This document shows positions 1 to 53,434 of a DNA stretch of 53,434 bases, one piece after another. The position numbers and the translations under genes are program-made. Within the stretch, counting starts at the first letter, position 1. Every line of letters begins with the position of its first letter. The notes below the pieces were generated by a model. The model was not told the origin of the DNA. It worked only from the letters and a program-made list of their open reading frames with translations, and did not search any database. This DNA is from a virus: IMG/VR virus record IMGVR_UViG_3300037427_002834, positions 1 to 53,434 of that record. One strand, given 5' to 3'.

Positions 1-3000
1 GACGAAAGCGAACCAAACCACGCGGCAGGGAAATCCCCAACCGACGAGGCGGCTATAAAAGCCTCGAACACTTTCCACGAGCTAACTCAACCTGTTCTTG
101 CAAGATTCTTTAAGCAACATACCTTAAATATATTTAAGGGCTTTTGGAGAGATTTAAAAACAGCTAATAAATCCGTTAAAGACAGTATTCACCCCACTAG
201 GCGAATGGATTTACAGCGGACTTATAGGGAAGGCACAGTTGATGGCGTTGCCTATGTAGATAACTTATCTAGTGACCGTTGGAATACCTCTTGGACAAAA
301 GAGATGAATAAAGCGAATAGCGAAAACACGCCTTTGCAAGCTACTCAAAGATTGAGCGGTATATGTTTTCCAGTTATTAAATCTACTGGTATTGAGTGGA
401 AAAACTTTATCGCTAGCGTTAAAGGCAAACTACCCCTGTATCAGCCCTCTGGCCAACAGAGAGAGACCCGATTAGGCTTTGGCGAGAGACATTCAATTTG
501 GACCAATAATAAAATGCCCGACTCTCTTCAGGAGTACGTGGAGTTAGGCAACCCCGTAACAAGCCCCGACTCATCACCAACTGATTATCACGGTTGGAAT
601 GATAAAACCGTTGATTCAACTAGGTTCAAACTGGGACTAATCACTGAAAACCCAAACACCCTAGGCTCTTACCTAGGTTATGGTAATAACTCAGAGAATA
701 CATTTAATACTTATGACGTTGTTAAAGAGTACCAAGACATTTCATTCTATAAAGAAGATAGAAGAGGTCAAGACATCAAGCAAATAGATAATCTTTACGA
801 CGCTACAGAGGAAATTATAAACGGTTATGGGCAGAATGATTCAAGAGGTGACACTTATAATCCGGGCGAGTGGGAGAACGCGGGTGCTTGGACAGCACAG
901 GGCAAGAAGAACGACGGTAGTATAAATAACGCATTTACTGACCCGAGCACTAGGACAACAGCGTGGGCCGAGGAAATTAAAATGCCTGACGGTTCGACTC
1001 AAGGTCAAATACCAGTAAACTCAGTAAGACAAACTTTCCCAGGCAATGGAGAATGGGAGCTTTTGGGCCAAGAGCTTGACGAAGAGTTTGGTAAGTTTGC
1101 GCCCGTCTTTTCTAAAATTTACATTGACGATATAGGGGTAAGCATTGAAAAGGACGCTGATAGCGATAAATTCTTGGTTGGCAATAACCCTGTTAACGAA
1201 AAATGGGGCGACGATTATGGTGACAACCATTCTAAAGCTGTTGTCGATTTTCATAGGTTCTATGACAAGTACGTTTACCACGATTGGAAAGATAGTAATG
1301 GACAACAGAACTGGGAGAAAAACAATAACTATTGGAGCGCTTGGCACGCAGCTTATGAAGAAGGAATTAAGGGCGCATACATAATTAGCGGAACAGGATT
1401 TAACAGCGCGGAGGCCTTGGCTTCTATGTCTGGTCAGTTGATGATGTACAAAGAGGTGGTTAATAAATTCCACTTTACTGGAGAAGCACCTACGGTTGGC
1501 AGCGACGCGCAGCAGAAAAGAATCTTGACCGACAGAGCTACCGAAGCAGAAAAAGCCTCCTTTATAGGCACGGGTTACGCTCACTCCTTGGCCGACGCTT
1601 ACGCTTTAGCCTCGGACCATTTAAATCACATAGTCCAAACTTGGGTTAACACAAATTATACAACCGAAGAAAAAGCTAGATTGTGCGACTCTGTTAGTCC
1701 TTGCCCCTGCATTAACGTGCGAAGTGGTCACTTAACGAAAATAGGCCAAGACGCTAACGGTTGTCCGGTTTTCAAGAGCGAAGAACTAGCGGAAAGCGAC
1801 CTGCAAAATCAACCCGACGCTAATCTTCAAGAGATAACTAGTCTAAAAAAATCGAACGGTATCGCAGGAAGCCAATGCCACTATCAAATAACCAATGGAG
1901 AATGTAAATGGAATATAGAGCTTTGTGGAGGGGGTACGATTCCGGGAACGCCTTGGTCTGGAGAATGGGACACGGGACAAGCAAACGTTTGCGTCAAGGA
2001 TTTATTGGTTGGTTATAATGGCGACGTCGTTTCTGTTTACGCTATGGGCTGTGAATCTAGTACTGGTGGCGATGATGCTGTAACGAAAGCTTCCGCCGCA
2101 GAGGCTTTAAAGGTTGAAATAGCTTCTAAAGAAAATGACCAGTGCAATAATGCTGGGTATGGCATCGGTTGGCTTGATGGAGCAAACAAGAAGAAAGCGG
2201 ATGGCTCTCAGCAAACTTGGTCGGGCAATAATCAAGATGACCCCAATGTATTTGGTAAGTATGATTCAACTACAATCTCACAAGACCAAAGCATGAGTCC
2301 GCATTGGGTTGACGGCGTTAATTGGTATGATTGGTTGACTAGGACTGGCCAAGACGGTAAAACCTTTACAACCAGCAATCCAGAATACGCTAATTCAACC
2401 GCAACCTACATAGAGATTACTGGGGCTAGTAATATGACTGCGACGAATTTTCGTGATAAAGCGAATTTGCTCTGGGACGTATACACATTGAATCAAGGGT
2501 ACTTGTGGGCCTACGGTGGAGTGAATCAAGCTGGCAAAGTAGAACACGGGGCGAACTGCACGACTCCGAGCACTGGGGTTATGGATGGCCCTATCCCATC
2601 AACTGTTGCGGGAGTCGGGTTTGTTATCGGCGGTAACGCTACTTCTTCATCCTATACTGACTTTTATTATGCAAGAGGCCAAGGGTCCCCCAGCAACGGT
2701 TGGGGTGATTTCGTCGGTGGCGGCGGCGCCCTAAGCATGGGACAACAAGGCTTTCAAAGTTTCTTGCGCGACTATGTGAATACAACAGATGGTAAACCCA
2801 GCTTTTGTAATGACTTTGTAGACGATTTGGGCGATGAGGGCAACTTGGTTGCTACATGGTTGCCTGTGAGCTCTATCACGCATGATAATGATGGAAACCT
2901 AGAGGGCGGCAATGATAACGTTTGGTCTTCGAATGTTAGTTCATGGGGCGGGCAGTCAGTAGGACCCAACGCTTATCAAGACTCGAATGGAACCGATATA

Positions 3001-5709
3001 CAATGGAACTCCCCAGAAGTTGATTACGGCTGGAGAATAGATGAAGCTGGAACCAAGCTCAAAGCCAAATACAAAGGCTACGGATTCACTGGCTGTCCTT
3101 GTGAAACTTTTGTAACCAATTGGGCCGACGCGGCTAGAACAGAAGCTTTCCAAGCGGTTTACGACTGGCTTACAAACTCTTACACTGGAGACCCAGTGAG
3201 TTCGTTTGAGGGTGGTCAAAACTGCGCAGACAAATACGACCATAATCACGCAAGATACGAGGCCAGTTGGGGAAATGAAATTGCGGATGGCCTTTTAGAA
3301 AGCAGCACATTTGGCAGCATAATTCAGAGCCCCAGCTGTCGTCATGGAGGCTATGACGAGGGTGACACAGATGGTGAGATATCATCCCCGATTCAGCATT
3401 CGTACGTAGGCATGAGTAATTTCCCAAGTTACTATAGTCAGATGAGTTCAAATCCGGGTAATAATTGCGGCCATACCGATGTCGGAGACCTTGATTGTGC
3501 CATAGGTCCGTTGTGCGGCGCGGGAGCTGGCGCACTATCAAATGATGTCGATAACCAAATATGGTACTTGGGGCAAGACATTGAAGATGGTGGCCTCCTT
3601 GGGCATTATGGAACTGAACCGGATGGCGATAACGACTTTATGATGTGGCCCGTGGACAACGCATACAACTTTAAAAATTTACCCAATGGTTATAAGTGTT
3701 ATTCTAGAAGCATTAGTGAGGTTCGCAGTTTAGAGAAGAAAGATGGAACAAGCGTTAACAAAACTTTAAACCTCAAAGAGATTATCGTTTCCGGTAGCGC
3801 AGTTGACCCTAACGGAACCGCTAGATATGGAATTATAGCTCACGAGTTCTGGGGAACATTGACAACGCCGGGCTCCATCGATTCCCCCACCACTTATAAT
3901 TATGTTAGAATCCCTGTAAATGACGCTGACGATTGGCTGCTTTCCGCTACAGCCAAAAAATCCGTGATTGATAAAGAGGTATATGAAGTAAGACTAACTG
4001 GAGACGCTTATTGCAACTACGCGCACCACTACGCAACAGCTAAATTATACTCTACAAGTTACAGCGGCCAACTTTACGGCTCTGGAGTAACCCCTTGGAT
4101 AACTGGAGTAACAGACTGGACAAGCAAAGGCGTAGTCGCCGCTCAAGGAGAAGGCGGCAAGCCAGTTATAAACAGCTTTGAAGAAGACTATTTGGTTCAG
4201 TACGACGGCAATACCAAAGGCCTCGAAACATTCGTTACTCACTCCGCAGCAGGTGCGAACACGGGTGGCACCCTGCCTAGTCGCACGGTGGGAGGCCTAA
4301 CCGAGGCCCAGGCTCGGGGAGAAGCCGTTTATCATGGAATAAATAATCCAACAGCACCAGATACACCCAAGCAAGAGGATGGACAACAAAGCATAATCGT
4401 CGGTTACGATAAAGACGAAAAAGCCAAAGGACGAGCCCATAACGGAGCTGCTGACTACAGCGATACGCCTTACGGTGCAGCTGGTGGAGATAAAGTCTTT
4501 ATTGGGGGGTGGCCCATACATAACCAATCTATGGACCAAGGAATTATTGGCGATGAATTTGACAGGCAAAAACAAAAAGGTAGAAATATAGGCGCAGCGT
4601 TTATTGGTCAAAAAGTTGTCATATTTGACCCAGAATTCGACACCTCAAAATACACAAATACCGTGCGAGGAAAGAGTCAACTTAACCGTGCGCTCCTAAA
4701 TAGAGCTTACAAAAAATATTCGATAACAGTCGACAAAAAGAAGTTCGAGAGAGGTTCCATAGAGAGAGTCTTTGGAAACGAGCAAGCCTATTTAAATTAC
4801 ATTAAATCCTCTCAAATAAAACAGAACGTAACTATAGGCTCTTACGGAACTATTAATAGTCTTAATAGAGATTCGAAAAACATAAACGACATTCCATTTG
4901 ATGGTCTGTACACGGTTCTTGAAGGAGACTTGGCGGCATGCCCCCATTGTCAACCGAATATCATTAAGGAAGGGCAGGAGGAATCGGCCGCTGTGAAAGA
5001 CGTCATGTATTTCAATGAGTCATACATGATGGGCACCAAAGTTCAATGGGAAATTTACTCTGGTAATTACCACTTTGCCGTTCCGTTTAGAACTTATACA
5101 AGTCAAGTTAGTCATCCAAGACCCACCAATCAAGCCCAGAATGTCCGGGCTGGACATTGGCAAGAGGCGCTTAGGCCCCCAGATAAAGACAACAAAGACC
5201 CAAGGTTAGCTAGAACACAATACGCTTTGGCTGCTCACACTTACGGTCACCAATACCCTTCAACTTTAGGTTGTGAGTCTTATGGAGACGGCACCGACAG
5301 TAAGCTTGTTGAATACACAATGGTAAATGATAGACAATGGCTAGAAATTCCTTCGGGCGGATTGATGGAAATAACCAACAACCCGCTGAGGGGCGAGCCT
5401 GTGTGGGCTGGACCTAAAGCGCCTAAGATTTGCGAGTGTAGAGACTCGGACTACTCGGTGGTAGCCGCGGCTGACGAGACCGCTTGCACTAATGCGGGGG
5501 CGGGGAATACGTGGCACTGCATGGATTGGGATAACCACCCAAGTAATAAATGGACAGAGCTCGAAGGTTACTATAAGAAGACCGCGCCAAATAACGAGTT
5601 CCCTTACCAGCACTCCATCAATCTACACGAAAAAAGCCAAAAGACGGACGCCCAAGGGAATGTTAACGAAAGCATCGAGGACACCAATCCCCCCAGCTAC
5701 TCTCCATGA
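1..5709 (+). CDS. Giant Cys/Trp-rich probable virion protein, 5' end outside window
   Basis: The frame is open from base 1 to the TGA at 5707-5709, giving 1902 visible codons. The first in-frame ATG (205) is unlikely to be the true start because coding-like sequence such as AAIKASNTFHELTQP precedes it; the 5' end lies outside the window. I do not recognise the family. The protein is rich in Gly, Asn, Asp, Trp and Tyr. It carries repeated cysteine pairs (CPCINV, CPCETF, ACPHCQP, CECRDSD), often beside Ala-rich helical stretches such as LADAYALASDHLNH, and similar Cys plus Ala-rich patterns occur in the genes at 46463-49982. No signal peptide or membrane segment is visible. Its size, composition and place beside fibre genes suggest a large fibre, baseplate or surface protein. 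A group I intron begins at or just past its stop codon. Confidence 0.85.
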   Translation, partial: DESEPNHAAGKSPTDEAAIKASNTFHELTQPVLARFFKQHTLNIFKGFWRDLKTANKSVKDSIHPTRRMDLQRTYREGTVDGVAYVDNLSSDRWNTSWTKEMNKANSENTPLQATQRLSGICFPVIKSTGIEWKNFIASVKGKLPLYQPSGQQRETRLGFGERHSIWTNNKMPDSLQEYVELGNPVTSPDSSPTDYHGWNDKTVDSTRFKLGLITENPNTLGSYLGYGNNSENTFNTYDVVKEYQDISFYKEDRRGQDIKQIDNLYDATEEIINGYGQNDSRGDTYNPGEWENAGAWTAQGKKNDGSINNAFTDPSTRTTAWAEEIKMPDGSTQGQIPVNSVRQTFPGNGEWELLGQELDEEFGKFAPVFSKIYIDDIGVSIEKDADSDKFLVGNNPVNEKWGDDYGDNHSKAVVDFHRFYDKYVYHDWKDSNGQQNWEKNNNYWSAWHAAYEEGIKGAYIISGTGFNSAEALASMSGQLMMYKEVVNKFHFTGEAPTVGSDAQQKRILTDRATEAEKASFIGTGYAHSLADAYALASDHLNHIVQTWVNTNYTTEEKARLCDSVSPCPCINVRSGHLTKIGQDANGCPVFKSEELAESDLQNQPDANLQEITSLKKSNGIAGSQCHYQITNGECKWNIELCGGGTIPGTPWSGEWDTGQANVCVKDLLVGYNGDVVSVYAMGCESSTGGDDAVTKASAAEALKVEIASKENDQCNNAGYGIGWLDGANKKKADGSQQTWSGNNQDDPNVFGKYDSTTISQDQSMSPHWVDGVNWYDWLTRTGQDGKTFTTSNPEYANSTATYIEITGASNMTATNFRDKANLLWDVYTLNQGYLWAYGGVNQAGKVEHGANCTTPSTGVMDGPIPSTVAGVGFVIGGNATSSSYTDFYYARGQGSPSNGWGDFVGGGGALSMGQQGFQSFLRDYVNTTDGKPSFCNDFVDDLGDEGNLVATWLPVSSITHDNDGNLEGGNDNVWSSNVSSWGGQSVGPNAYQDSNGTDIQWNSPEVDYGWRIDEAGTKLKAKYKGYGFTGCPCETFVTNWADAARTEAFQAVYDWLTNSYTGDPVSSFEGGQNCADKYDHNHARYEASWGNEIADGLLESSTFGSIIQSPSCRHGGYDEGDTDGEISSPIQHSYVGMSNFPSYYSQMSSNPGNNCGHTDVGDLDCAIGPLCGAGAGALSNDVDNQIWYLGQDIEDGGLLGHYGTEPDGDNDFMMWPVDNAYNFKNLPNGYKCYSRSISEVRSLEKKDGTSVNKTLNLKEIIVSGSAVDPNGTARYGIIAHEFWGTLTTPGSIDSPTTYNYVRIPVNDADDWLLSATAKKSVIDKEVYEVRLTGDAYCNYAHHYATAKLYSTSYSGQLYGSGVTPWITGVTDWTSKGVVAAQGEGGKPVINSFEEDYLVQYDGNTKGLETFVTHSAAGANTGGTLPSRTVGGLTEAQARGEAVYHGINNPTAPDTPKQEDGQQSIIVGYDKDEKAKGRAHNGAADYSDTPYGAAGGDKVFIGGWPIHNQSMDQGIIGDEFDRQKQKGRNIGAAFIGQKVVIFDPEFDTSKYTNTVRGKSQLNRALLNRAYKKYSITVDKKKFERGSIERVFGNEQAYLNYIKSSQIKQNVTIGSYGTINSLNRDSKNINDIPFDGLYTVLEGDLAACPHCQPNIIKEGQEESAAVKDVMYFNESYMMGTKVQWEIYSGNYHFAVPFRTYTSQVSHPRPTNQAQNVRAGHWQEALRPPDKDNKDPRLARTQYALAAHTYGHQYPSTLGCESYGDGTDSKLVEYTMVNDRQWLEIPSGGLMEITNNPLRGEPVWAGPKAPKICECRDSDYSVVAAADETACTNAGAGNTWHCMDWDNHPSNKWTELEGYYKKTAPNNEFPYQHSINLHEKSQKTDAQGNVNESIEDTNPPSYSP

Positions 5710-5966
5710 GTATAAATATTTGAAAATTAGGAAAATAAAGGATAATATAATTGACCATATTGGGTGAATTCGGGGAAACTCTCTTTTGAGACAATCCCGA
5801 GCCAAGCCAGAAAAGGGCATAGTTTTTCTGGAAGGTGTAGAGACTAGAGGGTGAGCCCCAACAATAACCCCTCCAAGAGCGCCCAACGCCGAAAGGCGAA
5901 GATATAGTCCGAACTGCGCGGTGACGCGTAGAAGCTGTAATTAAAAAAACAGTGATAACATAATTG
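5702..5966 (+). ncRNA. Group I intron (IA2-like, T4 td-like core), no internal ORF
   Basis: The catalytic core can be folded by eye. P3 pairs 5760-5764 with 5857-5861. P4 pairs TCGGG (5770-5774) with CCCGA (5796-5800), and P5 pairs CTCTC with GAGA. P6 is a long stem, CCAGAAAA (5807-5814) with TTTTCTGG (5824-5831). P7 pairs GACTA (5842-5846) with TAGTC (5905-5909), inside the classic AGAGACTAGA and AAGATATAGTCC boxes. P8 is CGCC-GAAA-GGCG (5887-5898). P9 is a 7-bp stem capped by GUGA (5914-5931), followed by a CTGT/ACAG stem. The core and the ending ATAACATAATTG resemble the T4 td intron as I remember it, which puts the 3' splice near G5966 or G5967. The 5' splice is not certain; it probably lies near 5701-5712. 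There is no room for a homing endonuclease. Confidence 0.88.
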
Positions 5967-5970
5967 GATT

Positions 5971-6039
5971 AGACGGAAGCTAGCTTAGTGTTAGCGTTGC
6001 TCCGAGCTAAGGGCGAACTCGCTAATAAGCTATCCGTCT
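5971..6039 (+). other. Long bulged hairpin between intron and next gene
   Basis: Three perfect stems stack in register: AGACGGA (5971-5977) with TCCGTCT (6033-6039), TAGCTTA (5981-5987) with TAAGCTA (6026-6032), and TTAGCG (5991-5996) with CGCTAA (6020-6025). Each pair of stems is separated by a 3-nt bulge on the 5' arm only. The loop is about 23 nt and no T-run follows, so this is not a standard intrinsic terminator. It could be a 3' extension of the intron, a processing or stability element, or a leader structure for the gene at 6079. The pairing is seen directly; the role is not known. Confidence 0.6.
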
Positions 6040-6078
6040 GTCGGTTAACCAATAAGCAAAAAGGAAAAAGGAAATATT

Positions 6079-6480
6079 ATGGCAGCAAGGAAAAAAACAG
6101 CAAAAAAGACGAACAGTAAAGCTTCAGCCGCTAAGACCAAGTCTAAGGTGAGTCAATTATCTCAGACGCACGGTAAAACGGAGAAGTTCAAACCAACCAC
6201 TTTAGACCAAATCTGGGGTGATACAGGAATGAACAAGTATAAAACGCTTGACGAAGAAGAGTACAAGGAAAGGCTTAAAGATATGGCCAAAGTTGACCTT
6301 CAGACCCACGCGGCAGAAATAGGCTTAATTCCCATTGATAACACCACGCAGCTCAAAAAGCGTCTTTTAGCCGAATTTAAGAAATACGTCAGCTCCTTTA
6401 AGGTTCCTGAGGTCAAAAGTAATAATGACAAAAACAGGCTAAGTAAAGAAGCTCAAAAGATTCTAAATGAGGGAAAATAA
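6079..6480 (+). CDS. Small Lys-rich protein with SAP/HeH-like helical segment
   Basis: This 133-aa protein starts at an ATG preceded by a purine-rich AAGGAAAAAGGAAA stretch that can serve as ribosome binding site. The first 35 residues are a strongly basic Ala/Lys/Ser tail (MAARKKTAKKT...), as seen in nucleic-acid-binding or disordered proteins. Residues about 72-106 (DLQTHAAEIGLIPID, then a KKRLLAEFKKYV helix) resemble the helix-extended-helix of SAP/HeH/LEM-like domains, which bind DNA in some proteins. It stands between the giant gene and a small baseplate-like gene, so it may be a minor virion protein. No enzymatic motif is present. The SAP-like reading rests on the pattern only. Confidence 0.8.
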   Translation: MAARKKTAKKTNSKASAAKTKSKVSQLSQTHGKTEKFKPTTLDQIWGDTGMNKYKTLDEEEYKERLKDMAKVDLQTHAAEIGLIPIDNTTQLKKRLLAEFKKYVSSFKVPEVKSNNDKNRLSKEAQKILNEGK

Positions 6481-6501
6481 TTCGCTGATTTGCTGCTATA
6501 T

Positions 6502-6512
6502 GTGTAATTTCA
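6502..6512 (+). promoter_or_regulatory. GTGTAA-type element upstream of 6523
   Basis: The sequence GTGTAATTTCA lies 20 nt before the ATG at 6523 in the short gap after the preceding gene. It matches the element found before six other starts in this window. It is one of the weaker copies, because no AAGG-type ribosome binding site follows it. Promoter function is inferred from position and recurrence. Confidence 0.4.
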
Positions 6513-6522
6513 GTTATAACAT

Positions 6523-6861
6523 ATGGCCTCGCATTACGATTTAAATATAACTCAAGGAAATTCTTTTAATGTAAGACTTGTTGCTGTGACCCCTAGCGGT
6601 ACTCCTCATGACCTGACTAATTGGAGCTTGAGGGGCTATGCCAAAGTAAAATACTCAGACACTACCGCTCTTATAGACTTACAACCCACCAAGGTATCTC
6701 CTTATACGCAAGGCCTCATAGATATAAGTATACCCGCTACATTCACGAAAACCCTTCCTGTCACAGAAGGGGTTTTTGATATAGAAATGTATGATTCTTC
6801 GGGGTTCGTAGATAAACTAATTAAAGGATATGTTAGAATATATCCAGAGGTAACCAATTAA
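6523..6861 (+). CDS. BppU-N-like small beta-sandwich virion protein
   Basis: This 112-aa protein begins YDLNITQGNSFNVRL and continues with DLTNWSLRGYAK, GLIDISIP and GVFDIEMYDSSG, ending in a GYVRIYPEVT strand. This pattern is typical of the small Ig-like/BppU N-terminal domain found in phage baseplate and fibre-attachment proteins, where it anchors receptor-binding proteins. The next gene, the collagen-like fibre, starts only 2 nt after its stop, so the two are probably cotranslated and may interact. No clear Shine-Dalgarno sequence precedes the ATG. The length is normal for the stand-alone version of this domain. Confidence 0.75.
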   Translation: MASHYDLNITQGNSFNVRLVAVTPSGTPHDLTNWSLRGYAKVKYSDTTALIDLQPTKVSPYTQGLIDISIPATFTKTLPVTEGVFDIEMYDSSGFVDKLIKGYVRIYPEVTN

Positions 6862-6863
6862 AA

Positions 6864-9800
6864 ATGTCGCATACTGTACAAGTCATCACTTCGGGTAAAA
6901 GCATTCAAGCTGTACCAATAAGCTTAAATTCAATCCCACCCCAAATAATCTCTGGAAGCACAGGGCCTTCAGGCCCCGTTGGTCCCACTGGTCCCGCTGG
7001 GGGAAGTGCTGATTATTGTAATTTAAATAAATCATCTACTACTGAAAATATCAATGTAACTTACGCTAATAGAGTTTCTATTGGATTTGATAATACAGTT
7101 TCTAGGTCGTCGATATTTACCCATTCTACTAGTACCAATAACCAAAAAATAACTGTATCTTCTGATGGCCTTTATCAAATAAATGTTAGCATTGGATTTG
7201 ACAACACGGGCTCTAACAGAGCTTCCCCAAGAGCTTCAATTTTTAAGAACGGCGTAGAAATAACTCAAACTAGATGCTCTGCATATAGTAGAGGTAGCAG
7301 CTACGGAGATGAAAAAACATTACAAATAAATACAGCTCTTCAACTTTCCACTAATGATTACATTGAAGTATTTGCGTGGATGGACGATGCAGATGGTTCA
7401 AATTCGGTTGATACAATCACTGGCGAAACTGAAATAGTAATTACAAGAATATCGCAAGCGGCGGCTGCTGCTGGCCCCGCTGGCCCAGCAGGAATTGCAG
7501 GGCCGACTGGCCCAGCAGGAAGCCAAGGCTCTCAAGGCTCTCAAGGCGCTCAGGGCGTTCAAGGTAACCTTGGACCCGCTGGTCCTACTGGTCCAGGAGG
7601 AGCAAACTTGGGAGCTGTTTCGCAGCACATGGTTCCTACTGTAAGTGGCGTTTATGATTTAGGGACTACAAGTAAGCCTTGGAGAAGTCTTTACATAGAC
7701 AATAAGAGTCTTTATATTGGCGGCGTTAGAGTTACAGCAAACCAGAGCAATGGTACTCTGCAAACTCAAACCTCTGGACAGTCTGCGCCAGTCCCCTTAG
7801 TTACTGATTATACTGGTTTAAATTTTCACGCTTACCCAGCTATCGGTGATTTACCTACCGCTGCCGACAAGCACGGAATGCTTGCTCACGTACATAATGA
7901 AGGCGCTGTATATTTAGCGCACGGCGGCTCTTGGCAAAAGATTTATCCAGGAAACTTAGGACCAACAGGACCCACTGGCCCGAGTCAAGGCCCAAGCGGC
8001 GAACAGGGCATTCAGGGTATTCAAGGTGTTCAAGGTGAGTTCGGCGGAAATAGTCAATCGTTTACTTTTTATACTGGCGTTCAAGACGCTAATGTAGATG
8101 CTACTTTATCAAATCGTTCTGGGCACCTTTCTGTTTACGCGCCAACAGGAATAGAGCAAAGACTCTTTTTCGACCATTATAACTCTCATCACTCTAACAT
8201 CTCTGGATGGGGAGATACAGTAAAATATCCAGGCACAATTAGAATATTCAAGGAAAATGATTCTAGTGTATTTGCTACTTATGATTTAATCAACGAAAAT
8301 CCAGCCGCAGGATTTGGCACACCTTGGCCGCAATTGAAGAGCGGTTGTTTGCATGGCGGAACTGTAAACATGAAATACAGCTTCATGAAGGGCGGCAACA
8401 CCGTCGTGGAGCAAGGCAATAGTTACAGCACTCATACGTTTGGAGATTATCAAGACAGCAATCCAAACCTAGTGTCTCAATGGACGGGAGAAATCGCTGA
8501 AGCTCTTGACCAATGGAAAAGCATTTTTGAAGATATTTATCCTAATTTAACTTTAAACTTTGTTAATATGGGAGTAGAAACAGGGGTTGTGCCAGCTAGT
8601 GATGTAGCTCCTATTTACCCAATTCCTCACCCGCAAGAACAGGGCATTGGTGATATTAGATTTTCTATGCATGAAATAGACCAGCAATATAATGTGTTGG
8701 CTCATGCTTATTCTCCGGGAGGAGTTATTGGTGCATCTGGAAATATTGGTGGAGATGTACATTTTGATGTGGATGAAGATTGGCGCTTAGATGGCCAAAC
8801 TGACCCAGGAGGTTTTAGTATTAAATACGTGACAGCTCACGAACTCGGTCACGTACTTGGAATCGGACATGACGCTTCTTGCTGCTCTGTGATGAAGAGT
8901 ACCGCAAGCTCATCTTATAATTTTGACGATATATACCCAAGCGGATTAAAGTATTCAATAGACGAAAGAGAAGCTATTGAAAGTATTTATGGCGACGGAT
9001 GGGGCTACGAAAAAAGAACAATTAAAAAAGAATCTAGCAATGGAACTTTCCAAGATGGTGATTCTGTAGTCCTTTCGTTTATCGAGGGCGGAGCAGACGG
9101 CGCAGCAGGGTCTCAAGGAGTTGCTGGGCCTACTGGTCCTTCTGGCGGTCCCGTAGGGCCTACTGGCCCATCTGGACCCAGAGGTATAACAGGCCCAGCT
9201 GGAGCTCAAGGTAACGCTGGCGCAGTAGGAGCCGCTGGCGCTACAGGAGCCGATAGTACCGTAGTTGGACCCACTGGAGCCGTTGGCGTAACTGGACCTC
9301 AAGGTTCTCAGGGTAACGCTGGCGCTACAGGAGCCGATAGTACCGTAGTTGGACCCACTGGAGCCGTTGGCGTAACTGGACCTCAAGGTTCTCAGGGTAA
9401 CGCTGGCGCTACAGGAGCCGATAGTACCGTAGCTGGACCCGCAGGGCCCACTGGAGCCGCTGGCGTAACTGGGCCTCAAGGCGCTCAGGGTAACGCTGGC
9501 GCGGCAGGAGCCGATAGTACCGTAGCTGGACCCACGGGAGCCGCTGGCGCAGCAGGAACCGCAGGAGCCACTGGACCTCAGGGAGCTCAAGGCAGTGCTG
9601 GTGCAGCAGGACCCACTGGGGCCGCTGGCGCAGCAGGAACCGCAGGAGCCACTGGACCTCAGGGAGCTCAAGGCAGTGCTGGTGCAGCAGGACCCACTGG
9701 GGCCGCTGGCGCAGCAGGAACCGCAGGAGCCACCGGGCCCGCAGGTTCAACAGGCACTCAAGGTAGCTCTGGAGGTAGCGGACCAACTGGACCAGGAGAT

Positions 9801-11684
9801 ACATATGTAACAACTTCATCCACCAGTTTAGCTATTGGAACTGGCTCTAAATCTTTAACTGTCGGCGTTGGTCTTTCTTACAGCGTTGGTCAAACCGCTA
9901 TTATCTCTTATGACAATAGCAACAAAATGGAAGGCTCTGTTACTTCTTACAACTCTGGCTCTGGAGCTCTTGTTGTAAATGTTACTTCTGTTACTGGTAG
10001 TGGCACTTATACTAGTTGGGAAGTTAATTTGAGTGGTGCTCCAGGTCCCGCAGGGCCAACAGGAGCCGCTGGAGCCACAGGAGCAGCTGGCGCAGCAGGT
10101 AGTAACGGCAGCGATGGCGCTGCTGGTGCCGCTGGCGCTACAGGAGCCGCAGGAGCCGCAGGACCCACGGGAGCCGCTGGCGCAGCGGGCAGTAACGGCA
10201 GCGATGGCGCTGCTGGAGCCGCAGGTGCTACGGGAGCCGCAGGAGCCGCAGGAGCCGCAGGACCCACGGGAGCCGCTGGCGCAGCAGGTAGTAACGGTTC
10301 TGCTGGAGCCGCTGGAGCTACTGGAGCCGCAGGACCCACGGGAGCCGCTGGCGCAGCAGGTAGTAACGGTTCTGCTGGAGCCGCTGGAGCTACTGGAGCC
10401 GCTGGAGCCACGGGAGCCGCAGGACCCACGGGGGCCGATGGCGGAGCGATTACCGTCGCCACGGAAGATATTTATACAACGGTATCATCTGACGACAACT
10501 ACTTCGATGTTATGGCTCTGTTGCATTTCGAAGGCTCAAACGCGCAAACGACAACGGAGGACGATAGCGAAAGCCGTCACACCCCCACTATGGTGGGTAC
10601 TGCGCAGCTTTCCACAGCGCAGAAGAAATTTGGGTCAACAAGTCTTCTTCTGGACGGCGACAGCGACTACGTTACTATGGCTGATTCTCCAGATTGGGAT
10701 TTCGGCTCAGATGATTTTACAATTGAGTGTTGGTTCTATTATGACCAAGCGACAGCACCGCAATATTCTACTATTTTTGATAGAGGCTCTGGAGCTGGTA
10801 ATGGTTTCAGTCCGTTTTGGGTAGCGGTTCTAGATGATTCAGGTCTTAAATTAGTAGCCACTTGTGGTACTGGCGGAAATCAAACGAATGTAATTGATAA
10901 CTATAATCTGGCAACTATTACTAACAATACGTGGCATCATGTTGCGTTGACGAGACATGGCAACAACTTCTACATCTACTTAGATGGCGTGTCCTTATCT
11001 GGCGCGGCTCAAACAGATTCAGGCGCGTTGACAGACCACGCCTACCCTGTTCTTATCGGTGCTCGTGGTCAAAGCGGACACGGAAGCTTTTGGGGCGGTT
11101 ATATTGATGAGTTCCGCATATCCAAATTATGCAGGTATCCTAGCGGTACTACATTTACGCCTTCGACAACTGGGCTGCCCGGCGAATCGAGGTACAGCCA
11201 AACAGTTGTAACAAGTGTTACGGGGGGCGGCATTTGTGCGGTAACCGCCCTTAATAACGCCACGGCAAACGAGCTTGTAACCGTTGCTTCTACAACTACC
11301 GAGTTAGACGCCGAAGCAAGCTTAACTTTTGATGATACAAATGGCCTTTACATAGCCAAGTCTATAAAAACAGCAGTAAAGACTCATAGCGCTGGCGGTA
11401 ATGTTGATTTAGATTTCGAACACGAACCCCTACAAACAGTAACTCTTAATGGTGATGCAGACTTTAGTACCCCAGTAGGAAACAAAGAGGCTGGCAGGTC
11501 AATGGTTGTTAGAATAGTTTGTGATGGAGCCGCCACCAAAAGGGACTTGTCTTTTCATGACGATTGGAAATTTGTTGGAGAGGAACCCGCGAGCATCGCC
11601 GCAAATAAAATCGCAATCTTAAGTATGACATGCTTCGGCACGAATGAGTCCGATGTTGTTTGTAGCTATGCAGTTGAAGATTAA
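6864..11684 (+). CDS. Collagen-like tail fibre with matrixin metalloprotease and LamG-like domains
   Basis: This 1606-aa modular fibre has in order: collagen Gly-x-y repeats (31-47); a C1q/TNF-like jelly roll (about 50-195); more collagen (198-250); a fibre module with DLGTTSKPWRSLYI (from about 264); a matrixin domain (about 425-710); collagen (about 743-979); a small beta domain (about 980-1058); collagen (about 1059-1193); a LamG-like domain (about 1217-1433); and a beta C-terminal domain common in phage fibres (about 1475-1606). The matrixin domain has HELGHVLGIGHD with H659, E660, H663 and H669, the Met-turn M677, the upstream LAHAYSPGG (612-620) and GGDVHFDVDEDW (629-640) metal-site segments, and a closing SIYG. 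No PRCGxPD cysteine switch is visible. It probably binds and may cleave host surface or matrix protein. Confidence 0.9.
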   Translation: MSHTVQVITSGKSIQAVPISLNSIPPQIISGSTGPSGPVGPTGPAGGSADYCNLNKSSTTENINVTYANRVSIGFDNTVSRSSIFTHSTSTNNQKITVSSDGLYQINVSIGFDNTGSNRASPRASIFKNGVEITQTRCSAYSRGSSYGDEKTLQINTALQLSTNDYIEVFAWMDDADGSNSVDTITGETEIVITRISQAAAAAGPAGPAGIAGPTGPAGSQGSQGSQGAQGVQGNLGPAGPTGPGGANLGAVSQHMVPTVSGVYDLGTTSKPWRSLYIDNKSLYIGGVRVTANQSNGTLQTQTSGQSAPVPLVTDYTGLNFHAYPAIGDLPTAADKHGMLAHVHNEGAVYLAHGGSWQKIYPGNLGPTGPTGPSQGPSGEQGIQGIQGVQGEFGGNSQSFTFYTGVQDANVDATLSNRSGHLSVYAPTGIEQRLFFDHYNSHHSNISGWGDTVKYPGTIRIFKENDSSVFATYDLINENPAAGFGTPWPQLKSGCLHGGTVNMKYSFMKGGNTVVEQGNSYSTHTFGDYQDSNPNLVSQWTGEIAEALDQWKSIFEDIYPNLTLNFVNMGVETGVVPASDVAPIYPIPHPQEQGIGDIRFSMHEIDQQYNVLAHAYSPGGVIGASGNIGGDVHFDVDEDWRLDGQTDPGGFSIKYVTAHELGHVLGIGHDASCCSVMKSTASSSYNFDDIYPSGLKYSIDEREAIESIYGDGWGYEKRTIKKESSNGTFQDGDSVVLSFIEGGADGAAGSQGVAGPTGPSGGPVGPTGPSGPRGITGPAGAQGNAGAVGAAGATGADSTVVGPTGAVGVTGPQGSQGNAGATGADSTVVGPTGAVGVTGPQGSQGNAGATGADSTVAGPAGPTGAAGVTGPQGAQGNAGAAGADSTVAGPTGAAGAAGTAGATGPQGAQGSAGAAGPTGAAGAAGTAGATGPQGAQGSAGAAGPTGAAGAAGTAGATGPAGSTGTQGSSGGSGPTGPGDTYVTTSSTSLAIGTGSKSLTVGVGLSYSVGQTAIISYDNSNKMEGSVTSYNSGSGALVVNVTSVTGSGTYTSWEVNLSGAPGPAGPTGAAGATGAAGAAGSNGSDGAAGAAGATGAAGAAGPTGAAGAAGSNGSDGAAGAAGATGAAGAAGAAGPTGAAGAAGSNGSAGAAGATGAAGPTGAAGAAGSNGSAGAAGATGAAGATGAAGPTGADGGAITVATEDIYTTVSSDDNYFDVMALLHFEGSNAQTTTEDDSESRHTPTMVGTAQLSTAQKKFGSTSLLLDGDSDYVTMADSPDWDFGSDDFTIECWFYYDQATAPQYSTIFDRGSGAGNGFSPFWVAVLDDSGLKLVATCGTGGNQTNVIDNYNLATITNNTWHHVALTRHGNNFYIYLDGVSLSGAAQTDSGALTDHAYPVLIGARGQSGHGSFWGGYIDEFRISKLCRYPSGTTFTPSTTGLPGESRYSQTVVTSVTGGGICAVTALNNATANELVTVASTTTELDAEASLTFDDTNGLYIAKSIKTAVKTHSAGGNVDLDFEHEPLQTVTLNGDADFSTPVGNKEAGRSMVVRIVCDGAATKRDLSFHDDWKFVGEEPASIAANKIAILSMTCFGTNESDVVCSYAVED
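9241..9408 (+). repeat. 84-bp perfect tandem repeat (two copies) in collagen region
   Basis: The block beginning CTACAGGAGCCGATAG occurs at 9241, 9325 and 9409, a period of 84 nt (28 residues). The first two copies are identical at the DNA level, and the third diverges after about 24 nt. Identity including synonymous positions points to recent duplication by slippage or recombination. Confidence 0.9.
9540..9733 (+). repeat. 81-bp tandem repeat (two copies plus partial) in collagen region
   Basis: The block beginning GCCGCTGGCGCAGCAGGAAC starts at 9540, 9621 and 9702, a period of 81 nt (27 residues). Two full copies are identical in DNA and the third breaks off near 9733. It encodes Gly-Ala-Ala/Gly-Pro-Thr collagen triplets. 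Confidence 0.9.
10261..10404 (+). repeat. 72-bp near-perfect tandem repeat in collagen region
   Basis: The block beginning GACCCACGGGAGCCGCTGG starts at 10261 and 10333, a period of 72 nt (24 residues), with about one mismatch between copies. A related 90-bp period is visible just upstream, where AGTAACGGCAGCGATGG occurs at 10101 and 10191. Confidence 0.85.
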
Positions 11685-11686
11685 TC

Positions 11687-12493
11687 ATGTCTATTCATGC
11701 CCACAAAACTGGTCTAGTCAAAACATTAGGTCAACAGTCTGATGCTATTGTTACAGATGCCAATGGAAACGGAAGTAGTAATTTAATTGGAGAATGGAGA
11801 CCGGGCGTAGGCGTTTCTAACGTCCATAAATGGGACAACCAAGTTAGCGGTGGTAATCATCTTGGAAGAAATAACAAACTCAATGCTGCTACTGATGGTG
11901 TGGACGCCGAAAGCGGTCCTCCAGCAGTTATGGATTTTGACGAAGATGACTGGCTTGGGCCGAGAGCTGACGACACATATGAAGGAACTCCTTTTAGCAT
12001 GGATACATCTAACGCATTTACTGTGGCTCAATGGTTTAAAAACAAAAACGGAATTGAGCATGTAGCCTTTTGTTTGCACGTCACCACCGGGACCGTAGCG
12101 AAGCTGATTGTTAGTCAATCTGGAGGAACCGCTAATAAAGCTAAGTTAACCGTAGGTGCCGAAACTCCCGTAGAATTTGATTATACTTTTGCTGATAATA
12201 CTTGGTATTACATATCGCTTGTTTATGATGGCAGTAATGATTGGAGCTTCTTTGTGTACGGGTCTTTTGTCGGCTCTGCAACCATTGCCAATTCGGGTCT
12301 TTATGGCTCTTCAGGCACAGAGCTTCTGATAGGAAGAGATGCTGGCACCTCAACTTATTCCGGTGGCACAATTAAACTTGGTCATGTACATGTTTACGAT
12401 TTAGCTTTAAAAAACTCTCAATTAAGACAAAACTTTCTGGCAAGCCACTCTATAAACAACAGTAGAACTTACGGAGCAACATACACAGCATGA
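11687..12493 (+). CDS. LamG/concanavalin A-like lectin domain protein
   Basis: This 268-aa protein follows the fibre gene by 2 nt and overlaps the next gene by 4 nt (ATGA). Its centre reads as a laminin-G/concanavalin A-like jelly roll: VMDFDEDDWLGP, then AFTVAQWFKN, then NTWYYISLVYDGSNDWSFFVYG, then TELLIGRDAG and GTIKLGHVHVYDLAL. That is the usual strand order of the LamG_3-like family, which binds glycans. The fibre just upstream has a related domain near its C-terminus, so this may be a second glycan-binding subunit of the same host-recognition structure. No signal peptide or catalytic glycosidase motif is seen. Confidence 0.8.
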   Translation: MSIHAHKTGLVKTLGQQSDAIVTDANGNGSSNLIGEWRPGVGVSNVHKWDNQVSGGNHLGRNNKLNAATDGVDAESGPPAVMDFDEDDWLGPRADDTYEGTPFSMDTSNAFTVAQWFKNKNGIEHVAFCLHVTTGTVAKLIVSQSGGTANKAKLTVGAETPVEFDYTFADNTWYYISLVYDGSNDWSFFVYGSFVGSATIANSGLYGSSGTELLIGRDAGTSTYSGGTIKLGHVHVYDLALKNSQLRQNFLASHSINNSRTYGATYTA

Positions 12494-12735
12494 AGAAATT
12501 CGTAATAGTACCATACAAATATATAGATTATGTTGACTTTAGTCTTGTTCAGCAGGATAATCGCAAATCTGTCAGGCGCTCTTTGGATGGCGAATACTTT
12601 CTATTAAAATATGAGGGAGAGCAACCAGAATTTATATTCAATATAACTCAAGACGCAGTAGGGCTCGAAGAGTTTAACAAGGAAGAGATTAGTCAGATTC
12701 TCAATAATCACCCCTTATGGAGCAGCCGAGGCTAA
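12490..12735 (+). CDS. Small hypothetical protein
   Basis: This 81-aa protein starts MKKFVIVPYKYIDYVDFSLV. Its ATG overlaps the preceding stop (ATGA) and its 3' end overlaps the next gene by 19 nt, so it is translationally coupled in the cassette. It contains DGEYFLLKYEGEQPEF and GLEEFNKEEISQILNN, which suggests a small alpha/beta fold. I do not recognise a family. Small proteins with a similar FVIVP...LKY pattern occur near phage fibre genes, so an accessory or fibre-assembly role is possible. Confidence 0.7.
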   Translation: MKKFVIVPYKYIDYVDFSLVQQDNRKSVRRSLDGEYFLLKYEGEQPEFIFNITQDAVGLEEFNKEEISQILNNHPLWSSRG

Positions 12736-14411
12736 AATACAACAACCAAGAAATTGGTTTGCGTAGTCTAGGGGAAGGCTTATTTGAACCCAAAAACCTT
12801 TCCGTGTTTAACGATGCGGTTTCAGACCAATTAAAGCTTGACTCTACTCCGAAAAAGTTTTGGTTAGAAAATTCGCCCCCGAAGCATGAGCCTAAAAAAT
12901 ACCACAAAATAGAAAGCTTTTGCTTCGTCGCCACAGCAAACCTCAAAGATGAGGCTGAAGTTTTACTAAGGACTTTGAGACTTTTTCACGATGAGCCTGT
13001 TTATATCATTTGCGATAAAGAAACTAGAATTCATTTAAATAAGATGCAATTATGCGATAATGTTAAATTTAAAACAAGCGCGGAAAAAGAGCATCTAGAC
13101 GCTATACAAGAAAAAGTTTTCGAAGGTCACTCTTGCGTGGCTAACGATATCCATCATGCGCCTTCCATCGTGAAGAAGATGGAGGCTATGGACTTCGCCT
13201 TAAAACTCCACGATAACACTTTTTTTCTAGACACTGATATTATAGTTTTGGATAATTTGCAAGAATACTTCACGGCGGAAATCGTTTTATCGCCGCACTT
13301 TTACCCAAAGGAAAAACAGCATAAAGGATTTGAATTCGGATTTTATAATGCGGGATATTTATTTTGCGCGAATAAAGGATTTCCAAGGTTTTGGAGGCAC
13401 TTGTATTTGACTGACTCTACTTTTTTCGAGCAGGAATGTATGAACAGGATATCCGATTATTATAATATACAAACATTCAACAAGCGGCACAATGTAGGAT
13501 TTTGGAGAGGCGAGGCTTTACCAATTGAAGCTAAGTCTGTTCATACTCATATCTCTGAATTAGGCAGTGCGGGAAGAGGGTTGGAGCTAATAAGGCTAAA
13601 TAAAACAACAAAGGATTACGCCTTATCTCAAACAAAAAACAAACCAATTATAAATAGCCACTTAAGAAAACACTACAACCCCGACTGCAATAGAAAACTT
13701 GCATTCATACATTTCGGTAAAGCCGCTGGAGTCTACATACAGCACTACATAAGAGAGCAGGTTTTCCCGCGCATGAAACATTTTAACTCTTGGTGGGATT
13801 TTAACTACAAAAATAAAAGAGCTCTGACTAGAGATTGGACTGAAGAAGAGCTGCTGGAAATAGCTGACGCCAACGTAGAAGAAGCGCTAACACATAATCA
13901 CCACATAAACTGGACTAAGGAATCTGTTAAAAAATTTAATGACAACGGCTGGTTAACGTTTATGTTTATAAGAAACCCTAAAGACATAATGTGTTCGTTA
14001 TACTTTTGGGCGCAGAGCCAGTGGGATAGATGGGACTCCGAAGACAAAAGCGCTCAGGCCTTGAGAGAGCCTTTGACAGAGGAATTAAAGTATATATCTG
14101 GACAAGATAATCCATATAATGTTAGCTTGGATGATTTTGTTCGCGGTATGCTAAGCGGTAAGGGGGCGCAGTATTTATGGGTGCTGCCAGACTATATAGA
14201 CGACATACAGCACGTAGCAGAATTTAACGACAAAAATTTTGGCTCGTTTTTGTTAGACAACTTTCAACACCTATATGCCCCCCTGAGAAAACGGAACATC
14301 TCAAAAAGCGAGGGGTATAAAGCCTATTTAGACCGAGGCGAAATCTCCAAAGAAACACACTCTATGGTAGAAAGCCATCCAGAGTATAAAAGGTATTTAA
14401 AATACTTATGA
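12717..14411 (+). CDS. Bifunctional glycosyltransferase-sulfotransferase fusion
   Basis: In this 564-aa protein residues about 60-310 resemble a GT-A (GT8-like) glycosyltransferase: CFVATANLKDEAEVLLRTL near the start and a DxD metal/nucleotide-sugar motif D172-T-D174 within FFLDTDIIVLDN. Residues about 325-560 resemble a PAPS-dependent sulfotransferase. The 5'-phosphosulfate loop is FIHFGKAAG with K335, and the 3'-phosphate box is R419-N-P-x(5)-S427 followed by LYFW. Both sites look intact. The ATG at 12717 overlaps the previous gene by 19 nt and has no clear Shine-Dalgarno; translation is probably coupled. The gene ends in an ATGA overlap with a methyltransferase. It probably adds a sugar and sulfate to a glycan or protein, perhaps a virion fibre or a host surface polymer. 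Confidence 0.8.
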   Translation: MEQPRLKYNNQEIGLRSLGEGLFEPKNLSVFNDAVSDQLKLDSTPKKFWLENSPPKHEPKKYHKIESFCFVATANLKDEAEVLLRTLRLFHDEPVYIICDKETRIHLNKMQLCDNVKFKTSAEKEHLDAIQEKVFEGHSCVANDIHHAPSIVKKMEAMDFALKLHDNTFFLDTDIIVLDNLQEYFTAEIVLSPHFYPKEKQHKGFEFGFYNAGYLFCANKGFPRFWRHLYLTDSTFFEQECMNRISDYYNIQTFNKRHNVGFWRGEALPIEAKSVHTHISELGSAGRGLELIRLNKTTKDYALSQTKNKPIINSHLRKHYNPDCNRKLAFIHFGKAAGVYIQHYIREQVFPRMKHFNSWWDFNYKNKRALTRDWTEEELLEIADANVEEALTHNHHINWTKESVKKFNDNGWLTFMFIRNPKDIMCSLYFWAQSQWDRWDSEDKSAQALREPLTEELKYISGQDNPYNVSLDDFVRGMLSGKGAQYLWVLPDYIDDIQHVAEFNDKNFGSFLLDNFQHLYAPLRKRNISKSEGYKAYLDRGEISKETHSMVESHPEYKRYLKYL

Positions 14412-15157
14412 ACTTAGATAATTTAAAAAAAATTAAATTAGCAAGGAAACTTATCGAAGATGGGAAAAAATATCATTATGTCAAAAATGGAAAAAAAAGA
14501 ATTTATAGCACCGTAGTAAAAACTAGCGAGTTAACTCATAAAGGTCAAAAAATACTAGACATAGGAGGAAGTGATAGAAAAAATTATTCTTTTAAAGAGT
14601 ATACCCTTTCCCTTTGCGATGTAGAATATAATTACATCACGCGTGGGAATTTAGATATAAGAATTGGAAAATTACCTTACGATAATGATTCTTTCGATTT
14701 GGTTGGTTGTCACGAAGCCATAGAGCATTTTTGGTTAATGCATGACGGCGGGATGCTTAATTGGGATGGAATACTTAATTTTTGGAAAGAAGCTTACAGA
14801 GTTTTAAAGCCTAATGGTACTTTTTACGTATCTACCCGTAACCGAGTGTGCCCTTTAGCATTACTAAAAGTTTTAACAAATGATTTTATTCAAGTTTCTT
14901 TTCCTACCGTTAGCCGAAAGGGTCACGTAAACGAGCTGTGCGCCAAAGATTTAAGAAGTATAGCAGATGCTACAAAGCTGTTTACTGCCAATACGATATT
15001 TAGCACCTCTTCCCTTCCTCGGTACAGACAAGCACAGGTGAACCAAAAAACTCCAAGGCTACAGAATTTTTTAGGAAGAGAAATTCTGCAAGAAGAATTG
15101 TACGACACACTACATTTTATCTCTAAGAAATACAGACACCAAATAAATAAAAAATGA
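14408..15157 (+). CDS. SAM-dependent class I methyltransferase
   Basis: This 249-aa protein has a Rossmann methyltransferase core. Motif I is KILDIGGSD (48-56), an acidic residue follows near CDVEY (about 72), and motif IV-like LPYDNDSFDLVGCHEAIEH lies near 89-107. EAYRVLKPNGTFYVST is the usual post-motif strand of Methyltransf_11-like enzymes. The N-terminal 45 residues are basic and helical. It overlaps both neighbours by 4 nt (ATGA), placing it between a glycosyl/sulfotransferase and a nucleotidyltransferase in one operon. Its substrate is unknown; a sugar or small-molecule O-methyltransferase fits the context better than a DNA methyltransferase, since no NPPY/DPPY motif is present. Confidence 0.8.
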   Translation: MNLDNLKKIKLARKLIEDGKKYHYVKNGKKRIYSTVVKTSELTHKGQKILDIGGSDRKNYSFKEYTLSLCDVEYNYITRGNLDIRIGKLPYDNDSFDLVGCHEAIEHFWLMHDGGMLNWDGILNFWKEAYRVLKPNGTFYVSTRNRVCPLALLKVLTNDFIQVSFPTVSRKGHVNELCAKDLRSIADATKLFTANTIFSTSSLPRYRQAQVNQKTPRLQNFLGREILQEELYDTLHFISKKYRHQINKK

Positions 15158-15696
15158 ACCTTACAGAAACAAACCTTAAAAAGATTAAATTTGATATCCT
15201 TTCAGAATTCAACTCTGATTGTTGGATAGCTGGAGGAGCCATAACGGATTTCTTCTTGGGTAGAAAGATTAGGGATATAGATATATTCTTCCCCTCCGAA
15301 AAGCTAACCGTCAAAGGTAAGAACAAGCTAATCAATTTGGGCGGCAAAGTGACCTATGAATATCCGTCTGGATTCTGCATGAAATACAAGGGAAACTCCT
15401 ACGACCTCTGCTCTATAGGAGAAACCGCGCAGGAGACTATAGACAACTTTGACTATACTGTTTGTTCTATCGCGGTGGATAAAAATGAGAAATTCGTCCA
15501 TCACCCAAATTACTTTAAGGACCTACAAGAGAAAGAAATACATTATATTGGCAATCATCCCAATAAATTCTATGTAAATAAGGCCAAAAGATTATTGAGA
15601 TACATGGATAAAGGCTTTAGTATAGACCAAGAAAACCTAGAAAAATGGGTAAGTATGCTGATTACGGACCATAAAAAGCATAAAAGAAAATATTGA
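15154..15696 (+). CDS. Pol-beta-type nucleotidyltransferase
   Basis: This 180-aa protein shows the nucleotidyltransferase head of the poly(A) polymerase/tRNA nucleotidyltransferase type. WIAGGAITDFFLG (24-36) gives the GG loop and RDIDIFF (40-46) gives the D41-x-D43 metal-binding pair. A third acidic residue is probably in the SYDLCS strand near residues 85-90. It is much shorter than cellular CCA-adding enzymes and lacks their C-terminal RNA-binding body, so CCA addition is unlikely. Stand-alone proteins of this type are common in phages and their substrates are unknown. It is the last gene of the 11687-15696 cassette and its start overlaps the previous stop. Confidence 0.78.
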   Translation: MNLTETNLKKIKFDILSEFNSDCWIAGGAITDFFLGRKIRDIDIFFPSEKLTVKGKNKLINLGGKVTYEYPSGFCMKYKGNSYDLCSIGETAQETIDNFDYTVCSIAVDKNEKFVHHPNYFKDLQEKEIHYIGNHPNKFYVNKAKRLLRYMDKGFSIDQENLEKWVSMLITDHKKHKRKY

Positions 15697-15701
15697 AATA
15701 G

Positions 15702-15713
15702 GTGTAAATTAAA
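15702..15713 (+). promoter_or_regulatory. GTGTAA-type element upstream of 15719
   Basis: GTGTAAATTAAA lies in the 22-nt gap before the neck-gene ATG at 15719. It matches the recurrent element of this window, with the TGTAA only 16 nt before the start. Promoter function is inferred. Confidence 0.45.
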
Positions 15714-15718
15714 TAGGT

Positions 15719-16204
15719 ATGAAGATTGTAGACATAGCTGATGAAATTTTCCGCGAATTAGACCAACCGAAAGATGTGTCTATTCCGCAGATTGCTTTTT
15801 GGATTAGGGTAAATGTGGGCTCGTTGAATAACCTGCTTCACACGGAATACGCGATTGACACGACAACCTTGGAGATTAGCCCAGACCCAGGAATTCAAGA
15901 GAAATCAATATTAAAGAGGCTTTATAGCATACATTATTATAGCCTAAAGATTAGAGCCACCCTTGGTGCCGTGGCTTTGGATACTATCGTTGAGGTGGGC
16001 TCAGATGGCTCTTACGTTAAAAAGGCCAATAGAAACGAGACCAGCAAGGTATATACCTCAATTAAAAATCAAGAGCAACTGGAGCTTAACAGAGAAATTG
16101 CTAGTTATAAATTAGGTAAAGCTTCACCGATTCAGGTCGCAGGGGATGATACAGCCACCCCAGTTGACAGCCCAACGACTAGCGAATTAAGAACTAATAA
16201 GTAA
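15719..16204 (+). CDS. Probable head-tail connector/adaptor protein
   Basis: This 161-aa protein is helical through residues 1-90 (KIVDIADEIFRELDQP, then PQIAFWIRVNVGSLNNLL, then LKRLYSIHYYSLKIRATLGA). The tail is flexible and rich in Asp, Thr and Pro. This composition and its place as first gene of the neck-tail block fit gp6/gp15-type adaptors that dock on the portal. It lies 2 nt before the next gene. The assignment is mostly from gene order: adaptor, stopper, tail completion, terminator, tube. No diagnostic motif exists for this family. Confidence 0.6.
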   Translation: MKIVDIADEIFRELDQPKDVSIPQIAFWIRVNVGSLNNLLHTEYAIDTTTLEISPDPGIQEKSILKRLYSIHYYSLKIRATLGAVALDTIVEVGSDGSYVKKANRNETSKVYTSIKNQEQLELNREIASYKLGKASPIQVAGDDTATPVDSPTTSELRTNK

Positions 16205-16206
16205 AA

Positions 16207-16641
16207 ATGCCGAGCTTAATATCAAACGTAGAAAAAGCAGAATTGGCCTTGGTCTTTAAGGATATCTTCGACACGTTCAAAAGGAAGATAACCGTACACA
16301 AAGAGCCTGTTAAGGTCGTTGCTAGCGTGGCTAATAAGCCTATGGCTGGCTACGGCGAAGACTCGGAAGAGTCTAATGTAAGTTACGTGCCGCAGAAAAA
16401 AGAATTTGACGCTACAATTTCATACTCCCCGCAGCAAACGGAGGTGTCAACTCAGGTCGGTACATACGAAATAGGAACTGTTAGAATAAAAGTAGAAGCA
16501 GACGCAGCAAGCTATATTAAAACAGGTAAAACAGAGAGAATAGAGGTGGACGGAAAATCGTTCAATAAAGTTACCGACGATAAAGTTCAGGACTTTTTAG
16601 GCACGAAATACTACGTCTTCTATTTACAAGCCACAACATAA
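16207..16641 (+). CDS. Probable head closure (stopper)-like neck protein
   Basis: This 144-aa protein has a helical N-terminus (LISNVEKAELALVFKDIFDTFK) followed by beta strands with VKVVA, DATISYSP, TVRIKVEADAASYI and ERIEVDGKSFNKVTD, and a final YYVFYLQAT strand. Small beta-barrel proteins of this size between the adaptor and the gpZ/gp10-like gene are usually stoppers that seal the head after packaging. It overlaps the next gene by the TAATG stop/start. Function is inferred from order and fold impression. Confidence 0.55.
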   Translation: MPSLISNVEKAELALVFKDIFDTFKRKITVHKEPVKVVASVANKPMAGYGEDSEESNVSYVPQKKEFDATISYSPQQTEVSTQVGTYEIGTVRIKVEADAASYIKTGKTERIEVDGKSFNKVTDDKVQDFLGTKYYVFYLQATT

Positions 16642-17240
16642 TGCCTAAATTTAACACCAGACAATTTGAGCGAGACGTAGCTAAACAAATGGCTTCGAAG
16701 CAAATGCAAAGAGAGGCTTTTTCTACCGTGCAAGCTAGGATTAATGAAGCTAGACGAGAGTTAATTAACGACTTTGAGTCTCACCCAGTAACTAGAGAGA
16801 TTGAGGGTGGTACAGAGTCTAGCAATTTATCTGGGACTTTGGGTGGTTATGGAAACCTTTTTACTTTTATAGGCTTTTCGGCGGGCAGTAATCCTACGTC
16901 GCAGATTAAAAAGTATTTACTAAGAACTGCCAGAGTGTTTAGGCAACCGAAAAGGGTGGATAGGAAACAGCGGCATGTTGATATGACTTTCAGCATAGAC
17001 ACACCTAAGAAAGAGGATATAGAATCACTAACACCCTCGCCTTGGTCTGGAAAAAGTTGGACTAGAGAAGTTGAAAGAGGCATTAGCGGTTTTGGTTTTT
17101 ATATGTATTCCAACGATGGAATAACAGACTCTCGCTCTGGTAAAGCTGCTCAGGTTAGTAATAAGGTTAGGTCTTTAGCGTATAAACCCGTGAAATACAT
17201 GAGTGACATTTTAGATAAATTTTATAGTAAATTAGGATGA
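16641..17240 (+). CDS. Probable tail completion (gp10/gpZ-like) protein
   Basis: This 199-aa protein starts with a basic helical segment (FNTRQFERDVAKQMASKQM, then ARINEARRELINDFESHPVTREIEGG), the pattern of HK97-gp10/lambda-gpZ-like minor tail proteins, where an N-terminal helix is followed by a small beta fold. A GYGNLFTFIGF strand follows. It sits between the stopper-like gene and the gene before the tail tube, with TAATG and ATGA overlaps on either side, so the whole neck block is one transcription and translation unit. The protein would cap the head-proximal tail end. Confidence 0.6.
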   Translation: MPKFNTRQFERDVAKQMASKQMQREAFSTVQARINEARRELINDFESHPVTREIEGGTESSNLSGTLGGYGNLFTFIGFSAGSNPTSQIKKYLLRTARVFRQPKRVDRKQRHVDMTFSIDTPKKEDIESLTPSPWSGKSWTREVERGISGFGFYMYSNDGITDSRSGKAAQVSNKVRSLAYKPVKYMSDILDKFYSKLG

Positions 17241-18106
17241 AAGCACAATTTGACAACACAGTAATGTCTAGCTTCTACCTTTGGTTTGACCATATCCTGC
17301 TGACCAAAGGCGAGGCTTTTACTAATTTCTCTTCGTTTTTTTACGAAGCAGACGATATGTACCAAGGCTATAATGCTTACGGAGCTCCGTTCAAGCAGCT
17401 GGTGTCAGATACATCTGTCACAGGAGCTACCGTACTGAACACTCTTATTCTAAACAACACTAGTATAAGCAGGGGTCAGCAGAATTTTGCGGCTGTAAAT
17501 TACGATAAAGGACACGTTTATTTCTCTAATCCCGTGGCTAATGTTAGCACCAGCCTAAGGGGGCATTATGCTGTTAAAGATTTCAATGTTCATATTACCA
17601 ACGATTTAGAGGAAAAACTACTTTTTGAGACTCAGTACAAGCTGAGGAATAAAACTGACGCCACTGCGCAAGCCATAGCTCACGGCACCAAAACTTACCC
17701 AGCCGTCTTCTTAAAGAATAACGGTGGGCAAAATGAGCCTATGACGATGGGTGGCGGGGATTTGACCAGTATTGATGTAAGAGCCATAGTTTTATCGGAT
17801 TCTCAGTTCAAAATGGACGCGGTTGCCTCGATATTCAGGGATAAAGCCAAGTCTTTGATTCCTCTCGTAGATGAAACCGACATGCCCTTTAACAGCTTGG
17901 GCGATTATACCAACGTGGCAAACCCCTATCATTATAAGAGCCTATCTTCGACATCGCTCCAAAATAATAAGAGTATCTTCTTAGATAAGGTGTATATTAG
18001 TAAAATAGGTGGATTATCGTTCGCTCAGAAAGCTAACGCAAACCCCGATGTTTTTAGTATGTTTATTGATTTTGAGCTTAATGAACTGAGATGGCCTAGA
18101 AGCTGA
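17237..18106 (+). CDS. Tail terminator-like / neck structural protein
   Basis: This 289-aa protein lies directly before the tail tube gene, where the tail terminator is expected, and overlaps the preceding gene by 4 nt. It has MSSFYLWFDHILLTKGEAF at the N-terminus, a beta-rich middle (GHVYFSNPVANVSTSLRG, then YAVKDFNVHIT) and VDVRA-like strands such as LTSIDVRAIVLSDSQFK. No enzyme motif is visible. It is longer than lambda gpU, so it could be a larger head-tail joining protein instead. The call rests on position and beta-rich composition. Confidence 0.5.
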   Translation: MKAQFDNTVMSSFYLWFDHILLTKGEAFTNFSSFFYEADDMYQGYNAYGAPFKQLVSDTSVTGATVLNTLILNNTSISRGQQNFAAVNYDKGHVYFSNPVANVSTSLRGHYAVKDFNVHITNDLEEKLLFETQYKLRNKTDATAQAIAHGTKTYPAVFLKNNGGQNEPMTMGGGDLTSIDVRAIVLSDSQFKMDAVASIFRDKAKSLIPLVDETDMPFNSLGDYTNVANPYHYKSLSSTSLQNNKSIFLDKVYISKIGGLSFAQKANANPDVFSMFIDFELNELRWPRS

Positions 18107-18132
18107 ATCCAGTTCCCAAAACTAATAATAAT

Positions 18133-18145
18133 ATGTAATTTAAAG
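18133..18145 (+). promoter_or_regulatory. TGTAA-type element upstream of the tail tube gene
   Basis: ATGTAATTTAAAG begins 32 nt before the ATG at 18165, in the 58-nt gap between the terminator-like gene and the tail tube gene. The AAATAAAGGA stretch after it supplies a ribosome binding site. It matches the other copies in the TGTAAWTTAAAG part. A separate promoter would suit the high demand for tube protein. Confidence 0.5.
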
Positions 18146-18164
18146 TAAATAAAGGATTATAACA

Positions 18165-19439
18165 ATGGCCAGAAATAGAGTAATTTATCAAAGTGAAGCA
18201 CTGTATGTGAGTCGTACCGGAACTGCCGCTCAGGGTTGTCAGGTGAACCAAGGGGCTGATAGCCTCGCTGGTAGCGCCACAATCACTGCGGGCGAAAGAC
18301 CAACGCACATACAACGTGTTCAAAATGCAAACTACAGTTTCTCGATTGAGAGACAGGACGTTAACCAATTCGGTAACCTAGCTGCTATCGACAGAATCAT
18401 CTTGAGTTCCCCCACCGTTTCCTTGGACTTCCAATATTTGGTTGGTAACATGGCGAACGAGAACACTATGGGCTTTGAGGTTAATTCTGTTGGAACTGCT
18501 ACAGGTAGCCTTGTATCAGCTATTAAGAATATTCTTGATAAGTCTGGCGATGAAAAGTGCTACTACATTAAAACCGTTGGTGAAGGTTTAGACGAGCGCG
18601 ACCAAGACCGTACCGCTGGTTCTAGCGTTATCGGTCTCGGTAACGGCTACATCACTTCTTACTCCACTGAGGGTTCAGTGGGTAACTTCCCGACTGTTTC
18701 CGTAAACGTAGAAGCTCTAAACATGAAGGTTTACAGCGCCTCTTCAGGTTTGATTCCCGCTGTTACCCAGTCTACTGGTGCAGCCAACTCCACAAACTTC
18801 TTCCAGCTTCCTTCTGGTGGTGATGGAAACGGCAAACACGCTTTGGCCGCTGGCACGAACAAGCAGTTGTCTGTTCTAAGACCGGGCGATATTACCTTTT
18901 CGTTCCAACACAAGGCCAGCCTTGCTGGTACGTATACCACTTGGGGTGATACTGCTCCTACAGCAGCTAGCAATAGTAGTTCGGACAGCTTGGAAGACGG
19001 CGAGCACGCCGCTGGCCCCAACTTGTCTCAAGCATCTGGCGACAGCGCCAAAGCAGCTAAGCTTCAAAGCTACAACGTGAGCTTCGATATTAGCCGTACT
19101 CCTCTGGAGAAATTGGGCAGCAAGTTTGCGTTCTCTCGTGAAATTGACTTCCCAGTAACGGTTAGCATGTCAATGGAAGCCATGGTTGCTGACATGAACG
19201 TCGGTGGTTTGGACCAGCTTGTTTCCGACGACGGATTCTTCCACTTGAACGTGGACTTGAATGCTCCGGGAACAACCACTGTAGTTGCTAGTTACCACTT
19301 GATTGGTGCCAAGCTTGATAGCCAAGAGTTCTCAAGCGGAATTGGTGACAACAAGAGTGTTACCTTGAACTTCAGTTCTCAGATTGGTGGACCAAACGAC
19401 ACCGACTCTGGCTTCTTTATGGAAGGTATCTCCTCCTAA
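18165..19439 (+). CDS. Major tail (tube) protein
   Basis: This 424-aa protein is beta-rich with recurring strand patterns such as ANYSFSIERQDVNQFGN, GYITSYSTEGSVGNFPTVSV, SYNVSFDISRTPLEKLGSK and DNKSVTLNFSSQIGGPND, typical of long phage tail tube subunits that polymerise as hexameric rings. It has its own upstream element and a strong intrinsic terminator directly after it, as expected for an abundant structural protein. Its codon use looks more even and G+C-rich than its neighbours, again fitting high expression. It lies ahead of the chaperone-like genes and the tape measure, the canonical position. Confidence 0.8.
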   Translation: MARNRVIYQSEALYVSRTGTAAQGCQVNQGADSLAGSATITAGERPTHIQRVQNANYSFSIERQDVNQFGNLAAIDRIILSSPTVSLDFQYLVGNMANENTMGFEVNSVGTATGSLVSAIKNILDKSGDEKCYYIKTVGEGLDERDQDRTAGSSVIGLGNGYITSYSTEGSVGNFPTVSVNVEALNMKVYSASSGLIPAVTQSTGAANSTNFFQLPSGGDGNGKHALAAGTNKQLSVLRPGDITFSFQHKASLAGTYTTWGDTAPTAASNSSSDSLEDGEHAAGPNLSQASGDSAKAAKLQSYNVSFDISRTPLEKLGSKFAFSREIDFPVTVSMSMEAMVADMNVGGLDQLVSDDGFFHLNVDLNAPGTTTVVASYHLIGAKLDSQEFSSGIGDNKSVTLNFSSQIGGPNDTDSGFFMEGISS

Positions 19440-19464
19440 GAGTAGGTATATTCAAAGATTCAGG

Positions 19465-19492
19465 GGCTCCCATTTTTGGGAGCCTTTTTTTT
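19465..19492 (+). terminator. Intrinsic terminator after tail tube gene
   Basis: GGCTCCC (19465-19471) pairs perfectly with GGGAGCC (19478-19484) across a 6-nt loop, followed directly by eight T residues (19485-19492). This is a textbook Rho-independent terminator 25 nt after the tail tube stop. Confidence 0.93.
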
Positions 19493-19510
19493 GTGAAAAG
19501 TGCTTTTTTA

Positions 19511-19535
19511 GTGTAAAATAAAGTAAGGAAAAAGG
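19511..19535 (+). promoter_or_regulatory. GTGTAA-type promoter/RBS element upstream of 19547
   Basis: GTGTAAAATAAAGTAAGG followed by AAAAAGG lies just after the tail tube terminator and before the ATG at 19547. It matches the minus-strand element at 45386-45362 at 24 of 25 positions. The AAGG runs can act as ribosome binding site, and TAAAAT resembles a -10 box. Its location after a terminator supports a new transcription start. Confidence 0.6.
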
Positions 19536-19546
19536 TATCTCTAGGT

Positions 19547-19768
19547 ATGGAAGGAGAAAAGGCTAAAGACTTCTTAAAGTTTCAGGTTCGTCGCAAAGTG
19601 ACAAATCTATACAAAAACTTTCTCTTTATTTTGGAAGATTCAAGTAACTCTCAATACAATTCTCAGGAAGCATATCAACGTAATAGAAAAAGAATATTAG
19701 ATTATGGTAATGATACGATTAGAGAAATCGAGGAGATATTGGATAGCTTAGATATAGAATTAAAGTAA
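19547..19768 (+). CDS. Small helical hypothetical protein
   Basis: This 73-aa protein is almost entirely helical and highly charged (EGEKAKDFLKFQVRRKVTNL, then RKRILDYGNDTIREIEEILD). It begins a new transcription unit after the tail tube terminator and ends 2 nt before the next gene. I do not recognise a family. Position between tail tube and chaperone-like genes suggests a tail-assembly accessory, but that is context only. Confidence 0.65.
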   Translation: MEGEKAKDFLKFQVRRKVTNLYKNFLFILEDSSNSQYNSQEAYQRNRKRILDYGNDTIREIEEILDSLDIELK

Positions 19769-19770
19769 TT

Positions 19771-20670
19771 ATGAAAAAACTATTTACATTTACGCTGGAT
19801 AGGGACATTAAGGAAACCGTAAAAGAAGAGTCTAAAAATGACAAGGGCGAAACTGTGACTACGGAAAAAGAAGTTGTTAGGCCCACTAAACAAAAGGTAT
19901 TTTTGAAGAAGCCTACTCGCTCTCTATTTGATGAGGCCGAGCTGTTTTACGGAGTTAAATTATCCGAAGGAATCAAGGCTGGGCTTCTTACTAGAGCGCT
20001 GCTCGCTAAAAGATTCTCTAACGATGGGGGCGTGTTAAGCGAAGATGATAAAGATAGATATTCAGACCTTTATATTAAGCTTTACGAGCAGCAAATAGAC
20101 ATCGAACGCATGTCTGCCACGCCAGCTAAAAAACGAAATACAGATGAAGAGTCTAAGCTAAATGACGCCCTAGAAACCTCGGCGGACTTGAGACAGCAGT
20201 TGACAGATTTTGAAATGGCACAGTCCTCTCTATTCGAGCAAACGGCAGAAAATAGAGCTAGAAACAAAACTATCCTTTGGTGGACGCTTCAGCTTTCTCA
20301 CGTAATTAACGAGGACGACACAGAAGAGGCTGTATTCGCTGGGCAAAGTTTTGATGATAGACTCAGCTCCTATGATGCTCTTGAAGAATCTGAAGATGAA
20401 TACCATGATGAGCTTCTGCGTAAACTGGTTTACTATGTTAGCTTCTGGTACGTGGGAAGAGTCACAAGTCAAGAAGAGTTCGAACAGCTTTTGAAAGACT
20501 CTGGTGAGGAGTTATTTAAAGAGTCTGCGCCAGCTAAAGAAGAACCCAAAGAAGAACCAAAGAAAGAAGAACCAAAGAAAGAAGAGTCAAAGAAAAAATC
20601 AAATAAACAAAAATCTGAAAAAGTCACAGAAACCACTGTTGAATCCAATAAAGGCTCGGAGGGGGAATAA
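19771..20670 (+). CDS. Probable tail assembly chaperone (gpG position)
   Basis: This 299-aa protein has a basic, strand-like N-terminus (KKLFTFTLDRDIKETVKEES), a helical middle and a low-complexity Lys/Glu/Pro tail from about residue 250 (repeated EEPK units). It lies between the tail tube and tape measure genes, where tail assembly chaperones that coat the tape measure sit. The FDEAELFYGVKLSEGI segment looks like the alpha-helical chaperone core. An intrinsic terminator follows its stop, so the classical G/GT frameshift fusion to the next gene is not supported. Function is inferred from position. Confidence 0.55.
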   Translation: MKKLFTFTLDRDIKETVKEESKNDKGETVTTEKEVVRPTKQKVFLKKPTRSLFDEAELFYGVKLSEGIKAGLLTRALLAKRFSNDGGVLSEDDKDRYSDLYIKLYEQQIDIERMSATPAKKRNTDEESKLNDALETSADLRQQLTDFEMAQSSLFEQTAENRARNKTILWWTLQLSHVINEDDTEEAVFAGQSFDDRLSSYDALEESEDEYHDELLRKLVYYVSFWYVGRVTSQEEFEQLLKDSGEELFKESAPAKEEPKEEPKKEEPKKEESKKKSNKQKSEKVTETTVESNKGSEGE

Positions 20671-20694
20671 AATTTAACCCTTAAACTATGGCCT

Positions 20695-20721
20695 AAGCCC
20701 CCTTTAAACGGGGCTTTTTTT
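20695..20721 (+). terminator. Intrinsic terminator between the two chaperone-like genes
   Basis: AAGCCCC (20695-20701) pairs with GGGGCTT (20710-20716) around an 8-nt loop, with seven T residues at 20715-20721. It sits only 9 nt before the next ATG (20730), so it may attenuate rather than fully stop transcription of the downstream tail genes. Confidence 0.85.
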
Positions 20722-20729
20722 ATATTGAC

Positions 20730-21743
20730 ATGAGTAATTTAGTCCCAAAAGAGAAGCTTAGGCAGATTTACGCCGACATATTAAGGGGTAGGTCTGACTT
20801 TGAAGATGAAACTTACGGAAAAATTTTTATCAAGCATCTCACCATATGGGACACAGAAGTTCTAGATGAAAGACGAGAAGAACACTTCTTAGAGGCTACT
20901 CAAAAAGGCTTGCCATCCAACGAAGAGAAGCTGCAAATTCTTTTGGATGAAGGAACTTGGACAAAAGAGAAAGAAAGAAAACAGAAAGAGTTTATAGAAT
21001 TCATATCCAGAATGAATGAGACTAAGAGTAAAATGCTTCTCAAGTCCGAAAAAGACGCCTTGCAAATACAAATAGAAGAAGCCGAAGAAGAGCTGGATAA
21101 AATAATCACTGAGAAAACGCACCTAATAGGTTTAACCTCCGAGATATACGCAGACAAAAGAATTAATGATTACTATATCTTCTTGACTTTATACTCTGAT
21201 AGAAAGTGTGAAAACAACTTGTTCAATGAGGAAGAGTTTGATGAGTTGAATGATATAGAGCTTTCGAAGCTGGTTACTGTATATAATTTAGTTTCGGGGC
21301 AATTTTCAGACAAAAATATGAAGCGGCTGGCTTTGAGTAGTTTCTTTCTTAATAATTTTCATCTTTGCAAAGACAACCCAATGATATTCTTTGGCAAGCC
21401 AGTGGTTAATCTAACGTATCATCAAGCCGATTTGTTTGCTTACGGAAGGTATTATAAACACATGCTTTCCGAGATGAAACACCCCCCTTCACAAGATGTC
21501 ATGCAAGACCCAGATAAACTATTGCAGCTATACGAAATAGAGAAAAAACAGGAAGAAAATGGCGGCGGCAAGGAAGCTACGGGCGTGGCCTCAACGGTGG
21601 TTGGCGCAACCAAGGAAGATATGGAAGCCCTAGGCATGACTAAAGACCCATTAGATGCAGGTACAGTCGATTTAAACGAAGAAATACGCAAAAAAGGTGG
21701 GACATTAAGTATGGAAGACATGATAAAATTGCATGGAGTATAA
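20730..21743 (+). CDS. Second tail-assembly chaperone-like protein
   Basis: This 337-aa protein is mainly helical with a coiled-coil-like segment (about residues 90-135; ALQIQIEEAEEELDKIITEK). A compact middle domain carries KCENNLFNEEEFDELND and a YHQADLFAYGRYYKHMLSEM helix. The C-terminus is flexible and ends LSMEDMIKLHGV. It sits directly before the tape measure, a position often held by the longer chaperone partner. The ATG follows an intrinsic terminator closely, so expression probably depends on read-through or a nearby promoter. No family-specific motif is visible. Confidence 0.55.
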   Translation: MSNLVPKEKLRQIYADILRGRSDFEDETYGKIFIKHLTIWDTEVLDERREEHFLEATQKGLPSNEEKLQILLDEGTWTKEKERKQKEFIEFISRMNETKSKMLLKSEKDALQIQIEEAEEELDKIITEKTHLIGLTSEIYADKRINDYYIFLTLYSDRKCENNLFNEEEFDELNDIELSKLVTVYNLVSGQFSDKNMKRLALSSFFLNNFHLCKDNPMIFFGKPVVNLTYHQADLFAYGRYYKHMLSEMKHPPSQDVMQDPDKLLQLYEIEKKQEENGGGKEATGVASTVVGATKEDMEALGMTKDPLDAGTVDLNEEIRKKGGTLSMEDMIKLHGV

Positions 21744-21752
21744 TTAAAAACT

Positions 21753-21775
21753 GTGTAATTTACTTTAGGAACAAG
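21753..21775 (+). promoter_or_regulatory. GTGTAA-type element and RBS upstream of the tape measure gene
   Basis: GTGTAATTTAC lies 26 nt before the ATG at 21780 and is followed by TTTAGGAACAAGG, a good ribosome binding site. The same AGGAACAAGG follows the element before 45459, which supports a shared promoter-plus-leader cassette. Confidence 0.5.
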
Positions 21776-21779
21776 GTAT

Positions 21780-24700
21780 ATGGCTATAATACCCACAGCG
21801 GAAGTAACAGTAAAAACGGTTGCGGATAGAGCTTCTTTGCGAAAGGCGGAGAAGGATATCACAGGTGCGCTTAGAAAGGTCGAGCAATTATCATCTAAGG
21901 GTGGGCTACTCTCTAAATCTTATACCCAACCATTAGGTAAAATTACTGGTGCTGTTGGCGAATTCGAAAAATCCTTAGAAGCTTCTAACGCTCGTGTTAT
22001 CGCGTTCGGGGCGTCGGCTGGCATCATATATAACGTAACCCGCTCTATTGAAGGCATGGTTCGTTCTGCTGTTCAGCTTGAGCATAAGCTGGCGGAGATT
22101 AATGTTATCTTAATGGCCAGCACGCAAGGCCTTAAAACTTTCGGGAACGAGCTATTTTCAATAGCAAAAAATACAGGGCAAACATTTGAAGCTGTTTCTG
22201 ATTCGGCTTTAGAATTTGCTCGTCAAGGTTTAGCGGTAGAAGAGACGCTCAAGCGAACTTCTGACGCTATGATTCTAACTCGCCTATCTGGGTTGGACGT
22301 TCAATCTTCTGTTGAGGCCGTAACCGCCACTATAAACAGCTTCAACCAAACCGTTATCACCTCTACAGCGTTAGTCAATAAACTTGCTAATGTTGATGCC
22401 GCATTTGCCGTGAGCTCTGCTGACCTAGCTAAAGCCGTGAGTCGTGTTGGTAGTTCCGCTCAGGACGCTGGGGTTAGTTTGGACCAATTGATTGCGATGG
22501 TTACAACCGCACAGCAAGTAACGGCTCGTGGCGGTTCTGTGATTGGTAACTCATTAAAGACTATTTTTACCAGACTACAGAGGCCAAAAGTTATATCTGA
22601 TTTAGAAGCTTTTGGGGTTGTAGTTAGAGACGCCCAAGGAGCGACCTTACCAGCCATTCAAACGCTACAGAACTTTGCCAACGCTTACGATAGCCTGACT
22701 CCATCTCAACAGGCCGTTTCCGCTGAAATGGTTGGTGGTGTTTTCCAAGTAAACGTATTGAAAGCCGCTATTGGTGATTTAGGCAAGCAATTTTCAATTT
22801 ACGATAGAGCCTTAGGAACTTCTGTAAACTCTACTGACCAAGCTATAGCTAGGAACGCGGAGTTAAACAAAACTCTTAACACCCTAGTTAATGAGAGTAT
22901 GCAGAATCTTTTAAAAGTTGGCGCAAGCATCGGCAACATCACGATAGGCCCAGCGCTTAGAAACAGCTTGGAAGAGATTAACGAAATGCTCGAGGGTATG
23001 GATGACCAGTCTGACGCGGGCTCAATTGGCATGAAGATGGGCAAGGGCATTCTGGAGGGCATAGGCAACATCTTAAAGGGACCGGGCATGCTTATCTTAG
23101 GCGCTCTTGTTGGTAAGCTTTTGTTTAGCTTCAGTAAGTTTGGCATAGACGCAGTTAGAAGTTTCGCTGGAATGAACGAGGGCGCGAAGAAGCAAGCCGA
23201 AATGCAAATGCTTATTCAAAACATTCTACTTAAAAACCCAGATTTAATCGACGCCGCAAGAAGCAGTGAAGAAAACTTGGTTAGGGTATCGGATAAAATT
23301 CTAGAAAGTATTAGGGCTAGAAATTTCGCTTTAGCTCAGTCCGCTGACCTATCAGCGGCCATGGCTAGGAACTTGACGAGCGTAGACCTTGGTGCTTTAA
23401 ATTTAGCTATGCAAGGTGGAGGCCAAACCGAAGGCGCTTGGAGACCAACAAATATGTTTGCTGGAGGTTTGGTTCCTAACTTCAACAAAAAGAAAGAAAG
23501 AGCCACTACCGAAGCAATAGGGGCTTTACAAGGCGGTTATAAACCGGGCACCGTAAAAGAAATGAATGTGCAAGGCGTTGGTAGGGTAACCTACAACTCC
23601 GCCGAAACAGTAAAGACCTTTGGTGGTATGTCCCAGCCAGCAATCATGCCTCCGAGCGGCAGTGATGCAGGTAAAGCTTACAAGCAGAAATTTGCAGAAC
23701 AGCACGGATTTAACCCTTACGCCGCACAAGGGTTTATTCCTAACTTTGCTGAGCTAACAACAAAAGAGTGGATTCAGAAAGTTAAGGCTGGCCCAAAATG
23801 GAACGAGTCTGACATACTCGAAAAGATGTACAAGATGCAGACTGCGGAAGAGATAGCTAAAGAATATTATCCGCCACAAGCCTTACAGCAATTTGAAGAA
23901 GAAAGAAAAGAAGCTAAATTGGCTGGCGTAAGATTGCAAGGCGGACCAACTCAATCTATAAGAAACGTTTTCCGCACCGGCGAGAAAAGTGGGTGGGTTG
24001 GGGCTCCAGATGATTCAAAATACGCTGGGTTTAGAGACTTCTTAAAGAAGCAGGGCGCGCCTATTTATCAAGGCGACTCAAAATTAGGTTTTAGATTTGA
24101 TAAAGGAAGCTCTAAAGATTTCAAACCTATTGACTTGCCTACTGATTTTAAGGGTATTGATTTATTTGGTTCTACTCAATTAAGAGTGGATGCGCTCAAA
24201 AGTGCTGCGTTTGGGGCTTTCGGTAAGAAAGGCCTCATGTCAGCGAATATTAGCTTGGATGACTTTTTTGATTCAAGAAAAGGAGAGCACGGTTATGGAT
24301 TGAAAACCCCTAAGGGTTTAGATAAAGTATTTAGCCCTAATGACGTTATACAGTTTTCTATTCAGTCTTCTACGATACCAGTAGATAACCCCAATAGAGA
24401 TGACCTTAAAGCGTCTGGGGCAAGATTATCATTTAAGAATAAAGAATTTGATAAGGTGTTCCGCGACTACATGACGCATAAAAAAATAGGCAAAACCAAA
24501 CAAACCCAAGAGGTTAAAGAGGGTAGAGCTATGGAAGCTGCCGTATTCCATTTCATTAATAAAATGGCAGACCCCGTTCAAGAGGACGGAAGAAGGTGGG
24601 ACTTTACTCCATCCAATACCGTAACTATGGGGGGCCTCGCTAAATTCATTGGGCTATCTGGTAATTACGAAAGAATCGACGCCAAAAGAACTACTGATGA

Positions 24701-27700
24701 TTCAGGCGTCAAACTTAGCTTGGCGAGAAAATACATCGAAGGAACACAAACAGGAAGTAAACAGCTTGTAAAACAAATGCAAGCCTACAAAGGTGAAGAC
24801 GAAAGCGTGGTGGCTCGTCTCATAGAAGTTTTAAGTGGAAAGGCAGTTAAAGAGCAAGAAATGGAAAAGGCTATCGCCGCCGACTTCAAAGCTAAACAGA
24901 AAAAATCTGGCCTTAAATCTTTCGGCGGATTCGTTCCTAATTTTGCAACCAAAATTCTAGATAAAGACCAACTAGCTCAGTCCATGGGTATGCCTCTCAG
25001 TAGTAAAGAGGTTAGGCAAGTGTTCGAATCAATAGTGAACCAAGCCGCGCAAAGAGGGCAGATTTCAGAGACTATCGTTGGTACGGCTGGTATTGGCAAA
25101 ACAACCGAAGCTATAAAGCGCGCTGGTGGAAGAAACTTTGTAACTGACCCTGTTGACCTTGACCCATCGGACCAGTTAGTTGTAGTGAGAGCTGCGCAAA
25201 CCGTTGTTGACAGCCCAGAGTTTACGAAGTCTGGTAAAATAACTTTTTTAAAAGGGGCCAAAGATGTAGTTAAAGGCATGCGTGAGAAGCGTTCTGACCA
25301 AGCTAGAGCTGGCACATCTGATACAAACTTCGGTAGAAGTCCTAAACAAAAATTTGGTTCATCTTCTGGTGTAGTTACTGAGGCTTTGCTTGCTGAAAAG
25401 TATGCTTCAAAACTAGGAGTATTTGAAAGACAGGCCGATATGTCACTGAAGGAGGCGGAGGGGTTTGAGAAGCTTAATGAGTTAAAAGGAGCTACGGCTA
25501 CAATAGGTGCGTTCGCGCCCTTTACGAAGGGACACGCAGACATGGCAACGCAAGCTGGCGCTGATGTAGCCTTTGTTAGTAAAGGCGCGAACAGAGAGTA
25601 CGATGTAGGCTTATCACCAAGAGAAAAAGCAAAGCTAATTGAACTTTCTAATCCAAACCTCATGGCTATACCTAGCAACGCTGGAGTCCAAGAGCATTTT
25701 GAGCACGATGGCAAAGCCTACAGGATGAGAAAGAAAGACACCAAGATTGCCTTGGGTGCAGATAGAGTTTCGGGCGGCAAAGAAGACTTGACTGATAGAT
25801 TCTCTAAAACCTATAAAGGAGTTGTTCCTGTTAAGGGTAGGCTTGATGGCGTTAGTGGGACTAAAATCAGAAAAGCGATTGTTGATGGAGATTTAACTAC
25901 TTTAAAAAGTAATCTTCCGCCAGAAATATTCAGAGTAATCAAAAACAATATTCCAGTTTTACAAAAACGCGCGTCTTATATTCAAGATAGAAAAGATAAA
26001 GCTAATAAAGGCTTGGGTCTTCTAGAGGAAGACTTTAGTAAATTTAAAGCTAAGCACGGGGCGAATAAAAAGAAGGGTGAACTAAGCGAGATTTCTGAAG
26101 CTAGAGGCATGTTCCAAGAAAAAAGAAAAGCCTTCAAAGCTAGGCTGAGTGGTTATGGTGGTAAGGCTTGGGGTAAGTTGGGGCTGAATTTAAACCTAGC
26201 TTCGCAAGGCTTTGTTCCTAACCTCGCGTACAAGGGCTTGCACGAAAAAGATTACGGCACAACGATGATTGGCAGAAAGGGCGCTATGGGCAAAGATATG
26301 TCTGAGGCTCAAGTCAAGAAAATGACCGCTGGCATGAGAATGATTCGCGGCCCAGAAGATGAAACTCTTGTAGTCGGTACTGATATGAATGGTCGTTCTG
26401 GAAGAATGATTGCCTCTGGACTTACCGCTAGAAAAATTAAGAAGAGCGGAGCTCATTGGCGGACCATGCTTAATGAGGTGCCCCATTTATTCGATGGTTT
26501 AGCTTATGATTTAGTCGGTGGTGTCGCTGGTGCTGATTGGGACCCAGAAGGAACAAGCGGCGCAATGGCTGGTATTAAGTTCGAAAACGAAATGGCTGGC
26601 GCATTAGGCGAGGCTAAGCCGGGAGCGAAAAAAGGCTCGGACTTCCAAGTGGGAGAATCAATCGCAAAGAAATTAAAAACCCAAAAGAATTTACAATTAA
26701 AACTCGCTCTTCATGAGCGTAGTAAGCGTGACCCAAGCAAAGTTGTTGATATTGCTTCTAGCTTTAGTAAGTATTTAGTTGACATACTTGGTCATAACAT
26801 TAAGACTCATGGCTTGTCTAGTGTGACTACGCCCGACAGATTCCAACAAGCCATGGGCGTGCTTAACGCAAACCCAGCCGTGAAAAAAGACTGGATTAAG
26901 TCGTTTGGGCCGATGGGCATGAAGTCTGGCGGCTTTGTTCCAAACTTCGCCAGTATGGATATCTCGGCAATGCAGCGGCATTTAGGGGTCGACGCCAGCT
27001 CTCCAGAATTTCAAGAATGGCAAGCAAATAGGAAAAAGAGACTATACGATGAAGAACAAGGGCGCTTGATGAAAGGTCGAGGAGTGGCAACGAAGGGTCT
27101 TAACTCGGCGGAGATGTTCCGCTTCAAGGATGACCAAAAAGCAACAAAAGACAAATATGGAGGAAGAGAGCTCGAGTCAGAAATCAATCCAGAGCGAGTA
27201 GCTGCCAGCCAAAACCAAGCATTAAGAGCTATGGGCGTTCCCGAGTATATATCTCAATACGGAACCGGACGCATAAAAGTCCCCCCTCCAGGGGCGGTCT
27301 CTTTTAATGCCCAAGATGCGGGCCAAAGAAATAGGTTAAAAGAAAAGCACGGCATAAAAGGCGATAGTAGACCTACCTTTAACGCGGTGTGGAATGAAGA
27401 AGACGCTAAACAAAACGTCGCTAAAAGAAAATGGGCCATTAAAAATGGCGTATCAGCAGCCGAGTACGGCAAGATGATGCGGCACGGCGGTAAATTAAAT
27501 GCCCCTCTAAGTAAAGAAGCGAGAGAGGGAGGACGAAATACTCGTTTTGAGGATTCTCCCGAGATGCTGCGCGAAGAAAGAAATGTTACTAAAGAAGAAA
27601 TTAAAGCTGAGATACATCAATCAGCGAGTGGCTTAGCTAGTCAGTATGGAAGATGGGGAGCGGTTTTCCCGAAATCATCTGTAGGAGAAGAGTACTATGG

Positions 27701-30119
27701 CACGTTAGAGCAGCTCTTTAAAACAGACCATCCAGACTACAACAGAATCCTAATTACTTCAACCAAAGATTTCGTCAAGAAAAAAGGTTTAGCAAACAAA
27801 GCTATACATGGCAACGTCGTAAACTCTGACGTACACGGCACGAACATGAGCCACGAGTTAGTGGCCAGCAGCAACCCAGAGCTCCACGAATTAGAGTCTG
27901 TTGATTTTAACCCGCTAAGAGGAAGGGACGCAGGGTCGGGTTATCAGCATGTGGGCATGGGGAAAATACCAACCCAAGGAGAATTCAGCTTGCTCGCTAA
28001 AGACCAAGACATGATTAAACAGTATACCACAGAGTTGGAGGATATGGTTATTCAGTCTATTGGTTCGAAGGCTTTTTCGATGGTTGCAAACCAAAAGAAA
28101 ATGCAAGAGTTTGATAAGATGCAGGGCGCTTCGCACAAAGCTATGCTACAAGCCCTTGGAACATACGCCGAAGGCCTTGTCCCTAATTTTTCTCGAGACG
28201 CTCTCAAAGAAGCTGTTGGCCGCGAAAAAGCAGCTGGTCAAGGACAGCCTAGAGTTGGATATGATAGAAGGTTAGGAAAGAGCGGCGGCATAGGCGTTTA
28301 CAATACGACAGAGGGCTCACTTACTAATGCTATTAACATGCATTTGAAGGGCGGTAAAAGCATAGGTGAAGTTCAAACCCAAGGCGCAAGCCAAGGCCAT
28401 GTCCCCAACTTTGCTGGTGGTGCAATGGATAGCGCCATGATGATGGCTTCAATGGGATTTTTAGCTAGTGGAATCAAAGACCTTGGAAATAATTTCAAAC
28501 AATTAGGAAGCGAGGGCTTAAAAGGATTTGATGCAGCTTTAGATAAAACACAGCAAGCCTTAGAAGAAAAAGAAAAAAAGTTAGGGAAAACTGAGGCGGA
28601 AGCGCAGCATAAACAGAAACAAGAAGCTTCAATGTCTTACAATGAAAACGCATTAGACCAACAAAAAAATCTATCACAACAGGAGAACAAAGGAGAAATC
28701 CTTTTTGGGTTGTGGGACAGCAGCCGTAATGAAGCTCGTGCGTCGGAGGCAAGAACGCAGTACGCAATACAAGATGGCCCAGAAGCCTTTAAACAACAAG
28801 GCTTGGCTCAGGTGGCCAGAGAAGCTGGATATGAAGGAGAAGCTGGTGGTGCTGAGATGTGGCTGCAAAGCGCCGAAGGCAAAGGCAAAACAGGCGAAGA
28901 GGGTATATCAAAAGCAATAGAAAGAGCTAAACAGCTTTGGGATAAGAAAATTGAAAGCCTAGAAGAAGAAGAGAGGCTAGCTAATGAAAGAGAACAAAAA
29001 GCTAGAGAGCTTATGGATGCGCAAGAGGAGACCGTCAGGAAAGCTCAAAAGAGTAATGAAAATGCCCAAGAGGCGGCAGGAGTTAACAAGAAGAGCGTCA
29101 AAGAATCTGAAGCAAAACTTAAAGAAAAACTTGAAGCAATCGAAGAAGCCACAAAACCCGAAAGAGAAGCTAGAGATAAAGCCGCAGCAGAGAAAAAGAA
29201 AGCTGGCAAAATGTTCGGCAAAGGCGGCAGAGCTATGCGCTTTATCGAGGGCGGTGGCGCTTCAAATATAATCGCTACCGCGCCTATGCTTGCTAGTCAG
29301 GCTTCTCAGTTCATGAACCAAGATGATTTGAAAGGTAAAGCGGCAGTCGAAGGCGCTGGAATGGCAGCTTCTTATGCCGCCACCGGAGCGCAAATGGGCG
29401 CAATGGCTGGCCCTTGGGGCGCAGCAATCGGCGGTATAGCTGGCGCTACAATGGGAATTAAATCTTTAGCCGACGGCCTCGTAAAAGCTGAAATTCAAGA
29501 AAGAGGCGCTCAAGTTAGAAAAGAACTGGAGCAAGTCGGGGAAGCTCTTAACAAGGTGCAGCAATCTGGGCAAAAATACCTTGAATCCGTTAACAAGATG
29601 AACCAAATGTTCAAAAAGCCAGTTGAAGCAAATCCAGAAGACCTAGCCTCCCTTCAAAGAAAAATGGCTGAATCTATTACTGACATCCCTGATAAATTTA
29701 GGTCTCAATTTATAGCGGCCTCGGGTGACGCAGAAAAAATTAAAGAAGTATTTGCAGAGATTACAACAAACCTTCAAAGAGACAAGTCCGATTTGGAAGC
29801 GGCAACCAAGGGTTTTGATTTGCAAGAAAAATTTGCAGGAGAATGGGGCGATAAGAAAATATTCAATGACGCCGATAGCTTGTCGGACCGAAAGAGAATA
29901 GAGAACGTCGCTAAATCTCAAATCAGAAGCGGAGGAGTGAATCAAGATGAGGTTCTTAAGGCTATAGAATCTGGTAAATTAGACGTAAACAGTATAGGTA
30001 GTTTTTCTGACATAGATACAAGTTATCTTGGTAATGATTTTTCTGATTTTGTCAATACTCTGGGTACTGCTGACGTGGGCGCGTACACGAAGAGAATAAA
30101 GATTACTTTAAAGAATTAG
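21780..30119 (+). CDS. Tape measure protein, N-terminal part with embedded enzyme-like domains
   Basis: In the zero frame this gives 2779 aa. Residues about 75-400 match the TP901-type tape measure core (LEHKLAEINVILM, ETLKRTSDAMILTRLSG, GGSVIGNSLKTIFTRLQRP). Seven V/I-P-N-F/L motifs follow, at residues 562-568, 648-657, 1048-1056, 1474-1483, 1715-1724, 2129-2138 and 2203-2212, dividing the chain into segments. Segment 1057-1473 holds a Walker A loop GTAGIGKT (1101-1108) and an NMNAT/cytidylyltransferase-like pair, GAFAPFTKGH (1243-1252) and VSGTKIR (1358-1364). Segments 658-1047 (E919, D941, D967-A-K969) and 1484-1714 (E1602, D1621) suggest PD-(D/E)XK-like folds. The C-terminal part is coiled coil with a glycine-zipper segment near 2527-2570. 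The ORF stops four bases after a T TTA AAG slippery site. Confidence 0.9.
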   Translation: MAIIPTAEVTVKTVADRASLRKAEKDITGALRKVEQLSSKGGLLSKSYTQPLGKITGAVGEFEKSLEASNARVIAFGASAGIIYNVTRSIEGMVRSAVQLEHKLAEINVILMASTQGLKTFGNELFSIAKNTGQTFEAVSDSALEFARQGLAVEETLKRTSDAMILTRLSGLDVQSSVEAVTATINSFNQTVITSTALVNKLANVDAAFAVSSADLAKAVSRVGSSAQDAGVSLDQLIAMVTTAQQVTARGGSVIGNSLKTIFTRLQRPKVISDLEAFGVVVRDAQGATLPAIQTLQNFANAYDSLTPSQQAVSAEMVGGVFQVNVLKAAIGDLGKQFSIYDRALGTSVNSTDQAIARNAELNKTLNTLVNESMQNLLKVGASIGNITIGPALRNSLEEINEMLEGMDDQSDAGSIGMKMGKGILEGIGNILKGPGMLILGALVGKLLFSFSKFGIDAVRSFAGMNEGAKKQAEMQMLIQNILLKNPDLIDAARSSEENLVRVSDKILESIRARNFALAQSADLSAAMARNLTSVDLGALNLAMQGGGQTEGAWRPTNMFAGGLVPNFNKKKERATTEAIGALQGGYKPGTVKEMNVQGVGRVTYNSAETVKTFGGMSQPAIMPPSGSDAGKAYKQKFAEQHGFNPYAAQGFIPNFAELTTKEWIQKVKAGPKWNESDILEKMYKMQTAEEIAKEYYPPQALQQFEEERKEAKLAGVRLQGGPTQSIRNVFRTGEKSGWVGAPDDSKYAGFRDFLKKQGAPIYQGDSKLGFRFDKGSSKDFKPIDLPTDFKGIDLFGSTQLRVDALKSAAFGAFGKKGLMSANISLDDFFDSRKGEHGYGLKTPKGLDKVFSPNDVIQFSIQSSTIPVDNPNRDDLKASGARLSFKNKEFDKVFRDYMTHKKIGKTKQTQEVKEGRAMEAAVFHFINKMADPVQEDGRRWDFTPSNTVTMGGLAKFIGLSGNYERIDAKRTTDDSGVKLSLARKYIEGTQTGSKQLVKQMQAYKGEDESVVARLIEVLSGKAVKEQEMEKAIAADFKAKQKKSGLKSFGGFVPNFATKILDKDQLAQSMGMPLSSKEVRQVFESIVNQAAQRGQISETIVGTAGIGKTTEAIKRAGGRNFVTDPVDLDPSDQLVVVRAAQTVVDSPEFTKSGKITFLKGAKDVVKGMREKRSDQARAGTSDTNFGRSPKQKFGSSSGVVTEALLAEKYASKLGVFERQADMSLKEAEGFEKLNELKGATATIGAFAPFTKGHADMATQAGADVAFVSKGANREYDVGLSPREKAKLIELSNPNLMAIPSNAGVQEHFEHDGKAYRMRKKDTKIALGADRVSGGKEDLTDRFSKTYKGVVPVKGRLDGVSGTKIRKAIVDGDLTTLKSNLPPEIFRVIKNNIPVLQKRASYIQDRKDKANKGLGLLEEDFSKFKAKHGANKKKGELSEISEARGMFQEKRKAFKARLSGYGGKAWGKLGLNLNLASQGFVPNLAYKGLHEKDYGTTMIGRKGAMGKDMSEAQVKKMTAGMRMIRGPEDETLVVGTDMNGRSGRMIASGLTARKIKKSGAHWRTMLNEVPHLFDGLAYDLVGGVAGADWDPEGTSGAMAGIKFENEMAGALGEAKPGAKKGSDFQVGESIAKKLKTQKNLQLKLALHERSKRDPSKVVDIASSFSKYLVDILGHNIKTHGLSSVTTPDRFQQAMGVLNANPAVKKDWIKSFGPMGMKSGGFVPNFASMDISAMQRHLGVDASSPEFQEWQANRKKRLYDEEQGRLMKGRGVATKGLNSAEMFRFKDDQKATKDKYGGRELESEINPERVAASQNQALRAMGVPEYISQYGTGRIKVPPPGAVSFNAQDAGQRNRLKEKHGIKGDSRPTFNAVWNEEDAKQNVAKRKWAIKNGVSAAEYGKMMRHGGKLNAPLSKEAREGGRNTRFEDSPEMLREERNVTKEEIKAEIHQSASGLASQYGRWGAVFPKSSVGEEYYGTLEQLFKTDHPDYNRILITSTKDFVKKKGLANKAIHGNVVNSDVHGTNMSHELVASSNPELHELESVDFNPLRGRDAGSGYQHVGMGKIPTQGEFSLLAKDQDMIKQYTTELEDMVIQSIGSKAFSMVANQKKMQEFDKMQGASHKAMLQALGTYAEGLVPNFSRDALKEAVGREKAAGQGQPRVGYDRRLGKSGGIGVYNTTEGSLTNAINMHLKGGKSIGEVQTQGASQGHVPNFAGGAMDSAMMMASMGFLASGIKDLGNNFKQLGSEGLKGFDAALDKTQQALEEKEKKLGKTEAEAQHKQKQEASMSYNENALDQQKNLSQQENKGEILFGLWDSSRNEARASEARTQYAIQDGPEAFKQQGLAQVAREAGYEGEAGGAEMWLQSAEGKGKTGEEGISKAIERAKQLWDKKIESLEEEERLANEREQKARELMDAQEETVRKAQKSNENAQEAAGVNKKSVKESEAKLKEKLEAIEEATKPEREARDKAAAEKKKAGKMFGKGGRAMRFIEGGGASNIIATAPMLASQASQFMNQDDLKGKAAVEGAGMAASYAATGAQMGAMAGPWGAAIGGIAGATMGIKSLADGLVKAEIQERGAQVRKELEQVGEALNKVQQSGQKYLESVNKMNQMFKKPVEANPEDLASLQRKMAESITDIPDKFRSQFIAASGDAEKIKEVFAEITTNLQRDKSDLEAATKGFDLQEKFAGEWGDKKIFNDADSLSDRKRIENVAKSQIRSGGVNQDEVLKAIESGKLDVNSIGSFSDIDTSYLGNDFSDFVNTLGTADVGAYTKRIKITLKN
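30107..30113 (+). other. Candidate -1 programmed frameshift site T TTA AAG in tape measure gene
   Basis: The heptamer TTTAAAG is in the exact X XXY YYZ phase of the upstream frame (ACT TTA AAG AAT TAG). Slipping back one base reads TTT AAA GAA TTA GAA, and that frame stays open to 37189. The -1 frame is already open from 30074, so the two frames overlap by 46 nt around the heptamer, and the zero-frame stop TAG (30117-30119) follows at once. The purine-rich GAAGAGAATAAAG upstream could act as a weak Shine-Dalgarno-like stimulator. I see no strong downstream hairpin. A sequencing indel or a real split would be the alternatives. Confidence 0.72.
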
Positions 30120-33100
30120 AAAAGGGAGCAGAAGGAGCTAAGAAAGCCCAACTAATACTAGAAGATAGAAGAAAATTTGAAGAGCAGTATAGCGCACACC
30201 TCCAAACCTTAAATCAAGAGCTAGCCTCTTTTTCCGCCACCCTTGGCTCTACTGTAGATATCATAAAAAATAAAGCCAAAACATTTGACGAAATGACGAG
30301 GAACGCGCAAGCGTTTAATATCGCTAGAGCTCAAGAAATTACGAAGGGCTCTTCCGAAAGAGCGGCAGCGTACCAAACAGAAGGAAGTAAAGCCGCGACC
30401 CAAGCGCAAACTAGAGCTACAGGTATCAACGCCAAATTCTTAAAGCAAATGCAAGCCGAAACTTCAAAGGCGGCGTTTGCTTCTCTAGAGATTCCTTTAA
30501 GAAAATTTACTGAAGCCTCAAAGAAAACAAATGAGTTACTAGCTAGAAAAGACCAGAACGCTCAAGGCAAAGCACAAATAGGAGCGTTCACAAGAGTCGC
30601 CAACTCTCAAGAGACTCTACTTCCGGTTGTCCAAAAGAGTATTAAAATACTAACTAACTCCAAGGATAAATTGGCAGATTTAAAAAAGATTAACGGAGAA
30701 ATAAAACAAGCCTCACTAGACGCTGGGTATAACCAATTAGAAGCGCAAGCTCTGACCGATAACATTTTAAAACAGCTAGAAAGAGAAGAAGAAAGTCTTG
30801 CCGATAAACTTTCAATAATGATTCAACAGCAAGCTCAGGAGCTTACAATGAGCGCTATTCAAGCCGACAACCAAAAGCGCATGATAAGACAAACCCAAGA
30901 ATTGAAAATGATGGGAGGAGCTGGAGGTTTTGAAAAGGGCGGTCAAACTATGTTTTCTAAGGGTTTTGATGACCTCGCTACTGCTCTTGGGAGCCAATTG
31001 AAAGCGTCCTATTCTGGCGCTCAGGTAGACCAAGGCAGAGCAGACTTTGAATTGTTAAAGATTATTAGGCAGTCCATGCCCATGTTCGACATGTCGGATA
31101 ACTCGGCTGCTATGGGGCTTGCTGAAGGCGCAATGGTCTCTAGGGCTCAAGATATTCAAGCCCAAATGTTTATGGCTCAAAGGCAAATGGCGATTAGAAC
31201 GGGTGACGCCGCAGAGGCTCGTAAAGCATTCTCTAAAGAAGGTGGTATGCCAGACCCTTATGATATAGCTGCGAAACAAATCACCTCTGAGCTTAAGCTC
31301 GAATCCATGTCTGAAGATATTGCAGAGATGAATAAGAACTCTAAAGTATTAAACGTCTTGGTAGGTAATCAATCTCAAGACTTGTATGGCCAAAACGTTA
31401 AGGCTTTTGACGCCGCTCTGAAAGCTAATGGCGTAAGTGAAATACCTAAGGGCCAAGTTAACCTTGGCAAAGTAATTAATGGGGTAGCTAACGTTGACGC
31501 TGCTGGTTTTCTAAAGGTTGATAGCAGCATAGGGCAGGTATCTACCGACATAGGCTTGATGGATGAGCATTTGAGTGGCCAACTTCAAAGATACCAAGAA
31601 GCTATCACAAATGCGTTTACCGACCAAAGACAAAAACAAAAAGAAGTTGAAGTAGTTCAGGCGGGGAAAGGCGCTATGGCCAACTATAGAGCTGCCTCTG
31701 GCGAAGCGCGAAGGGCTAGAGAGGCAATGAATGCTGCGAGCGCCGCTTCTGATGCAGACTTAACTGAAGAGAGACGGGGCTTCAAAGGAACTTGGACGGG
31801 TAAAGAGGCTAGGAAGAAGCTATCTGCTAGAGGGTATGATGAAGCATGGACCACTGACACCCCAGAATTTCTTATAGGCGGCATAGCTACGGGCTCGCCC
31901 AACATAAGGTCTGGCCAAGGGGCAGTGGATAAAGAAGAAATGGATTTAGGCGGGATATTGGGCGCTATGTCGTATCTAAGAGCAGCCGAAACCGGCAACG
32001 ATACCCAAATGCAATACTTAGCTAACATCGCCAAAGAAATGGCTAAGGACAATAACGCTCAAGGGGAAACTTTTGACAAAATGCTTGCGTTTGCGCGGCT
32101 TGGAACAACCGAGGGAATGACTCAGGAGCAGCTAAAGTTAGCGCAACAACTTACAGCCCAAGCAAAACAGGTAAGGGCTCAAGGACCGGGATGGACAGCG
32201 GACTACTCGGAACGCGCTGCTTTTGGCATCATTCCGGGCTTCGGCAAAGATGGGGGCGCCGCCGAGGCCCTGAGGATGAGCACTAGAGAAGCTTCTGTAT
32301 CAAACATGGGCGCGCACCATAACTCTTTATTCAGGCAAATACTAGATATAGAAACGGAAAGGAATGCTGGAGGGAACCGAGCAAAAGAAGCCGCAAGATT
32401 AGACTTACAAAACGCCCTAATAAAAGAAGGGAATGCTTTACTTGAAGCTAGGAACCGCCTGTCTGCTACCACCTCAGAGAGTGAATTTACTTTCGATGAC
32501 AAAAGAGGCATCCCAGTTAATTTAGATGATGTACTAATTGAGCAAAAAAAGACAGTTCAAGACAGTAGAAGGGGCGTGGATATGTTGGCTTCGGAAATAG
32601 CCAAAATGGATAAAACAAACTTAACTGGTTTAGAGTCTATAGTTAGGGTGTTGGATAAAGCTGGAGGCCAAAGATACGGCATGGTGACAGACGGCTTGGA
32701 TGAAAACGAAGTGAAGAGAATGCTTTATACGATGGCCTCGGATTTGGCGGGGAAAGAAGGGGGCGCTGGTGAAGGCGCCTTAGTGTTCGATGAGTTATTG
32801 GAGCATTTTCAAAGGCAACAACAGGCTACCCCAGAATTAGTTGAGGCAATTAAACTTTTAAGAAAAAATTTGGTCCCAGAAACCAAACTAAAGAGCGAAG
32901 GCTTTGATTACAAAGCCCCAAAATCCCCAGTAAAACCAATAGATACAAGCGCGGTTGAAGGAATGAACCTCGAGCAGGTGGCGTCTTCTTCTGGGGACCT
33001 TTCTGGCGCAATGGACAAAATGACCGGCTTATTAGGCACTGCTTACGGTAAATTTAATCAAGCTTGGTTTACGGGTAGTGTTATACCGGCTTCGACCAAG

Positions 33101-36100
33101 TTATCTTTCGCGCTAGAATCTATAAAAGCAGTTGTTGATAAAGGTAAATACGGATTAGAGCACTCTGGCATGGATAAAGCCAAGGGTGTTATAGCTAAAG
33201 CAGCTCAGAAATTGGTAGATTCGGCTTCGAGCTACATACCAGGCCAAAGGTCACAAGCCGAGGGAAGCTCTCTTACATCTAAAGGTTTTCAACAATTTGA
33301 TGTAGACTCGGCCAAGCTTGACTTGGATATTCTGTTAAAAAACAAAGCAGAACTTGACGAGCGCAAAGCAGCCATAGCTGCCGCTGAAGAAAAAATAAAA
33401 CCATTAACCCCTCAGGCGGGAAGTTTTGATTGGGGTAGGTCAGTAAAAGAACAGGCAGAGCACGACACAGAAATGAAGAGGCTAGGGTTTGAAGGTCCAA
33501 ACGCGGCAGCAGTTACAGAAGAAGACGTTATAGCCCACAGGCAGAACTATGAAACGAATTTACATTTAGAAAAAATAGCCGCGCTGATGGCTCGCAAAGA
33601 AATGGCGGCAGACTCAACCTTTAACGCCTTACCTTCTTACAGCCACGAAAGAGACACCAGAACGGAAGCTGCTGAAAAGAAACATCTTGAGAATCTAAAA
33701 AAAGAAAGAGCCCAACAACAAAAGATAATAGACCAAAACAAGGGGCACATCGAAGCTAACTCTAAGCCTTACATGGATAGAGGTGAAATGAAACCGGGAT
33801 ATTACCCAGCTTTAGAAGAGAAAATAAAGACCGCTCAACAAAAGGTGAAAGACGCTTCCGCTGGCTTACAAAATAGACACCCCGAGAGCAGAAATTTAAC
33901 CCAATCCGCACTAAACGAACCAGGGTCCTTCTTAGGTACTATAAAACAGAGCGTGTTAGCGGCTCGAGAAAGACTGAAGAAGAATAATCTTGCCGCCCCA
34001 AAACCCAAAGGAGAAACCACCCAATCTATAAACAATAAAAATAAAAGCACAGTCCAAGAGGCGGTTGATGATGTCAATGCAACCGTCAAAGAGATGGAAA
34101 AAGGACTGAAAGCTAGCGAATCCCTCAGGAAGGACTTTTTCGAATCACAGGTAAGCTTTACGAAAGCCTATGAAAGATATAGCGCCATGGCCAAACAAGG
34201 CAAGACTATGGATGAAGTATCAGCCGAAGCAGAAAAGGATATAGCACTGATTATAGAGAAAAAGCAAGCTCTTATGCAGACCTTGTTACGTTTCGATACG
34301 GATTTTGATTGGAATGTAACCAAAGACGAATTGGAATCCGGAGTCAAGGATATAGCTCATAGAAAAACGGAAGAAGCCGAGAAGCGGGGAGATTTCGGAA
34401 AGGGGGCTGATTTTGACGCAGAGAAGAAGGCGAAACACTACGAAGCGCAAAGAAAAAAAGCTGAAGAAGAGTACAAGCTTTTACTCAATAAAGCAAAGGA
34501 AAAAGATAAAGAAATAGCAGGAGTAAGAGCGGCCGCTAAGATACAAACAGAATACATGGCGAAGGCGGAGGAGAATGAAAAATTTTTAAATAAGCTTAAG
34601 GACTCAGCTAAAGGCATGACTTCCATATATGCAGGAATCGCTGATGAAAGCACGCAGCTAGAGGCTCAATTAAGATTATTTGCTGACTACCAAACCTTGG
34701 TAGCTAAAAATGCACGAGCCACCGCTCAAACTGATTTAGCCAAAGCCTCTGTAGGCATGGGCTTCTCAGAAGACGTGGTTGCAAAGGCTTCTCAAGTCGC
34801 GGAGCAAATAGCTCAATCATTTGTGCTAAGGACAAGCGCTAAGAATAAAGCTCGCCAAACTATTGATGATTTTGAGGATGACATTAGCGCTAAGATGGCA
34901 GACTACGGGACGAGCGAGATAAAAAGCCTCACCTCAAAGGGAGACTACGGTGGTTTACAAAAAGATTTTGATGACGCCATGATAAAACACGGCAACGATA
35001 TGCAAAAGATAATCGCAGATACAGAAATATCTGAACAACTAAGAGGGCATTTGCAAGATATTATAGAGAAATGGGGAACAGAAAAGGAAGGGGAAGTTAG
35101 AAAACTCACCCGACAGGTAAACTTTGAATTGGTGGGACAGAATTTTGACAACATGACTAGGATGTTTGAAGAAGGCGGCGTCAAATTCGAAAAAGTTACG
35201 GCCCAGTATAATGGGCTGGTCGCGGGTATACTTGATGGTACAAGGAAACTCGATGACGCTGATAAGGATGGCAAAACGACAAGGCAAAGAATAATAGAAT
35301 ATAATAAAGCTGAAGTTGCAGATTCGACCACAAAACTTGAGAACGTTAATCAATTTTCTGCCAACGAATATAAAGCAAGCGCCTTTGCGTCCGCAGCGCA
35401 AAAGCAAACGAGTCAATTTATTGAATCCCCAGGAATAAGAACTGACGCAGAACTTGAAACGCACATTTCAGCAAGGACGAAAACCTTGGAACTTGCTTCT
35501 AAAGGCTATAGCAATGAGCTTCAAAACACAATCAAACTTTACGAAGCTGGCGTAATCCCCACGGCCCAGTACAGACAGGCCCTAGAAAAAGCAAATGAAG
35601 CGGCGATTGAAGCTGGCGAATACGGATTTAAAAACCTCGCAGAAACAGTTCGCGCGGGCTTTAGCTACAGCCAGCAAGACTACTTCAAAGACATCAATAG
35701 AATGGGCGCGGAATTCGCTCAGGACTTCCGCACGGGTACAGCCTCCGCATTCGGAGAAGCCATCAAGGGAACCAAGACTCTCAAGGAAGCTTTTGGTGAT
35801 ATGTTCAAAAACATGGCTGATAAGATGCTGGACAACGCACTTCAAATGGGTGTCAATTCGATTTTTGATGCGGTTCTTGGACGCGGCGGCAAAATGAAAA
35901 AGGGCGGCGAAGTTAAGGGTTACGCATCGGGAGGCGTAGTTAACGGAGGCTCTGGAACGAAAGACGACGTACCAGCTTACTTAACCAAGGGCGAGTACGT
36001 TATCAGAAAGTCCGCCGTAAACGCTTACGGACAACAGTTCTTCGACGCCCTCAATAGCTCTAACGTGGTCACAGCCGAGAAGGGTGGCGCTATCGCTAGA

Positions 36101-37189
36101 CTCGCAAACATCAGAAGGCAAGAGCTTACTAAAGCTAGAGACTTAAGAACAGCGGGTATACAATCGTTTAACTACAAACAATTTGGCGAAAAAGATAAGG
36201 AAGATTGGTTGGGTAGAAAGACCGGCGAGAAGGAGCTCGAAACGCACAGAGGCTACAGAGTAAACCTTAACAACTCATTAACCCCGCAAAGAATTGAAGC
36301 AATCAAAACCATAGCTGAAAAATATCCAGAAGTCGGCAAGAATTTAGATAGAGATTTGTTCGACGAATCCTCCGTTGAAATTGGTGAGGGTTCTTACAAG
36401 GTGCATCTCAAAAACAAATATGTAATGGATAACCTTCAGCGTCCTGAGATGGGCAAGTTGATACAGGACTCCAAATTGTCAGCCTACGCCATGACCAACG
36501 AGAACAATCCTCAAAACAAATACAAATTTGAGAAAATGGACACCTTCTTCAATTACCAGAAGGAGAAGTTAGAGTTCCTTAAAACTCAAGACGAAGCGAT
36601 GGAGAAGCATCAACGCGAGAAACAAGGGCGTAGATACGGCTTCCTGTTTGGGGCGGCTTCGATGCTCGTGTCAGGAGCTCTCACGGGTGGCAAGGGCGCA
36701 TTTATTTCACCAACCCAAAAAGCTAAAGGAGGCTTAATCAACGCTCCGAGAAAATTCGCTATGGGCGGCATGAACAGTGATAATGTGCCAGCCCTGTTGA
36801 TGGGCGGAGAATACGTTCTCAACAAGGATACAGTTGATGAATATGGCACAGAGTTCTTCGATAGGCTCAATACGGGTAAACTTGCCAAATTTGCCGCAGG
36901 AGGCCTTGTACGCAAACCTCACACGATTACGGCTATGCCAGGAAGCAAAGGGGCAAGCTCAAATGACGGCTCTGGAATCGGGGGTTCTACCACCACCACA
37001 AATAACATTAATATAGCGGTCAACGTTGACTCCAACGGAAATGTCACAGCTGACACCACAGACGCCTCGGGCGCTGGAGACCTCACAGAGCAGGAGAGCA
37101 AGGAGTTGGCGGCAAGAATTAAGACCTCAGTAATGGATGTAATTATCCAGCAGAAACGTCCGGGAGGAATGCTCTACGACACCAAGTAA
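30113..37189 (+). CDS. Tape measure protein, C-terminal part (-1 frame)
   Basis: The frame is open from 30074. The first ATG is at 30293 (2298 aa), but no ribosome binding site precedes it and clear helical coding (KKAQLILEDRRKFEEQYSAH) lies upstream, so expression by -1 frameshift from the previous ORF is more likely. The fusion would be 5136 aa. Most of the chain is long alpha-helical coiled coil. Near the end are lambda-type tape measure features: FGDMFKNMADKMLDNALQMG, two copies of a VPAxLxxGEYVxxKxxVxxYG motif (near residues 1890 and 2160 counted from 30293), and a C-terminus QQKRPGGMLYDTK typical of these proteins. It sets tail length and probably leaves through the tail with the DNA. 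Its stop overlaps the convergent gene by 16 bp. Confidence 0.85.
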   Translation, partial: ELEKGAEGAKKAQLILEDRRKFEEQYSAHLQTLNQELASFSATLGSTVDIIKNKAKTFDEMTRNAQAFNIARAQEITKGSSERAAAYQTEGSKAATQAQTRATGINAKFLKQMQAETSKAAFASLEIPLRKFTEASKKTNELLARKDQNAQGKAQIGAFTRVANSQETLLPVVQKSIKILTNSKDKLADLKKINGEIKQASLDAGYNQLEAQALTDNILKQLEREEESLADKLSIMIQQQAQELTMSAIQADNQKRMIRQTQELKMMGGAGGFEKGGQTMFSKGFDDLATALGSQLKASYSGAQVDQGRADFELLKIIRQSMPMFDMSDNSAAMGLAEGAMVSRAQDIQAQMFMAQRQMAIRTGDAAEARKAFSKEGGMPDPYDIAAKQITSELKLESMSEDIAEMNKNSKVLNVLVGNQSQDLYGQNVKAFDAALKANGVSEIPKGQVNLGKVINGVANVDAAGFLKVDSSIGQVSTDIGLMDEHLSGQLQRYQEAITNAFTDQRQKQKEVEVVQAGKGAMANYRAASGEARRAREAMNAASAASDADLTEERRGFKGTWTGKEARKKLSARGYDEAWTTDTPEFLIGGIATGSPNIRSGQGAVDKEEMDLGGILGAMSYLRAAETGNDTQMQYLANIAKEMAKDNNAQGETFDKMLAFARLGTTEGMTQEQLKLAQQLTAQAKQVRAQGPGWTADYSERAAFGIIPGFGKDGGAAEALRMSTREASVSNMGAHHNSLFRQILDIETERNAGGNRAKEAARLDLQNALIKEGNALLEARNRLSATTSESEFTFDDKRGIPVNLDDVLIEQKKTVQDSRRGVDMLASEIAKMDKTNLTGLESIVRVLDKAGGQRYGMVTDGLDENEVKRMLYTMASDLAGKEGGAGEGALVFDELLEHFQRQQQATPELVEAIKLLRKNLVPETKLKSEGFDYKAPKSPVKPIDTSAVEGMNLEQVASSSGDLSGAMDKMTGLLGTAYGKFNQAWFTGSVIPASTKLSFALESIKAVVDKGKYGLEHSGMDKAKGVIAKAAQKLVDSASSYIPGQRSQAEGSSLTSKGFQQFDVDSAKLDLDILLKNKAELDERKAAIAAAEEKIKPLTPQAGSFDWGRSVKEQAEHDTEMKRLGFEGPNAAAVTEEDVIAHRQNYETNLHLEKIAALMARKEMAADSTFNALPSYSHERDTRTEAAEKKHLENLKKERAQQQKIIDQNKGHIEANSKPYMDRGEMKPGYYPALEEKIKTAQQKVKDASAGLQNRHPESRNLTQSALNEPGSFLGTIKQSVLAARERLKKNNLAAPKPKGETTQSINNKNKSTVQEAVDDVNATVKEMEKGLKASESLRKDFFESQVSFTKAYERYSAMAKQGKTMDEVSAEAEKDIALIIEKKQALMQTLLRFDTDFDWNVTKDELESGVKDIAHRKTEEAEKRGDFGKGADFDAEKKAKHYEAQRKKAEEEYKLLLNKAKEKDKEIAGVRAAAKIQTEYMAKAEENEKFLNKLKDSAKGMTSIYAGIADESTQLEAQLRLFADYQTLVAKNARATAQTDLAKASVGMGFSEDVVAKASQVAEQIAQSFVLRTSAKNKARQTIDDFEDDISAKMADYGTSEIKSLTSKGDYGGLQKDFDDAMIKHGNDMQKIIADTEISEQLRGHLQDIIEKWGTEKEGEVRKLTRQVNFELVGQNFDNMTRMFEEGGVKFEKVTAQYNGLVAGILDGTRKLDDADKDGKTTRQRIIEYNKAEVADSTTKLENVNQFSANEYKASAFASAAQKQTSQFIESPGIRTDAELETHISARTKTLELASKGYSNELQNTIKLYEAGVIPTAQYRQALEKANEAAIEAGEYGFKNLAETVRAGFSYSQQDYFKDINRMGAEFAQDFRTGTASAFGEAIKGTKTLKEAFGDMFKNMADKMLDNALQMGVNSIFDAVLGRGGKMKKGGEVKGYASGGVVNGGSGTKDDVPAYLTKGEYVIRKSAVNAYGQQFFDALNSSNVVTAEKGGAIARLANIRRQELTKARDLRTAGIQSFNYKQFGEKDKEDWLGRKTGEKELETHRGYRVNLNNSLTPQRIEAIKTIAEKYPEVGKNLDRDLFDESSVEIGEGSYKVHLKNKYVMDNLQRPEMGKLIQDSKLSAYAMTNENNPQNKYKFEKMDTFFNYQKEKLEFLKTQDEAMEKHQREKQGRRYGFLFGAASMLVSGALTGGKGAFISPTQKAKGGLINAPRKFAMGGMNSDNVPALLMGGEYVLNKDTVDEYGTEFFDRLNTGKLAKFAAGGLVRKPHTITAMPGSKGASSNDGSGIGGSTTTTNNINIAVNVDSNGNVTADTTDASGAGDLTEQESKELAARIKTSVMDVIIQQKRPGGMLYDTK

Positions 37190-37923
37190 TGAGACTTGGT
37201 GTTATTCAAAAGCTGCTCCTCGGTTAAGAAGCAGTTTTGCGGTACGCCGCACATAGCTATACATTTATTTTTTGTTTTTTTATCTTTTATGGTTACGCTA
37301 GGAACGAAGTTGTAACCGCATCCAGTCTCAGTAACCTCTATCCTTGACACTTTACCGTCTTTTATGAAGGCCATGGCTTCAGCTTGAAAGCCGTTGCTTG
37401 GCGAGTCAATGGTTACCTTTGGCGGCTTGGTGTATCCTTTGCCGCCATCTATCACAATGACTTCAAAAATATTACCAAAGGGATTATACTTAATTATATC
37501 CTCTTCAGTTTCCATTAAATGGAATTTAAAATTATCTGGTAAATCTCTCAAGAAGTTTTTCATTTTAACGATGTGCTTTTTAACTTGGTCGTTATCTTCC
37601 TCTAGAGACTTCATGAATGGAACATCTAGTCCTGTCAAGATAGAGTCTCTCTTTTTGCGTATCTCTTCAACCCTTTTATCGATGAGTAAATTACGGAAAT
37701 TTAATTTCATCTTTTTATTTTCCGTGAGCTCACAGTATTTACCGTATGTGTCCGCTGGCGTTTTATCTTCGGTGATGTAAAAGTATTTAACTATATCTTC
37801 TTTATTGACGTTGGGCCTCATCTTCTCGAATTTAGATAAGGCTGATTGCTCGTCGGTATCTAAAGCGAATGAAAAAACATCTTTAGATTGGTCTTTGTAA
37901 AATATGATTAAGTTATTGTTCAT
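37174..37923 (-). CDS. Tail-tip associated protein with GxGY beta repeats
   Basis: This 249-aa protein has an alpha-helical first half (coil-rich, VEEIRKKRDSILTGL, then QVKKHIVKMKNFLRDLP). Its C-terminal beta region has two GxGYxxxPxVxI units: GGKGYTKPPKVTID and GCGYNFVPSVTIKD. Such glycine-tyrosine beta repeats recur in tailed-phage structural proteins. It overlaps the gpJ-like gene by 4 nt at its start, so it is coupled to the tip operon, and it occupies the place after gpJ where fibre-attachment or fibre chaperone genes often lie. Its 3' end overlaps the tape measure gene tail-to-tail by 16 bp. The specific role is unknown. Confidence 0.65.
   Translation of the reverse strand: MNNNLIIFYKDQSKDVFSFALDTDEQSALSKFEKMRPNVNKEDIVKYFYITEDKTPADTYGKYCELTENKKMKLNFRNLLIDKRVEEIRKKRDSILTGLDVPFMKSLEEDNDQVKKHIVKMKNFLRDLPDNFKFHLMETEEDIIKYNPFGNIFEVIVIDGGKGYTKPPKVTIDSPSNGFQAEAMAFIKDGKVSRIEVTETGCGYNFVPSVTIKDKKTKNKCIAMCGVPQNCFLTEEQLLNNTKSHYLVS
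37181..37200. terminator. Inverted repeat at convergent gene ends (weak, possible bidirectional stop)
   Basis: ACCAAGT (37181-37187) and ACTTGGT (37194-37200) form a perfect 7-bp stem with a 6-nt loop exactly where the tape measure and the minus-strand operon converge. No T-run follows on either strand, so it is not a classical intrinsic terminator. It may help separate the two converging transcripts. It also lies within coding sequence, so chance is possible. Confidence 0.3.
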
Positions 37924-40900
37924 GTGCAGGGCGAGTTATGTGTTAAGTCTTTGCGGTCTTGAGTGGACGCCATCACAAAAAATATAGCTTCTTTTAAGTA
38001 TGAGCCATCTATCATGTGTCCTATATGTATGTCAAAATAATCATTAGTCTTTGCTAACCCTCCCCACCCCTGCACGAAGCCAGCGGGGTGATAATTATAG
38101 AAAGCATCACTTCCCCCAATGTAAGCGTCCTCTCCGTTTGGCGTAACCGCCTCCAAGGCTTGCAGTGCTCCTGCGTCAACTTGAGATTCATAAGCGAACG
38201 TAGTCGAATCAAAATTCGGCAACCTTCCTATTCCATCTAGTATCTCTTGGTCAAAATAAGGCTTATGATTCACGTTCATTCCCACTACCCAATAACCTCC
38301 AGCGGCATTTTCTATTTGAAATCCTTTACCGTCTTTAAAATGTATCCTGAATCTTTTAAAGCTCTTCGCAAACCTTTCTCCGTTGTATGGGTGGTTTGGT
38401 GTGGAGTTTTCATAAAATTCTGGATTGCTGGGAGAATCCTCAAAGTAACCTCCTATTAATTTGGTTTCGTTCGTGTATGTATTTGGGTAATCATATCCAG
38501 CCCCGCTATGAGCTAGGGGCGTTGGTAAATAATACAAACAGCTTGCGCTAAAAAAGTCTTGGTAAAGAGCGGTGCCTACATTTCTATTTAAATAAATCAA
38601 TGGATTAACTGCACTGTTTATAGATTCATATTGTATTAATGGGACCCTTCTTCCACAGTAGAAAGGTAAGTACCCTTTGAAGGTTTGGTTTTCAGCCTCA
38701 TGCGTTCTGTCTTCTACGCAATCAACGTTTCTTCCATACCAGTTTCCTTCTAGGTCAATTTTAATCCACGCTTTCCAACCCTCTCCGATTAGGTCCATAA
38801 CCTCTGGGGTTACTTTAGAAAACTTCTTGGGGTCGGACATTCTTGCTTCCAGTTTGTTAGCCTCAACGTAAGAGGTTATCGCGTTATCCGTAGCGTACGT
38901 TAAAACGTCTGCATCAAAATCATCACAGTAAGCTATCGCTACATAAGCCTCTTCCATGTCGTCCGTTTTGAACGCGGGGTCCATTTCGAACACTGGGTCA
39001 TCGCTGGTAATAGGAGAAATCTTAATGGGATGGAACGCGTAGGACGCATCGTTTCTTTTCGTTATAAAGTCGCTCCAACCAAAGTCCTTCTTGGCGGCTA
39101 TAATATATACCGCTTGGGCATCTGTTGGCCTACTAACATTGAAAACTTTAATGTTGCCATTAATATCGATGAACCCTTGAATTCCCGAAGCTCTACTGGG
39201 CGGCGGATTAGAAACATACAGTCTATCGTATCCATTGGTGTTTCCAGTGGAAGAATAGGAGTATGTAATATTTCCATTAGAATCCGTTGTGGAGCTGACC
39301 GCGTCCACCTCAAAAGTTAAGTCTCTGTATGCATCGTATAAGTCTATGCTGCCATTATTTTCGACCTTGGTCATATCCACTATATCTTCTAGCGGAAGCT
39401 CAAAGGTTGTGAAAGATAAATCCCAGTCTATGGGTCTATACGCTTGAACTGTTTTAAGTAGCGTGCCTCCTTGTGGATAACCTTTGTAAATTCTAATTCT
39501 AAAATCAAAGTCAAATGAAATATTAATGCCTTGAAGGCTAGGTATAGAAGTTTTCCAAACTATCTGCAAATCTGAACCGTTGAAAAAGTCTACCCTTTCT
39601 GAGCTGCCACTGATATTTTGCCCCGCTACTGGGTCACTTGTTCCAGAAGCGTTGGCTCCCGTATCATCCGAAAGCCTGAGAGAAGTGATTGTAACGTCTT
39701 TAATTGGGTCTACTGAACCTGGGTTTGCGTTCACAGCAGCGAAACCATTGGACTCACCGCCCGTTGTGGAATATTGATTTAAGGAGTTTACTGAATATAC
39801 TCTAAAGTAATAATCATCCTCTGAAGCTGGTACGTATTTACCAAGCAAAAGAGACCTAGAATAAATCTTGTCTACCAAGAACTCTTCGCTTGGGACAGCG
39901 CTTCCTGTGAAGTCGCTTCCTTTTTTGACGAATACCGCGTAGTAAGATAAACCATCGGTGTTGGTGTTCGCGTGCACGAGGTAATTGATTGCCCTAGTGT
40001 GTTCTGTAATCCGTTCTTGGGGATTGGTTATCTCAAGTCTGCTCGGCCCCAAGGGAATGTCGAATGTAATTTGATTTTCGTAGGTCAGGGCGCTGTCGAT
40101 TTCTTGATACTTTTCTTCTCTATATTCTACGGCTGCTATTTCAAATTTGTTAAGCTCTTTTTCAGATATGTTGATTGCCCTGTATCTGATGTCTTGGTTT
40201 ACTTTTTCTTGAGTAATAGAGGCGTCGTCGTCAACTCCGCTACCCAAAATACTCCAAGACATTTTGTCTATTACTGAGCCTAAATTAAGTTCTGTTCCAT
40301 CCGTGTTAACACAGTTTGTGCAATTTACGGTAACTAAAGACTTGCCTGTAGTTCCGCTATCATAATCTATAGAGGCATTAGTTATGGTAAACTTTTGAAC
40401 GTGATGATTTCTTACGTATTGCTCTTGAGAGGTGTTGTCTATATTCGTTTGAGATGGGTCAAAAAAGAAAGATGGAGCAGATATAGTGAGCTGATAATCT
40501 CTTCCGGTGGCAAGAGCTTCTAGCTTGCTGTCTAAAAGAATGGTAAATTGACTGTTGTTGACGCGCGTGAACTGCTCAACTCTGCCGCCGCGCCTTTTCA
40601 ATAATCTATTAGAATCTGAAACTGTGAATACGTCTCCCGGTCTGACCAGCGCTCCCTCTGTTCCAGCAGTGAAGGTCACGGTTTCTGTCTCTAATCTTTC
40701 TGTGGCTAATATCCACCTGCCGAGTCTGATTGCTTGACCTCTACTGGTGCAGCCGAACGCTGAGATTTCTTTCTCTTTAATTCCGTGCCTTCTGATTCCT
40801 TCTACGTCGTCTACATACTCTACTGCGGGCTTGTAAAAATTTTCTTTGTCGTTGTATCTAACTATCGCTACAGTATGTCTAACCTTGGCGCTTGTGGTTG

Positions 40901-42257
40901 TGTAGTTAAAGTCGCCATTTTCTACGTTTGCGTTTGTAAATTGAAATACAGAGTCTTTTAGCGCGTCTTGAACTGCATATACTGTTCCCGAGCTATAGTA
41001 AACTATGGCTCTGAAAACACTGGCCATATCATTCAGAACTTGAAACGCATCTTCGCGGCTCTGTATTAAAATGTTGCAGGTAAATCTGGGCTCTAGGCCC
41101 CCAGCTCCATCTGACACCAACGTATCACAATATTGAGCTATTTTATAAAGCGTCCATTTATCAAATGAAGCTTCAGTTATATATTTACCTAAACCATACC
41201 TTTTATTCGTTATTAGGTCATGAAAACACCAAGCGGGGTTATCTGTCCACTCTTTAGTCGTCTTCCATGTCCCGTTCCAAGGCCCGTCATAACTCTTCTT
41301 TATGGGGTCGTAGTTGCTTGGAATTCTTACTTTAAGTAGTCTTGCGTCGTACGCCCTGTCTGGTACTTGGCTAAAGAACTCTGCTGAAAAATCGCTTTTG
41401 ATTATATAGCTATTTGGGGCGGTTAAAGGGTACTCGATTTCCTCCGTGATAGAATCTAACAGGGTGGCATTTTTAACGTCGGGCGTCTTGGGTTCTTCAG
41501 TGTCCCTAATTACTTGAACTTCCCAGCCCAGAAAGTCCCCGTACCCCAGTGTCTCATCGTCGGCTTGATTTCTTGCTTTGGTTAGGTCCAAGGAAAGCTC
41601 AACGTCTTTTACGTATGGGCTTGTAAAATTACCTTGAACCGTTACTCTCTCACCTAACGTAAAATCGGTAGACTTAGAGGAATAAAGGGGTCTAGTAAAA
41701 AATGATACTGTAACAGAAGAGTCCAGTAACTCTCCATAGTTTTCATTTGGCTCTTTGCGTGTGCCCTTGTATCTATCTACTTTTCCAAGAGCTCCGACTT
41801 TTAAAGCTATGGCTATTTTGGAGCAGTATTTGTTATATACTTTATAATACCTATAGTGAGAAGTTGTGTTTTCTTCCGACCCCTTGATTGGCTCGCCAAT
41901 TGATTTGACTCTTTTGTTTACGAAGCCGGAGGCGTTAAAGGTGCTTTGGTTTGTGGTTACATTTATATCTGTGTAGTTAAAGTTTCCGTTGTCTTTATCT
42001 AGCACGGGAACTTCATTCCAGTATATAGAGCAGAGCTTGCCTTTCTCTGGGTCTGCGTTTAAATCTTTTGTTGTATAACTACTGTAGCCTACAGAGCCTT
42101 CCGTTCCTGAGAACTCGTACTCTTGATGAACCAAGCCTTCGATTCCATCTTCGGAAATTAAATCTACAACTTCAGCCTTAGTTTTAGAGATGTAACGCTC
42201 GTTTTCAACATCACCTAAATAAACACCTTTGATTGCTTCTGTCTTTTTTGCGGCCAT
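37920..42257 (-). CDS. Tail tip / host specificity protein (lambda gpJ-like)
   Basis: This 1445-aa protein carries gpJ hallmarks: AWCFHDLITNKRYGLG, then FTCNILIQSREDAFQVLND followed by ASVFRAIVYYSSGTVYAVQD, then SRGQAIRLGRWIL and ALVRPGDVFTVSD. These form the hub domains of the lambda-type tail tip. Fibronectin III-like beta domains follow in the second half (ITEHTRAINYLVHA and similar strands). The C-terminal several hundred residues are variable and Tyr/Asn-rich, as expected for a receptor-facing end. It is the fifth gene of the minus-strand M-L-K-I-J module and begins 12 nt after the I-like gene. In lambda, gpJ ends the same module and decides host specificity. Confidence 0.88.
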   Translation of the reverse strand: MAAKKTEAIKGVYLGDVENERYISKTKAEVVDLISEDGIEGLVHQEYEFSGTEGSVGYSSYTTKDLNADPEKGKLCSIYWNEVPVLDKDNGNFNYTDINVTTNQSTFNASGFVNKRVKSIGEPIKGSEENTTSHYRYYKVYNKYCSKIAIALKVGALGKVDRYKGTRKEPNENYGELLDSSVTVSFFTRPLYSSKSTDFTLGERVTVQGNFTSPYVKDVELSLDLTKARNQADDETLGYGDFLGWEVQVIRDTEEPKTPDVKNATLLDSITEEIEYPLTAPNSYIIKSDFSAEFFSQVPDRAYDARLLKVRIPSNYDPIKKSYDGPWNGTWKTTKEWTDNPAWCFHDLITNKRYGLGKYITEASFDKWTLYKIAQYCDTLVSDGAGGLEPRFTCNILIQSREDAFQVLNDMASVFRAIVYYSSGTVYAVQDALKDSVFQFTNANVENGDFNYTTTSAKVRHTVAIVRYNDKENFYKPAVEYVDDVEGIRRHGIKEKEISAFGCTSRGQAIRLGRWILATERLETETVTFTAGTEGALVRPGDVFTVSDSNRLLKRRGGRVEQFTRVNNSQFTILLDSKLEALATGRDYQLTISAPSFFFDPSQTNIDNTSQEQYVRNHHVQKFTITNASIDYDSGTTGKSLVTVNCTNCVNTDGTELNLGSVIDKMSWSILGSGVDDDASITQEKVNQDIRYRAINISEKELNKFEIAAVEYREEKYQEIDSALTYENQITFDIPLGPSRLEITNPQERITEHTRAINYLVHANTNTDGLSYYAVFVKKGSDFTGSAVPSEEFLVDKIYSRSLLLGKYVPASEDDYYFRVYSVNSLNQYSTTGGESNGFAAVNANPGSVDPIKDVTITSLRLSDDTGANASGTSDPVAGQNISGSSERVDFFNGSDLQIVWKTSIPSLQGINISFDFDFRIRIYKGYPQGGTLLKTVQAYRPIDWDLSFTTFELPLEDIVDMTKVENNGSIDLYDAYRDLTFEVDAVSSTTDSNGNITYSYSSTGNTNGYDRLYVSNPPPSRASGIQGFIDINGNIKVFNVSRPTDAQAVYIIAAKKDFGWSDFITKRNDASYAFHPIKISPITSDDPVFEMDPAFKTDDMEEAYVAIAYCDDFDADVLTYATDNAITSYVEANKLEARMSDPKKFSKVTPEVMDLIGEGWKAWIKIDLEGNWYGRNVDCVEDRTHEAENQTFKGYLPFYCGRRVPLIQYESINSAVNPLIYLNRNVGTALYQDFFSASCLYYLPTPLAHSGAGYDYPNTYTNETKLIGGYFEDSPSNPEFYENSTPNHPYNGERFAKSFKRFRIHFKDGKGFQIENAAGGYWVVGMNVNHKPYFDQEILDGIGRLPNFDSTTFAYESQVDAGALQALEAVTPNGEDAYIGGSDAFYNYHPAGFVQGWGGLAKTNDYFDIHIGHMIDGSYLKEAIFFVMASTQDRKDLTHNSPCT

Positions 42258-42269
42258 ATTTAAAATTCC

Positions 42270-42938
42270 TTAAGGATACCAAGTCTCCGTGCCGTCCGAG
42301 TGTCGAACATAAATTTTCTTGTCTTCGCTAAATTGGGAGAACCCTATTGCTAAAGAGCCCACTAGCATTCTACCATAACCAAGAGGTACTGGGCCACCCG
42401 GATTGTAGGTGTTTATTGGGCCATTGAATAAATAAGATTCTTTTTTGTTTACTTGTTGTATTTCTCTAAAGTCTTCAAACTCTGGGGGTTCGGCAAGTAG
42501 ATTAGCCATTCCGCTTAGTACGGCAAACAAGCCTAACTGCGTCAGCATTGGACTCTTCATGGCAAATCCCGCGCCTAGCATAAGTGCGCCACCCACCACC
42601 ATCATAATATCTTTGCTGTCGCCGTCTCCTCCGCCTCCCGCGCCTTCTAGAACGGGAACTATGTCAACAGTTTCCATTTTGTTTTTAATGCAAAGCTCTG
42701 ACGTTAGCGCCTCTTCGGGGGAGTTAACGGGTTTAGATAAACAGTTTTTACCATCAACTAAAACTTTGTATTTAACATTTTGCTTTTCGTTTTCAATTAT
42801 AGCAAAAGATAATTTCCTGTCAGACATGATGTCTACGGCATGCATAGCTTCTGCAATGCTTTCCACCTCAAGCTCCCATTGACTTTGGTCAAGCTTGTCG
42901 GCTAGATTGCCATGAAATGTTACTTTAGTTAAGTTCAT
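42270..42938 (-). CDS. Tail assembly protein (lambda gpI-like)
   Basis: This 222-aa protein starts with a beta-grasp-like region (LTKVTFHGNLADKLDQSQWE, then IAEAMHAVDIMSD and YKVLVDGKNCL), as in lambda gpI. A Gly-rich hydrophobic stretch follows (MMVVGGALMLGAGFAMKSPM, about residues 112-131) and then the family-typical NGPINTYNPGGPVPLGYGRM ending. It overlaps the K-like gene upstream by 14 nt and precedes the J-like gene, exactly as in lambda. The hydrophobic segment may interact with membrane or with the tip hub. It is needed for assembly of the tip in the lambda model, inferred here. Confidence 0.82.
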   Translation of the reverse strand: MNLTKVTFHGNLADKLDQSQWELEVESIAEAMHAVDIMSDRKLSFAIIENEKQNVKYKVLVDGKNCLSKPVNSPEEALTSELCIKNKMETVDIVPVLEGAGGGGDGDSKDIMMVVGGALMLGAGFAMKSPMLTQLGLFAVLSGMANLLAEPPEFEDFREIQQVNKKESYLFNGPINTYNPGGPVPLGYGRMLVGSLAIGFSQFSEDKKIYVRHSDGTETWYP

Positions 42939-43632
42939 TGTGCCTTATGATTTTGTTGGTTAATTTTTTGTGTCTTTCTGAGTATTCCTCTATTCTAGAG
43001 AAGCTCTTTTGCGGCTGGTGAAGCATCAAACCATGACCTAAATATATGGCTATATGAGACGAAGGGCCATTTTTTCTGCTTTTAAAAAGTATGCAGTCGT
43101 ATTTCTGTAATTGCGAAACCTCCTCGAAACCCTCCACCTTAAAGTATTTATCAAAGAGCTCGCTTAGATACGTTTTCCAATCTCGGTCTCTTTTATAATT
43201 ATTCAAATTTATATTTAGCTCGGCTTTGTAAAAGTCTCTCATTAAGCCAAAACAATCCGTCTTTCCTATGTCGAAGTTTCTTCCGACGTATTCATTGAAC
43301 GAGGAAAGAGACGGGTCAAACTGGCTAAAAGAGTTGTCTTTTAAAGAGTATAACACATATATAAGATTATGATTGATGCTATTAAATTTATCGTATTCAG
43401 AAAAAGTTGCGTCAGTCGAAGGGTGAGAGTGATATATAGCGGTTATCCTACCTGAACGTGCGGCTTGCAAATAGTCTTCGGCTGAGATGCTAAATCTTTG
43501 ACTTTTATTTTGGGATGAGTTATTAGCTTTACGGGCCGTGGAGTCGTTTAGTATAAATCCGCAGCATTCTTCTGGGGCTTCGTTTTTTGCGTGAAGCTTA
43601 ATAAAAGATTTTATGTCTTGAGATAGGGTCAC
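42925..43632 (-). CDS. Tail tip JAMM protease plus NlpC/P60 hydrolase (lambda gpK-like)
   Basis: This 235-aa protein has two domains. The N-terminal MPN/JAMM domain has E21/E22 in EECCGFIL and the zinc motif H68-S-H70-P with S78 and D81 (HSHPSTDATFSEYD). The C-terminal NlpC/P60 domain has C127 in KTDCFGLMRDFY and H193 in SSHIAIYLGHGLMLH. Both catalytic sets look intact, which makes it a full-length K protein. Such proteins sit in the tail tip and are thought to process tip components and help the phage pass the peptidoglycan. It overlaps the L-like gene by 4 nt and the I-like gene by 14 nt. Confidence 0.9.
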   Translation of the reverse strand: MTLSQDIKSFIKLHAKNEAPEECCGFILNDSTARKANNSSQNKSQRFSISAEDYLQAARSGRITAIYHSHPSTDATFSEYDKFNSINHNLIYVLYSLKDNSFSQFDPSLSSFNEYVGRNFDIGKTDCFGLMRDFYKAELNINLNNYKRDRDWKTYLSELFDKYFKVEGFEEVSQLQKYDCILFKSRKNGPSSHIAIYLGHGLMLHQPQKSFSRIEEYSERHKKLTNKIIRHNELN

Positions 43633-44807
43633 GAAGTACCCCCTCTTCTAGAAGTTGGGAACGCGCCTATGGGCAGGGGCTCAGTAGTTGCTTGTTGGGC
43701 TGTAAGCTCTGGATTTTCTCTCCATCGCAATGCGCAGCCCTTGAGTTCTTTAGAGCATTCGTCTGCAACCCAAAAAGTCTCATGGGGCGGTGGCTTGCCT
43801 AGGTTGTTCACGCCATTGACCTGACCTCTGGAAACATAATAGTAATTTACGCCCTTTAGGTTGACTCTAACGTATTGCCCCACGCTATAGGTTTTGCTTT
43901 GGTCCCATAACTCACCCGGCACATACCCAGACGATGAAGTGTGTTTCAAAGAGGTCCCTATAATTTTGCTTATCTTTTCATTTTTGAACGTAGCCAAGGG
44001 AGGTGCGGTTCCGTCTGCTGTGACTTTGCAATTTCCATCTTCGTTATAGTGTATATCTGTAACCCCTGTTTGCTTTACTGTATTGTATTCGTAGCAACAC
44101 CCTTCCCCTCTGTAAGTCCAAACGCAGTTGTGTTCTGTGACGACTCTTGCTGGCAACTTTAAGCCTTGTAAGTCGAACGGGCTAGCCAATTCAAATTCAA
44201 CTGTGTTTTTGTTTTCTCCAGACTTTCTATCTATAAAGTAAACGTCTTGAGGGAAGTAAGCATTTGGGTCTGGGTCGAAACCTTCTGGGGGCTGAAGGAT
44301 ATTTGATTTGAGCTTTTGCTGACCCTCTACTGGGCCTGTGACTACTCCATAATTATCGTAGAAGTTTAAACCGTCAATATACTTTGCGAAGGTCCTTGTG
44401 CGGGTTACTTTAGCTCCTACTAAGCTATCTAAATCTCTGATAGCGTATTTAATGTACTTGATTCTATGTTGGGTTTCTTCATCTAACCCCTTAGGGTTGA
44501 TGGTTAGCGTGAGCTTAGGCGTTGGAGGAGAGCCCTTAGCTGAGGTTTCAAACCCGTCGGCCTTAATCGGAGCTGGGAAATAATCGCTGCCATTCCAAAT
44601 TATGCTGTTTTGTATTAGTTTTAAGTTATTGTGGAACCTGAGCTGGCTTCTAATTGGCTCACCGATGTCAGAGTATACATGTCTTTCCCCTCTAGCGATT
44701 AAGTCGCTGACATCAATTTCAAAAAGCGTTACGATAGCCGAAGGCTCCAGAGACATTGCGCTCTCTGCGACCTTCTTAGTTGATACCTTTGATGTGTTTG
44801 GATTCAT
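43629..44807 (-). CDS. Minor tail protein L-like with [Fe-S]-type cysteines and an inserted CBM-like module
   Basis: This 392-aa protein matches lambda gpL in its first 225 residues (SDLIARGERHVYSDIGE, KLTLTINPKGLDEE, VTRTRTFAKYID, then VEFELASPFDLQGLKLPARV). The iron-sulfur cysteines are C228, C237, C238 and, after an insertion, C351 and C358 in CSKELKGCALRW. Residues about 299-348 (ELWDQSKTYSVGQYVRV, then NYYYVSRG, then PPHETFWV) look like a carbohydrate-binding CBM5/12-like module placed between the cysteine sets. It is the second gene of the minus-strand module, 1 nt from the M-like gene. It is a tail-tip structural part, probably contacting gpM and gpK. Confidence 0.83.
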   Translation of the reverse strand: MNPNTSKVSTKKVAESAMSLEPSAIVTLFEIDVSDLIARGERHVYSDIGEPIRSQLRFHNNLKLIQNSIIWNGSDYFPAPIKADGFETSAKGSPPTPKLTLTINPKGLDEETQHRIKYIKYAIRDLDSLVGAKVTRTRTFAKYIDGLNFYDNYGVVTGPVEGQQKLKSNILQPPEGFDPDPNAYFPQDVYFIDRKSGENKNTVEFELASPFDLQGLKLPARVVTEHNCVWTYRGEGCCYEYNTVKQTGVTDIHYNEDGNCKVTADGTAPPLATFKNEKISKIIGTSLKHTSSSGYVPGELWDQSKTYSVGQYVRVNLKGVNYYYVSRGQVNGVNNLGKPPPHETFWVADECSKELKGCALRWRENPELTAQQATTEPLPIGAFPTSRRGGTS

Positions 44808-44808
44808 A

Positions 44809-45357
44809 TTAGCTAACTACTTCTTCGAACGAGGCTTTCAAGCTGAAGTTATTATGAAAATTCATGTTGATATCCCAACTTCTACATACAAATTTTTTCA
44901 TTGAACCATAAGGGGAGGGCGGGGTGAAAGCGAATGCGTCTTTAGCTCCTCTGGTATGTAGGAAGTGGGCCATAGCTGTAACCTCTTTTTCGTCTCTATT
45001 GTCAAAAGTCACGTCTACTTTTAACAAGTCTGCGCTGATGTTTTGTGGGGCTCTTTGTTCGTATCCGTCACCAAATTGAATAACTTCTACTTTAGGTTCT
45101 GACGAGACGCTTGTCCCGTAATCTGGCACCCAGAAAAAATGGGGGATTACGGCGTTGTTGTAGGTGGTGTAACCGCCCCATACTGTTTGGGCTGAGTTGC
45201 CAGGCGTGGGGGCATATGTGCTATCTGGTCCTGTATAGTAAAAATAACGACCACTATCTTGTTCTGCGTTCCCACAGGGCCCACAGAGTACTATGTCATT
45301 TTTTACGTAGCTGCTTGAACCTGCTACGAAATTGTCTATTTCATATATAGATGCCAT
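44809..45357 (-). CDS. Minor tail protein M-like with N-terminal CBM-like extension
   Basis: This 182-aa protein has the gpM core in its C-terminal half: VEVIQFGDGYEQRAPQNI, then LLKVDVTFDNRDEKE, then LHTRGAKDAFAFTPPSPYG and WDINMNFHNNFSLKASFEEV. The first 80 residues (YVKNDIVLCGPCGNAEQ, RYFYYTGPDSTYAPTPG, TVWGG) resemble a small carbohydrate-binding-like module, a further such extension beside the one in the L-like protein. It is the first gene of the minus-strand tip operon and has a strong GTGTAA-type element and ribosome binding site upstream. It joins the tape measure end to the tip in the lambda model. Confidence 0.83.
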   Translation of the reverse strand: MASIYEIDNFVAGSSSYVKNDIVLCGPCGNAEQDSGRYFYYTGPDSTYAPTPGNSAQTVWGGYTTYNNAVIPHFFWVPDYGTSVSSEPKVEVIQFGDGYEQRAPQNISADLLKVDVTFDNRDEKEVTAMAHFLHTRGAKDAFAFTPPSPYGSMKKFVCRSWDINMNFHNNFSLKASFEEVVS

Positions 45358-45360
45358 ATT

Positions 45361-45386
45361 CCTTTTTCCTCACTTTATTTTACACG
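45361..45386 (-). promoter_or_regulatory. GTGTAA-type promoter/RBS element of the minus-strand tip operon
   Basis: On the minus strand the sequence reads GTGTAAAATAAAGTGAGG followed by AAAAAGG and then the ATG at 45357. It differs from the element before 19547 at one of 25 positions. Conservation including the spacing to the AAGG ribosome site makes this the strongest copy of the family. It faces away from the plus-strand copy at 45425. Confidence 0.65.
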
Positions 45387-45424
45387 TATACAGCTAGAAA
45401 ATAAAATATTCTTGCGGATTATCA

Positions 45425-45450
45425 GTGTAAATAGTAAAATAAGGAACAAG
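45425..45450 (+). promoter_or_regulatory. GTGTAA-type promoter/RBS element of the plus-strand IPT operon
   Basis: GTGTAAATAGTAAAATAAGG followed by AACAAGG precedes the ATG at 45459. With the minus-strand copy at 45361-45386 it forms a divergent control region of about 100 nt that has no other gene. Confidence 0.6.
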
Positions 45451-45458
45451 GTTTAAGG

Positions 45459-46463
45459 ATGGCATTATACTACAATTATAACAACATCTATTTTAAAATT
45501 AACGGAAAGGCTATTTTAGTCGATTCTGCTAGTTTTAGCGTAAACCCTGAGCTTTCTGAAACCAAACAGGCCGATAGGGTTGGAGCATTTGATAGGCCCG
45601 CTTCAGCAGGGGTTAAAAGCTCTCTTAGTATATCCTACTATCTAACTGGAGCAGACCCTTTAAAGCCCTTCTTGGAGGCTAAGGCTCCTATTCCATTTGA
45701 GGTGGCTGGGCTGACCCTACAGAAAGGATACCTGACCTCATACTCATTTAACGCCGACCCTTTTGGGCCAGTAAGGATAAACGCTGACATAGACTTCTTT
45801 GAGGATTTTGGAGGTACGTTTTCTCCCGCTACGTTACCTGACCAAGACAATAAGTACCTTCAATTTTCTGATATGCAGCTTGCCCTCCAAGGTATAGATG
45901 CTGACTCGAAGATTCAAAGTTTAAATTATAACTTGTCTCAAAATGTGGAGCCCGTTTATAAACATGGTGATTTAATACCGTCAGACATACGGTTTGGAAA
46001 AAGGCTCTCTAGCGTCGATATAGACACGTATAACTTTCAAGAGGCTTTGGCGTATACTGGCAAATCTGTGACGATAGATTTTAATATAGGAGGAGAAACC
46101 TATAAGGTCGCTGGAACATTAACATCTAAAGACGTAAGCATAAGTCATGGTCAAAAAATAAGGGCCGCTTTAAGTGTTGAGTCTAGCTCTTATGGGGGAG
46201 CGCCCACCATAACAAACGACGCGCCAAGCGGTCAGTCTTTAAGCGTAGGACAAACCTTCACTATTACAGGAACAAACTTAGGCTCTACAACCGCAGTTTA
46301 TTTCAATAATAACGTTAGAGTAAATGAATTTATATCCATATCAGATACAGAAATTAAAGTAAAAATTCCAAGGTTCGCTAGGAGCGGGCCTTATAAAGTA
46401 ATAACCGCTGGAGGAGAAATCATTAGGCCAGCCATATCAATCGACTCAATCTTTGTACCGTAA
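45459..46463 (+). CDS. Tail-tube-like structural protein with C-terminal IPT/TIG domain
   Basis: This 334-aa protein has two beta-rich regions in tandem. The first (about 1-130; NGKAILVDSASFSVNPELSE, then SLSISYYLTGADPLKPFLE, then RINADIDFFEDFG) and second (about 135-245; YLQFSDMQLALQGIDADS, then SLNYNLSQNVEPVYKHG, then KVAGTLTSKDVSISHG) both look like tail-tube or distal-tail folds. Residues about 250-334 form an Ig-like IPT/TIG domain (GQSLSVGQTFTITGTNLGST). Tube-plus-Ig architecture is known in lambda gpV. The protein could form a special tube segment or a tip hub to which the following IPT proteins attach. It overlaps the next gene by TAATG. Confidence 0.65.
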   Translation: MALYYNYNNIYFKINGKAILVDSASFSVNPELSETKQADRVGAFDRPASAGVKSSLSISYYLTGADPLKPFLEAKAPIPFEVAGLTLQKGYLTSYSFNADPFGPVRINADIDFFEDFGGTFSPATLPDQDNKYLQFSDMQLALQGIDADSKIQSLNYNLSQNVEPVYKHGDLIPSDIRFGKRLSSVDIDTYNFQEALAYTGKSVTIDFNIGGETYKVAGTLTSKDVSISHGQKIRAALSVESSSYGGAPTITNDAPSGQSLSVGQTFTITGTNLGSTTAVYFNNNVRVNEFISISDTEIKVKIPRFARSGPYKVITAGGEIIRPAISIDSIFVP

Positions 46464-48715
46464 TGTCAGTAATCAGTGGAAATATAGGGCAGACAGTACC
46501 GTTTAACGTAACGCAAGCGGGCGCGATTACTGGCGTCTATTTTGGTAGCGGGCTTTCTCAAAACGCAAAAGCTCAATCAAATAACACCACGATTTTAGCA
46601 AAGGTTCCAGAGGATGCTAATTGGGATTATGTCACTTTTAAAAAGACCCCCGAAACACGGACTCATAATGTAGACGCTACGGGGTATAAGCAAACTGGGG
46701 CATTTTCGAATCTTAACGCAGAGGTCGTAGCTAGCGGCTTCAGTAACTCATGTACATCTGGAGCCGCCTCTTACTCAAACGCTCTTTCTGCTGTCACTAT
46801 TTGTAACTTGAACGCTACTGGCTCTACCCAAGCCTTAGCCTCTGGAAGATTGTATAACGCATACGCAAGCGGTTTGTGTGGAGACGACGGCTCTTATACC
46901 AACAGTGGTTATACTTCCGCTTCAACTAGGGTTTCTAATTACGCTGCGTTTGAGGATGCTTCTGGAGATTGGTTGGCTATAGGCGCGATAGAAGACACGG
47001 GCAACTTTATAAACCAGAAGGCGTCTGTGGCTGTAACCTGCTTAACGCCTAGGTCCGAGGCCACTAATTATAAATTTGTACCTATTCCTTTAATTACGTC
47101 TTTTTCACCAGCGGAAGGTGAGCAGGGCGACCCTCTGAATATTTACGGTTACGCTCTACATGACGTTTCTAACGTTTCTATTAACGACTCTGGGGTAACT
47201 TTCCAAAGAGTCAGTAATACGCGCTTGTCTGGCTCTGTTCCTGCTGGCGTTTTTAATCATAAAGTTAAAGTCCTTGGCCCGTCTGGAGTAACGTCTGAGT
47301 CTGTAGAGAACTATAAAAGCCTGTCCAACGCTGCTCCTAGCGCTGCGAGTTTAAGTCTTTCTATTTTACCCAATCAGTTTTTAGTGCGTAAAAAGGGCTC
47401 AACTGAGTCTATGTCTGTTATAGGCTCTAATATAACTGGGCTTTCTAGCGCGACTTTAACAGACCAGAAGGGGACTTCTGTCAATCTCTTATCCGACCCC
47501 AGCTTTAGCCACACCAATACAACCCTTAATGTTCCAGCCAGTGGCCTGAATCAAGGGCTGTATGATTTATCAATTCAAGGAACGCACGGTTCCGCTAGCG
47601 CTAATGATATAATATCTATAATCGATTCCCCAGTTATAAACCAATCTAACGTTCCCATCTCTAGCTCGGTTCTGATTAACGAGCCTACTACTTACGACAC
47701 GCAAGGCGCTTTAGAGGTAGCTAAATATAACTCTCAGTATTCATTTACTACAGCTAAAAAACCTGACAAGATTTGCTTGTCTATGAGGAATAGCGGGATA
47801 ACCAGCGGCTCCACTACGTTTAAGTTGGGCTATGAATATGACAGTTCATTTAATAGCACGGATTATTACTACATAAAATCAACGGGTCAGACCATCGTTA
47901 AGAGCGCAAAGTTAGCCGCCAACATGTTTAACAGTGGTATATATACTACAGATGAGTACGGAGACTCTTACGACGCCTTCTCTTATGCTTTACAACCCTG
48001 TTTATGCAACATAACTAATTCTGGCAACACCTACATATCGAACGCTTCTTCTTTTTACAGAAGCGGCATGATGACGGGTCTTATAACTGGCCAGACAGGA
48101 AATCATCCGTCTATAGTTCCTATTAAAAATTTGTGCATAAGCGACTTCAACGCTTACGCAAACGAAAGGCCATATCTATCATGCGCTCAAAGCGGATTCT
48201 TATACAGTACTGAGATACTTAACTCTTCCAGCTTCCCAACTATATACTTAAGCGGGACAGGGTATAGCAATGCCGCCAGCTCCGGAAGCGTTATTCAACA
48301 ATTAAATTCGCATCCAGGTTATATTATAACCAATTGGAATCATGATTACGTTAGCGCCAGAGAGGCGAGCGTATACAAGAGCGGCATAAATTACCCTTAT
48401 CCAACCGCTTCGTTTTCAGACTATACTTTACCCGCTTGGGAAAACATAAAGTTATCTGGAATGAACGATTTGTATCCTAACGGATATCCGGGAGGAGATA
48501 ATTTGACCACTAGTTACGCGCACACGAATTCTAGCAATTATCAATTTAATAATAAGATTAGCGGTGTGGCTGGCACTGAGGCTCAAGCCAAACTGCAAAT
48601 TGAATCTCAAAAAGACATTAGCTATTCTCAATGTTTAACTGGAAATTATGTACTTTCCTCCACTACTATAAACACAACCCTGAACTTAACTGGAATAACA
48701 TACGGATACTGTTAA
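46463..48715 (+). CDS. Large IPT/TIG-repeat structural protein
   Basis: This 750-aa protein is Ser-, Asn- and Tyr-rich. Residues about 210-290 form a clear IPT/TIG domain (PLITSFSPAEGEQGDPLNIY followed by GYALHDVSNVSI). A second Ig-like unit lies near 300-390 (GSTESMSVIGSNITGLSSAT). The N-terminal region has Cys-containing Ala-rich repeats (SGFSNSCTSGAASYSNALSA, then CNLNATGS), and the C-terminal 350 residues contain CLCNITNSGNTYISNASSF and similar motifs that echo the giant protein at 1-5709. No enzymatic motif is visible. It is the second of four coupled IPT-type genes that probably build a side fibre or tail-tip appendage. Confidence 0.65.
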   Translation: MSVISGNIGQTVPFNVTQAGAITGVYFGSGLSQNAKAQSNNTTILAKVPEDANWDYVTFKKTPETRTHNVDATGYKQTGAFSNLNAEVVASGFSNSCTSGAASYSNALSAVTICNLNATGSTQALASGRLYNAYASGLCGDDGSYTNSGYTSASTRVSNYAAFEDASGDWLAIGAIEDTGNFINQKASVAVTCLTPRSEATNYKFVPIPLITSFSPAEGEQGDPLNIYGYALHDVSNVSINDSGVTFQRVSNTRLSGSVPAGVFNHKVKVLGPSGVTSESVENYKSLSNAAPSAASLSLSILPNQFLVRKKGSTESMSVIGSNITGLSSATLTDQKGTSVNLLSDPSFSHTNTTLNVPASGLNQGLYDLSIQGTHGSASANDIISIIDSPVINQSNVPISSSVLINEPTTYDTQGALEVAKYNSQYSFTTAKKPDKICLSMRNSGITSGSTTFKLGYEYDSSFNSTDYYYIKSTGQTIVKSAKLAANMFNSGIYTTDEYGDSYDAFSYALQPCLCNITNSGNTYISNASSFYRSGMMTGLITGQTGNHPSIVPIKNLCISDFNAYANERPYLSCAQSGFLYSTEILNSSSFPTIYLSGTGYSNAASSGSVIQQLNSHPGYIITNWNHDYVSAREASVYKSGINYPYPTASFSDYTLPAWENIKLSGMNDLYPNGYPGGDNLTTSYAHTNSSNYQFNNKISGVAGTEAQAKLQIESQKDISYSQCLTGNYVLSSTTINTTLNLTGITYGYC

Positions 48716-48716
48716 A

Positions 48717-49982
48717 ATGCCAGAACCACACGTTACATATTATATAAAAGTTGCCGACAACGGCGACGGCGTTTCGCAGAATGAGTTTTTTATAAGCGGC
48801 TCGGGCGATACCTCGTGGAGTAATGACTTTAATCGTTATTTAGAATACCATAACGATTGTGGTTTTGGGGTCACGGGGATGAAGATATATAAATTTGACC
48901 AATCCGACCCTTCGAATGCTAATCATCCGTTCTATTTATCCATCTATCAAGACGGTACGCATGGTGGAGGGAACGCGGCTGACGTATTAGGCTCTCAAGA
49001 TGGGGTATACCACTGTGGGGTTCCAGGAAATTCTGGAGCATCTACGAAAGTTAACATGCCAAGGATGTGGCAAAGCAGCAATTTTTACAGCGACATCTAC
49101 CCTTTCTGCCCAAACCATTCCGCTATGGGAGGAACGTCTTATTTTACAACGAATAACATCTCTGGTGATGAATGTGTTTCTGGAGACTACCCTTGCAGCG
49201 GAGAATGCACTTTAGAATCATATTTAACTGGAATTTTGACGGGCTTGATACACTCTACTAATGTATCTCTTTCTGGGGAATATTCTGATTATAATATAAG
49301 TTCATATTCTATATCCACGGGTGTTCAAGCTGGACCGTACGAAGGGTGCGCTATATTTGCCACGGGTGCAACTGAGGCGGAGGCAAACTCCAGAAGAACC
49401 ACGTACGCTAATGAATTTTATTACAGCGGCAAATGTTACGACGATAGACTGGGTGAAAACGCATTAATTAGTCAAACCAATACATCTAATGCGCCTATAA
49501 GCTTTAATACTCCCACTGCATTTTCTGGAGCAAACGGAACTTGGTTTTCGAGCGTGACAGGATTTTTCTCAAGTAGGTATTACGTTAATTACAACCCAGT
49601 CGTTAGCGGGCAGAAAACTGTTGGTACGGTTGATGTTGATTGTCCAAGTACGACTTTTGATGTAACCCTAGAAAGAGATAGACAAATGTGGTCAAGCACA
49701 GGAACCGCAGCGAAAGGCGATGACGTAGTAAGGAAATTAAATGTGACTCTCAACACATCATGTAGCGGCTACGAAACCAACTTGACTGCTGGGTGTGAGA
49801 AGGTGAGAGCTGGAGTTCAACAATACTGCAACAAAACCATTTCAAACAGCGGAACGGCATGCTGGGAAGACGACTTCGAAGAGGGCGAGTATAAAATTAA
49901 ATATATAAGTGGAGCATATCAAACTAACAATAATAACTTCATGATTGGCACGGGCCATTTAGATGTAAGTGAAATAATATAA
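48717..49982 (+). CDS. Cys-rich structural protein of the IPT cluster
   Basis: This 421-aa protein has a Gly/Asp-rich start (VTYYIKVADNGDGVSQNEFF) and many cysteines, for example SGDECVSGDYPCSGECTLE and GKCYDDRLGENA. ATEAEANSRRTTYANEFYYS is an Ala/Glu-rich helical repeat like those in its neighbours and in the giant protein at 1-5709. The C-terminal part (GTVDVDCPSTTFDVTLERD, then GCEKVRAGVQQYCNKTISN) is beta-rich. I do not recognise a family. It lies 1 nt after the preceding gene and overlaps the next by TAATG, so it belongs to the same fibre-like unit. Confidence 0.6.
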   Translation: MPEPHVTYYIKVADNGDGVSQNEFFISGSGDTSWSNDFNRYLEYHNDCGFGVTGMKIYKFDQSDPSNANHPFYLSIYQDGTHGGGNAADVLGSQDGVYHCGVPGNSGASTKVNMPRMWQSSNFYSDIYPFCPNHSAMGGTSYFTTNNISGDECVSGDYPCSGECTLESYLTGILTGLIHSTNVSLSGEYSDYNISSYSISTGVQAGPYEGCAIFATGATEAEANSRRTTYANEFYYSGKCYDDRLGENALISQTNTSNAPISFNTPTAFSGANGTWFSSVTGFFSSRYYVNYNPVVSGQKTVGTVDVDCPSTTFDVTLERDRQMWSSTGTAAKGDDVVRKLNVTLNTSCSGYETNLTAGCEKVRAGVQQYCNKTISNSGTACWEDDFEEGEYKIKYISGAYQTNNNNFMIGTGHLDVSEII

Positions 49983-51730
49983 TGAAGGTCATAAAACAAT
50001 TTGAACAGTTAACTGTAAGTGGTGAAAATATTTACCATAATGCGGACACTAAGTTTTATTGGAATTCTATATCTGAGGCTAACCAAGCTGAAATCGTACC
50101 AAACTCTTTTGAAAATGAATCCAAGGTTAAACTTCATGTTCCTTGCTGTTTGCCAGACCACAATAAAATTGTAGTATGTAACTCCGTTGGTTGCTATACG
50201 GGAGCTCAAACTTACAGATACGTTGGTGCTCCAGTTATATCTGAATTTTCTCCGACATCGCAGGAGTGGGGAGACGAAGTAACGGTTAAAGGTAACTATT
50301 TTGAAGATGTAACGGGGGTATTTGTTGGTGAAACTCGAGTAGCAAATCACAATTGGCCTTCAAAAAGAAAGCTGGTTTTTGAAGTGCCTCACGGAATAGA
50401 AGAGGGCTTAATTACTATTTATACTAAAGTTGAATCTGCTACGTCAGTAAGTAAATTAACAGGTGTGCGCCCCCCGATAAACGGCACGTTAATTAATTCT
50501 CCTAGTTATTATAACTCGTCTGGCTTAATAGACGGTGAGTCTTTAGATTTAATAAACAGGGTTAGCCTTCAAGGTATTAATAATAAATCTGTACTGGTTG
50601 AAGGAAACAACCTATCCCAGATAAATACCACCGGATTGTACTTTAACGTGCCCCAAGGCGTAAAAAAGGATAGCTCTATCGCAATTCAAAACGTAACAGG
50701 CAGCTTTGTTGGGGGAGAATATCAGTCTTCAGTTAAAGAGGAGCTCAGCTTGGGTGTTAGGTTGAATCTTAAATCTCCATATATAGATAGCTTTGATAGT
50801 AATAAAGGAGCTTATCAGCAGAATATAAGATTGAGCGGAACGAATTTAGAACAAAGTAAAATTCTATTTAAAGGATACGACGACAGTTATATAGAAGGCT
50901 CATTCGTTAACTCTGGTGAATTTCATAAAACAGTTAGCGTTCCAAAAAATATTAAAACCGCAGCGGTTATGGCTAGCGGCATAGGCGGGGGGTATACAGG
51001 GAAACACTTGAGTTCTCAAAACTTTTTTCCGATACCAACCATTGTTCATATGCCAGCCAATTGGGTTGTTGGTGAAACAGTATCTATTAAAGCCTATAAC
51101 GCTTCTGAGATAGTCAAGACCGTTGGTGTGTCTGGAAAAAATTTAAGATACGGTTATCGAGGTAAATTCTTCGTGTCAAATCCAGAGTCTACCGTTGAAG
51201 GGCCAGACTACTTTGGTTATGTTACGGTAGATAACTCTGAACTATCTCAAAACGTTCACGGCTTCACTAGGGTAACGGCTGTAGCTAATTCGGTGATGAT
51301 TGGCGAAGGTAGAGCCTTCCTGCTTGCTTCCGCTGATTCTCCTGAGCGCCCTGTTATGGGGAATTTAGATTCGGATTTAAATAATTCTTATACCTATAAA
51401 AATTTAGATACATTAATGTATTCAACGCCAGTTAATATAAGCGGCAAAACGCCTAGCGTACTAGGCGTGAGCAAGCCTACTAGCGCGATTTCTGGGCAGG
51501 TAAACGTTTCAGGGAGATACTTCTTACCCTTAACGGGGGTAGAGCTCTACAACAGCACAGAGTCTAGAGTTATTCCGAGGAGCTCCTTGTCGGCAATAGG
51601 AGCCTATAAAATTGGAGTTATCCCTTCTGGAAACGCAAACACTTATGAATCCCCCAGCTATATATCTATCAAAATTGAAGATTTCAATTTCACTGGAAAA
51701 GTTGGACAATTTAGAATATTAAAACCTTAA
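49982..51730 (+). CDS. Multi-IPT/TIG domain structural protein
   Basis: This 582-aa protein contains at least three IPT/TIG-like Ig units: APVISEFSPTSQEWGDEVTV (about residues 83-102), SPYIDSFDSNKGAYQQNIRL (about 263-282) and TPSVLGVSKPTSAISGQVNV (near 490-515). Each is followed by G-N/T/R-Y/N-F/L-type turns. Phage IPT domains usually act as spacer or adhesion units in tail appendages. The N-terminal 80 residues carry two close cysteines (VPCCLPDHNKIVVCNSVGC). It is 4 nt from the next gene. Function as a long fibre shaft or side fibre is inferred. Confidence 0.7.
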   Translation: MKVIKQFEQLTVSGENIYHNADTKFYWNSISEANQAEIVPNSFENESKVKLHVPCCLPDHNKIVVCNSVGCYTGAQTYRYVGAPVISEFSPTSQEWGDEVTVKGNYFEDVTGVFVGETRVANHNWPSKRKLVFEVPHGIEEGLITIYTKVESATSVSKLTGVRPPINGTLINSPSYYNSSGLIDGESLDLINRVSLQGINNKSVLVEGNNLSQINTTGLYFNVPQGVKKDSSIAIQNVTGSFVGGEYQSSVKEELSLGVRLNLKSPYIDSFDSNKGAYQQNIRLSGTNLEQSKILFKGYDDSYIEGSFVNSGEFHKTVSVPKNIKTAAVMASGIGGGYTGKHLSSQNFFPIPTIVHMPANWVVGETVSIKAYNASEIVKTVGVSGKNLRYGYRGKFFVSNPESTVEGPDYFGYVTVDNSELSQNVHGFTRVTAVANSVMIGEGRAFLLASADSPERPVMGNLDSDLNNSYTYKNLDTLMYSTPVNISGKTPSVLGVSKPTSAISGQVNVSGRYFLPLTGVELYNSTESRVIPRSSLSAIGAYKIGVIPSGNANTYESPSYISIKIEDFNFTGKVGQFRILKP

Positions 51731-51734
51731 AGCT

Positions 51735-52502
51735 ATGTCTAATCAAATCACATTTATTAAGAAACCTATAATCACCAGCTTCGGGCCGACTGTTGGATTT
51801 ACGGGCAACTCTTTTATAATCTATGGGGAAAATTTAGAGGATACGGAGCGTGTATATTTTATTGACGCCTTTGAGCAGAAAAAAGAAGTGGGCTTTAATA
51901 AGTCAACTACCGCTCAAGGTACGCCCATACTTACAGGAACTATACCTGTGCTCGACGGAACTCTAGGTAAATATATCGTAAGAGCTGAAAACTCCTTGGG
52001 CTTCGATGACTTTTGCTGCTTCGAGCATTATGTTTCGACTCAAACTTTGATAAGACATATATCTGGAGATGACACAAAGCAAACGAACGATAGGCTATCT
52101 ATAAACTCTGAGATAAGTGCGTCGCCAACTAACGCGCAAGGCTTTGAAGTTTTAAATTTAAGCTATAATCCCGTTGGTCCAACCAACAAACTCTTAATCC
52201 AAGCCGAGTTGAGCTTGCAATCTAACTATTGGGGCTCTGCCGTGGTTGCTTTATTTAAAGACTCTGAAACAACCCCAAAAAAGGTATGGAATTATTCGCT
52301 ATTGGGTTTGAACTTCGGACAGATTGCGAAAATCGGCTACGTCGCTGAAGCCGAATCAACGAGCGCTCAGATATGGAAAGTGAGAGTTGGTAGAGCGGCG
52401 GGAACCTTTCCTATTATTTATGTCAATAGAGATTCGAGCACTAACCTACCTTACGGCGGGGCCGCTAGCTCTTGGATGTCTATAACAGAAATAGATGCTT
52501 GA
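51735..52502 (+). CDS. IPT domain plus jelly-roll-like receptor-binding protein
   Basis: This 255-aa protein begins with one IPT/TIG domain (KPIITSFGPTVGFTGNSFII, residues about 10-95). A C-terminal jelly-roll-like domain follows: GFEVLNLSYNPVGPTNKLLI, then AELSLQSNYWGSAVVALFKD, ending SSWMSITEIDA. The last motif matches C-terminal receptor-binding ends common in phage tail fibres (a beta strand with a SxxxTEI finish). Being the last and smallest of the IPT cluster, it is the best candidate for the distal receptor-binding unit of the appendage built by 45459-52502. This is a pattern-based inference. Confidence 0.7.
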   Translation: MSNQITFIKKPIITSFGPTVGFTGNSFIIYGENLEDTERVYFIDAFEQKKEVGFNKSTTAQGTPILTGTIPVLDGTLGKYIVRAENSLGFDDFCCFEHYVSTQTLIRHISGDDTKQTNDRLSINSEISASPTNAQGFEVLNLSYNPVGPTNKLLIQAELSLQSNYWGSAVVALFKDSETTPKKVWNYSLLGLNFGQIAKIGYVAEAESTSAQIWKVRVGRAAGTFPIIYVNRDSSTNLPYGGAASSWMSITEIDA

Positions 52503-52507
52503 TAATT

Positions 52508-52834
52508 ATGAATATTTTAAAAATACTTGAGACTTTTTATAGAGACTATTCTTGGAATTTAGTTAATGATGATTATGAATCACTAAGCTGGGACGAGAAC
52601 AACCCCATACCAAAGCCAACGCTAGAAGAACTGCAAGATAAATGGGATAATGATAGAGCCCCAATTGAGAACAATCAAGTTAATGAAGAACGCCAAGTGA
52701 AAATACTCACGGAATGGCCTATGGAGAAACAATTTGAAGCTATCACTGAGTTCCATATGGACAGACCTGAGAAATTAAATCAATTATTGGAGTTCATAAA
52801 TCGAACCAAGGCTGACACGCCTAAGACTTCTTAG
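52508..52834 (+). CDS. Small tail-associated protein (fibre chaperone-like)
   Basis: The start is placed at ATG 52508 (108 aa), which follows the previous stop by 5 nt. The in-frame ATG at 52472 would overlap the previous gene by 31 nt and has no better ribosome site. The sequence ILETFYRDYSWNLVNDDYES, then LSWDENNPIPKPTLEELQDK, is a motif common in small proteins downstream of phage tail fibres, where they may aid fibre folding or attachment. The rest is acidic and helical. It overlaps the convergent gene at 52821 by 14 bp. Confidence 0.6.
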   Translation: MNILKILETFYRDYSWNLVNDDYESLSWDENNPIPKPTLEELQDKWDNDRAPIENNQVNEERQVKILTEWPMEKQFEAITEFHMDRPEKLNQLLEFINRTKADTPKTS

Positions 52835-53432
52835 CGGTTTGTATTCTGTCTATAAGTTCGAATATTTTAATATTAGGAATATCTTTAACCGTCTCAAACT
52901 TGTCCGCTTTATCGTAGCCTTCTTGCACCAATTTTGCTTTCATTTTCTCGAAAGTAATTCCTCTCTGCTTCATAAGGGCTGAGAGGTGCTCCTTAGGGTC
53001 GAAGCTGACATTTTGATTGGCGTTGGACTGAGCCTGTTTGGAGCCGCCTCCTGCGCCAAGCTCATCTTGACCCACGATATTGATTCTCAAAAAGTTTCTA
53101 ACACATCTAACGAAAGACCTATTTTCAGCTATGGCAGCTAAGTAATCCGAGGCAAAACTGTGAGTGTTGCTCGGAGAAGCGTCAGCGATGGCGGAAAATA
53201 CAACCTCTCTACCTTCTGTTTCAAAGTTTGGTATCCACTTAATCTTACATGTCGCAACGACATAGTCTGCGCTAGGAGTTTTTACATCATACTCTACCGA
53301 AGCGTAACCCCTAATTTGAGCAAGCTCTTTGATGCCGCCTAGAAGGATTAGCAAGTCTTTATCTTCTAGTTGAGAAGTGTCTGTTTCTTGTGTGCGCTGT
53401 CTATTTGAGACTAGGTGCTCCGCCTTAACCAT
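52821..53432 (-). CDS. Possible DNA-recombination/annealing protein, uncertain; 5' end near window edge
   Basis: This 203-aa protein begins at an ATG at 53430-53432, two bases from the window end, so an upstream extension cannot be excluded. The segment with DYVVATCKIKW and then SAIADASPSNTHSF, YLAAIAENRSFVRCVRNFLR, loosely resembles the core of small phage single-strand-annealing or Rad52-like proteins. A disordered linker (GAGGGSKQAQSNANQ) joins it to a helical C-terminal domain (SALMKQRGITFEKMKAKLVQ, then IKIFELIDRI) like those found on phage recombination proteins. The opposite strand and different character suggest the edge of the DNA-metabolism region. The call is weak. Confidence 0.4.
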   Translation of the reverse strand: MVKAEHLVSNRQRTQETDTSQLEDKDLLILLGGIKELAQIRGYASVEYDVKTPSADYVVATCKIKWIPNFETEGREVVFSAIADASPSNTHSFASDYLAAIAENRSFVRCVRNFLRINIVGQDELGAGGGSKQAQSNANQNVSFDPKEHLSALMKQRGITFEKMKAKLVQEGYDKADKFETVKDIPNIKIFELIDRIQTAKKS

Positions 53433-53434
53433 CT

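What the first reader, a model, noticed from the sequence alone, without database searches (positions are those of the whole stretch)
5702..5966. td-like group I intron at the very end of a giant structural gene
The fold is compact and complete (P3-P9 visible) but has no endonuclease ORF. For the plausible splice sites I tried, both the spliced and unspliced messages reach a stop within about six codons, so the protein C-terminus would barely change. Introns usually interrupt conserved codons of essential genes; this position is unusual. It may be a recently inserted or retargeted intron, or be kept for RNA regulation.
Basis: partly seen in the sequence, partly recalled or inferred. Interest (0 to 1): 0.68.

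Follow-up and report, generated by a model that had tools for sequence, protein, structure and literature searches.

The report
Phage ribozyme that makes circular RNA
What looked like a self-splicing intron stuck at the end of a phage gene is most likely a rearranged (circularly permuted) group I ribozyme between genes that cuts out and closes a small, strongly structure-conserved ring of RNA, an arrangement engineers use to make circular RNA and which I found no report of in phages.

Summary
It is not an ordinary intron: the gene's stop codon (5707-5709) lies 41 nt upstream, and there is no 5' exon, P1 or P2 upstream. The internal guide (5751-5756, UUGACC) pairs with GGUU|AA 80 nt DOWNSTREAM of the 3' splice site (U6046). 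This is a permuted intron-exon (PIE) order, predicted to release an 80-nt circular RNA (5967-6046) and to trim the leader of the next gene (ATG 6079).

Sixteen further IMG/VR phage loci share the ribozyme, the downstream 75-80-nt exon and a homologous next gene. The exon has an 11-bp closing stem (97% paired, double changes at 10 of 11 pairs) and a covarying pseudoknot. Two held-out members match its model at E about 1e-17 and 6e-21. Across 34 related ribozymes the guide and its downstream partner covary (31/34; 0 of 20,000 label shuffles). Two further PIE groups exist.

Circularisation is inferred from sequence; no RNA was tested. The circle's function is unknown. The only natural permuted group I intron I found reported is in coral mitochondria.

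The parts
1..5709 (+). giant upstream ORF (open at the window edge); ends before the element
   Evidence: ORF list; no Pfam or PHROGs match; stop 41 nt before the guide
5741..5751 (+). -10-like sequence (GATAAT / TATAAT) just upstream of the guide; a start upstream of the guide is not assured here
   Evidence: TATAAT within 42 nt upstream of the guide in 13 of 16 relatives, shuffles mean 2.5, max 8; simple promoter scan of the window alone is at chance level
5750..5752 (+). P10 strand (AUU), pairs with exon start GAU 5967-5969
   Evidence: 93.3% of cells paired, A-U<->G-C changes between members
5751..5756 (+). internal guide sequence UUGACC (wobble G at 5753)
   Evidence: pairs with GGUU|AA 6043-6048; covaries across families
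5760..5766 (+). P3 5' strand (3' strand 5880-5886)
   Evidence: 99% paired
5769..5966 (+). group I catalytic core P4-P9.1 to the terminal omegaG; P7 5842-5846/5905-5909, P9 5914-5931
   Evidence: RF00028; helices paired and covarying
5967..6046 (+). 80-nt exon predicted to be circularised; 3' splice site 5966|5967, 5' splice site 6046|6047
   Evidence: RNA model R1 53.7 bits; fold z -3.5
5971..5981 (+). closing stem, 5' strand (3' strand 6028-6039 with one bulged base, 6032)
   Evidence: 97% paired, 10 of 11 pairs with changes on both sides in 15 sequences
5982..5986 (+). pseudoknot strand AGCUU, pairs with GAGCU 6004-6008 in the hairpin loop
   Evidence: two core pairs 100% paired with changes on both sides
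6043..6046 (+). exon end GGUU (P1 partner of the guide, U6046 at the U.G splice-site pair)
   Evidence: U.G in 15 of 15
6047..6078 (+). 32-nt leader left on the downstream mRNA after cleavage (predicted 5' added G)
   Evidence: the added G follows from the known group I mechanism
6079..6480 (+). 133-aa downstream gene; a homologue follows the element in all 15 aligned members and in L256 and L306

Best explanation
The element is a natural circularly permuted group I intron (permuted intron-exon, PIE). The RNA runs guide - P3 to P9.1 - omegaG | exon | downstream mRNA. The guide at the 5' side folds onto the end of the exon (GGUU|AA) to form P1. Guanosine cleaves after U6046 and becomes the 5' end of the downstream mRNA; the exon's 3' OH then attacks after omegaG5966, aided by P10, and closes an 80-nt pseudoknotted RNA circle. 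Shown by sequence: the core, P1, P10, splice-site U.G and omegaG, exon fold, gene context. Inferred: that both chemical steps occur in infected cells, that a circle accumulates, and that the circle (rather than only mRNA trimming) is what selection keeps.
For: Core at RF00028 70.6 bits. No guide match upstream, 6/6 match downstream. Guide/partner covariation: GACC/GGUU 6 of 6, GGCC/GGCU 22 of 23, GUCC/GGAU 3 of 5; own partner in 31 of 34 against shuffle mean 19.4, max 28, 0 of 20,000; by eye a fourth class GCCC/GGGU. P10 changes in step, A-U to G-C. Exon covariation score 0.799 against 0.239 shuffled and at most 0.153 slid. Held-out members L256 (72.9 bits, E 1.7e-17) and L306 (82.6 bits, E 5.6e-21). 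In a scan using only the ribozyme 3' end, 11 of 73 distinct ends have this exon; of the other 62, most run into protein-coding 3' exons like ordinary introns. Intergenic in all 15, upstream stop 34-92 nt before the guide in 14 of 15. The exon model finds nothing in the 75 loci that hold the downstream gene without the ribozyme.
Against: No RNA evidence. Within the window's own subfamily only one P1 pair varies (2 of 15), so the strongest P1 covariation comes from sister groups. The guide test was restricted to cores with a GNCC guide, and members are related, so shuffle counts overstate independence. In the window and G002 the -10-like box sits so close that a start there could trim the guide or P10 strand; read-through from upstream genes would then be needed. 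The exon's inner B stem aligns poorly in several members.
Confidence: 0.87

Rival explanations
1. Ordinary cis-splicing td-like intron inserted at or just after the end of the giant gene, joining an upstream 5' exon to 5967.
For: Core and 3' splice site are the same as those of ordinary phage introns.
Against: No guide partner upstream, sequence upstream of the guide is not conserved beyond a promoter-like box, no P2, no frame through the element; the exon downstream is a conserved RNA fold, not coding.
Confidence: 0.04
2. Processing-only ribozyme: the permuted order serves to cut the mRNA just before the downstream start codon; the released exon is a by-product and may not be closed.
For: The cut lies 2-84 nt before the downstream ATG in all 15; the second group has unrelated exons but also cuts just before an ATG.
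Against: omegaG, P10 and a covarying closed exon fold are all retained, which cleavage alone would not need.
Confidence: 0.08
3. Degenerate or dead group I remnant kept by drift.
For: No endonuclease ORF.
Against: 97.4% of 927 helix cells form standard pairs across 15 diverged phages with 125 double-change cells.
Confidence: 0.01

Closest known systems
Group I introns, td-like phage introns (Rfam RF00028)
   Same: Core P3-P9.1, P7 guanosine site, omegaG, U.G splice-site pair, P10
   Different: Order permuted: guide at the 5' end, 5' splice site downstream of the 3' splice site; no P2; between genes; structured exon
Engineered permuted intron-exon constructs (T4 td and Anabaena PIE, cited in PMC11879131) and Tetrahymena ribozyme with the target downstream (PMC10415121)
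   Same: Same topology: ribozyme followed by the RNA that becomes the circle
   Different: Here it is natural, and the exon is a conserved non-coding fold
Coral mitochondrial ND5-717 permuted group I intron (PMC6545197)
   Different: There a protein gene is split by an 18-19 kb intron; here a dedicated ~300-nt unit is predicted to make a small non-coding circle
[quoted passage not shown]
   Same: Natural permuted self-splicing RNA that makes RNA circles
   Different: Different ribozyme family (group II), found in bacteria

Membership tests
Group I intron ribozyme (RF00028) | Core above the curated score with P3, P4, P6, P7, P8, P9 paired | tested here: met
   70.6 bits, GA 50; helices 92-100% paired
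Group I intron ribozyme (RF00028) | U.G pair at the 5' splice site and terminal omegaG | tested here: met
   U.G 15 of 15; G before the exon in all
Group I intron ribozyme (RF00028) | Guanosine-dependent two-step transesterification | not testable with these tools
   needs in vitro splicing
Ordinary cis group I intron | Guide pairs with a 5' exon upstream of the core | tested here: not met
   no 6/6 match within 300 nt upstream in the window; the match lies downstream
Ordinary cis group I intron | Interrupts a gene that splicing restores | tested here: not met
   intergenic; no frame spans it
Permuted intron-exon (PIE) group I | 5' splice site with P1 partner downstream of the 3' splice site | tested here: met
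Permuted intron-exon (PIE) group I | P10 between the guide's 5' side and the exon start | tested here: met
   93.3% paired with matched changes
Permuted intron-exon (PIE) group I | Circular exon RNA is produced | not testable with these tools
   needs RNase R and junction RT-PCR
Circularly permuted group II intron | Group II domain V and related core | tested here: not met
   no group II family among Rfam matches in 5700-6100 even at E up to 5

The most novel reading that the evidence does not exclude
Phages encode dedicated genes for small circular non-coding RNAs, made by natural permuted group I ribozymes, and at least one lineage keeps a ~76-nt pseudoknotted circle for a function of its own in the late (structural) gene module.
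Probability: 0.6. Interest if true: 0.93.

Novelty: new variant of a known kind. Interest (0 to 1): 0.86.

Why it matters
Permuted group I introns are the standard laboratory route to circular RNA, yet only one natural case (coral mitochondria) turned up in the literature searched. A family in phages would show that evolution reached the same design for making small circular RNAs, would give naturally tuned ribozymes of about 215-240 nt for circular RNA production, and would add circular RNA to the phage repertoire with an exon under clear structural selection. It also warns that 'group I intron' hits between genes in phage genomes may be misread: the 5' splice site may lie downstream.

Tried and rejected
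Ordinary intron with an upstream exon (rejected). IStron or guide-RNA element with the downstream hairpin as part of a transposon: dropped because the 3' splice site sequence matches ordinary introns directly before the hairpin and the hairpin's end pairs with the guide. Exon as a known RNA: no Rfam family besides RF00028 above chance. Exon as coding: no consistent open frame round the circle. tRNA: none. Host genomes: the subfamily pattern in 84,980 GTDB genomes gave 19 stretches, none with a group I core. Cultured phages: the nearest ribozyme DNA matches that I opened are mostly ordinary introns in terL, DNA polymerase, psbA and other genes; no isolate carries the downstream gene. Downstream protein: profile search of the PDB gave only chance-level hits; the structure job had not finished. 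An early working label of ORF 18165-19439 as capsid was dropped; it only served to find relatives and shows no similarity to the capsid-like L056 protein.

Full report
WHAT IS THERE. Rfam scanning finds one gathering-level family in the window: RF00028, group I intron, 5712-5931 +, 70.6 bits, E 5.6e-16. There is no tRNA and no endonuclease ORF in it. The upstream ORF ends with TGA at 5707-5709. The first part of the Rfam alignment, where P1/P2 should be, is full of non-standard pairs.

RELATIVES. The window is an IMG/VR record. A 424-aa ORF from the window (18165-19439) led to nine related contigs. One, G002, has a distant homologue of the giant gene (31% identical) and a group I hit directly after it. 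DNA conservation between the two starts at ATAATTGACC just before P3, runs through the ribozyme, and then continues for 80 nt beyond the expected end of the intron. The 3' end GATAACATAATTG^GA is the same as in ordinary phage introns whose next codons are coding, which fixes the 3' splice site at 5966|5967.

PERMUTED ORDER. A profile-guided scan for the downstream 133-aa gene gave 80 kept loci. In five of them it follows the same ribozyme and an exon ending in TCGGYU; in the intron-less ones I read, a terminator-like hairpin sits there, after a capsid-like gene in L056. A scan with a P3/P4 pattern and one with a guide-plus-P3/P4 pattern added members. The guide UUGRCC, immediately 5' of P3, pairs with GGYU|AA (or |GA, |AG) downstream of the 3' splice site, and with no site upstream in the window. 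P1 keeps a U.G pair in 15 of 15 and has one covarying pair inside the subfamily; P10 changes in step. Over 34 ribozymes with a GNCC guide, the downstream partner matches the guide's variable base in 31 (A to U 6 of 6, G to C 22 of 23, U to A 3 of 5), against a mean of 19.4 and maximum 28 in 20,000 label shuffles. By eye, three contigs show the remaining class, GCCC with GGGU, and L152, L223 (second copy) and L249 fit with slightly different registers. This is the order of a permuted intron-exon construct.

THE EXON. Fifteen exons of 75-80 nt were aligned. A closing stem of 11 pairs is 97% paired with double changes at 10 pairs; the two core pseudoknot pairs are always formed, with double changes; the hairpin is 82% paired. 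The covariation score is 0.799 against 0.239 in shuffles and at most 0.153 in slid controls. A covariance model finds the exon in the window at 53.7 bits and in no locus that has the downstream gene without the ribozyme. Two loci not used to build it score 72.9 (L256) and 82.6 bits (L306), both directly behind a ribozyme and before the gene. L306 came from a scan with the ribozyme 3' end only, so neither guide nor exon was in the query; of 73 distinct ends in that scan 11 carry this exon; of the other 62, most run into coding sequence. The exon does not encode a consistent peptide.

CONTEXT. All 15 elements are intergenic; the upstream frame ends 34-92 nt before the guide in 14, and the predicted cut lies 2-84 nt before the next start codon. 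The next gene is the 133-aa homologue in all 15 (38-57% identical in the 14 relatives; nine of these loci were found without using that gene). A perfect TATAAT lies within 42 nt upstream of the guide in 13 of 16 (shuffles mean 2.5, max 8 of 16), so many members look like separate transcription units; in the window itself the box is so close to the guide that this is uncertain. Two members (L071, L080) have a terminator-like hairpin after the exon.

HOW IT SHOULD WORK. From established group I chemistry: guanosine bound in P7 cleaves after U6046; the freed exon end attacks the phosphate after omegaG5966; the exon closes to a circle, the ribozyme is released, and the downstream mRNA starts with the added G. 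Circularisation and accumulation are inferred. My best guess for why the exon is kept is a stable structured RNA acting in the late programme; a rival is that trimming of the downstream leader is the selected step. The second group of permuted ribozymes (leader AGTTCTTTAAA, unrelated exons, cut just before an ATG) fits both readings.

WHAT IS KNOWN. The held literature shows one natural permuted group I intron, in coral mitochondria, described there as the first (PMC6545197); [quoted passage not shown] and laboratory PIE systems (PMC11879131; PMC10415121, with the target placed downstream of the ribozyme as here). Ten searches found no phage case. The library lacks most subscription papers and most preprints, so novelty is provisional.

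Noticed in passing
L135, L141, L148, L152, L154, L160, L171, L187, L200, L204, L208, L209, L223, L249, L250: A second group of permuted group I ribozymes with a shared leader (GTGTAAT ... AGTTCTTTAAA), unrelated exons and a cut just before a downstream ATG; L223 holds two copies.
   Followed up: partly
L320, L330, L337: A third group with guide GCCC and exon end GGGU, short exon GGGAGCACA..., probably also permuted.
   Followed up: partly
L156, L174: Possible further permuted ribozymes whose 5' leader pairs over 16-20 nt with the sequence after the exon, like the homology arms of engineered PIE constructs.
   Followed up: no
window 6079-6480: 133-aa protein with a Lys-rich N-terminus and a C-terminal part that by eye recalls SAP/HeH nucleic-acid-binding motifs; no Pfam match, PDB profile search at chance level.
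   Followed up: partly
window 6864-11684: Long collagen-like tail fibre gene; strong matches to many PHROGs tail fibre families.
   Followed up: no
L256 (contig of IMG genome 2716884425): A member of the subfamily in a viral contig that carries an IMG genome-type identifier (2716884425); if that is an isolate or single-cell genome it may lead to a testable phage and host.
   Followed up: no
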